This document shows, piece by piece, positions 1 through 34,222 of a stretch of 34,222 nt of DNA (its first letter is position 1; the number at the start of each line of letters is the position of its first letter). The stretch covers positions 1-34,222 of the forward strand of contig JAPLKI010000023.1 of assembly GCA_026388155.1 (NCBI GenBank). Direction: 5' to 3'. This DNA is from Elusimicrobiota bacterium (GTDB taxonomy: Bacteria; Elusimicrobiota; Elusimicrobia; Elusimicrobiales; UBA9959). The notes below the pieces were generated by a model. That model saw only the letters and a list, made by a program, of their open reading frames with translations, was not told the origin of the DNA and did not search any database. The position numbers and the translations under genes are program-made.

Positions 1-11
1 CGTGGGAATAA

Positions 12-202
12 TTGGAGGGGGTGACGGCGGGTTTGCCCGCTGCGCCCCAGTAGCGGAGAGGAGGCTCCACCCCTCAATACGGGGTGGAGGGGGACCACGG
101 GAGGCCGTCTGATGGCCATAGGCCCTGATACGGCACCTGCGTAGGCATTGGGTCCCCCACGGGTCTGGGGCGAAGGGCAATCCGCCGGCAGGACCCCCGA
201 AC
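12..202. repeat. Dispersed structured element, copy 1 (tRNA-end-like terminus)
   Basis: Non-coding element bounded by TTGGAGGGGGTGAC on the left and GGCAGGACCCCCGAAC on the right. The same pair of end sequences, slightly varied, bounds the elements at 17542-17771 and 28261-28403. Inside is a perfect 9-bp hairpin (CTCCACCCC 65-73 with GGGGTGGAG 81-89, 7-nt loop) and a second short hairpin (GCGGG/CCCGC near 26-40). Positions 103-125 match 19769-19791 in inverted orientation at 22 of 23 bases. No convincing reading frame crosses it. Read on the minus strand, the left end is GTCACCCCCTCCA, resembling a tRNA acceptor 3' strand plus CCA. Function unknown; it could be a structured RNA or a mobile-element remnant. 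Confidence 0.5.
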
Positions 203-261
203 TTGCAGCCACGACACATATAAATTCCACCGCTTGTTGCACTAGCGATTTGAACTCGTGG
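181..261. repeat. 81-bp dispersed repeat, copy A
   Basis: This 81-bp segment recurs in the same orientation at 10766-10846 with 6 mismatches by eye (about 93% identity). It starts inside the right end of the element at 12-202 (GGCAGGACCCCCGAAC) and runs on about 59 bp past it. The second copy lies in the spacer upstream of the M20 peptidase, so the two are intergenic duplicates, not coding homologues. No target-site duplication is obvious at either side. Confidence 0.85.
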
Positions 262-491
262 GGGTGCTGCCCGCCAGGGGGCTCCCAGGCCGAGGTTTAG
301 AGGGGGTTCCATTCGTGTACAGCACCTGCGCAGGCAGTGTATTATAGCGGCACTGATTCGATTTTTACGGTTTTTTGATGCGGTCGGAAGCTTTAGACGC
401 GAGGGGAACTTACGATAAGTGCCCTTATGTCGACTACGAACAACTACAGATTCCTAATGTCCTGCGTAAAACGGCTGGAAGTGTTAACGGT
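262..491. other. Intergenic region, no gene recognised
   Basis: Contains a perfect 10-bp palindrome CCTGCGCAGG near 325-334 in the context GCACCTGCGCAGG; a near copy (GCACCTGCGTAGG) lies near 133-145. On the minus strand a TATAAT-like hexamer lies near 340-346. A 97-codon frame starts near 375, but most of it overlaps the protease-like gene in antisense, so I do not call it. No clear terminator for the minus-strand gene ending at 492 was found. Confidence 0.4.
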
Positions 492-1586
492 TCAGCGAGC
501 GGTTTTCTCTTTAAGGATCCACACGCGCGAACTGAACGGGTCGAAGACCACGGTCTCCATGTCCGCCATGAACGAGCCGCCCAGTTGGGCCGACGGTCTG
601 GTGTGAGCGCCGATGCCGCCGCAGGCCATGGCCCCCGGCGGGGTGCGCTTCACGTAAACCACGGCTGACCGGAAGCTGCGCGCAGCGCTTCCGTCCTCGG
701 CTATGAACTCTATCGCGCCCTTGTTAAGGCGGTAGGCTTCCACAGGTTCCAGCAGGCCCGGCACGCAGGTGGACAGCTTTTTATCGTTCTCGGGGCAGCG
801 CAGCAGAGCGCCGGGATCAGCGGCGGTTATAAGCGAGTAGAGCGCCTGGTTGATGTTTACGGAGTGCCGCACTATATAGTCGCTGTAGCCCGTATCTATC
901 TGCGCGAGCGCGTCCACGCCGGCCACGCGGACAGGCACGGCGGGAACGTTCGGGACCGACAGCGGCCCGGAATAGTTCTCATCGAGCGCATTCAGCGGAA
1001 GCAGCTTGCGGGTATCGTCAGAAAAATATCCGGCCGTAGACAACGGGGAGAAACCGGCGGCGAGCAGCGCGCCGGACGAACAGAACTCTCTCCTGCCGGC
1101 ACGGGAAAAGGAGTTCCTGCTGAAGAGCAGCGTGTACGCGTTCTCGCTGAGAAAATCCGTGCCTATAATGCCGGCCTGCCTGGAGTCCAGGACAAGCCCG
1201 GAATAATCGGCGGTAAGCAGGGACACGCTGCCCTGGTTGTCCACAAAAGAAAAGTCTTCAAAGTCGCATTGCCGGCCCGGCGCCGCGGGGTCGCAGCTGC
1301 CCTGAACCGGCTTGACTCCGGGCATCGCGTTCAGGTCGATGGATGAGACATTGGCTCCGTAATCCAGCAGAAACGTTCCGCGCCTGCCGCCTATCTGCAC
1401 CTCAGCGTACGGCATCTCTTTCGACATCCGCATGGGGACGGTTTTACCGAGGCAGGCCGGGTAAAGCGCGGCCGGCGCGTATTGTGCGGGGGCCTCCCTC
1501 TTCACGTATTGCGGGGCGGGCACCGGGTCCGGCGAGGCGCACGCGGCCGCGGACATCAAGGCAAAATAGATGGCTCCTTCGATCAT
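492..1586 (-). CDS. Exported retropepsin/pepsin-like aspartyl protease family protein
   Basis: 364-residue protein from the chosen ATG. Two protease-like lobes are visible. The first has GTFLLDYGANVSSID, matching the hydrophobic-hydrophobic-D-x-G-A pattern but with Tyr instead of Thr/Ser (DYGA). The second has ALAQIDTGYSDYIV, a canonical DTG. The N-terminus from Met at 1586 reads MIEGAIYFALMSAAAC, a signal-peptide-like stretch ending in a possible lipobox Cys, followed by a Pro-rich linker; a periplasmic or lipid-anchored location is inferred. A longer frame begins with TTG at 1694, but its 36 extra residues are basic and would bury the signal sequence. No strong Shine-Dalgarno precedes 1586. 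The altered first motif leaves proteolytic activity uncertain; it may be a binding or inactive relative. Confidence 0.7.
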   Translation of the reverse strand: MIEGAIYFALMSAAACASPDPVPAPQYVKREAPAQYAPAALYPACLGKTVPMRMSKEMPYAEVQIGGRRGTFLLDYGANVSSIDLNAMPGVKPVQGSCDPAAPGRQCDFEDFSFVDNQGSVSLLTADYSGLVLDSRQAGIIGTDFLSENAYTLLFSRNSFSRAGRREFCSSGALLAAGFSPLSTAGYFSDDTRKLLPLNALDENYSGPLSVPNVPAVPVRVAGVDALAQIDTGYSDYIVRHSVNINQALYSLITAADPGALLRCPENDKKLSTCVPGLLEPVEAYRLNKGAIEFIAEDGSAARSFRSAVVYVKRTPPGAMACGGIGAHTRPSAQLGGSFMADMETVVFDPFSSRVWILKEKTAR

Positions 1587-1760
1587 ATTTAAAACCGCTA
1601 ATGAAATGGGCCGGGGCTTAAATTTTCGCACCGGGTACCGGCGCGCCTGACCCGGTATAGGGATATTATGCACCTGATGGCTGGTGCCGCGCAAATTCCC
1701 GCTGGGAAACAGCCTTGAAAACCAGGGATCTGCGCGACATATCCGCCGCGTGAGTCAGTA

Positions 1761-3305
1761 TTATGCCGGCGTATCGTCCGAGTTACAATGGATTCCATGT
1801 GTTTTCTCCGCGCATAGATGCGCGGCTATTACGGCGCCCGGAACGCCCCCGATTTGACTTGCCCAGCAAGAGCCGATCAACAGATTTTTTACGGGAGTTT
1901 CTATATGGATGTTAAACCCGTTTTTATAAAACCGTTTATGCGGGTTCCAGCTCCAGGAGCTGGTTGCGCCCCGCGTGTTGCCGGTAAATTTCTCATACGT
2001 TAAAGGAGACGCGGTATCCGCCAAACATATTGATTCTTTTAACCCGGGAACGAGCGAAGAACCCCTTTTTATAAGCGCGCTCCCCGCGTTCTCTTTCAGC
2101 TTCCGATATTTAGATTTGTCTCCGCCTCCCCAATTATTCATCCAGCCGTAAGAGGCCAGGGTTTGTATCATAAGCGAAGATCTTCCCGCGGGGGCAAGCC
2201 CTGAATTCATTACCGACGGGGAAAAGAGCGTTAAAGCGGTTTTGGCGAAAAAGTCCTCGTCGTTCGTGTCTTCAATGTCCGCTCTTTTGCCTCCTTTGGA
2301 AATATCCGGGTTTAAATAAACATGCGCGGTTTTAAGCGCTTTTGCAAGCTCATCATTCGGCATTTTCAACCCCAGATACACCGTAAAAACGCCTTCCGAA
2401 ACCTGCGCTTTTTCAATCCGCTCCCTTTCGCTTTGCTCAACCAGGTCCGGATGGTCCAAAAGTTTTAAGAGCGTGTTTTTATAATCGCAGGCGGAAATTA
2501 CAACGTCTGAGGGGTATTCAACCCCGTTGGCCTTAACGCCTGCAACGCGATTGTTTTCGGTTATAATGCCGTCTACCCGCGAATTTAGTTTTAGTTTGCC
2601 GCCTAACTCCGTAAACCTGCCGGCTAAAACGTCGGCCCATTCCTGCATTCCGCCGCGCACCGTCCAATAATCTTCACAGATGGCATGAAGCGCCCCGCCT
2701 ATTATCCACGCGCCCATGCCCGGATACATAATGTTTGAAAGAACGGAAAAAAGCTCCGAGTCCCTGCTGAAAAACCGTTCCGTAAAACTTTCTATGGTCG
2801 TATTTTTGTATTCTTTGAATATTCCAGCCGCCCTGAAAGCGTTGAACATAAAAGGAACCATTTTGCGCCAACGCTGAAAACCGCTAAATAAAAGCGGCGA
2901 AGGCGCATTTAATCTTTTCATGGCTTCATACATGCCGTCAACAGCGTGAAAATATTTTCCAAGTTCTTTGTTTTCTTCCGGGTACGCGTCAAAGATCATT
3001 TTTCTGCAGCCGGCGTAGCTTTCGACGACTTTGTCATACTTTTGCGAAACGAAACGCGGTTTTATTTTTATGAACTGAAGCTTGTCGAAAACCCCGATAT
3101 CCCGCATAACCTTGAAAATAGAACCCGAACTTTCAAAGGACAGCGTACCGCCCTCAAAATAAAAACCTTCCCGGCTGAACCCGGAAATATATCCGCCGGG
3201 CACATTGCGGGCTTCAAATATCGCCACGTTATAGCCTTTTGCCGCCAAAAGGTTGCCCGCGGTCAACCCGCCTATACCCGCCCCAATAATCGCAATATTC
3301 TTCAT
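1761..3305 (-). CDS. FAD-dependent oxidoreductase, phytoene desaturase (CrtI)/retinol saturase-like
   Basis: 514 residues. Residues 1-30 (MKNIAIIGAGIGGLTAGNLL) hold the dinucleotide-binding GxGxxG, followed by FEAR and a PGGY segment typical of the CrtI/COG1233 group. The C-terminus carries the second FAD signature (NLLIGSCWASQIGGVPGAV). Length fits the family (about 490-520). The family performs flavin-dependent desaturation, isomerisation or saturation of polyenes; no other carotenoid or isoprenoid gene is nearby, so the substrate cannot be assigned. The frame remains open to 3404, but the family N-terminus begins at the Met at 3305; 33 upstream residues would be non-homologous. A good sigma70-like promoter lies at 3426-3455, giving a leader of about 113 nt for this start. 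Confidence 0.85.
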   Translation of the reverse strand: MKNIAIIGAGIGGLTAGNLLAAKGYNVAIFEARNVPGGYISGFSREGFYFEGGTLSFESSGSIFKVMRDIGVFDKLQFIKIKPRFVSQKYDKVVESYAGCRKMIFDAYPEENKELGKYFHAVDGMYEAMKRLNAPSPLLFSGFQRWRKMVPFMFNAFRAAGIFKEYKNTTIESFTERFFSRDSELFSVLSNIMYPGMGAWIIGGALHAICEDYWTVRGGMQEWADVLAGRFTELGGKLKLNSRVDGIITENNRVAGVKANGVEYPSDVVISACDYKNTLLKLLDHPDLVEQSERERIEKAQVSEGVFTVYLGLKMPNDELAKALKTAHVYLNPDISKGGKRADIEDTNDEDFFAKTALTLFSPSVMNSGLAPAGRSSLMIQTLASYGWMNNWGGGDKSKYRKLKENAGSALIKRGSSLVPGLKESICLADTASPLTYEKFTGNTRGATSSWSWNPHKRFYKNGFNIHIETPVKNLLIGSCWASQIGGVPGAVIAAHLCAEKTHGIHCNSDDTPA

Positions 3306-3425
3306 AGACATCCATTGAACGGAATGCCGGCTAAAACAACCGGCCCGCCGTCTCACCACGCGCTTGGTGAACTCTCCGTCGTGGGGGGCTTTGCGGAATT
3401 TCATAAAAAAGCCCCCGCTTTTTGT

Positions 3426-3455
3426 ATTATAGCCTTTGGGTCAGCGATTCTGCAA
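3426..3455 (-). promoter_or_regulatory. Sigma70-type promoter for the CrtI-like oxidoreductase
   Basis: On the minus strand: -35 TTGCAG (3455-3450), 18-nt spacer, -10 TATAAT (3431-3426). Predicted start of transcription is near 3418. The leader would begin with a 9-bp hairpin (3384-3392 paired with 3408-3416, GGGGGCTTT/AAAGCCCCC), which could protect the 5' end or modulate expression. Confidence 0.6.
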
Positions 3456-3543
3456 AGGTGAAAATGTGTTCCAGGGGCGTCAAGTTACTATAATTGCTTT
3501 TACGTTTCCTGCAAGATCCATATAGCGAGGCGGAGGTATTGCC

Positions 3544-6048
3544 ATGGGCATAGTTGAACGATTGCGCTTGATGCTTGATCGGTTCTGGGATAGTCCGGCG
3601 GCGTGGCCGTTGCGGCGGCTGCGCAGGTCTGTAGCCGTAACGATCGGCCTTCCCATGCTCATACTGTTGTCGTCACCCTTCATCATCTTTATCTATGGCT
3701 TGGAGTCCATGCCGCTTCTGGCGTCGTTCTGCCTTCTTCCGGCATGGTTGGTTTTTATCGTGTTTCTGTGCACGGAAGGCCGCACGGTGAAAGCCGCCGC
3801 AGCCTATGGCCGCGATTCCCCTGAGGCGCTGCGCAGGGCCGCGGAGATGCTCAAAGACGCGGGGTTCACGGTGACGCCGCGCGGCGATGCTTCTCTCAGG
3901 GCCGGCCGGGTCTACCGGGCCGCGCGGGTCTTCCAATGGGTCTGTTGGGAGTCAGAGTGGCGGGAATATCCGCTTGAGATCATCGTCTCGGCCAAGCCAT
4001 CGCCGGGTGGCTGCCTCCTGGATGTGGTCTCCCGCTACCCCTTGTTCGCCCCTATCGGAAGGCTTGGCGAGAGGATCAAGGCGCTTCTTCGAGAGACGAC
4101 CGAAGCGGTAGCGGCGCTCAACCCCGCGGCGCTCGCCGCGGCCGACAGGAAACCGGTTTTCGCGCAAGGTTCATGGCTGCGTTTCGGAGGGATGACCCTG
4201 CGCATCCAATTAGTCCTTTTGGCGATGAGCATCTTCTCTATCGGGGCGGTCATCTTGCAGGGCCACGTGTTGTTCAGCAATGTGGGCGCTGAGATCGAGG
4301 CGGACCGGAGCACGGAGCGCTTGACCGTGGTGCAATCGGCGATTTTCGGGCAGATCGATCGCGCGCTCATGAACGAAGTCGAGAAGGTCCGCGGCATGGC
4401 GAAATCCGGCGAGTTGAAGAAAGGCCTGCCGCACCTCGCCAAGTCCTTGTCCCCTTCCGCCGGGTCCCTGCCGCTATTCGTCGGCACGCTTGAAGACGAC
4501 TCGCGGGTCCGCTTCACGCTCGCCTCGTCAGGGGGGGTGCCCTTGCCGACAGCCGCGAACGACCGGATCGACTATATCGACTATGCGGACCGGATTGCAG
4601 CAAGGGAGGGGCCTTTGACCTTGATCAGAGGTGTCGAGGGAGGCCTTTTCTACGGCCGGATCGTTAAGTTCTCCGCCATACCCCGTGACCTTGGAAAGAA
4701 GGCTATCGTGCTTGGGACTTTCCTGCCTTTTTCGGAATTGGAGCGAAGGGCCCTGCCCCTTTCTTATCCATGGACTCCGAGCGAGTTGACTGTATGGCAG
4801 GACGGCAGGTCTGTGGCGCGGATAGAATGGACGGACCACAAGACGGTGCGCGCCTGGAAAGGCGAAGGAGCTATTCCCGAAGAGGTCGCGACCAAAATGC
4901 TCAAGGACAGGGAGGACAGGGAGAAGAAATACGACAGCGATTGGAGGCAATTTACTAACTTCTTCTTTCTGGGCAATCTATTATCGGCGGATCCCAAATG
5001 GGAGGTGCTCGATGAGAAGCGGGGCGACCATTCCTGGCTTGTCGCCTACAATATCGCTGACGGCCAAGTCGGGACGGGATTCAGCGCGATCTCATTCGCT
5101 TGCCGTAATTATGGGGAGATCTACGACATCTTGAGAGGAAGCGTATGGTTTTTTATAATCATAGCACCGCTGATTCTAATGGTGGTCTTTTGTCTCGGCG
5201 CGTACCTCTCCAACCATCTGACCCTGCCTATCTTCGAGGTCAAGGACGCCCTGAAGACCATCACGGACGGCGACCTCTCGGTCCGCATGGAGGTCAAGCG
5301 CAAAGACGAACTGGGTCAGCTGGCGGCCGCCGTCAACACGCTGGCCTCGGAGCTGCAACGGCGCGAGGCGGTTCAGGAACTGCTGGGAAAATACATGTCC
5401 CGCCAGGTGGCCGAGCAGATACTGAGGGAGCCGGAGACATCCTCCCTCGCGGGGACCCAGCGCGAAGTGAGTATCCTGTTCGCGGATGTCCGGGGCTTCA
5501 CAGACTACTCCGAGCGTCACCCGGTCGGCGTCGTGGTCCAGAGCCTCAACGAGTACTTCGGGGTCATGGTGGAAGTTATAGCGGCCCACGAGGGGGTGCT
5601 CGACAAATACATCGGCGACGGGCTCATGGCCGTGTTCAACGCGCCGCATAACCAGCCCGACCATGCCAGGCGCGCCGTCATCACGGCGCTCGAGATGCAG
5701 GCGGCCCTGCAGTCCCTGAATCTCAAGCGCGCCCAGCGGGGCGAAGAGCCCATCGCGATCGGCATCGGAGTCAATACGGGCATCGCCATCTCGGGCAGGC
5801 TGGGCTCGGTCAAGCGGATGGAGTTCACCGTGGTCGGGGATACGGTCAACCTGGCCTCGCGGCTCGAGCACCACGCTCTTAAGGGGCAGATCCTTATCGG
5901 CCCCGGCACCTTCGAGAAGGTCAGGGACGGGGTCGATTATGAGGCGCTGGGCAAGGTCGCGGTGAAAGGAAAGCGCGAGCCGGTCGAGGTCTGGCTGGTC
6001 AAAGGCATCAAGCCCGCGCCCGGTAACTGGGTGGAGCGGGCCGTATAG
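3544..6048 (+). CDS. Membrane-bound class III adenylate/guanylate cyclase with HAMP domain
   Basis: 834 residues. Two N-terminal membrane segments (about 28-75) precede a soluble stretch; a third segment (about 218-245) and a fourth (about 532-558) flank a ~290-residue extracytoplasmic sensor-like region. HAMP follows (about 560-612; LPIFEVKDALKTITDGDL) and then the catalytic cyclase domain (about 640-828). Active-site signatures are present: FADVRGFT (metal Asp), DKYIGDGLMAVF (second metal Asp and base-recognising Lys), GIGVNTG, and VVGDTVNLASRLE (Asn and Arg for catalysis). It should make cAMP (or cGMP) from NTP in response to an external signal. GGAGG lies just upstream of the ATG. Codon style differs from neighbours: Ile is nearly always ATC and third positions are G/C-rich, whereas neighbours use many ATA codons, suggesting transfer. 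Confidence 0.93.
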   Translation: MGIVERLRLMLDRFWDSPAAWPLRRLRRSVAVTIGLPMLILLSSPFIIFIYGLESMPLLASFCLLPAWLVFIVFLCTEGRTVKAAAAYGRDSPEALRRAAEMLKDAGFTVTPRGDASLRAGRVYRAARVFQWVCWESEWREYPLEIIVSAKPSPGGCLLDVVSRYPLFAPIGRLGERIKALLRETTEAVAALNPAALAAADRKPVFAQGSWLRFGGMTLRIQLVLLAMSIFSIGAVILQGHVLFSNVGAEIEADRSTERLTVVQSAIFGQIDRALMNEVEKVRGMAKSGELKKGLPHLAKSLSPSAGSLPLFVGTLEDDSRVRFTLASSGGVPLPTAANDRIDYIDYADRIAAREGPLTLIRGVEGGLFYGRIVKFSAIPRDLGKKAIVLGTFLPFSELERRALPLSYPWTPSELTVWQDGRSVARIEWTDHKTVRAWKGEGAIPEEVATKMLKDREDREKKYDSDWRQFTNFFFLGNLLSADPKWEVLDEKRGDHSWLVAYNIADGQVGTGFSAISFACRNYGEIYDILRGSVWFFIIIAPLILMVVFCLGAYLSNHLTLPIFEVKDALKTITDGDLSVRMEVKRKDELGQLAAAVNTLASELQRREAVQELLGKYMSRQVAEQILREPETSSLAGTQREVSILFADVRGFTDYSERHPVGVVVQSLNEYFGVMVEVIAAHEGVLDKYIGDGLMAVFNAPHNQPDHARRAVITALEMQAALQSLNLKRAQRGEEPIAIGIGVNTGIAISGRLGSVKRMEFTVVGDTVNLASRLEHHALKGQILIGPGTFEKVRDGVDYEALGKVAVKGKREPVEVWLVKGIKPAPGNWVERAV

Positions 6049-6095
6049 AGATCATTGTGGCGGACAACGGCTCCACCGATGCTTATGTTTACTAG
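6048..6095 (+). pseudogene. Glycosyltransferase family 2 fragment (15 codons)
   Basis: Overlapping the last base of the cyclase stop codon, an open stretch translates as EIIVADNGSTDAYVY and then stop. EIIVADNGSTD is the highly conserved nucleotide-sugar-binding strand of GT2 glycosyltransferases (consensus VVDNGSTD). Nothing else of a glycosyltransferase remains, so this is read as a recombination scar left when the cyclase segment joined its present neighbour. It shares the cyclase's ATC-rich codon style. Confidence 0.6.
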
Positions 6096-6105
6096 AGATT
6101 TGTTA

Positions 6106-7476
6106 TCAGTTCAGCCCGCCAAGTTCGATAAGCCTGTTAAGTATCTGCCTGGGGTTCTCCCGGGCCGGAATGGCTTCGCTGAGCGCCCTGGTTCGGAGCA
6201 CGCCGCCTTCCATTTTATAAACCACGCGCGGTTCGTTCTGAAAGCCGGAGAGCGCCTCGGAACGGCTGACCTTCTGGGCGCGGCCGCCGCTGAAAACCTC
6301 CAGCGAAGTGTAAAAAGGTATCAATGAAGGCAGCCAGGAGACCGTTCTCTGGTATCGATAGAGTTTTGCCGCTTCTGCCGAGCGCATATCCACGGCGGTT
6401 TTAATAAGCTCCTTTTTGGAGCCTTCAATGGTTCCCTGCCGCCAGCTCCGGTTGAATCTGACCCCGCCCCAGTCCCGCGAAGCGAGCAGTTCCGTCGCAA
6501 TTATTTTCGCAAGTCTCCCCACAGGTTCCAATTCGGGAAGATGTTTGTTTTCGTCTCCCGTGGGACGCGAAATATAATAATTTTTGGAGTGCCCGTCCTT
6601 CTGCGTGTTGCCGGCCATAGCCTCATGGCTTCCGGGAAGCCTGAGCAGCCAGGTGTTCGTTTCAGGACCGGCCGCCGGGATAACAGGCTCGAACATCCAG
6701 GTCCGTTCGTCTTCGGCGTACAGCCCGATATAATTTTTTATTTTCTCGTTCAGGCTATAAGTGACGGCTGGCACCGAACCGTCTCCGGGAACAGGTTCCA
6801 ACGCCAGAATATTGATAGTTTTGATCCTGGGATTGTTCTTGATTTTATCGGCGGTCAGCATCGTCAATACTCCGCCGCGGCTGTGCCCCACCAGGTTAAG
6901 CGTTATATCTCCGGTGGTCGAAGCCAGCACGGAATTGATGTAGGTTACGGCCTCATCCACACATTTGTTCCAGTCCCGCGCCGTTAGAAAAGAGCTGGGA
7001 AAGTATTGTCCGTACAGGCCTTTGCTGTTCTGGTCCAGGGAATTGATATCGAACTGTTCGTCCAGTGAGGTTTTTACGGGGTATGCGGCGGTTGAGCCGG
7101 GGAGGTCGTCCGTTCCTATCCCGTTTACCACAAGTTTATAGGAGTCGGCATCCTGCTCATGAAAGAGGGTCGAAACCAATTCAGAGGACCAGAAGCCGGA
7201 AGAACCGTCCGGGCTGTGGGCGTCTTCGGCCCTCCACCAGTCCTTTGTTATGGCCGTGCCGCAGAAATAGATAGTGACCGTGTTCGCACGTACGGATTTC
7301 TCCGGTTTCACTGCGGGAAGTTGCGTTGAGGCGGAGGCTTTTATGCCGGCGGCATCCATCGCCGGTAATATAAATTCGTCGGCATACGCGCCGCCGGCCA
7401 GGCTTATGACGAACAAAGATATAAAGATTTTATTCGTAATTTTTTCCCTCCAGACTGTTCTAAACCGCTCAGTCAT
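6106..7476 (-). CDS. Secreted alpha/beta-hydrolase (lipase-like serine hydrolase)
   Basis: 456 residues from the ATG at 7476. A hydrophobic signal sequence (IFISLFVISLAGGAYA) is followed by the mature protein. The nucleophile elbow GHSRGG (near 6871-6888) and preceding strand (ITLNLV) identify the alpha/beta-hydrolase fold; later Asp/Glu and His residues (AEDERTW, GSHEAM, DGHSKNY) are candidate triad members. The substrate is unknown. Start choice is open: the ATG has no Shine-Dalgarno and lies upstream of the transcription start predicted from the -10 at 7482-7477, whereas GGAGGG (7451-7446) sits 5 nt before an in-frame ATT at 7440, giving a compact signal peptide (444 residues). See findings. 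The gene stands alone on its strand, with the cyclase on the other side. Confidence 0.8.
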   Translation of the reverse strand: MTERFRTVWREKITNKIFISLFVISLAGGAYADEFILPAMDAAGIKASASTQLPAVKPEKSVRANTVTIYFCGTAITKDWWRAEDAHSPDGSSGFWSSELVSTLFHEQDADSYKLVVNGIGTDDLPGSTAAYPVKTSLDEQFDINSLDQNSKGLYGQYFPSSFLTARDWNKCVDEAVTYINSVLASTTGDITLNLVGHSRGGVLTMLTADKIKNNPRIKTINILALEPVPGDGSVPAVTYSLNEKIKNYIGLYAEDERTWMFEPVIPAAGPETNTWLLRLPGSHEAMAGNTQKDGHSKNYYISRPTGDENKHLPELEPVGRLAKIIATELLASRDWGGVRFNRSWRQGTIEGSKKELIKTAVDMRSAEAAKLYRYQRTVSWLPSLIPFYTSLEVFSGGRAQKVSRSEALSGFQNEPRVVYKMEGGVLRTRALSEAIPARENPRQILNRLIELGGLN

Positions 7477-7504
7477 AGTATACGAAACAGTAAGAATATT
7501 CTTA
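7477..7504 (-). promoter_or_regulatory. Promoter with 14-bp palindromic operator upstream of the hydrolase
   Basis: On the minus strand a -10 TATACT (7482-7477) has only a weak -35 (ATAAGA, 7505-7500; 17-nt spacer). The spacer is occupied by the perfect palindrome TAAGAATATTCTTA (7491-7504), placed where a repressor or activator dimer would control access. The regulator is unknown. Confidence 0.45.
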
Positions 7505-7622
7505 TGAGCCAAAAGTCCGCCTATTTCATGACAAAAGGCCCAGTCCGGCACTAGGTAAATAATAACCCTTTGCGCGCGCTCTCGCGCCGGCGCCCCGCTC
7601 TTTGTTAATATATACAGCGGTG

Positions 7623-7678
7623 GTAACAAGTTGCCAGTGACCAGTAACCGGTTACCGGTAACCGAATACCGGATACCG
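7623..7678. repeat. Heptanucleotide array (8 units) upstream of ettA
   Basis: Eight consecutive 7-bp units follow the pattern G/A-N-N-R/A-C-C-R, for example GTAACCG, GTTACCG, GTAACCG, AATACCG, GATACCG. Part of it is a perfect 16-bp palindrome (CGGTTACCGGTAACCG), so the array can fold into a hairpin. It ends 19 bp before the ettA start codon. Other degenerate heptamer arrays occur at 28474, 32154, 32223, 32612 and 32741. Confidence 0.75.
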
Positions 7679-7697
7679 CAGTTAAGACGGAGACTAT

Positions 7698-9383
7698 ATG
7701 GCTGAAAAACCCGACAAGATCATTTATTCAATGGTCGGAGTAAGCAAGTATTACGATAAAAAGGCGGTGCTTAAGGATATTTATCTTTCCTACTTTTACG
7801 GCGCCAAGATCGGAGTGCTGGGGCTGAACGGCTCGGGTAAAAGCTCGCTGCTGCGCATCCTTGCCGGCCTGGATCAGGATTTCAGGGGCGAAACCGTGCT
7901 TTCCCCCGGCCACACCGTGGGACTGCTTGAACAGGAGCCGAAACTGGACGAGGAAAAAACCGTGCGCGAGGTGGTTGAGGAAGGCCTGCCCGAAACCATG
8001 GCCGCGCTTAAAGAGTATAACGCCATCAACGAAAAATTTTCCGAGCCCATGTCCGACGCGGAAATGAACGCTTTGGTGGAAAAACAGGCCAAAGCGCAGG
8101 AAAAAATAGAGGCCCTGGACGCCTGGGACGTGGATTCGCGTCTTGAAATGGCCATGGACGCGCTTGGCTGCCCGGAGGGAGCCACGCCCGTTAAAATAAT
8201 TTCCGGCGGAGAAAAAAGAAGGGTGGCGCTTTGCCGGCTGCTGCTGCAAAAGCCGGATATCCTGCTTCTGGACGAACCCACGAACCATCTGGACGCCGAG
8301 TCGGTGGCCTGGCTTGAGCATCATCTGCGAGAATACAAGGGCACGGTTATAGCCGTCACCCATGACCGCTATTTCCTTGATAATGTGGCCGGTTGGATAC
8401 TTGAGCTGGACCGCGGACAGGGCATACCCTGGAAAGGCAATTATTCGTCGTGGCTGGAGCAGAAAAGCGACCGCCTGCGCGTGGAGGAGAAAGCGGAAAG
8501 CGACAGGCAGAAAACTTTAAAACGCGAGCTTGAGTGGGTGCGCATGTCGCCGCACGGCCGGCAGGCCAAGTCCAAGGCCCGCATAACCGCCTACGAGAAT
8601 TTGCTCGGCGAGGGCGGGGAAAAAATGGCCAAAGACCTGGAAATTTTTATTCCGCCCGGCCCCCGGCTTGGCAGTCTGGTCATTGAAGCGGCTAAGATCT
8701 CAAAAGCTTACGGCGACAAAGTGCTGATGGATAACTTAAGTTTCTCATTGCCGCCGGGCGGCATTGTGGGCATTATAGGCCCCAACGGCGCCGGAAAATC
8801 CACGCTGTTTAAAATGATAACCGGCTCCGAAAAGCCGGATGCCGGTTCTTTTAAGGTGGGGGAAACCGTGAAGCTGGCCTATTCCGACCAGTCCCGTTCC
8901 TCGCTTGATCCCGGCAAGAACGTGTGGGAAGTTATTTCAGGCGGAGCCGATACGGTGCGCCTGGGTAAACTGGAAGTGAATTCCCGCGCTTATGTGGCGC
9001 GCTTTAACTTTACCGGGCAGGACCAGCAGAAAAAAGTGAGCGAACTTTCAGGCGGCGAGCGCAACCGGGTACACCTGGCCGTGATGCTTAAAGAGGGGGG
9101 CAATGTTCTGCTTTTGGACGAGCCCACCAATGATCTGGACGTGAACACCCTGCGGGCTCTTGAAGACGCGCTTGAAAATTTCGGGGGCTGCGCCGTGGTA
9201 ATAAGCCACGACCGCTGGTTTCTGGACCGCATAGCCACGCATATGCTCGCATTTGAAGGCGACAGCAGTGTGGTGTGGTTCGAGGGGAACTTCTCCGCCT
9301 ATGAGGAGAACAAGCGCGAGCGCCTGGGCGCCGCGGCGGATGTGCCGCACAGGATAAAGTATAAAAAACTCACCAGACCGTAG
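7698..9383 (+). CDS. ettA: Energy-dependent translational throttle protein EttA (ABC-F)
   Basis: 561 residues, matching EttA (about 555). Tandem ABC ATPase domains without membrane segments: first Walker A GLNGSGKS (about 42-49), signature SGGEKRR (about 169), Walker B LLLDEPTNHLD (about 189-200); second Walker A GPNGAGKST (about 361), signature SGGERNR (about 451), Walker B LLLDEPTNDLD (about 471). The insert between Walker A and signature of domain 1 (about 95-140) is the ribosome-contacting arm, and the linker after domain 1 is rich in charge. EttA binds the ribosomal E site and gates the first elongation step according to the ADP/ATP ratio. ATG at 7698 is preceded by GGAG. It converges with the M20 peptidase across a shared palindromic terminator. 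Confidence 0.93.
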   Translation: MAEKPDKIIYSMVGVSKYYDKKAVLKDIYLSYFYGAKIGVLGLNGSGKSSLLRILAGLDQDFRGETVLSPGHTVGLLEQEPKLDEEKTVREVVEEGLPETMAALKEYNAINEKFSEPMSDAEMNALVEKQAKAQEKIEALDAWDVDSRLEMAMDALGCPEGATPVKIISGGEKRRVALCRLLLQKPDILLLDEPTNHLDAESVAWLEHHLREYKGTVIAVTHDRYFLDNVAGWILELDRGQGIPWKGNYSSWLEQKSDRLRVEEKAESDRQKTLKRELEWVRMSPHGRQAKSKARITAYENLLGEGGEKMAKDLEIFIPPGPRLGSLVIEAAKISKAYGDKVLMDNLSFSLPPGGIVGIIGPNGAGKSTLFKMITGSEKPDAGSFKVGETVKLAYSDQSRSSLDPGKNVWEVISGGADTVRLGKLEVNSRAYVARFNFTGQDQQKKVSELSGGERNRVHLAVMLKEGGNVLLLDEPTNDLDVNTLRALEDALENFGGCAVVISHDRWFLDRIATHMLAFEGDSSVVWFEGNFSAYEENKRERLGAAADVPHRIKYKKLTRP

Positions 9384-9416
9384 CCGGATTTTTCCGGCGG
9401 AAAATTCGTGAACGTA

Positions 9417-9458
9417 AAAAATTAAGGCTCAAGGTTTAAACCTTGAGCCTTAATTTTT
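9417..9458. terminator. Perfect 42-bp palindrome, bidirectional terminator
   Basis: Two 21-bp arms (9417-9437 and 9438-9458) are exact reverse complements with no spacer. The GC core AGGCTCAAGG is flanked by A runs on one side and T runs on the other, so either transcript ends in a hairpin plus U-tract. It sits between convergent ettA (+) and the M20 peptidase (-), 34 and 12 bp from their stop codons. Confidence 0.9.
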
Positions 9459-9469
9459 GATCTTGTATT

Positions 9470-10708
9470 TTAATGTTTCTCGCCCAGAATTAAGGCCGAG
9501 AGGGCGAATACTTTGGCGTCGCCTATCAGGTTGTCCAATATGCAGTATTCATTGGGCTGGTGCGCGGTTTCATTGAGTCGCGAATAGACCACAGCCGGCA
9601 GGTTCAGCCGCCGGAAGCAGGCCGCCACGGTGCCGCCGCCTATACCCATCACTTTAGGTTCCACTTTGTAAACTTCCCTTATGGCTTTTTCCACGGCTTT
9701 TACTATGGCCGCGTCTTTTGAGGTAGGGGGGGCGGCCTGGGCTTCCTGCTGGGGCTCAAAAGTTATTTTTACGCCGTACATTTTTTCCACTTCTCCTGCC
9801 AGGCGGCGCATTTCGTCTTTAACTTCCGAAAGCTGGTACACCGGCATAACGCGGCAGTCCATATAGAACACATCTTCGCCGGGCAGGGTGTTCACATTGG
9901 GCACATTGGCTTCTTTCTTGGTGGGCTCGAAGGTGCTTATGGGCGGCTCGTACAATTCGTCCGTGTACGGGAATTTTTCATACAGCGACTTATACTTTAC
10001 CACCAGTTCGCTTGCGGCTTTGAAGGCGTTTATTCCCAGGCTGGGGCGGCTGGCGTGACATTGCCTTCCGTGCGTGGTGACTTTCATCCACATTATGGAC
10101 TTTTCGGCTATCTCTATGGCCGAGCCGTCCTCGGCGCCGGAGTCGGGAACGAAGAACATATCGTCCTTGCCGAAAATGCCCGGCTTTTTGTCAACGAGGT
10201 AGTCGGCCCCGAAGCCGGAGCCGGTTTCCTCGTCGGCGCAAAAAAGCAGGGCTATGTCGAATTCCGGCCTGAAATTAAGTTCCATCATGGCCTTGACCAC
10301 GAGAATACTTGAAACCGTGGCCTGCTGATTGTCTTCCACCCCGCGGCCTATAAGATTGCGCCCTTCCACCACCATTTTGTAGGGGTCCGATTTCCAAAGT
10401 TTTGCCTCGCCCGGAGGAACAATATCAAGATGGGACATCAGCCAAAGGGTCTTTGCATGGCTCTTGCCTTTATAACGGGCCACAATATTCGGGCGTACGC
10501 CGTTCTTGGCTTCTTTCTGCGGAGCGTTTATCCATTCTATGGAATCAAATTTGAGTTTTTTCAGTTCGCCTTCAAGCCACAGGGCTTTGTCGTATTCGCC
10601 GTCGCCGCCGCTTAAAGGGGAGAGCGCTGGTATGGCGGTCAGGCCCCGTTGAAGTTCAACGGCATATGATTCGTAGGATTCGATTTTTTTAAGCAGTTTT
10701 GTTTTCAT
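9470..10708 (-). CDS. M20-family metallopeptidase (ArgE/DapE/carboxypeptidase-like)
   Basis: 412 residues with the complete di-zinc motif set: SHLDIVPPG (metal His93 and Asp95), GRGVEDNQQA (bridging Asp126), CADEETGSG (general base Glu160 and metal Glu161), FVPDSG (metal Asp189) and a C-terminal NETAHQPNEY His. The dimerisation (lid) domain sits between, containing HGRQCHAS. The family removes N-acyl groups or C-terminal residues from small peptides and amino acids. Automated pipelines often call this dapE, but no lysine-pathway neighbour is present, so I keep the family name. AAGGAG lies 6 nt before the ATG. No signal peptide, so cytoplasmic, consistent with processing imported peptides (a POT transporter is encoded at 28511). 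Confidence 0.9.
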   Translation of the reverse strand: MKTKLLKKIESYESYAVELQRGLTAIPALSPLSGGDGEYDKALWLEGELKKLKFDSIEWINAPQKEAKNGVRPNIVARYKGKSHAKTLWLMSHLDIVPPGEAKLWKSDPYKMVVEGRNLIGRGVEDNQQATVSSILVVKAMMELNFRPEFDIALLFCADEETGSGFGADYLVDKKPGIFGKDDMFFVPDSGAEDGSAIEIAEKSIMWMKVTTHGRQCHASRPSLGINAFKAASELVVKYKSLYEKFPYTDELYEPPISTFEPTKKEANVPNVNTLPGEDVFYMDCRVMPVYQLSEVKDEMRRLAGEVEKMYGVKITFEPQQEAQAAPPTSKDAAIVKAVEKAIREVYKVEPKVMGIGGGTVAACFRRLNLPAVVYSRLNETAHQPNEYCILDNLIGDAKVFALSALILGEKH

Positions 10709-10765
10709 GGTTTCTCCTTAGCCAAAGTATACTTAATTATTAACCCTGCTCAAATATTCCGCTAT

Positions 10766-10846
10766 TCCGCCGGCAGGACCCCCGAACTTGCAGCCACGAC
10801 ACATATACGTTCCACCGCTTGTTGTACTAACGATTTAAACTCCTGG
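10766..10846. repeat. 81-bp dispersed repeat, copy B
   Basis: Direct copy of 181-261 with 6 mismatches. The left end begins TCCGCCGGCAGG exactly as in copy A, but the 170 bp that precede copy A are absent here, so this is either a truncated element or an independent mobile segment. It lies in the divergent spacer between the peptidase (start 10708, -) and the PLD-like gene (+). Confidence 0.85.
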
Positions 10847-10892
10847 CCTGTCCATCTTGATTTTAAAGCGGAAGTCTTGCTAGGATATTTAT

Positions 10893-10966
10893 GTCAGGGT
10901 CGCGTATACTCCTCCCTAACCCAAACCCCCAAGTAGTTCCCCCCAATGGATATACGCGGCTCTGAC
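10893..10966. repeat. Imperfect inverted repeat with C-rich loop (REP/MITE-like)
   Basis: Arms 10893-10912 and 10948-10966 pair with about 18 matches and one bulge (GTCAGGGTCGCGTATA against TATACGCGGCTCTGAC), separated by a 35-nt C-rich loop. A run of six T follows the right arm, so it might also act as a terminator on the plus strand, though no plus-strand gene lies immediately upstream. The arm tips resemble the AGCCTGACA motif seen at several gene ends. Confidence 0.6.
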
Positions 10967-10971
10967 CTTTT

Positions 10972-10999
10972 TTGCCGGCTGGCCTATTGTTTGTATAAT
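10972..10999 (+). promoter_or_regulatory. Promoter of the PLD-like gene
   Basis: TTGCCG (10972-10977), 16-nt spacer, TATAAT (10994-10999). The predicted transcript starts near 11006, giving a short leader before the GGAGG and ATG at 11025. Confidence 0.5.
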
Positions 11000-11024
11000 C
11001 CTTTAAATGTGTGATGGAGGAAAA

Positions 11025-12242
11025 ATGAAGCTATTTCTTAAAATTTTACCGCTTTTAACGTTGACGCTCAATCTTAAAGCGGCTGAACTTACTATTGCGG
11101 AATCGGTTCCGGAAGAAACTGTGTACGGCTCAACTTTGACCGCGCGCCCGCTTGAAGTGTGGCTGGCAATGATAAACGGCGCGGCTAAAACTCTGGATAT
11201 AGAGGAGTTTTACATAGCTACCGCGCCCGGAGAGCCCATGGAGCAGGTCCTTTCGGCCATAAAATCCGCGGCGGGGCGGGGCGTCAAAGTCCGCGTAATG
11301 GTTGACAGCGTCATGATGAAAGAATCCGGCGCACCGCTCGCGGATTTGGGTACCGCCGCCAATATCGAAACGCGCGTGATAAATTACAAAAAGCTGGGCG
11401 GCGGGATACAACACTCAAAGTTTTTCGTGGCGGATTCAAAATCCGTTTATGTGGGCAGCCAGAACTTCGACTGGCGGTCGCTTAAGCATATACACGAAAT
11501 CGGCCTTAAAATAGAAAGTCCGCGCGCGGCCAAAACCTTTGAAACTGTTTTTGAGGCCGACTGGCTTATGGCCGCTTCGGGTAACAAAGCGGACGGCGTG
11601 AAATATTTTAAATCCCCCGTTTCCGCCGCCGTCACCCCGAAAAACCCGGAAAAAGCCCTTTTAAACGGCCGGGAAGTTTCTTATTACGCGGCATTCAGCC
11701 CGAAAGAACTTAAGCCGCAAAAGTTCGGCGCGGAAATAGACGAGCTGACAGGGCTTATAAAAAAAGCGAAAAAAAGCCTGTCCGCCCAGGTTATGACATA
11801 TTCGCTCAAAGAGTACGGCGACAAGGAGAAATGGAGAGAGCTGGATAACGCTTTCCGAGAGGCCGCAAAAAGAGGCGTATCGGTGCGGCTTATTTTCGCC
11901 GACTGGTCCATGGGCGGCAAGGGGGACCCTGATATAAAGGACCTTTCCCAAGTTAAAAATATAACCGTCAAGATCTCTTCGCTGCCGCAATACAGCGGCG
12001 GTTTCGTGCCCTTTGCCCGGGTGGAGCATTGTAAATATCTGGTGGCCGACGATAAATACGGCTTTATCAGCACCTCCAACTGGAGCCGGAACTATTTTTA
12101 CGACACCAGGGGCGCCGCCGTGATAATCGCGGGCGCCGCCGCCGTTGAAACGCTGAACGATGTTTTTTACAGATCCTGGAACGGGCCTTATGTTAAAGTC
12201 GTGGACCCGGCGGCCGATTATTCACCCGTAAAAAAGCAGTAG
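11025..12242 (+). CDS. Exported phospholipase D-like protein
   Basis: 405 residues. The ATG at 11025 is chosen because GGAGG lies 5 nt upstream and the N-terminus then reads as a signal peptide (MKLFLKILPLLTLTLNLKAAE); the upstream ATG at 11007 adds six residues. Two PLD catalytic modules are visible. The first has QHSKFFVAD followed by YVGSQNFDWRS; the second has EHCKYLVADDKYGFISTSNWSRNYF. These supply the paired His/Lys/Asn (HKD-type) residues, although in both copies the Asp of HxKx4D is present only as VAD. The layout resembles the PLD3/PLD4-like bacterial group. Expected role is phosphodiester hydrolysis or transfer (lipid or nucleic acid) outside the cytoplasm. Confidence 0.85.
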   Translation: MKLFLKILPLLTLTLNLKAAELTIAESVPEETVYGSTLTARPLEVWLAMINGAAKTLDIEEFYIATAPGEPMEQVLSAIKSAAGRGVKVRVMVDSVMMKESGAPLADLGTAANIETRVINYKKLGGGIQHSKFFVADSKSVYVGSQNFDWRSLKHIHEIGLKIESPRAAKTFETVFEADWLMAASGNKADGVKYFKSPVSAAVTPKNPEKALLNGREVSYYAAFSPKELKPQKFGAEIDELTGLIKKAKKSLSAQVMTYSLKEYGDKEKWRELDNAFREAAKRGVSVRLIFADWSMGGKGDPDIKDLSQVKNITVKISSLPQYSGGFVPFARVEHCKYLVADDKYGFISTSNWSRNYFYDTRGAAVIIAGAAAVETLNDVFYRSWNGPYVKVVDPAADYSPVKKQ

Positions 12243-12250
12243 GACCGAAA

Positions 12251-12279
12251 TTCGTCCGCTTTGCGGATTAAGGTATAAT
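12251..12279 (+). promoter_or_regulatory. Candidate promoter for the saccharopine dehydrogenase-like gene
   Basis: TATAAT at 12274-12279 with a weak -35 TTCGTC at 12251-12256 (17-nt spacer). The -10 lies 35 bp before the start codon at 12314. Confidence 0.4.
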
Positions 12280-12313
12280 GGTCGTGTAAATTTTTTAGAA
12301 ACCGGAGGCAATT

Positions 12314-13453
12314 ATGAACGTAGGAGTATTCGGAGCGGGGCTTGTGGGTTCTACGATGGCGAAAGACCTGGCGGACGAAAAGAACTGGAAAATAACCGTC
12401 CTGGACGGCTCGGAAAAATCTCTCGACAAACTGCGTTCGGACAAGCGGCTGGCGCTTGTTTGCGCGGATCTGTCAAAAGATGCCAAAGTCAGGGAAGTCG
12501 CGTCCAAATTCGACCTTATCATAGGCGCGCTGCCCGGTTTTATGGGTTTTAAAACCGTCAAAAGCGTAATAGAGGCGAAGCGCAACATCGTCGATATTTC
12601 TTTTTTTCCGGAGAACTCTTTCCTGCTGGACAAGCTGGCGAAGAAAAACGACGTTACAGCTATAGTTGACTGCGGCGTGGCGCCGGGCTGCAGCAATATG
12701 CTCAGCGCGCGGGGAGTGGAACTGCTTGACAGCGCCGACACCTGCATTTGCTACGTGGGCGGGCTTCCCGAAGTGCGCACCTGGCCTTACGAGTATAAAA
12801 TAGTTTTTTCCGCGGTGGATGTTATCGAGGAATACACCCGGCCCGCCCGCTATATAGAAAACAACGTTCTTGTTACAAGGCCCGCTCTTTCCGACCCCGA
12901 ATTTCTTGATTTTGAGGGAGTAGGCACCCTTGAAGCGTTCAATACCGACGGGCTGCGGACGCTGGCCGACACACTGAAAATGCCCAACATGAAAGAAAAG
13001 ACCATGCGGTATCCCGGGCATATAGAAAAAATGCGCGTGCTTCGGGAAACCGGATTTTTTTCAAAAGAGCCGGTCCAGATAGGGGGGGCTTCCATAAGGC
13101 CGCTTGACTTCACCGCGAAGCTGCTGTTCCCCATGTGGAAACTTAAGGAAGGCGAGAAGGATTTCACCGTGATGCGCGTTATAGTCGAGGGCCTGAAGAA
13201 CGGCAAAAAAACGCGCGTAACCTACGACCTGCTTGACCGTTACGACGATAAAACCGGCAATACCTCGATGGCTCGGACAACAGGCTACGCGGGCACCGTG
13301 GCCGCAAGGATGTTCGCCGCGGGAGTGTTTACAAGAAAAGGCATCTGCCCGCCCGAATACTTCGGAATGGAAGAGAAGGCATACAAATTCATGATAGCCG
13401 GCATGAAAGCCCGCAACATAAATTATGTGGAGAAGATAGAAGAAATAAAATAA
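12314..13453 (+). CDS. Saccharopine dehydrogenase-family oxidoreductase
   Basis: 379 residues with an N-terminal Rossmann fold (MNVGVFGAGLVGSTMAKDL; GxGxxG at 7-12; acidic strand end TVLDGSE) and the family's VDCGVAPGCSN and EFLDFEGVGTLEAFNTDGL segments in the C-terminal substrate domain. This is the Lys9/LYSA-like group, which acts on saccharopine or related amino-acid adducts. No lysine-catabolic partners are adjacent. GGAGG precedes the ATG at good spacing. A terminator follows at 13475, so it is probably monocistronic despite the co-oriented histidine ammonia-lyase downstream. Confidence 0.85.
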   Translation: MNVGVFGAGLVGSTMAKDLADEKNWKITVLDGSEKSLDKLRSDKRLALVCADLSKDAKVREVASKFDLIIGALPGFMGFKTVKSVIEAKRNIVDISFFPENSFLLDKLAKKNDVTAIVDCGVAPGCSNMLSARGVELLDSADTCICYVGGLPEVRTWPYEYKIVFSAVDVIEEYTRPARYIENNVLVTRPALSDPEFLDFEGVGTLEAFNTDGLRTLADTLKMPNMKEKTMRYPGHIEKMRVLRETGFFSKEPVQIGGASIRPLDFTAKLLFPMWKLKEGEKDFTVMRVIVEGLKNGKKTRVTYDLLDRYDDKTGNTSMARTTGYAGTVAARMFAAGVFTRKGICPPEYFGMEEKAYKFMIAGMKARNINYVEKIEEIK

Positions 13454-13474
13454 ATCCGCCCGCAAGACCCGGTT

Positions 13475-13507
13475 AAACTCCCCCGACGGACATCGGGGGA
13501 GTTTTAC
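13475..13507 (+). terminator. Rho-independent terminator
   Basis: Arms 13475-13486 and 13493-13504 (AAACTCCCCCGA/TCGGGGGAGTTT, 12 bp perfect, 6-nt loop) followed by a short T stretch. It closes the saccharopine dehydrogenase-like gene. Confidence 0.88.
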
Positions 13508-13649
13508 TTAAAGAAGCAGTTTATTGAAAATAACGGGTGAAAATGAAGCAGCCGGCTCCTGTAATTTTCAAAACGGGCCGGTAATTTATTAGAATTAAGG
13601 TGTCCCCGAAAAATTTTCCGGCGGACGCTATTTTAAGGAGGTTTTATTT

Positions 13650-15182
13650 ATGGTTATAAAAGTGGGCGGAGCCGCTCTTACGATCGAGGATGTGGTTAAA
13701 GTCGCGCGCCATGGCGAAAAAGTGCAGCTGACTTCCGACGCGCTCGCGCGCATAAGGAAATGCCGCGCCATGCTTGAGAAAAAAATTACGGTTCACGAGA
13801 TAATGTACGGCGTCAACACCGGCATAGGCGAATTCTCGGAAATGGTGCTCAACGACGAGCAGGTCAAACAATTCCAGCGCTATCTGATATACAACCACGC
13901 CGCCGGAATAGGCAAGCCCTGCCCCATAGAGCATGTGCGCGCGGCGATGCTGGGCCGCATAAATGTCCACACCAGGGGCTATTCGGGCTGCCGGCCGGAA
14001 ATAACTATGACCTATGTGGAAATGCTGAATAAAGGTGTTACGCCGGTGGTCTGCGAAAAGGGCAGCGTGGGTGCCTGCGGCGACCTTGCTCCCATGAGCC
14101 AGCTGGCGCTTTCGCTCATGGGCGAAGGCGAAAGTTTTTATGAGGGCGCGCGCATGCCCACCAAAGCGGCCATGGAAAAAGCCGGCATCCCCGTGCCGGG
14201 GCTGGAAGCGCGCGACGGCCTTGCCGCCATAAACGGCTCCAACCTGATAACGGGCATGGGCTGCCTTGAAATTTACGATGCCGAACGCTGGGTCAAGCAG
14301 GCGGAAATAACTGCGGCCATGACCCTTGAGGCGTTACTCGCCAACATGAAGCCGTATGACAGCCGCCTTCACGAGCTCAGGGGGTTCAGAGGCGCCGTAA
14401 CTACCGCCGCCAATATACGCTCCGTGGTGGCCGGCTCCGACCTTGTTACGGGGAAACTGAAGGTGAAAGTGCAGGACGCGTATTCCATGCGTTCAACGCC
14501 CCAGGTAATAGGCGCCTTCAGGGACCATCTCGCTTACGCCCGCAAACAGTTCGAAATAGAACTTAACGGCGTGGCCGACAATCCCATTTTCCTGGCGGAA
14601 AGCGACACCGTGCTGACCGGCGCCAATTTCCAGGGGACGCCTATCAGCATGCCGCTGGATATGGTGGGCGCGGGCGTTACCATGGTCTGCGTGCTGTCCG
14701 AAAGGCGCCTGAACCGCCTGCTGAACCCGGCTTTAAGCGTGGGCTTGCCCGCGTTCCTGACCAAGGGCGCCGGGATGTTCTCCGGCTTAATGCTCAGCCA
14801 GTATACCGCGGATATGCTTATTGTAGAGCAGCGCATATTGAGCGCTCCCTCCTGCATACAGTCCATTCCCGCGGCCGCGGACCAGGAAGATTTCGTGAGC
14901 ATGGGAATGAACGCCGCGCTTAAAACCAGGCAGATACTGGACAACGCGCAAAGCGTTCTGGCGATAGAAATGATAGCCGCCGCGCAGGGTATTGATTTCA
15001 GGGACTTCTCGGTGGGAAAGGGAACGCGCGCCGCCCACGGCGCCATCCGCAAGGTGGTCAAGCACCTGGACGAAGACCGCCCGCTCTTTATCGATCACAA
15101 CGCCATGACCGAAGCCGTCAGGCGGTGCGAGATACTGGACGCCGTCCAGAGCGAGATAGGAGAGCTTACAAACTCCTGGTAA
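13650..15182 (+). CDS. hutH: Histidine ammonia-lyase-family enzyme with Ala-Cys-Gly MIO triad
   Basis: 510 residues, the size of bacterial HutH (509). Converts histidine to urocanate and ammonia if the substrate assignment holds. Active-site positions match Pseudomonas HAL numbering closely: Tyr53 (MYGVNTG), His83 (YNHAAG), Asn195 (AAINGSN), the Tyr/Arg of QDAYSMRS, Phe of GANFQG, and Glu of DQEDFVSMG. His83 favours histidine over phenylalanine/tyrosine. The MIO cofactor triad is A142-C143-G144 (GSVGACGDLAP) instead of the usual Ala-Ser-Gly. The residue after the conserved Phe is Gln where HAL usually has His. TAAGGAGG lies upstream of the ATG. No hutU/hutI neighbours, so the degradation pathway is not complete here. 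Confidence 0.88.
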   Translation: MVIKVGGAALTIEDVVKVARHGEKVQLTSDALARIRKCRAMLEKKITVHEIMYGVNTGIGEFSEMVLNDEQVKQFQRYLIYNHAAGIGKPCPIEHVRAAMLGRINVHTRGYSGCRPEITMTYVEMLNKGVTPVVCEKGSVGACGDLAPMSQLALSLMGEGESFYEGARMPTKAAMEKAGIPVPGLEARDGLAAINGSNLITGMGCLEIYDAERWVKQAEITAAMTLEALLANMKPYDSRLHELRGFRGAVTTAANIRSVVAGSDLVTGKLKVKVQDAYSMRSTPQVIGAFRDHLAYARKQFEIELNGVADNPIFLAESDTVLTGANFQGTPISMPLDMVGAGVTMVCVLSERRLNRLLNPALSVGLPAFLTKGAGMFSGLMLSQYTADMLIVEQRILSAPSCIQSIPAAADQEDFVSMGMNAALKTRQILDNAQSVLAIEMIAAAQGIDFRDFSVGKGTRAAHGAIRKVVKHLDEDRPLFIDHNAMTEAVRRCEILDAVQSEIGELTNSW

Positions 15183-15190
15183 GTCAGTAA

Positions 15191-15241
15191 GGGAACATAA
15201 TACCTGTAGCAAGCCGCATGGGTATTATGTCCCATTTTTTA
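15191..15241 (+). terminator. Terminator after histidine ammonia-lyase
   Basis: Long stem 15191-15204 with 15220-15233 (GGGAACATAATACC against GGGTATTATGTCCC, one bulged A), 15-nt loop, then ATTTTTTATA. Nine bases after the stop codon. Confidence 0.85.
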
Positions 15242-15244
15242 TAT

Positions 15245-15273
15245 TTGATAATTGTCAGGTCGTTTGCTATAGT
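15245..15273 (+). promoter_or_regulatory. Promoter of the acid phosphatase gene
   Basis: TTGATA (15245-15250), 17-nt spacer, TATAGT (15268-15273). Predicted start of transcription is near 15280, about 45 nt before the ATG at 15325. Confidence 0.6.
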
Positions 15274-15324
15274 ATCCTTGCATTACGTTGGAGCCGCAAA
15301 AAACACCACGCTTAAGAGGAACCT

Positions 15325-16155
15325 ATGAACAACAAGACCATACTCCCCCGCAGGCTCATCTCCGCAGCTTTCCTTATATCGCTTGCCGCGTCCGCTGTTG
15401 TGCCGGCCCGGCTTTTCGCCGGCTCCGCTATTAAAGACCTCGGCTCCTTCGCCGCTTTTTCAGGGCTTCCCTGTATATCTCCGGAGGCCGTACCGGTCGC
15501 TCCGGTATTGGAAGCGTACCCGCTCGGCATCTTTGATAAACCGTCGGATAAAGTCTATTACATTTCACCCGGGCAGGTGGACGTGTCTCAGGTGCCGCCG
15601 GCCCCCGCCGCCGGTTCCGCCGTGGACAATGAAGACCTGGCTGCGGTAAGGCGCTGGCAGGTGGAGCGCACCGAGGCCCAGTGCGTGGCGGCGAACGCCC
15701 AGGCAAACGCTACCTATGACGAATTTTTTGGCGAGGTAAGCCCTTTCGGCAACCCGGGACCTTCAGAAGTGGAAAGCATATTAGATAAAGTCAGGACGGA
15801 CGCCGGCTCAATAGTGTACCTTCAGAAGCAGAAATACAAGCGCCCCAGGCCTTTCCTGCGCGATTCCGCTATTACCCCCTGCCTTAACAGGGAGGGCGGT
15901 TACGCCTATCCGAGCGGCCACTCTACAACGGCCCGCGTGTTCGGGCTTATACTTTCGGATCTGGTTCCGGCCAGCTCCGCCAAATTCATGTCCTACGCCG
16001 ACCAGGCCGCGCTGAATCGCGTGATAGGCGGCGTGCACCACCCTTCGGATATAGAGGCCGGCAAAAACCTGGGGGATGCCATATACAAGGCGCTGCAGCA
16101 GAACAGCAAATTCAACGCGGACATGAATATTTTGCGCAAGGACCTGAAGCCCTGA
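15325..16155 (+). CDS. Class A non-specific acid phosphatase (PAP2 superfamily, PhoN-like)
   Basis: 276 residues with a signal peptide (ISAAFLISLAASAVVPARLFA). The three PAP2 signature blocks occur in order: KYKRPRPF (KX6RP), YPSGHST (PSGH) and NRVIGGVHHPSD (RX5HX3D, with Asn where SR is usual). Spacing matches periplasmic class A acid phosphatases, which release phosphate from nucleotides and sugar phosphates through a phosphohistidine. AGAGGA lies ahead of the ATG and a good promoter at 15245. The ~100 residues between signal and first block are family-typical but poorly conserved. Confidence 0.9.
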   Translation: MNNKTILPRRLISAAFLISLAASAVVPARLFAGSAIKDLGSFAAFSGLPCISPEAVPVAPVLEAYPLGIFDKPSDKVYYISPGQVDVSQVPPAPAAGSAVDNEDLAAVRRWQVERTEAQCVAANAQANATYDEFFGEVSPFGNPGPSEVESILDKVRTDAGSIVYLQKQKYKRPRPFLRDSAITPCLNREGGYAYPSGHSTTARVFGLILSDLVPASSAKFMSYADQAALNRVIGGVHHPSDIEAGKNLGDAIYKALQQNSKFNADMNILRKDLKP

Positions 16156-16383
16156 CCCCGTAATCCCTCCAAATCGGATATCACAGCGGGCATCGCAGAG
16201 CGTTGCCCGTTGTTTTTTTATCCGCAGCTGAGTTCCGCCTGCGCTCCAACCGTTTTTTTTGAAATAGGTCCAAAGTCTGACAAAAATAGTCCCTTAAGGC
16301 CCTTTTTGCAAAAATACACCGGTGCTACAATATCAATAGATAGGTATATTGTTTGGGTTCAGCCGAAAGGCGGAGGTAAAAAC

Positions 16384-17037
16384 ATGAAAAAAGTTCTTAT
16401 GATTTTGACCGTGTGCGGCTTATACGCGCCGGCGTTCGCCCAGCAGGTTTCAATAAATGAGCTGAAAAACGCCGCCAACAACGAACAACTATCAGTACCC
16501 GCTATTGCGGCTCCTTCAGCCGCGGTTCCTGAAAAAAATGAAATAAAAAAACCGATCGCCGACAAAGCCGAGATGCCGCGCCGGGAAGTTAAATTCCGTT
16601 TAGGTATCCCCGCAACGAATAAAAGCGGAAATTGCAGCGTTACGGCGCAGGACGGTACGCTGGATTCCTGGGCCTGCCGGAACTCGGACGGCAAGATACG
16701 CTGCTACGCGGACGTAAATGTCGACGGGAAAACGTTCCGCGTCAACGGAGGCTGCGCGGCTTCTTATTCGGACTGCTGGTGGAGCGGTTCTGCCGCGGTT
16801 AAAGACCCCTGCGATTCAATAGATGTAAATCCTGATCCCGCGCCGGGCAGCGGCTGCACCGTCAAGGACCAGGACGGGACGCTGGATTCCTGGGCCTGCC
16901 GGGATTCGGAAGGGAAGATGCGCTGTTACGCGGACGTTACCGCCAACGGCAGTTCATTCCGCGTTTACGGCGGCTGCTTCGCGTCGTTTTCGGATTGCTG
17001 GTCCACCGGCCCCGGAGCCGTAAACCCCTGCGATTGA
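16384..17037 (+). CDS. Secreted protein with two tandem six-cysteine repeats, function unknown
   Basis: 217 residues starting at the ATG preceded by GGCGGAGG; a longer frame from 16210 has no ribosome site and hides the signal peptide (MKKVLMILTVCGLYAPAFA). After a ~55-residue Ala/Lys-rich linker come two near-identical ~58-residue domains, each with the cysteine pattern C-x(15)-C-x(8)-C-x(16)-C-x(7)-C-x(12-13)-C and shared motifs QDGTLDSWACR, RCYADV, FRV.GGC and SDCW. The even cysteine count suggests three disulphides per domain and an oxidising location. I do not recognise the domain. It lies alone between the phosphatase and a strong terminator. Confidence 0.85.
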   Translation: MKKVLMILTVCGLYAPAFAQQVSINELKNAANNEQLSVPAIAAPSAAVPEKNEIKKPIADKAEMPRREVKFRLGIPATNKSGNCSVTAQDGTLDSWACRNSDGKIRCYADVNVDGKTFRVNGGCAASYSDCWWSGSAAVKDPCDSIDVNPDPAPGSGCTVKDQDGTLDSWACRDSEGKMRCYADVTANGSSFRVYGGCFASFSDCWSTGPGAVNPCD

Positions 17038-17128
17038 GTTTACTATAGGTAAAGCTACGGAGGGGGAAGTAAGACAGTTGCCTTTGTGTTGATTGCGGAT
17101 ATTATTTATTTTTTTGAGAAAAAGTGCG

Positions 17129-17160
17129 CCTCCCCCGACTTTCGTCGGGGGAGGTTTAAT
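17129..17160 (+). terminator. Rho-independent terminator
   Basis: Perfect 11-bp stem CCTCCCCCGAC/GTCGGGGGAGG (17129-17139, 17144-17154), 4-nt loop, followed by TTTAATTTTT. Closes the cysteine-repeat gene. Confidence 0.9.
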
Positions 17161-17227
17161 TTTTAAATACCAGAACGCCGGTCGGAGAGGGGCCGGTGAA
17201 AACCATTAAAAAAGGAGCCAGTCTGCT

Positions 17228-17512
17228 TTAATTTTTGGCGCTCATTGCCATGCAGGTGCCCAGCTCCCGTCCGTTCCGTAATGGGATTATTATGCGGTGC
17301 GCTGCAATCTGGCGCAGGCCGTGATCCAGCCCCTCACCGAAGCCCGGCGTGGCAATAATATTTTTATCGACCAGGCGGGATTTTCCCGGCTGAAGCTTTC
17401 CGGAAATGAATTCAGGTTTTTCTTCCAGCGTGAAGGTTATATAGGCACGGCCTATGTGAAACGCATTCTGGAAGAGGTCACCCGCCTGGCTTCCCTCTTC
17501 AATTAACTTCAA
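17228..17512 (-). CDS. Small protein of unknown function, probably 5'-truncated
   Basis: 94 residues from a TTG at 17512. Codon choice on the minus strand is typical of the genome, and the sequence looks protein-like (AYITFTLEEKPEFISGK, HRIIIPLRNGRELGTCMAM). The reading frame stays open upstream for a further 18 codons, to about 17566, and reads naturally there (CLISREDLKLIEEG) but contains no standard start codon apart from a GTG inside the element end at 17542-17554. So the gene probably lost its 5' end where the repeat element begins. I do not recognise the family. The antisense frame 17297-17506 is less convincing. Confidence 0.4.
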   Translation of the reverse strand: MKLIEEGSQAGDLFQNAFHIGRAYITFTLEEKPEFISGKLQPGKSRLVDKNIIATPGFGEGLDHGLRQIAAHRIIIPLRNGRELGTCMAMSAKN

Positions 17513-17541
17513 GTCTTCACGCGAAATAAGGCAAAAATAAA

Positions 17542-17771
17542 TGGAGCGGGTGACGCCGGAGCCGGGTTAGCGGGGCCTTCGCGAATCTGAGGCTTGCGCA
17601 AGCGCCGAAGATGATTGGTGGAAGCCGACCACGGTGTGGGCGGCTGTCCCCGCGTTCCGGTCCGGTGACAGGCCCAGCCCTTTTGGCCCAGGAACCATGG
17701 CTAATTAGCTCCAGCTTGTATAATTGACTGTTGCCGCGAAGCCAAAAGAGCTGGACAGGCCCTGCGAACCC
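17542..17771. repeat. Dispersed structured element, copy 2
   Basis: Bounded by TGGAGCGGGTGAC (17542-17554) and ACAGGCCCTGCGAACCC (17755-17771), the same ends as copies 1 and 3. Inside are a perfect 12-bp palindrome GCTTGCGCAAGC (17592-17603), a GCGGGG/CCCCGC pairing about 90 nt apart, and imperfect arms CAGCCCTTTTGGC and GCCAAAAGAGCTG about 70 nt apart. On the minus strand the two ends read GGGTTCG and GTCACCCGCTCCA, like the T arm and the acceptor 3' end of a tRNA, with about 200 nt between them. Non-coding in all frames. Confidence 0.5.
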
Positions 17772-17833
17772 ATGAAGTCACACACAAAATTATTACAGCT
17801 TCACATTAATGTAAAGCTGTCCAACCTCCAAAC

Positions 17834-17870
17834 AATAAAAAAAGGCGCGGCTTTTTGAGCCGCGCCTTTG
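17834..17870 (-). terminator. Terminator of the A-B-A-B repeat protein gene
   Basis: On the minus strand, a 12-bp perfect stem (17869-17858 with 17852-17841; AAAGGCGCGGCT/AGCCGCGCCTTT, 5-nt loop) followed by seven T. It is 21 bp past the stop codon of the gene at 17891. Confidence 0.92.
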
Positions 17871-17890
17871 ATTAAGGTTCAAAGAATACT

Positions 17891-18853
17891 TTACCGGCGA
17901 TAGGCGCCCTCAAGATAGCTGATGGTGAAGGCGGTCCAATTCAGCCTGGCTTCCAGAACTATTTTCCCGCTCTGCTTCATGGAGTTAACAGCCTGGTCCA
18001 TTCCGGCTTTGGCCTCATTGTTGAAAGAGTACTGACCGCTGGTGTAGCTCTGTATCCGCGCTCGCGCGGGCGCGGTAAAGGCTATGGTGTACATGGTCCA
18101 GTTCAGGCGGCTTTCAAGGATGGGGTATCCGGCCGCGGTGAGCTGCCTGACGGCCTCATCCATGGCGTCCTTCGCCTCATTGTTGAAAGAGAACTGTCCG
18201 CTCTGGAAGGTTAACTTCTGGGTGTTCCAGTCTTCATTATGCCCTCCGCCGATTCCGTCAAGGTAGCTGATGGTGAAGGCAGTCCAATTCAGTCTGGCTT
18301 CCAGGATGATCTTTCCGCTCTGCTTTAAGGCGGCTACGGCCTGGTCCATTCCGGCTTTGGCTTCGTTGTTGAAGCTGTACTGGCCGCTGGTGTATTGTTT
18401 GATCTGGGCGCGGGCCGGGGCCGAGAAGACCAGTGTGTATTGAGTCCAGTTCAGGCGGCTTTCCATGACCGCATAACCGGCCGCATTAAGCTGCCTGACG
18501 GCCTCGTCCATGGAAGCCTGCGCCTCATTGTTGAAAGAGAACTGTCCGCTTTGGAAATTTAAAGTCTGAGTGGCCCAGGGACCGGGCTGGGGCGGATAGG
18601 GTTGCGGCGGATAAGGCTGTGGCGGAAAGGGCTGCGGTGGAAAGGGCGGGTGCCACGGGCCGGGGTGTGGCTGGCCCGGCACCGGAATGCCGCCATGCCC
18701 GCCGTTCATGTTGCCGTTGGGACCGGCTTTCTGAATATCCGAAAGCTTTATGGAATCGAGGTTGAAAGAAATTTTTGAGGTTTCCAAGTCAGCCGCCCGG
18801 CCAAGACCGGCTCCGGCGGCAATAAGTACCGCTGCTATCGCTAATTTGTTCAT
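17891..18853 (-). CDS. Secreted four-repeat (A-B-A-B) protein with Pro-rich linker
   Basis: 320 residues from the ATG at 18853, which has GGGGGAGGG upstream; the frame is open to 19066 but without a ribosome site. Signal peptide MNKLAIAAVLIAAGAGLGRA. A Gly/His then Pro-rich linker with repeating QPYPP units (about 45-90) leads to four ~45-residue repeats. All share SGQ(F/Y)SFNNEA, MD.AV, G, E(S/A)RLNWT and a final T(I/L)xx strand. Types alternate: A (FQSGQFSFNNEA) at 1 and 3, B (YTSGQYSFNNEAKAGMD) at 2 and 4, showing that an A-B pair was duplicated as a block. The beta-alpha-beta look of each repeat suggests a small compact fold. Family not recognised; location periplasmic or extracellular. 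Confidence 0.88.
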   Translation of the reverse strand: MNKLAIAAVLIAAGAGLGRAADLETSKISFNLDSIKLSDIQKAGPNGNMNGGHGGIPVPGQPHPGPWHPPFPPQPFPPQPYPPQPYPPQPGPWATQTLNFQSGQFSFNNEAQASMDEAVRQLNAAGYAVMESRLNWTQYTLVFSAPARAQIKQYTSGQYSFNNEAKAGMDQAVAALKQSGKIILEARLNWTAFTISYLDGIGGGHNEDWNTQKLTFQSGQFSFNNEAKDAMDEAVRQLTAAGYPILESRLNWTMYTIAFTAPARARIQSYTSGQYSFNNEAKAGMDQAVNSMKQSGKIVLEARLNWTAFTISYLEGAYRR

Positions 18854-19144
18854 AATGTTTTTACCCTCCCCCTTTAGTGTTTCCGCTGCCATGTTTATAG
18901 GATAGCAGGTTTGAGAGATTTTGCCGACGGCCCTAAGCCTTGTAATCCGTTGTTTTAAGGCCCAGGGAAAAATGGGCCAAAAGGGCACCGCTTTTTTGCC
19001 GCCGGTGAAGCGAAAAAAGCGCGCTAGATATGTGCAATGGCGTACAATAGCGGGTGTTTGCAACATCAGGCGTTAAAAGAAAAATCAGCCTGACATAGCC
19101 GGAATGATTTGATATATTGATATCAGGGGTATAGCTACTTAATT

Positions 19145-19672
19145 ATGAGATACGTTTCCGCAGCTTGCTTTATCTGCCTGATCGCGCTTCTATCCTTAGC
19201 GTCAGGTGGAAATACTTACGCCGCGGACCAGGAAACGTTTGGGCGCTCTGCCGCATTGGGAGTAAATTATCCCGGCGGGAATTTAAAAATATTCCTTCCG
19301 GACAGTTTTGCGGCCGAGCTGAGAGGGCAATATGTGGATAAAATTCTGACCGGCGGCGCGCGGTTGTATTATTATCCTTCAGTTTTCGGTTTCAACAATG
19401 CGCGGCTGCGCCCTTTTCTTGGCGCAGAGGGCGATTACATATCGTTTAAAGGTCAATTAAGCAAAGGCAACGGCGCGGCATTCGGCGCAATAGCAGGGGT
19501 GGAGTGTTTTTTATCTAAGCGCATATCCGTTCAAACCGATGCCGGGCCGTTTTATATAGCGTTAAAAGACAACAAATCAGCCCTCAGGCAGAGCGGCCTG
19601 GAGTTTGTTTTAAATTTCGGCGTTAATTTCTATTTTAACCCGAATCCTGCAGTTCAACCCGGTTTCCATTGA
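19145..19672 (+). CDS. Outer-membrane beta-barrel protein (OmpW/opacity-like)
   Basis: 175 residues with signal peptide (FICLIALLSLASGGNTYA). Mature sequence alternates short amphipathic strands and turns (AALGVNYPGGNLKIFL, LTGGARLYYYPSVFG, PFLGAEGDYISFKG, GAIAGVECFL, LEFVLNFGVNFYF), the pattern of an eight-stranded barrel. The penultimate strand ends in aromatic residues, followed by a short tail. No catalytic motif, so structural or porin-like role. No strong Shine-Dalgarno precedes the ATG. An AGCCTGACA motif lies about 50 bp upstream. Confidence 0.7.
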   Translation: MRYVSAACFICLIALLSLASGGNTYAADQETFGRSAALGVNYPGGNLKIFLPDSFAAELRGQYVDKILTGGARLYYYPSVFGFNNARLRPFLGAEGDYISFKGQLSKGNGAAFGAIAGVECFLSKRISVQTDAGPFYIALKDNKSALRQSGLEFVLNFGVNFYFNPNPAVQPGFH

Positions 19673-19689
19673 GAAATCAGGTGAACAGA

Positions 19690-19955
19690 ATTATTGCAAT
19701 ACCTGTGTAGGAGGGGAAACCGCCATGCGGTGTCCCTTAAGGTGTTGGGAAAGGGTCGTCTACTATAGGGGCCTATGGCTATCAGACGGCCGGGATTCCC
19801 CGCAGCAGCGGGTTGCGGATCCAGTGCACTGCGCGCCAGATCCGCAAGGGTGTATACCGCGCGAAGCGCACCTGAGCTCAGTCGCTGACAGCGCCATAGG
19901 CCAGCGACAGGCCAGAGTCACTGCGAAGGGAAAAATGCAACTGCATTTTTCAAGC
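19690..19955 (+). ncRNA. Candidate structured RNA upstream of the FN3/SBBP gene
   Basis: 266 nt without credible coding but dense in exact pairings. GGCCTATGGC (19770-19779) pairs with GCCATAGGCC (19893-19902), 10 bp. TTGCGGATC (19813-19821) pairs with GATCCGCAA (19839-19847), 9 bp. CCCGC/GCGGG lies near 19798-19812, GCGC-GAA-GCGC near 19860-19869, and CCGC-CAT-GCGG near 19721-19731. GTCGCTG (19881-19887) pairs with CAGCGAC (19902-19908), competing with or knotting the first helix. The region ends in an A-rich/T-rich hairpin AAAAATGC/GCATTTTT (19931-19950) like a terminator. A 23-bp core (19769-19791) recurs inverted at 103-125. It could be a leader RNA for the gene at 19972, an independent small RNA or a repeat. 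Orientation is inferred from the terminal hairpin. Confidence 0.45.
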
Positions 19956-19971
19956 TAAATAAGGCAGAACA

Positions 19972-22665
19972 ATGAGAAAAACAGTTCTTTTCCTGCTGAT
20001 AACTTTTAATTTCTCATTCAGCTCCTATGCCGGTTTAAGCGCAGGTTTGCCTGGAGCGGTAAAAAAGCAAGTGGCCAAGCTGGATGAAAAAGTGCTGTCC
20101 GCCGCAAAAACAAAAAACACCCCCGCGTCATTTTCCGGCCAGGCCGGCAATGGCGCGGCTGAAATAACCTGGGCTTCCGTGCCCGGGGCTTCCTCCTACA
20201 ACTTGTACTGGGGCGACACGCCGCAGTTACAGGCTATAAGGCCGCTGAACAAAACGACCCGGGTAACCAGCCCGTATATCCTTACGGGACTGGCTAACGG
20301 CGCAATTTACTATTACTCAATTTCATCCGTATCGGACGGCATAGAGTCCAACCTTACGCCTGTAGCCCAGATAACACCTTCAGCTTTACTGCCATTGCGT
20401 CCCGAAGGTGTTTCCGGAGTCAACGGCACGGGACAAATAACCTTAAACTGGGATTCGGTCTCGGGAGCTTCCTCTTACAATATTTACTGGGGTTCCGCGG
20501 CGGGAGTAACCAAAGTGTCAACCAAAATCAGCGGCGCAACCATGCCCTACGCGCATACCGCGTTGACATACGGGCAGATATACTATTACCGCGTGTCCGC
20601 GCAGAACGCGGCGGGGGAGTCAATACTGAGTACGGAAGCGGCCGGCACGCCTTTGCTGGCCTTGCCGCAGAATGTGGCTGTTTCCACGGGCAACGCGCAA
20701 AACACGGTTTCATGGAACGCGGTAAGCGGGGCGACAGCGTACAACATCTATTGGGGCGCTTCAGCGGGCATAACTAAAGCCTCAACCAGGATCAGCGGCG
20801 TGGCAAGCCCTTATGCGCATACCGGGTTGACGAACGGGCAGACATATTATTACCGCGTAACAGCTATGACTTCGAAGGAGGAATCCGGTTTGAGCGCGGA
20901 AGTATCCGCGATAACGGTACCGGACGCGCCGCGCAATGCCGTTGTTACGGCAAGCGACGGGCAAAACACAGTTTCATGGGATGCCGTAACAGGCGCTGTG
21001 TCTTATAATATTTATTGGGGCGTCGCAGCGGGCATAACTAAGGCCTCAGCCAAGTTCAGCGGCGCGGTCAGCCCTTGTGAGCATACCGGGTTGACGAACG
21101 GGCAGGCGTATTACTACCGCATAACGGCGGTGAACGCGGCGGGTGAGTCAGCTCTGAGCGCGGAAGTGTCGGGCACGCCCATAATAATAACCATACCGGA
21201 TGCTCCGCAGAATGCGGCTGTTGCGTCAAGTAACGTGCAAAACACAGTTTCATGGGATGCCGTTGCCGAAGCTGTGTCTTATAATATTTATTGGGGCGTT
21301 TCAGCGGGCATAACTACAGCCTCAACCAGGATCAGCGGCGTTGCCAGCCCCTATGCGCATACCGGGTTGACGAACGGGCATGCGTATTACTACCGCGTGT
21401 CCGCGCAAAACGCTTCCGGTGAATCCGCGTTAAGCGAGGAAGTGACCGGCACGCCCGCAATTACCAGCGGCGACAAGTTGTGGGCCAGACAGTTCGGATC
21501 TGTTTCCACGGATGACGGCTACGGCGTAGCGACGGACTCTTCCAGTAATGTCTATGTTACCGGGCGCACCGCCGGCGGCCTTGACGGGAATACGAATGAG
21601 GGCGATTACGACATGTTCCTGGCCAAGTATGACGCTTCCGGAGCAAGGCTTTGGACCAAACAGCTTGGAACGTCTTCATATGATGAAGGCCGGGGTGTGG
21701 CGGCAGACTCTTCCGGCAATGTTTATGTTACCGGGCGCACTTATGGCGGCCTTGACGGGAATACGAATGAGGGCGATTACGACATGTTCCTTGTCCAGTA
21801 TAGCGCCTCAGGCATCAAGCAATGGACCAGGCAGCTTGGAACGTCTTCATACGATGAAGGCCGGGGTGTGGCGACGGACTCTTCCGGCAATGTTTATGTC
21901 GCCGGAGACACTAACGGCGGCCTTGACGGGAATACGAATGCAGGCGGCGGCGACATGTTCCTGGTCAAGTATGATTCTTCCGGCAATAAGAAATGGACCA
22001 AAGAGCTTGGAACGCCTTCAAGCGATTTTGGCTCCGGCGTAACGACGGATTTTTCCGGCAATATTTATGTTACCGGCTATACGGACGGCGTGCTTGGCGG
22101 GGCTGCGAACGCGGGCGGGTACGACATATTCGTGGTCAAGTACAGCACCTCCGGCGCAAAGCTCTGGACCAGACAGCTTGGGACGAACGGGTCGGATTTC
22201 GGCTCCGGCGTGGCGACGGACTCTTCCGGTAATGTTTATGTTACCGGGCGCACTAACGGCGGCCTTGACGGGAATACGAATGAGGGCGATTACGATATGT
22301 TCCTGGTCAAATACAGCACCGCCGGTGTCAAGCGATGGACCAGACAGCTTGGAACGTCTTTATACGATGAAGGCCGGGGCGTAGCGATAGACTCTTCCGA
22401 CAATGTTTATGTTTCCGGGTACACGGCCGGCGGGCTTGACGGGAATACGAACGCGGGCGGGTACGACATGTTTCTGGTTAAGTATGACTCTTCCGGCGCA
22501 AAGCTTTGGACCAAACAGTTTGGAACAGCTTCATCCGATTTAAACTCCGGCGTAGCGGCAGACTCTTCCGGCAATGTTTATGTTACCGGGTCAACCGAAG
22601 GCGGACTTGACGGGAATACGAATCAGGGAGGTTCCGACATGTTCCTGGTAAAGTACGCGCAGTAA
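19972..22665 (+). CDS. Secreted protein with five FN3 domains and a seven-repeat SBBP beta-propeller
   Basis: 897 residues. Signal peptide (KTVLFLLITFNFSFSSYA). Five fibronectin type III domains of ~88 residues (about 50-490), each with ITW/VSW, SSYNIYWG, TGLTNGQ.YYY and AxGES signatures. From about residue 498 seven 57-residue SBBP-type repeats follow, each with W(T/A)(K/R)Q(L/F)GT, GVA.DSSGNVYVTG, GGLDGNTN and DMFLVKY. Seven is the usual count for a closed propeller. The final repeat stops at KYAQ right at the C-terminus. Likely surface-exposed adhesion or binding protein. Repeats are nearly identical at DNA level (171-bp period), implying recent amplification. Confidence 0.93.
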   Translation: MRKTVLFLLITFNFSFSSYAGLSAGLPGAVKKQVAKLDEKVLSAAKTKNTPASFSGQAGNGAAEITWASVPGASSYNLYWGDTPQLQAIRPLNKTTRVTSPYILTGLANGAIYYYSISSVSDGIESNLTPVAQITPSALLPLRPEGVSGVNGTGQITLNWDSVSGASSYNIYWGSAAGVTKVSTKISGATMPYAHTALTYGQIYYYRVSAQNAAGESILSTEAAGTPLLALPQNVAVSTGNAQNTVSWNAVSGATAYNIYWGASAGITKASTRISGVASPYAHTGLTNGQTYYYRVTAMTSKEESGLSAEVSAITVPDAPRNAVVTASDGQNTVSWDAVTGAVSYNIYWGVAAGITKASAKFSGAVSPCEHTGLTNGQAYYYRITAVNAAGESALSAEVSGTPIIITIPDAPQNAAVASSNVQNTVSWDAVAEAVSYNIYWGVSAGITTASTRISGVASPYAHTGLTNGHAYYYRVSAQNASGESALSEEVTGTPAITSGDKLWARQFGSVSTDDGYGVATDSSSNVYVTGRTAGGLDGNTNEGDYDMFLAKYDASGARLWTKQLGTSSYDEGRGVAADSSGNVYVTGRTYGGLDGNTNEGDYDMFLVQYSASGIKQWTRQLGTSSYDEGRGVATDSSGNVYVAGDTNGGLDGNTNAGGGDMFLVKYDSSGNKKWTKELGTPSSDFGSGVTTDFSGNIYVTGYTDGVLGGAANAGGYDIFVVKYSTSGAKLWTRQLGTNGSDFGSGVATDSSGNVYVTGRTNGGLDGNTNEGDYDMFLVKYSTAGVKRWTRQLGTSLYDEGRGVAIDSSDNVYVSGYTAGGLDGNTNAGGYDMFLVKYDSSGAKLWTKQFGTASSDLNSGVAADSSGNVYVTGSTEGGLDGNTNQGGSDMFLVKYAQ

Positions 22666-22714
22666 TTCAACGCAACAAGCGGGTCAAGTATAAAACGTTT
22701 TCCGTCGGGATAAT

Positions 22715-23278
22715 ATGAATAATGAAAGAAATAGAGTTTGCCCCATTGAACTTGCGGGTTCGCTCGATACTAAAATCAGGAAGTGGCTGCAAAATTCGCA
22801 AAAAATACTGGCTCCGTATATTAAAGAAGGGATGACCGTGCTGGATATCGGATGCGGCCCCGGCTTTTTTTCAATTGAATTGGCCAAAATGGTCGGCGGG
22901 AACGGGAAAGTTATCGCGGCCGATCTGCAGGAAGGAATGCTGCAAAAACTCAGAGATAAACTCCGTGGAACGGACCTGGAAGAAAGAATTAAGCTTGTGA
23001 AATGTGAAAAAGACGACATAAACGTGTCGGAAAAGATAGATTTCGGGTTGGCATTTTATATGGTTCATGAAATTCCCGATAAAGAACCGTTCTTCAAAAA
23101 GCTAAAATCTATCCTGAACGAAAAGGGACAGATCTTGATAGTGGAACCGAAATTGTTCCATGTGTCAAAAAAAGATTTTGAAGTGACCGTCAAGATAGCT
23201 GAAAATACGGGTTTTATAATAGTTCCAGGCCCCCGCTCATTTTTTAGTTGGTCCGCGATCTTAAAAAACGCAGCCTGA
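22715..23278 (+). CDS. Class I SAM-dependent methyltransferase
   Basis: 187 residues with motif I VLDIGCGPGFFSIELA (about 42-57), the acidic end of strand 2 (VIAADLQEGML) and motif IV-like DFGLAFYMVHEI. The N-terminal CPIELAGSLD segment is often found in small UbiE/COQ5-like methyltransferases. The substrate is unknown; a small molecule is likely. The stop codon TGA lies inside an AGCCTGACA motif (23272-23280), and the autotransporter frame begins 8 bp later. The upstream ribosome site is weak. Confidence 0.85.
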   Translation: MNNERNRVCPIELAGSLDTKIRKWLQNSQKILAPYIKEGMTVLDIGCGPGFFSIELAKMVGGNGKVIAADLQEGMLQKLRDKLRGTDLEERIKLVKCEKDDINVSEKIDFGLAFYMVHEIPDKEPFFKKLKSILNEKGQILIVEPKLFHVSKKDFEVTVKIAENTGFIIVPGPRSFFSWSAILKNAA

Positions 23279-23285
23279 CATCTTC

Positions 23286-25007
23286 ATGATAACACTTGCT
23301 TCCATATTCGTCTTTGCCGCCGCGGCCCAGGCCACGGTCCCGGACCCGGTAATCCCTCCGGGAACCACATTGGTGCAAACCTGGACCGGCGCGGATGTCA
23401 ACCAGTACTTGGAAAAATGGAGTTCCTCCATAATTCCCGGCGTTACGGACCCCTTTGACACAACCAAGCCGGTCTACGAGGTTACACCCGCGCATGCTCT
23501 CAATTATGTAAGGCTCTATTCCCCGGCCGGCGGTTCGGGTCCACTGGGCTCATGGATGATGAGCGCCCACGCGGTGCGCGGCCTCACGCCTCAGCAGTTG
23601 CGTAACATCTTCGCCCTCCCCGCCCTGCCCACGAACATCGTCCAGGTGCGCGTTCCGGCTGGAACCCCGTACGGCCTCTGGACCGGCATTGCGGGCCCCA
23701 TCGCGGGCTGGGGTGACGGAGGAGCCCAGCAGACCAAGGTCATCGGGACGCATACCGATTCCTCTTCGCCGGCGGACCCCGCCGACTTCGCCGATTATGT
23801 CTGGCTTCCCAGCGACAGCTACGTCAACGGCCAGGGGCTGGACAACAAAGCCCTGACCTACACGCGCCTGGTAAAAACCGGCAACACGGGAAAAATGGCC
23901 GCGTATCTGGACCTGTTTAACCCCGACGACGGAACTGATCTGGCGGACGTTTACACAACCCTGGACTATATAAATTACGGGTCGGATCCCGGGCCCCTTA
24001 CCGCGGCCTTGCGCCAGATAAGCCCGGAGAGATTCGACGCGCTCTCAACCGTAGGCCTGCGCAACGACCTTCTTTTGGCCGACAATCTTTGGGAGCGCGG
24101 CCGGGACCGGAGAGAGGCCGCGGAAAAAGTCAAAACCGGGGTTTGGCTGCAAGGCGTAGGCGAGAAAGGAGACCAGAAAGAAGCGGCTGAGCGCGTGGGT
24201 TTTGATTATAACAGTGAAGGTTTTGTGGCCGGTTTTGACCGCGAGCCAAAGCCCGGCTTTTTTCTGGGGCTCGCCGCGGCGGGCCTGAAGAACCGCCTTG
24301 ACTGGACTGGCAACGGCGGTTATGCCACCCAGAACACGGAAAGACTCGCCGTCTACGCCGGCGGCTTTACGACTAACGCCTTTTTTGATCTCTCCGTCGC
24401 GGGAGGTTCCAACCAGACTACGGCCCGGCGCAACCTTAATTTCACCGGCCACGGCTACAATACAACCGCCGGCGCGGATGTGGTGGACCTCTCCATACAG
24501 CGCACAGCGGACAGCAGCCAGAACGGCAACAGCCTCTGCGCGCATTTGCAGGGCGGGGCCGTGGCACATTTACTGGGTTTGGAGGCTTCAGGTCTGGGGC
24601 GTCTATCTTACTTTAATCTCAGGCAGAACGCTTTTGACGAGTCCGGCGCGGGCAGCCTGGACCTGCATGTCAACGGTTTTCGCGCGCAAACCCTGCGCAC
24701 CGAGCTGCGCCTTGTTTTAAGCCGCGATCTCCGCGCAGCCAAAAGCCGGGCGCTCAAACCGGAAGTAGCAGTGGGTTGGGCGCACAGCGCGGCCTTGGAT
24801 GGCCGCCACATATCCGCCGGTCTTATGGATCAGGGTGAGGCTGTGACGATTTTAGGCGACAGGGCGCGGACGGACCGTTTTCTTGCCGGCGCGGGTCTTT
24901 CCGCTGAACTCGGAAAAAACTTCTCGCTTTTCGCCCGCTACGAAGCCGAGACGGGCCGCGGCTTTAACTCCCAATCCATAAAGCTCGGCCTGCGCTGCGG
25001 CTTTTAA
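23286..25007 (+). CDS. Autotransporter-type outer-membrane beta-barrel protein
   Basis: 573 residues. The C-terminal ~280 residues (from about 290, GVWLQGVGEKGDQ) form an autotransporter beta-domain with alternating strands and a terminal aromatic (GLRCGF). The N-terminal ~270 residues are a passenger-like region with no motif I recognise (LWTGIAGPIAGWGDG, VWLPSDSYVNG), followed by the ALRQISPERFDALSTVGL helix typical just before such barrels. The start is doubtful: the signal-like stretch MITLASIFVFAAAAQA lacks the usual basic N-region, no Shine-Dalgarno is present, and the frame opens only 21 bp upstream. The 5' end may have been replaced at the AGCCTGACA junction. GC-rich relative to the following operon. 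Confidence 0.8.
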   Translation: MITLASIFVFAAAAQATVPDPVIPPGTTLVQTWTGADVNQYLEKWSSSIIPGVTDPFDTTKPVYEVTPAHALNYVRLYSPAGGSGPLGSWMMSAHAVRGLTPQQLRNIFALPALPTNIVQVRVPAGTPYGLWTGIAGPIAGWGDGGAQQTKVIGTHTDSSSPADPADFADYVWLPSDSYVNGQGLDNKALTYTRLVKTGNTGKMAAYLDLFNPDDGTDLADVYTTLDYINYGSDPGPLTAALRQISPERFDALSTVGLRNDLLLADNLWERGRDRREAAEKVKTGVWLQGVGEKGDQKEAAERVGFDYNSEGFVAGFDREPKPGFFLGLAAAGLKNRLDWTGNGGYATQNTERLAVYAGGFTTNAFFDLSVAGGSNQTTARRNLNFTGHGYNTTAGADVVDLSIQRTADSSQNGNSLCAHLQGGAVAHLLGLEASGLGRLSYFNLRQNAFDESGAGSLDLHVNGFRAQTLRTELRLVLSRDLRAAKSRALKPEVAVGWAHSAALDGRHISAGLMDQGEAVTILGDRARTDRFLAGAGLSAELGKNFSLFARYEAETGRGFNSQSIKLGLRCGF

Positions 25008-25083
25008 AGGCCATCGCCGAATTGATCGGTTTCCAAAAAGCAGTCTGATACCTTTTTCTCAAGGATAGCCATTTATAAAAAAC

Positions 25084-25635
25084 ATGTCTAAAACTTTTGT
25101 GTATCATAGGAAGGCGCCGGATTTCACCGGGACAACTCTTTATCCGCTCAATCGGCTTAAGGAGCATTTCCCTTCTATCTACAAGGAAGCTAAAAAAAAT
25201 TATGAAGGCCGGGAGTGGCTCATGAAGGTTATTATCCCGCCTTTGGATTGTCTTTGGAACGATGTGATTCACATGTCGCTTATGCACCCCTCGCTGATAT
25301 ACCGCACCCTTTCGGAGATAGGGTTTGAACATCATAAGATACATAGAGACTGGTTTGAAATACCACTGTGTAATGTCGCCGTAAATTCCATCCTTTATAA
25401 AAATGACAGGCGAAAAGAAGATAGGAGGGAATTTTTGAATTCCGACTTTGAACCGGTAAGCGTCGGACGGGTAAAAGAACTTTCAGGAATGCCGGAGATT
25501 AATATCGAGTATTACCGGGAATGTCTGGAAGAAAAACAATATCCGCTGATGTGGGGTTACGCACCGCACCTGCTTTTGAAAGGCAAACTGAATGTGACAA
25601 ATTACCGTGTATTCGATTGGAGGGAAGATGTTTGA
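25084..25635 (+). CDS. Conserved-looking protein of unknown function
   Basis: 183 residues, soluble, no signal peptide. Distinctive segments are LYPLNRLKEHFPSIY, LDCLWNDVIHMSLMHPS and YPLMWGYAPHLLLKG; it is rich in aromatic and His residues, compatible with an enzyme or metal site, but I do not recognise the family. Its last 8 bp overlap the start of the ATC-hydrolase-like gene, whose Shine-Dalgarno (GGAGG at 25619) lies inside this gene, so the two are translationally coupled. Its own start has no clear Shine-Dalgarno. The three genes 25084-27399 look like one operon. Confidence 0.75.
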   Translation: MSKTFVYHRKAPDFTGTTLYPLNRLKEHFPSIYKEAKKNYEGREWLMKVIIPPLDCLWNDVIHMSLMHPSLIYRTLSEIGFEHHKIHRDWFEIPLCNVAVNSILYKNDRRKEDRREFLNSDFEPVSVGRVKELSGMPEINIEYYRECLEEKQYPLMWGYAPHLLLKGKLNVTNYRVFDWREDV

Positions 25636-26458
25636 TATAAAAACCAAAAAGTTCAGCGGATATCAGGATCTGACACCGGTAAAAACGAAGGTGGCGGAGT
25701 ATGTGCGCCGCCTGAAATTCCCGGAATTTTGCCTGGGCTACATTGAAGAGCATCCCATTCCGGACCTGCAAAAATATAGGGCCACATTGTTGGATTTTTT
25801 AAAGGCAAAAAAACTCTGCGTTTATCCGGAGGCTGTTATAACAGGCCTTCTTGAAAAATTCCCGCGGTTGGCAAAAGACGCTGAACTGGGAAATGCTTTG
25901 GCCGGAAAAATAATAGAATTGCTTGAAATAGATGGGCGCACGGCCCCGGAAGACGAGATAACCATAGACGCTAAGCCTTTTTTACGGGGTTATCTTTTTA
26001 TCTATTACTACTTTGCCAAGGCTCTTGAGACTGTGTTGCCCAGAAAGGAAGCTATAGAATATTTTCAGGTGATGATGGATGCCAACACTCGCACAATGTC
26101 CTTGCCTAAGTCGGAAAAAGTTTCCGACCTGGTTTTTTCGGAAGAGGAACCCAGGGGAGCCTTCAAGAATGCTTTCATAATGACCGAATTTGTAATAGAC
26201 GAGGGCAGGAGCGGCTGCCGCGCAGACAAGTGTAAGTGGGCCGAAGTTATGAAGGAATTAAACGACCCGGATTACGCTTATGCGGCGGCCTGTCACTACG
26301 ACTTTGAGGCTGCCAAAATGCACAACCCCGCCTTCACCTTAACCAGAACAGGCACTCTTACCCAAGGGAAACCCTATTGCGATTTCGTCTGGCACGACAC
26401 AAGAATAGACAAAGACCCGACCCATCCACCCAAAGAATTCTGGGATGAACTGAAATGA
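25628..26458 (+). CDS. L-2-amino-thiazoline-4-carboxylic acid hydrolase-like protein
   Basis: 276 residues from the ATG preceded by GGAGGGAAG; an in-frame GTG at 25607 lacks a ribosome site. The C-terminal half matches the ATC-hydrolase family pattern: FVIDEGRSGCRADKCKW, CHYDFEAAKMHNPAF, LTRTGTLTQGKPYCDFVWHD. In the founding pathway this enzyme opens the thiazoline ring on the way to cysteine, but most family members are uncharacterised. The N-terminal ~130 residues are helical. It overlaps its neighbours on both sides (8 bp before, ATGA after). Paired with an acetyltransferase, a small-molecule modification role is inferred. Confidence 0.75.
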   Translation: MFDIKTKKFSGYQDLTPVKTKVAEYVRRLKFPEFCLGYIEEHPIPDLQKYRATLLDFLKAKKLCVYPEAVITGLLEKFPRLAKDAELGNALAGKIIELLEIDGRTAPEDEITIDAKPFLRGYLFIYYYFAKALETVLPRKEAIEYFQVMMDANTRTMSLPKSEKVSDLVFSEEEPRGAFKNAFIMTEFVIDEGRSGCRADKCKWAEVMKELNDPDYAYAAACHYDFEAAKMHNPAFTLTRTGTLTQGKPYCDFVWHDTRIDKDPTHPPKEFWDELK

Positions 26459-27399
26459 AACGCACTGAAAATAAAGCTGGAATCGGACCTGAGAAACTGC
26501 TGCTTGAAGCTGCGGGCAGTTGGATCCGTGAAGTATCCTATGGATTCCAGGGTGAAAAAATTTCCACCGCGGCCATGAAAAAAGCCGCCCGCGCCCTGAA
26601 AAAAATTATTAACGGCGGAAGCCCTGAGCTCTTTGTTTCCTACGCCATTGAAAACGGCCGGCTGCTTTGGTTTTGGGTCTCAAAAACAGCTCCGGATGAT
26701 TTCGAGGGCCGCATAATAATTGTGCGGCCTTTTATAATGGCGCCGGAACTTATAGAGAACGGCTTTATAAAAGAATTGGCCGCCAGCGCCCGTAAATTCC
26801 ATAAAGCAAAAAACCTTAAAGTGCAGATAGGTATAGCCCCTTCTGAAAGCGCAAAAATAAAGCTTTGTGAGAATCAGGGTTTTAAGCTGGCTTACCACGC
26901 TCTGTCCGGGAAGGTTTCGACTTCTCTCCGGGCGGTTGCCACTAAAAAACATGCGCTTCCACCGGGTTACGACATACGCCCGGTGGATATGCGGCGCGAA
27001 ATGCATGATTATCTGCGCATGTCTATCCGTGCCCTTAAAAGTGACAGCACTTCAAGCATGTACAATGTCCCCGTAGCCAGGATACGAAAGACGTTTTTAA
27101 AATATTTGAAGAAAAAGAACGTAATGCGGATTTTTGGCCTGTATTTCAACGGCGTTCTGGCGGGAAATATTACCGTGTCGGTTGAAAAAGGTGTTAAGAA
27201 AACGGGGCTGTTGGGGAATATCGGCATATTGCCTGAGCATACCGGCAAGGGGTTCTCATCCAACCTCTACTATGCCGGCCTTTCCTGGTTCAAGGCGCAT
27301 GGCGTGGCTCGCTATATGGGCATTTCCTCCACAAAACGCGTCCTTTCAATGATAAAACCCATGAACCGCCGAGTAGCAGTAAGTTACCTTAAAATGTAG
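26455..27399 (+). CDS. GNAT-family N-acetyltransferase
   Basis: 314 residues. The C-terminal domain has the GNAT core: a strand with LLGNIGILPEHTGKGFSSNLY, close to the acetyl-CoA-binding Q/RxxGxG/A loop, followed by a final strand and helix (YMGISSTKRVLSMIKPM). The N-terminal domain (to about 150) ends in a comparable strand-helix pattern (IGIAPSESAKIKLCENQGF), suggesting a tandem-GNAT architecture. The start overlaps the previous stop as ATGA, indicating coupling. The stop TAG lies inside an AGCCTGACA motif at 27398. Confidence 0.8.
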   Translation: MKRTENKAGIGPEKLLLEAAGSWIREVSYGFQGEKISTAAMKKAARALKKIINGGSPELFVSYAIENGRLLWFWVSKTAPDDFEGRIIIVRPFIMAPELIENGFIKELAASARKFHKAKNLKVQIGIAPSESAKIKLCENQGFKLAYHALSGKVSTSLRAVATKKHALPPGYDIRPVDMRREMHDYLRMSIRALKSDSTSSMYNVPVARIRKTFLKYLKKKNVMRIFGLYFNGVLAGNITVSVEKGVKKTGLLGNIGILPEHTGKGFSSNLYYAGLSWFKAHGVARYMGISSTKRVLSMIKPMNRRVAVSYLKM

Positions 27400-27563
27400 C
27401 CTGACACCTTTTCTGCTGAGCCGCCCGGTTGCCTGCCCGCCGTGCTGTATTGGCGGGGGGGCCTTTGCTAAAAACCCACTAACTCCCCCGACGGGTGCTA
27501 TTTTTGATATTATACTTTTAATGACGAACCCTGAGAGTAGTCGAAGGACGTCCCGGAAAAAAA
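27400..27563. other. Intergenic region with hairpins
   Basis: CCCGCC/GGCGGG pairs with a 10-nt loop near 27438-27460 and may terminate the operon weakly. Near 27483 the left arm of a CTCCCCCGA-type terminator appears without its partner. Near 27526-27548 is CCCTGAGAGTAGTCGAAGG, a sequence resembling a short repeat common in many bacterial genomes. AT-rich DNA near 27505-27521 could hold a promoter. Confidence 0.4.
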
Positions 27564-27692
27564 TTGAGAGATTTTAGCGCCTCAACTCGCGATAGTATCG
27601 CATTATGTTTCCTACAATTGCAAGGCGACCACAGGGCTTTTGTCAAAACCGAACTGGAAGCCTCGGACTATAAAGTGAAGCTGATAGGGTAA
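27564..27692 (+). pseudogene. ORF remnant or 42-residue small protein
   Basis: From a TTG at 27564 the frame runs to TAA at 27692 and reads protein-like at its end (GDHRAFVKTELEASDYKVKLIG). No Shine-Dalgarno precedes the TTG and there is no ATG or GTG, so this is probably the 3' remnant of a longer gene whose front is lost. The stop overlaps an ATG, and the GGAGG of the next gene immediately follows, so the original pair may have been coupled. Family not recognised. Confidence 0.35.
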
Positions 27693-27703
27693 TGGAGGGA
27701 ATA

Positions 27704-28138
27704 ATGGACTTGAGCCAGAACGAGAAATTTGAGCTAATAAAATTGGAATATGAGCATGCATTGGCGCAATATACTCACCACATGCAATTGAGGCGCCAAG
27801 ATATGGCTTTTGTCAGTACAGTTCAAGTTGCTGTATTGACCATCATTGGCAAGAACTTATTGCATTTTGACTTGACGGCATTAGTCTTATCAATAATTGC
27901 ATTTCTTGTATTACTAATGGGGCTGAACAACGAGAGAAGGACTACAGCATACATGATTGGATACATACAACGAGCAAATGAGATTGAGACTCTCACTGGA
28001 ATGTCATTAAATAAACGCGCCGTATTTGAGGTCAAGAAAAGAAAGTTGTTGATATCAAATACAATAATATTTCCACTGTACTATGTTGCATTCTTTGTTG
28101 GATGGATAGTAATCTGGCTATCAAAATTATATGTATAG
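27704..28138 (+). CDS. Small three-TM membrane protein, AT-rich
   Basis: 144 residues from the ATG with GGAGG 5 nt upstream (an ATG at 27692 overlaps the ribosome site and is disfavoured). Layout: soluble helix (1-32, ELIKLEYEHALAQYTHHMQLRRQ), TM1 (about 33-52), TM2 (about 57-76), charged stretch with NERRTTAYMIGYIQRANEIE, TM3 (about 117-139). No catalytic motif. The general look recalls SLATT-like membrane partners of defence nucleotidyltransferases, but no such enzyme is beside it. Base composition is clearly lower in GC than the neighbours, suggesting recent import. Confidence 0.7.
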   Translation: MDLSQNEKFELIKLEYEHALAQYTHHMQLRRQDMAFVSTVQVAVLTIIGKNLLHFDLTALVLSIIAFLVLLMGLNNERRTTAYMIGYIQRANEIETLTGMSLNKRAVFEVKKRKLLISNTIIFPLYYVAFFVGWIVIWLSKLYV

Positions 28139-28260
28139 GTATGGTAGCAATAGAACCCGCCCCTGCTGACATATAAGGTTAGCTGCGACTGACGGGTGGG
28201 TCAATTCGGAAGTATCGTAAGTGAGGGTGGGGACACATATATATTTTAAAAAATGCAATT

Positions 28261-28403
28261 TGGAGCGGGTGACTTCGGGCTTATTTGCGGGGGTTTTCCG
28301 GAAGGCGACTTGTGCTTGCAGTCAAAGGAGCCTGAGGATAAGGGCGGCCGCGCTGGCCGACCCGACCCCCGCAAATATACCCGGAGGCAGGCCCCGCGAA
28401 CCC
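28261..28403. repeat. Dispersed structured element, copy 3
   Basis: Shortest complete copy: TGGAGCGGGTGAC (28261-28273) to GCAGGCCCCGCGAACCC (28387-28403). A perfect 12-bp helix ATTTGCGGGGGT/ACCCCCGCAAAT (28283-28294 with 28365-28376) encloses a CGGCC/GGCCG hairpin and a CCGG segment. On the minus strand it opens with ATGCGGGTTCG and closes with GTCACCCGCTCCA, which together resemble the T arm and the acceptor/CCA end of a bacterial tRNA-Gly, and GCGGGT can pair with ACCCGC. A frame across it (28221-28514) is not protein-like. Confidence 0.55.
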
Positions 28404-28447
28404 GCATTCCTGCCGTTAGTTTCCCAATTTTACATCCCTATAAAAGA

Positions 28448-28473
28448 ACATCCGGCGTTGAGCCGGATGTTTT
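28448..28473 (-). terminator. Terminator downstream of the peptide transporter
   Basis: Perfect 9-bp stem ACATCCGGC/GCCGGATGT (28448-28456, 28462-28470) with 5-nt loop. On the minus strand it is followed by TCTTTTA, on the plus strand by TTT, so it may act in both directions. It lies about 40 bp past the transporter stop codon. Confidence 0.75.
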
Positions 28474-28515
28474 CCACTAATCGCTATTCGCTAGCCCCTA
28501 TTCCCTGCCGTTAGT
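28474..28515. repeat. Heptanucleotide array (6 units) at the transporter stop codon
   Basis: Six 7-bp units (CCACTAA, TCGCTAT, TCGCTAG, CCCCTAT, TCCCTGC, CGTTAGT) fill the gap between the terminator and the gene and run over its stop codon (28511-28513). They share a C-T-A/G core at constant phase. Confidence 0.6.
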
Positions 28516-29803
28516 GCACCCCGTGCATCCACTTCCGAAGCTGCGGCGTTAAGATCCATAACAACAATCCAGCTCCCACCGCCGTCCCGGTAGGTATCAT
28601 ATAAAACAGCGTGTGGTTCATCGCGTCGTAGTTCCCGGCGAAGAAACCGCCCACGAAGTTGGCCGCGAAATTCGCCAGGAACCAGGTCCCCATCAAAAGC
28701 GACACGAACTTAGCCGGCGCAAGCTTAGTCACCAGCGACAGCCCCACAGGCGACAGACATAACTCACCCATCGTGTGGAAGAAATACGCCGCCAAGAGCC
28801 AGAGCACGCTCACAGGCCCCGACTGCTGATAGACCGCAGCCGCCGCTATCATTACCACAAAACCTATAGCCAGCAGCCCCAGCCCCCATACGAACTTTAT
28901 CGGGCTCGGCGGCTCTTTCTGCGCCTCGCCAAGTCTCAACCATAACTTTGAGAAGAATGGCGCCAGTATCAGTATGAACAGCGGGTTCACGGACTGGAAG
29001 AAACTCGCCGGCATTTCCCAACTGTAACCGAACAGACTCAGCATTCGGTTGGTCTCCCTGTCCGCGAACAGCGTCAGCGAACTGCCCGCCTGTTCAAAAG
29101 CCGCCCAGAAGAAAATAACGAAGAAAGCCATTATAAAGATTACCGCTATCCGCTGCTTCTCAATATGCGTCAGCGGCTTGTCCTCTATAGTATTGCCGTG
29201 GATGAAGGCCGGCTTCATGCACTTGTCGCCCAAAAGCGCCTTCTGCCCCCACAGATACATGGCAAGCCCCATCAGCATGCCTACGCCCGCCGCCGCGAAC
29301 CCGTAATGCCAGCCGACCTTTTCGCCCAGCGTGCCGCAGACGAGCGGCGAGAACAATGCGCCCAGGTTGATGCCCATATAGAAAATGGTGAAGCCCGCGT
29401 CGCGGCGCGGATCGTTGGGCTCGTAAAGCGAACCGACCACGGTGGAGATGTTCGGCTTGAAAAATCCGTTGCCAAGTATCAAAAGCCCCAGCGCGGAGAA
29501 AAAGAAAGGCAAAGACGGGAACGCCATCGCAAAGTGGCCCAACGCCATAAGGATAGCGCCTATAATTATGCACTTCCTCTGCCCCAGGTAGCGGTCAGCT
29601 ATGTAGCCGCCCATCAGCGGGGTTAGATAGACCAACCCGGTGTACCAGCCGTAGATGTGGCCGGATTTTTCAGTTGAGAACTGCAGGTACTTTATCATGT
29701 AAAGCATCAGCAGTGCCCGCATGCCGTAATAAGAAAAACGCTCCCACATTTCAACGAAAAACAAAAGGAAAAGGCCTTTCGGCTGGTTATGGTGTATGCT
29801 CAT
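28511..29803 (-). CDS. POT/PTR2-family proton-dependent peptide transporter
   Basis: 430 residues. The ExxER-type motif FFVEMWERFSYYGMR sits at the start of TM1; the PTR2 signature with GxxxADRYLGQRK follows TM2, and FYMGINLGALFSP in TM4-5 is a POT hallmark. About 12 hydrophobic helices; slightly shorter than many family members (450-500). It imports di- and tripeptides with protons through the inner membrane. AAGGAG precedes the ATG. With the cytoplasmic M20 peptidase (9470) it could support peptide use. Monocistronic on the minus strand, with a terminator downstream. Confidence 0.93.
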   Translation of the reverse strand: MSIHHNQPKGLFLLFFVEMWERFSYYGMRALLMLYMIKYLQFSTEKSGHIYGWYTGLVYLTPLMGGYIADRYLGQRKCIIIGAILMALGHFAMAFPSLPFFFSALGLLILGNGFFKPNISTVVGSLYEPNDPRRDAGFTIFYMGINLGALFSPLVCGTLGEKVGWHYGFAAAGVGMLMGLAMYLWGQKALLGDKCMKPAFIHGNTIEDKPLTHIEKQRIAVIFIMAFFVIFFWAAFEQAGSSLTLFADRETNRMLSLFGYSWEMPASFFQSVNPLFILILAPFFSKLWLRLGEAQKEPPSPIKFVWGLGLLAIGFVVMIAAAAVYQQSGPVSVLWLLAAYFFHTMGELCLSPVGLSLVTKLAPAKFVSLLMGTWFLANFAANFVGGFFAGNYDAMNHTLFYMIPTGTAVGAGLLLWILTPQLRKWMHGVH

Positions 29804-29865
29804 TTCAGCTCCTTGGCGAACAAAAGTTATTTAGATTATATATATTAATCCGCGGGATGGTATAA

Positions 29866-29898
29866 AAAGAAAGCCGGAGCAGAGCCCCGGTCTTCTTT
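29866..29898 (-). terminator. Terminator of the secreted repeat-protein gene
   Basis: On the minus strand an imperfect stem (AAGAAGACCGGGGC against GCTCCGGCTTTCTT) is followed by TTTTTAT, 14 bp past the stop of the gene at 29912. Confidence 0.65.
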
Positions 29899-29911
29899 TG
29901 TGATTGCGAAT

Positions 29912-30754
29912 TTAATAGAGAAGTGACGGGATAGGCCAAATGATACGGGTATGGGTCAAACCGCGCTTGAAATCAAAAAGGACTGCGCGCCATACGGTCG
30001 GATTTCCGGTTAGTTGAAGTATCTTTACAATATCCGGCAGCGCAGGGGCGCCGGCCGGGCGGTAATAGCTGTCACCGCCCGGTTCCGCGACACGGACCAG
30101 CATGCGCGCGCCGTCCGCGCCGTAGAACACGTCGCCGCCGGGGCAGGCCGCGCGGAGCATGATTCGCTGCCCGTTCACAAAAAACTCATCACCCCACGGT
30201 TGCGCTTTCCTGACCAGGCAGGCGGTCCCGTCGGCGCACGTAAAGATGTCTGTTTCCCCGTCCGTGGCGGTTTTGGTGAACGCCGCTTTGCCGTCCGCGC
30301 CGGTGAAAATGTCTTCGCTGGGGGTAGCCTGCTGCGCAAAAAGAGCGGCGCCGGAGGCGTCGGAATAATCCGTGCCGTCCGGATGGTAGGTGACTCTGAC
30401 AAGCAACCCGGACTCATCATTAAAATCCGCGCTGCCCAGGGTCGCCGTCTTTACAAGGGAGCCGCCATCATTGGTCATAGTATAACCGGAGGGTTTGTTG
30501 ACCTTTTTAAGAACGAACGCGCCTCTTGACGCGCCGTCGTCGCTGTTGCCGGAAATATCCACATTATGGTAGGCGTCGTTTAAAATGCCCATCGGAGGCT
30601 GCGACATTCGCGCCGTGGCGGCCGGTTCCGCTGTCGCGGCAACTTCGGCTTTCTCCATGCCGTATGCGGCTTCAAGCTGCTTTATTGCGCTCTCCGCGTA
30701 AACCCCGCCGGAGAATCCTAACACGACGGCTGCGGCAATTATTATTTTCTTCAT
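29912..30754 (-). CDS. Secreted protein with about seven ~20-residue repeats, unknown function
   Basis: 280 residues. Signal peptide MKKIIIAAAVVLGFSGGVYA. From about residue 90 to 230 a degenerate repeat recurs every 18-22 residues: aromatic-x-x-x-D-G-x-x-x-L/F-V/T-x-x-A-x-P-x-G-D (e.g. VFYGADGARMLVRVAEPGGD, IFTCADGTACLVRKA). Such short G/D-rich strands suggest a beta-solenoid or a stack of hairpins. The final ~45 residues (ILQLTGNPTVWRAVLFDFKRG...) depart from the pattern. Not a family I recognise. The ATG is preceded by an AAGAG-like site. Confidence 0.8.
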   Translation of the reverse strand: MKKIIIAAAVVLGFSGGVYAESAIKQLEAAYGMEKAEVAATAEPAATARMSQPPMGILNDAYHNVDISGNSDDGASRGAFVLKKVNKPSGYTMTNDGGSLVKTATLGSADFNDESGLLVRVTYHPDGTDYSDASGAALFAQQATPSEDIFTGADGKAAFTKTATDGETDIFTCADGTACLVRKAQPWGDEFFVNGQRIMLRAACPGGDVFYGADGARMLVRVAEPGGDSYYRPAGAPALPDIVKILQLTGNPTVWRAVLFDFKRGLTHTRIIWPIPSLLY

Positions 30755-30925
30755 GCTCTTTTGTCCCTCGCTTTATGGAAGTATCTTCCCCTGTGGGAAC
30801 TTCTATTAAAGTTTAATGCAAACGGGGGACCATGTAATGCGGCGGAGGGTAAGATTATGGATGGTTTAAGGCCTAAAACACCGCAGTACAGCGCGGGCCG
30901 TTTTAGTAACAGGAATGGTTACCAG

Positions 30926-31759
30926 TTAAAAATCTTTCAGTTTCTTTATGCGGGTCTCTATAAGGAAAAAACCGGTGTTGTCGCCTTTGTTGTGGGTGGA
31001 GTAGCCGTTCGCGTTATCCAGCGTTTGCGCGAGCTGAAGCCTGTAGTTGAAAACAGCCCCTTCTTCCGCGCGTATAAGCTCAAGCCGCTCGAACAGCTCG
31101 CGGCCGCCTTCTTTTCCGGCCCTGTCCCAGTAGCTTTTAATGGCGTCTAAATGCGCGTTCATCCCGGTCAGGCGGCCCGGCCAGGTAAAAAATTTTCCGG
31201 TGTGGCGGCACTTGAATTTGCCGGCCCCGGCGTAAACGGCAAGTCCGGCTTTTTTAAGTTTTTCAAGGGCTTTGCGGACCGGCTCCGGTTTTAAACCCAG
31301 CTCCGCCGCCAAAGCCTGGGGCGTCCAGTTCCTCGCGTCATTGCAAAGGGCCTCGGCGCACCAGTAGGTCGTTGCATCCGAAGCCATGACTTTAAATTCC
31401 TCCGGAGTGATGTGCTCGGAGCCGTGGGTTTTCATCCACTGCAGCGGGTCGGCGGCAGGCTGGCCGCCGGCGCTCATGAGGGGGGCAAGTATGTAGTCAG
31501 CGCCGCGGCCCAGATAATCTTTTAAATAGCTCAGAAGCAACTGGCGGGCCGCGTCCTGTGAAGGTAGCAGGCGCAAAGCGAGGAAGATATATTCCAGCGC
31601 GGCGGGCGCCGGCATGGATACGCCTTTTTCTATGCGCGTGTAGTGTACGAAGGTAAAAGGAAAATGTCCCCTTCCGCCGTTGCGGTGGTAGAATTTATAG
31701 GCCGTGTCAAAACCGGCCGTGGCCCGCGCTTTTATAAGGTTGCTCGAAAATTCTCCCAT
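30926..31759 (-). CDS. DUF4423/TIGR02147-type transcriptional regulator
   Basis: 277 residues. The N-terminus (SSNLIKARATAGFDTAYKFYHRNGG...YTRIEKGVSMPAPAALEYI) has the layout of a phage-repressor-type helix-turn-helix. The middle has a winged helix (NWTPQALAAELGLKPEPVRKALEKLKKAGLAVY), the region described as DUF4423, originally noted in Fibrobacter and Bdellovibrio-like genomes. GGGGAGA lies ahead of the ATG. An inverted repeat at 31853-31868 directly after the -10 suggests autoregulation. Targets are unknown; the divergent side leads only to the rRNA leader. Confidence 0.8.
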   Translation of the reverse strand: MGEFSSNLIKARATAGFDTAYKFYHRNGGRGHFPFTFVHYTRIEKGVSMPAPAALEYIFLALRLLPSQDAARQLLLSYLKDYLGRGADYILAPLMSAGGQPAADPLQWMKTHGSEHITPEEFKVMASDATTYWCAEALCNDARNWTPQALAAELGLKPEPVRKALEKLKKAGLAVYAGAGKFKCRHTGKFFTWPGRLTGMNAHLDAIKSYWDRAGKEGGRELFERLELIRAEEGAVFNYRLQLAQTLDNANGYSTHNKGDNTGFFLIETRIKKLKDF

Positions 31760-31852
31760 ATTATCTCCCCTGCGGAACGCAAAATTAAGCTCAAAAAAAC
31801 CGGCAGAACGATCCTTTATCCTCTAACCGTTTTTGAAGGTGGCGGCTCTTTG

Positions 31853-31872
31853 CTCTTATCCATAAGAGTATA
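31853..31872 (-). promoter_or_regulatory. Promoter -10 and inverted-repeat operator of the DUF4423-type regulator
   Basis: On the minus strand TATACT (31872-31867) overlaps the inverted repeat CTCTTAT-CC-ATAAGAG (31853-31868), which covers the predicted start of transcription near 31860. The placement fits a repressor site for autoregulation. The -35 is not evident. Confidence 0.45.
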
Positions 31873-32153
31873 CAAAAACCCATGAATAATTTCATTAATT
31901 AATATTAATCAAAGGTCTTCATAACCGTCAAGCCGCAGGATGTAGCCCCTGGGATTAGATCGATGTGGCGGGGCAACTGTACGATTATTTATATATATAA
32001 TATAGATATCTATATGGTTATCATCTTCCTCAAAAAAAAAGCCTTGGGCAGACTGCTTTGATGTGGAAGCTGGTTCTATGCAGCCGTTCTTGTTTTGTTC
32101 CAGGCTGCGGGCTTTTAAAGGCTATCTGCGCCGGTTTTTTTTTACGGCTGGCC

Positions 32154-32202
32154 GGTTACTAGGCAGTAGACAGGAATCAGTGGTCAGAATCCAGAATGGT
32201 GG
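32154..32202. repeat. Heptanucleotide array (7 units, CAG type)
   Basis: Seven 7-bp units, most with CAG at the same phase (AGGCAGT, AGACAGG, AATCAGT, GGTCAGA, ATCCAGA). The next array at 32223 carries the complementary motif, so the two can pair. Confidence 0.65.
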
Positions 32203-32222
32203 AATTTTTCTCTTCCTTTGTA

Positions 32223-32257
32223 TCCTCATACTGACTCCTGAATTCTGGCTTCTTGAA
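32223..32257. repeat. Heptanucleotide array (5 units, inverted relative to 32154)
   Basis: Five 7-bp units (TCCTCAT, ACTGACT, CCTGAAT, TCTGGCT, TCTTGAA). The reverse complement shows the CAG-phased pattern of the array at 32154-32202, forming an inverted pair across a 20-bp T-rich spacer, 16 bp before rRNA promoter P1. Confidence 0.6.
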
Positions 32258-32273
32258 TTGTTATAAAAAATAT

Positions 32274-32301
32274 TTGACCGGGTTCCTGGATTTGATATAA
32301 T
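32274..32301 (+). promoter_or_regulatory. rRNA promoter P1
   Basis: TTGACC (32274-32279), 16-nt spacer, TATAAT (32296-32301), about 490 bp upstream of the 16S gene; preceded by an A-rich stretch (TTATAAAAAATA) like an UP element. Confidence 0.7.
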
Positions 32302-32420
32302 AAATACACAGCCGGAGATTTAAAAGCCCCTCAAAGGGGAGCAAAGACAGGCGGCCCTGAGTTCTCTTAAGCTGAAATTCCGCAAAGCAAACCGCAGTTT
32401 CTCCGACGAGAAAAAAAGAG

Positions 32421-32449
32421 TTGACAGGTTTCCTGAAACTTTGCTAATA
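32421..32449 (+). promoter_or_regulatory. rRNA promoter P2
   Basis: Consensus -35 TTGACA (32421-32426), 17-nt spacer, -10 CTAATA (32444-32449; or TAATAT with 18). A run of seven A (32412-32418) directly upstream is UP-element-like. The leader from here to 16S would be about 330 nt. Confidence 0.8.
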
Positions 32450-32611
32450 TTTAGTATCAGCCGCGAACACAAGCCGCGGCAATACAAATTACCCGTACCT
32501 GTAGAGTAATCCTACAAAGCAGGAAAGGGTTTGTTCTCTAAAAAATTATGTATGAATGGGCACCCTGATCGTATAGAATCAGGCGCAGGTGATAGGCGGG
32601 TGGAAGGGAAA

Positions 32612-32646
32612 CTGACCGCCAGCCACTAATCACCGGCTACTGAGGT
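32612..32646. repeat. Heptanucleotide array (5 units) in the rRNA leader
   Basis: Units CTGACCG, CCAGCCA, CTAATCA, CCGGCTA, CTGAGGT share pyrimidine/purine phasing with the other arrays. Located in the transcribed leader between P2 and 16S. Confidence 0.5.
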
Positions 32647-32736
32647 TTATATGGGATGATTAATCATTAAAAATCCAAATTGGGTGTGAGAACTTTGCAC
32701 AGACAGCATTAAAGCAAATCAGAGCCTTAAGAACAC

Positions 32737-32786
32737 TCCGTAAATGCTAATTGCTAATAGCGATGTTCGCTGTTAACAGTTACGGA
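32737..32786 (+). repeat. Palindromic heptamer array / pre-16S stem-loop
   Basis: TCCGTAA (32737-32743) pairs with TTACGGA (32780-32786), enclosing six heptamers (32741-32782; TAAATGC, TAATTGC, TAATAGC, GATGTTC, GCTGTTA, ACAGTTA) with an AGCGA-TGT-TCGCT tip. The hairpin is followed by TTTTTT directly at the 5' end of 16S. It may be a processing or antitermination structure. Confidence 0.6.
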
Positions 32787-32787
32787 T

Positions 32788-34222
<1,435 letters not shown>

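Follow-up and report, generated by a model that had tools for sequence, protein, structure and literature searches.

The structured region around positions 19690–19955 of the window (the whole stretch of 34,222 nucleotides analyzed here, from an Elusimicrobiota bacterium) is a mosaic of dispersed repeats, namely one copy of a mobile element, here called E, and not a unique non-coding RNA gene. With high confidence, E can be classed as a MITE, and the sequence of its ends would make it, with good confidence, one of IS1380 type. Taken as a whole, we consider it very probable that the window holds a composite miniature-transposon copy, mobilized by an IS1380 transposase, with a conserved multi-helix fold. 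The first-pass annotation had placed a structured region at 19690–19955, and such a region does lie there, but the element begins at 19639 and these coordinates were a little short. The element, its parts and its two neighboring genes are as follows.

19145–19672, plus strand: upstream ORF, outer-membrane-like, with its last codons (NPNPAVQPGFH-stop) read from E
19635–19638, plus strand: left target-site duplication TTAA, supported by the empty site in the relative G001, the YTAR consensus and left/right agreement in 129 copies
19639–19954, plus strand: element E, an IS1380-type MITE by its ends, present as a composite copy of 316 nt (usual length ~180) that holds two nested repeats
19639–19654, plus strand: left terminal inverted repeat CCCGAATCCTGCAGTT (CCYRAA-N5-CARTT)
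19642–19651, plus strand: 5' arm of helix P2, GAATCCTGCA, with the 3' arm made up of TGCA (19695–19698) and GGATTC (19793–19798), supported by covariation
19699–19791, plus strand: unit U, REP-like and present here as the long U/V form, which follows CA in E as an insert and is dispersed elsewhere
19799–19812, plus strand: helix P3, CCCGC/GCGGG, 98.6–99% of cells paired in the alignments
19813–19847, plus strand: helix P4, TTGCGGATC/GATCCGCAA, with an inner hairpin GTGC/GCGC (19824–19834) and covariation among the heaviest
19859–19869, plus strand: helix P5, GCGC-GAA-GCGC, from aligned copies
19871–19929, plus strand: helix P6, CCTGAGC/GCGAAGG, with possible tandem G-A pairs and a loop that carries unit C
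19879–19921, plus strand: palindromic repeat unit C of 43–44 nt, dispersed and tandem elsewhere
19930–19951, plus strand: helix P7, the terminal hairpin GAAAAATGC-AACT-GCATTTTTC, from the sequence and aligned copies
19939–19954, minus strand: right terminal inverted repeat, which reads CTTGAAAAATGCAGTT as its reverse complement and differs by one change from CCTGAA...
19955–19958, plus strand: right copy of the target-site duplication, CTAA, which differs from TTAA at one position, supported by the empty site and the YTAR consensus over copies
19972–22665, plus strand: large surface-protein gene with SBBP and fn3 repeats, which immediately follows the upstream gene in the empty site

When the own genome was searched with the DNA of this region, 68 matches were returned, which sort into separate modules, and the host element of ~180 nt was resolved by aligning clean copies from other loci. 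Clean copies measure ~137–187 nt and contain no transposase gene; the window copy corresponds to a covariance-model match of 134.7 bits (L116:1350-1672), and its extent follows also from the alignment of copies. E thus shows what characterizes a MITE: it is short, lacks a transposase gene, carries terminal inverted repeats at both ends, is flanked by a target duplication, with one empty site at hand, and occurs in many dispersed copies. At a threshold of E<1e-5, the covariance model finds 34 copies in the own genome, and copies are present in 40/59 genomes of the family, with 44 in one of them (G025). Beyond this family, five genomes carry E, and they belong to four other families of the same class; the majority of the 295 phylum genomes lack it. 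Among the matches listed in a core-pattern search of GTDB species genomes, all belong to Elusimicrobiota or to unnamed MAGs, and the core pattern had no match in viral contigs. The relatives with E are Elusimicrobia MAGs, in keeping with the assignment of the window to an Elusimicrobiota genome. Copies also occur clustered or in tandem, for example four within 2.4 kb in G034 (L227, G034:C141:10300-12700), or two within 0.5 kb on G002:C17 (L210), where a shorter piece lies upstream, seen in the overlapping locus L061. In G021 and WOVA01, E stands at many contig ends, which suggests near-identical, recently spread copies.

The ends of the element are sharply defined. Over 188 distinct copies, conservation begins at TTA-CC and ends at GG-TAA, and the flanks beyond are random. 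Left and right sides agree in the base after TA (p=1e-15) and in the base before TA (p=1e-6), which gives a 4-bp target duplication YTAR (129 copies), usually TTAA or TTAG and mostly TTAA. The ends themselves comprise 16 bp of the form CCYRAA-N5-CARTT, whose 11 fixed positions are matched perfectly in 115/193 left and 105/193 right ends, compared with 32/20,000 random positions. When the coding frame of an upstream gene continues into E, the TA is in codon frame 0 in 26/40 cases (p=6e-5), so that the TAA or TAG of the left duplication serves as the stop codon. This bias may reflect targeting of stop codons or survival after insertion.

Among relatives in which the locus can be matched, the closest is G001, of the same genus. 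It has an empty site at which both window flanks abut (G001:C38), matching window positions 19138–19638 (81%) and 19957–20094 (86%). Its junction reads TTTCTATT-TCAA-ATAAGGC, compared with TTTCTATT-TTAA-[E]-CTAA-ATAAGGC in the window, and E therefore reached this locus by insertion. At a further locus (L118) the relatives yielded the downstream flank only, leaving one empty site in all. The left end of E falls inside the upstream ORF; in G001 the upstream gene ends in ...FYFK-stop, a short distance ahead of the surface-protein gene start. The insertion removed this native stop codon and lengthened the protein by about 11 residues. Since both genes are present in G001 with no E between them, the downstream gene is independent of the element in this relative, and the earlier proposal of a ~260-nt non-coding RNA gene tied to the surface-protein gene does not hold. 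A conserved gene pair around E was likewise rejected as a general arrangement, because other copies have unrelated flanking genes. Copies are oriented in the sense of both neighbors somewhat more often than not (53 vs 28, p=0.007). The surface-protein gene itself matches fn3 and the SBBP beta-propeller and contains two sets of tandem internal repeats between 20383 and 22663 (264–276 nt, four times; 171 nt, six times).

Two smaller repeats are nested in the window copy. The U/V insert splits the 3' arm of P2, which E copies without the insert keep unbroken as TGCAGGATT. Unit U contains 23 bp in common with window positions 103–125, so the first-pass observation that the segment 19769–19791 recurs there inverted, and ties the region to dispersed elements, was correct, as was that of a core shared with the element at the left edge of the window; this core is unit U, present as a separate insert at both places. 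The left-edge element (1–370) is a longer repeat with its own U insert, which gave 44 matches as a DNA query against the own genome and has several near-identical copies, many at contig ends; it also has an 81-nt piece in common with 10766–10846 (93% identity). Unit C forms a hairpin with the exactly complementary arms GTCGCTG (19881–19887) and CAGCGAC (19902–19908). A pseudoknot had been suggested between these segments; their complementarity stands, but they form the simple hairpin of an inserted unit. The arms change together between copies (GTCGCGG/CCGCGAC in 21, GTCGCTG/CAGCGAC in 6 and GCCGCGG/CCGCGGC in 1, counts in which overlapping loci may enter a copy twice). REP sequences are mobilized by Y1 transposases (RAYT). 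Unit U resembles them in its GTAG foot followed by an imperfect palindrome, with GTAGG-TGCCGT...ACGGCC or a close variant in most copies, and in the presence of Y1 transposases in the genome. It differs from them in that, among the four Y1 transposase genes of the own genome (L088–L091), none is flanked by U as a RAYT gene would be, nor adjoined by V, C or E (0/4).

Other features were observed elsewhere in the window. Between convergent ORFs, 9417–9458 is a perfect 21-bp inverted repeat without a loop (AAAAATTAAGGCTCAAGGTTT and its complement), which looks like a bidirectional terminator, and 7622–7677 consists of overlapping palindromes based on GGTTACCGGTAACC. On the minus strand, 492–1694 encodes a 400-aa ORF with a weak match to a retroviral-type aspartyl protease (PF00077, E 5e-5), and at 32788–34222 lies a 16S rRNA gene that is truncated where the contig ends.

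With regard to the mobilizing enzyme, the TTAA-like target suggested the IS1380 family. DDE_Tnp_1_4 (PF13701) transposases occur in 11/59 genomes of the family. For example, L440 (G081) is a 1541-bp IS1380 element with a 456-aa DDE_Tnp_1_4 ORF between the ends CCTGAATTCCCCAGTT and AACTGCGCTTTTCAGG. This element and L435 (G010) carry the end motif of E at both ends with 11/11 positions, and L432 (G023) carries it at the left end, so that E has its ends in common with autonomous IS1380 elements. The flanking duplications of the two copies with both ends are imperfect (TTAG/CTAA and TTAA/CCCC). The own genome (G000, 96.9% complete) has no PF13701 match, a lack that is not strictly defining as copies can outlive their transposase, and no IS1380, IS630 (DDE_3) or DDE_Tnp_1 transposase was found in it. 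Current mobility of E in this genome is therefore doubtful, and the mobilizing enzyme would reside in relatives only or within the missing ~3%. Two other candidates were rejected. An IS630/Tc1-type MITE, which has a 2-bp TA duplication, does not fit, because that of E is 4 bp and the own genome has no DDE_3. As for DDE_Tnp_1, most matches in relatives are without E ends, and those with a clear left E end, L405 and L417, are the same loci as the IS1380 elements L432 and L435.

The description of the window region as hairpin-dense was borne out, as it folds better than 200/200 dinucleotide shuffles on either strand (z of -3.0 on the plus and -3.3 on the minus strand). An Rfam search gave nothing at gathering level and, up to E=10, one meaningless 15-bit match, in agreement with the first-pass annotation, which recognized no RNase P, tmRNA, 6S, SRP or known riboswitch in the region. 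What had been described as a terminator-like hairpin is a real helix (19930–19951), but it is the terminal hairpin of E, which in many copies reads GAAAGTTTCAACTGAAACTTTC, without a U tract. In alignments of 99 and 94 copies, which were fitted to the covariance model and lean towards its structure, 94% of cells are paired and double changes occur at 54 and 51 of 55 pairs; the helices are thus kept in relatives with compensating changes. The covariation score is 0.355 and 0.396, respectively, compared with 0.14 for shuffled alignments and at most 0.10 for slid partners. Altogether, compensatory covariation is very strong over about nine helices and about 190 aligned copies, and P6, for example, is fully paired in some relatives (CGCCCGC/GCGGGCG). 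In the internal helices P3 to P6, deduplicated and read on the plus strand, G-U pairs outnumber A-C mismatches by 85 to 17 (p=5e-12), a ratio to which mutation bias on the transcribed strand could add and which comes from copies that are partly dependent on one another. For P7, the terminal helix, the numbers are nearer even (25 to 15). Such an excess in the internal helices indicates selection on one strand, most simply as RNA. The compensatory, strand-specific covariation expected of a functional structured RNA is thus present; the interior of E is very probably selected as a folded single strand, probably RNA, which suggests that E is also read as a structured RNA. More tentatively, E may carry structured RNA of a new class, with about nine helices and ~140–187 nt, which an IS1380-type transposon would have spread through Elusimicrobiota and which would have a selected role of its own, for example in stabilizing or processing host mRNA or in acting in trans to aid persistence of the element; we regard this as possible, though with less than even chances.

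The same fold could have arisen in other ways. It might serve transposition as a DNA cruciform or single-stranded structure, comparable to those of IS200/IS605 or of integron attC sites. In favor of this, the terminal helices P2 and P7 overlap the inverted repeats and P7 shows little strand bias. Yet the one-strand bias of the internal helices is strong, and both the 4-bp YTAR duplications and the IS1380-like ends speak for a DDE mechanism on double-stranded DNA, for which no folded strand is needed. We therefore regard a DNA structure as unlikely. It is more improbable still that the fold is a by-product of repeated palindrome insertion and duplication, with covariation inherited from a few diverged master copies in place of selection. 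Insertion of palindromes into E does occur, as units U and C show, and its copies fall into subfamilies, but double changes affect nearly all 55 pairs, many with three to four pair types and across five families, the slid controls collapse, and neutral divergence should have broken the helices of old copies, yet 94% of cells pair.

If the region were an independent non-coding RNA gene with a function of its own, or a regulatory RNA on the 5' side of the surface-protein gene, this would account for the covariation, the plus-strand bias, the position just upstream of the gene start and the mild excess in sense direction. The gene pair is intact without E in G001, though, other copies adjoin unrelated genes in every orientation, terminal repeats and target duplications mark a mobile element, and the window copy is interrupted by two inserts, so we give this explanation hardly any credence.

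For a mobile element with IS1380-type ends, the following course of events can be proposed. Most likely, an IS1380-family DDE transposase, acting in trans, recognizes the 16-bp ends and moves E, duplicating the 4-bp YTAR target. In the window, E inserted where the outer-membrane-like gene ends on its 3' side, added the ~11 residues to that protein, and placed ~320 nt of foldable RNA in the gap before the surface-protein gene; U/V and C are present within it as smaller inserted repeats. Transcription through from adjoining genes may then expose the interior fold to selection as plus-strand RNA.

Bacterial MITEs such as BOX and ERIC fold, and selection of such a fold as RNA is hard to show. Nearly 200 copies of E over several families combine covariation and a clear one-strand signature with a candidate for the autonomous partner and with insertions at stop codons, and consequently make the question whether MITEs carry functional RNA directly testable. 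In addition, E accounts for a large class of the intergenic repeats of this phylum, our knowledge of which comes mostly from metagenomes.

Our literature search found no paper on such repeats in Elusimicrobiota, nor on a TTAA target of IS1380. E resembles IS1380 insertion sequences in its 16-bp ends, the TTAA-like 4-bp duplication and the 11 defined end positions that match elements of relatives, but it lacks a transposase gene, and similarity of its body to these elements is not evident. The piggyBac transposons are TTAA-specific and distantly related to the IS1380 family. Such targets are characteristic of piggyBac, with IS1380 transposases as the outgroup (PMC10813416). In Paracoccus, the IS1380-family element IS1247 carries inverted repeats of 16/13 bp and generates a duplication of 5 bp (PMC3281130). 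The ERIC/RU repeats of enterobacteria are MITE-like folded intergenic repeats of 127–168 bp that can be read into adjoining ORFs (PMC2759123, PMC2229807). E is likewise a folded, MITE-like intergenic repeat that is read into a neighboring ORF, and by description it is set apart by host group, sizes, its 4-bp YTAR duplications and a transposase candidate. Similarly, BOX, RUP and SPRITE of Streptococcus pneumoniae are short, intergenic and mutually nested, with inserts that spare the overall fold; their terminal inverted repeats pair in the RNA form, with likely effects on co-transcribed genes, and BOX and RUP, like E, have terminal inverted repeats and target duplications (PMC3049150). E is not a member of the BOX or RUP families by its ends, target or host: it differs from the pneumococcal repeats in phylum, sequence, end motif and target, has no boxA-boxB-boxC modules, and is distinguished by a G-U bias on one strand and by conservation of its fold over several families.
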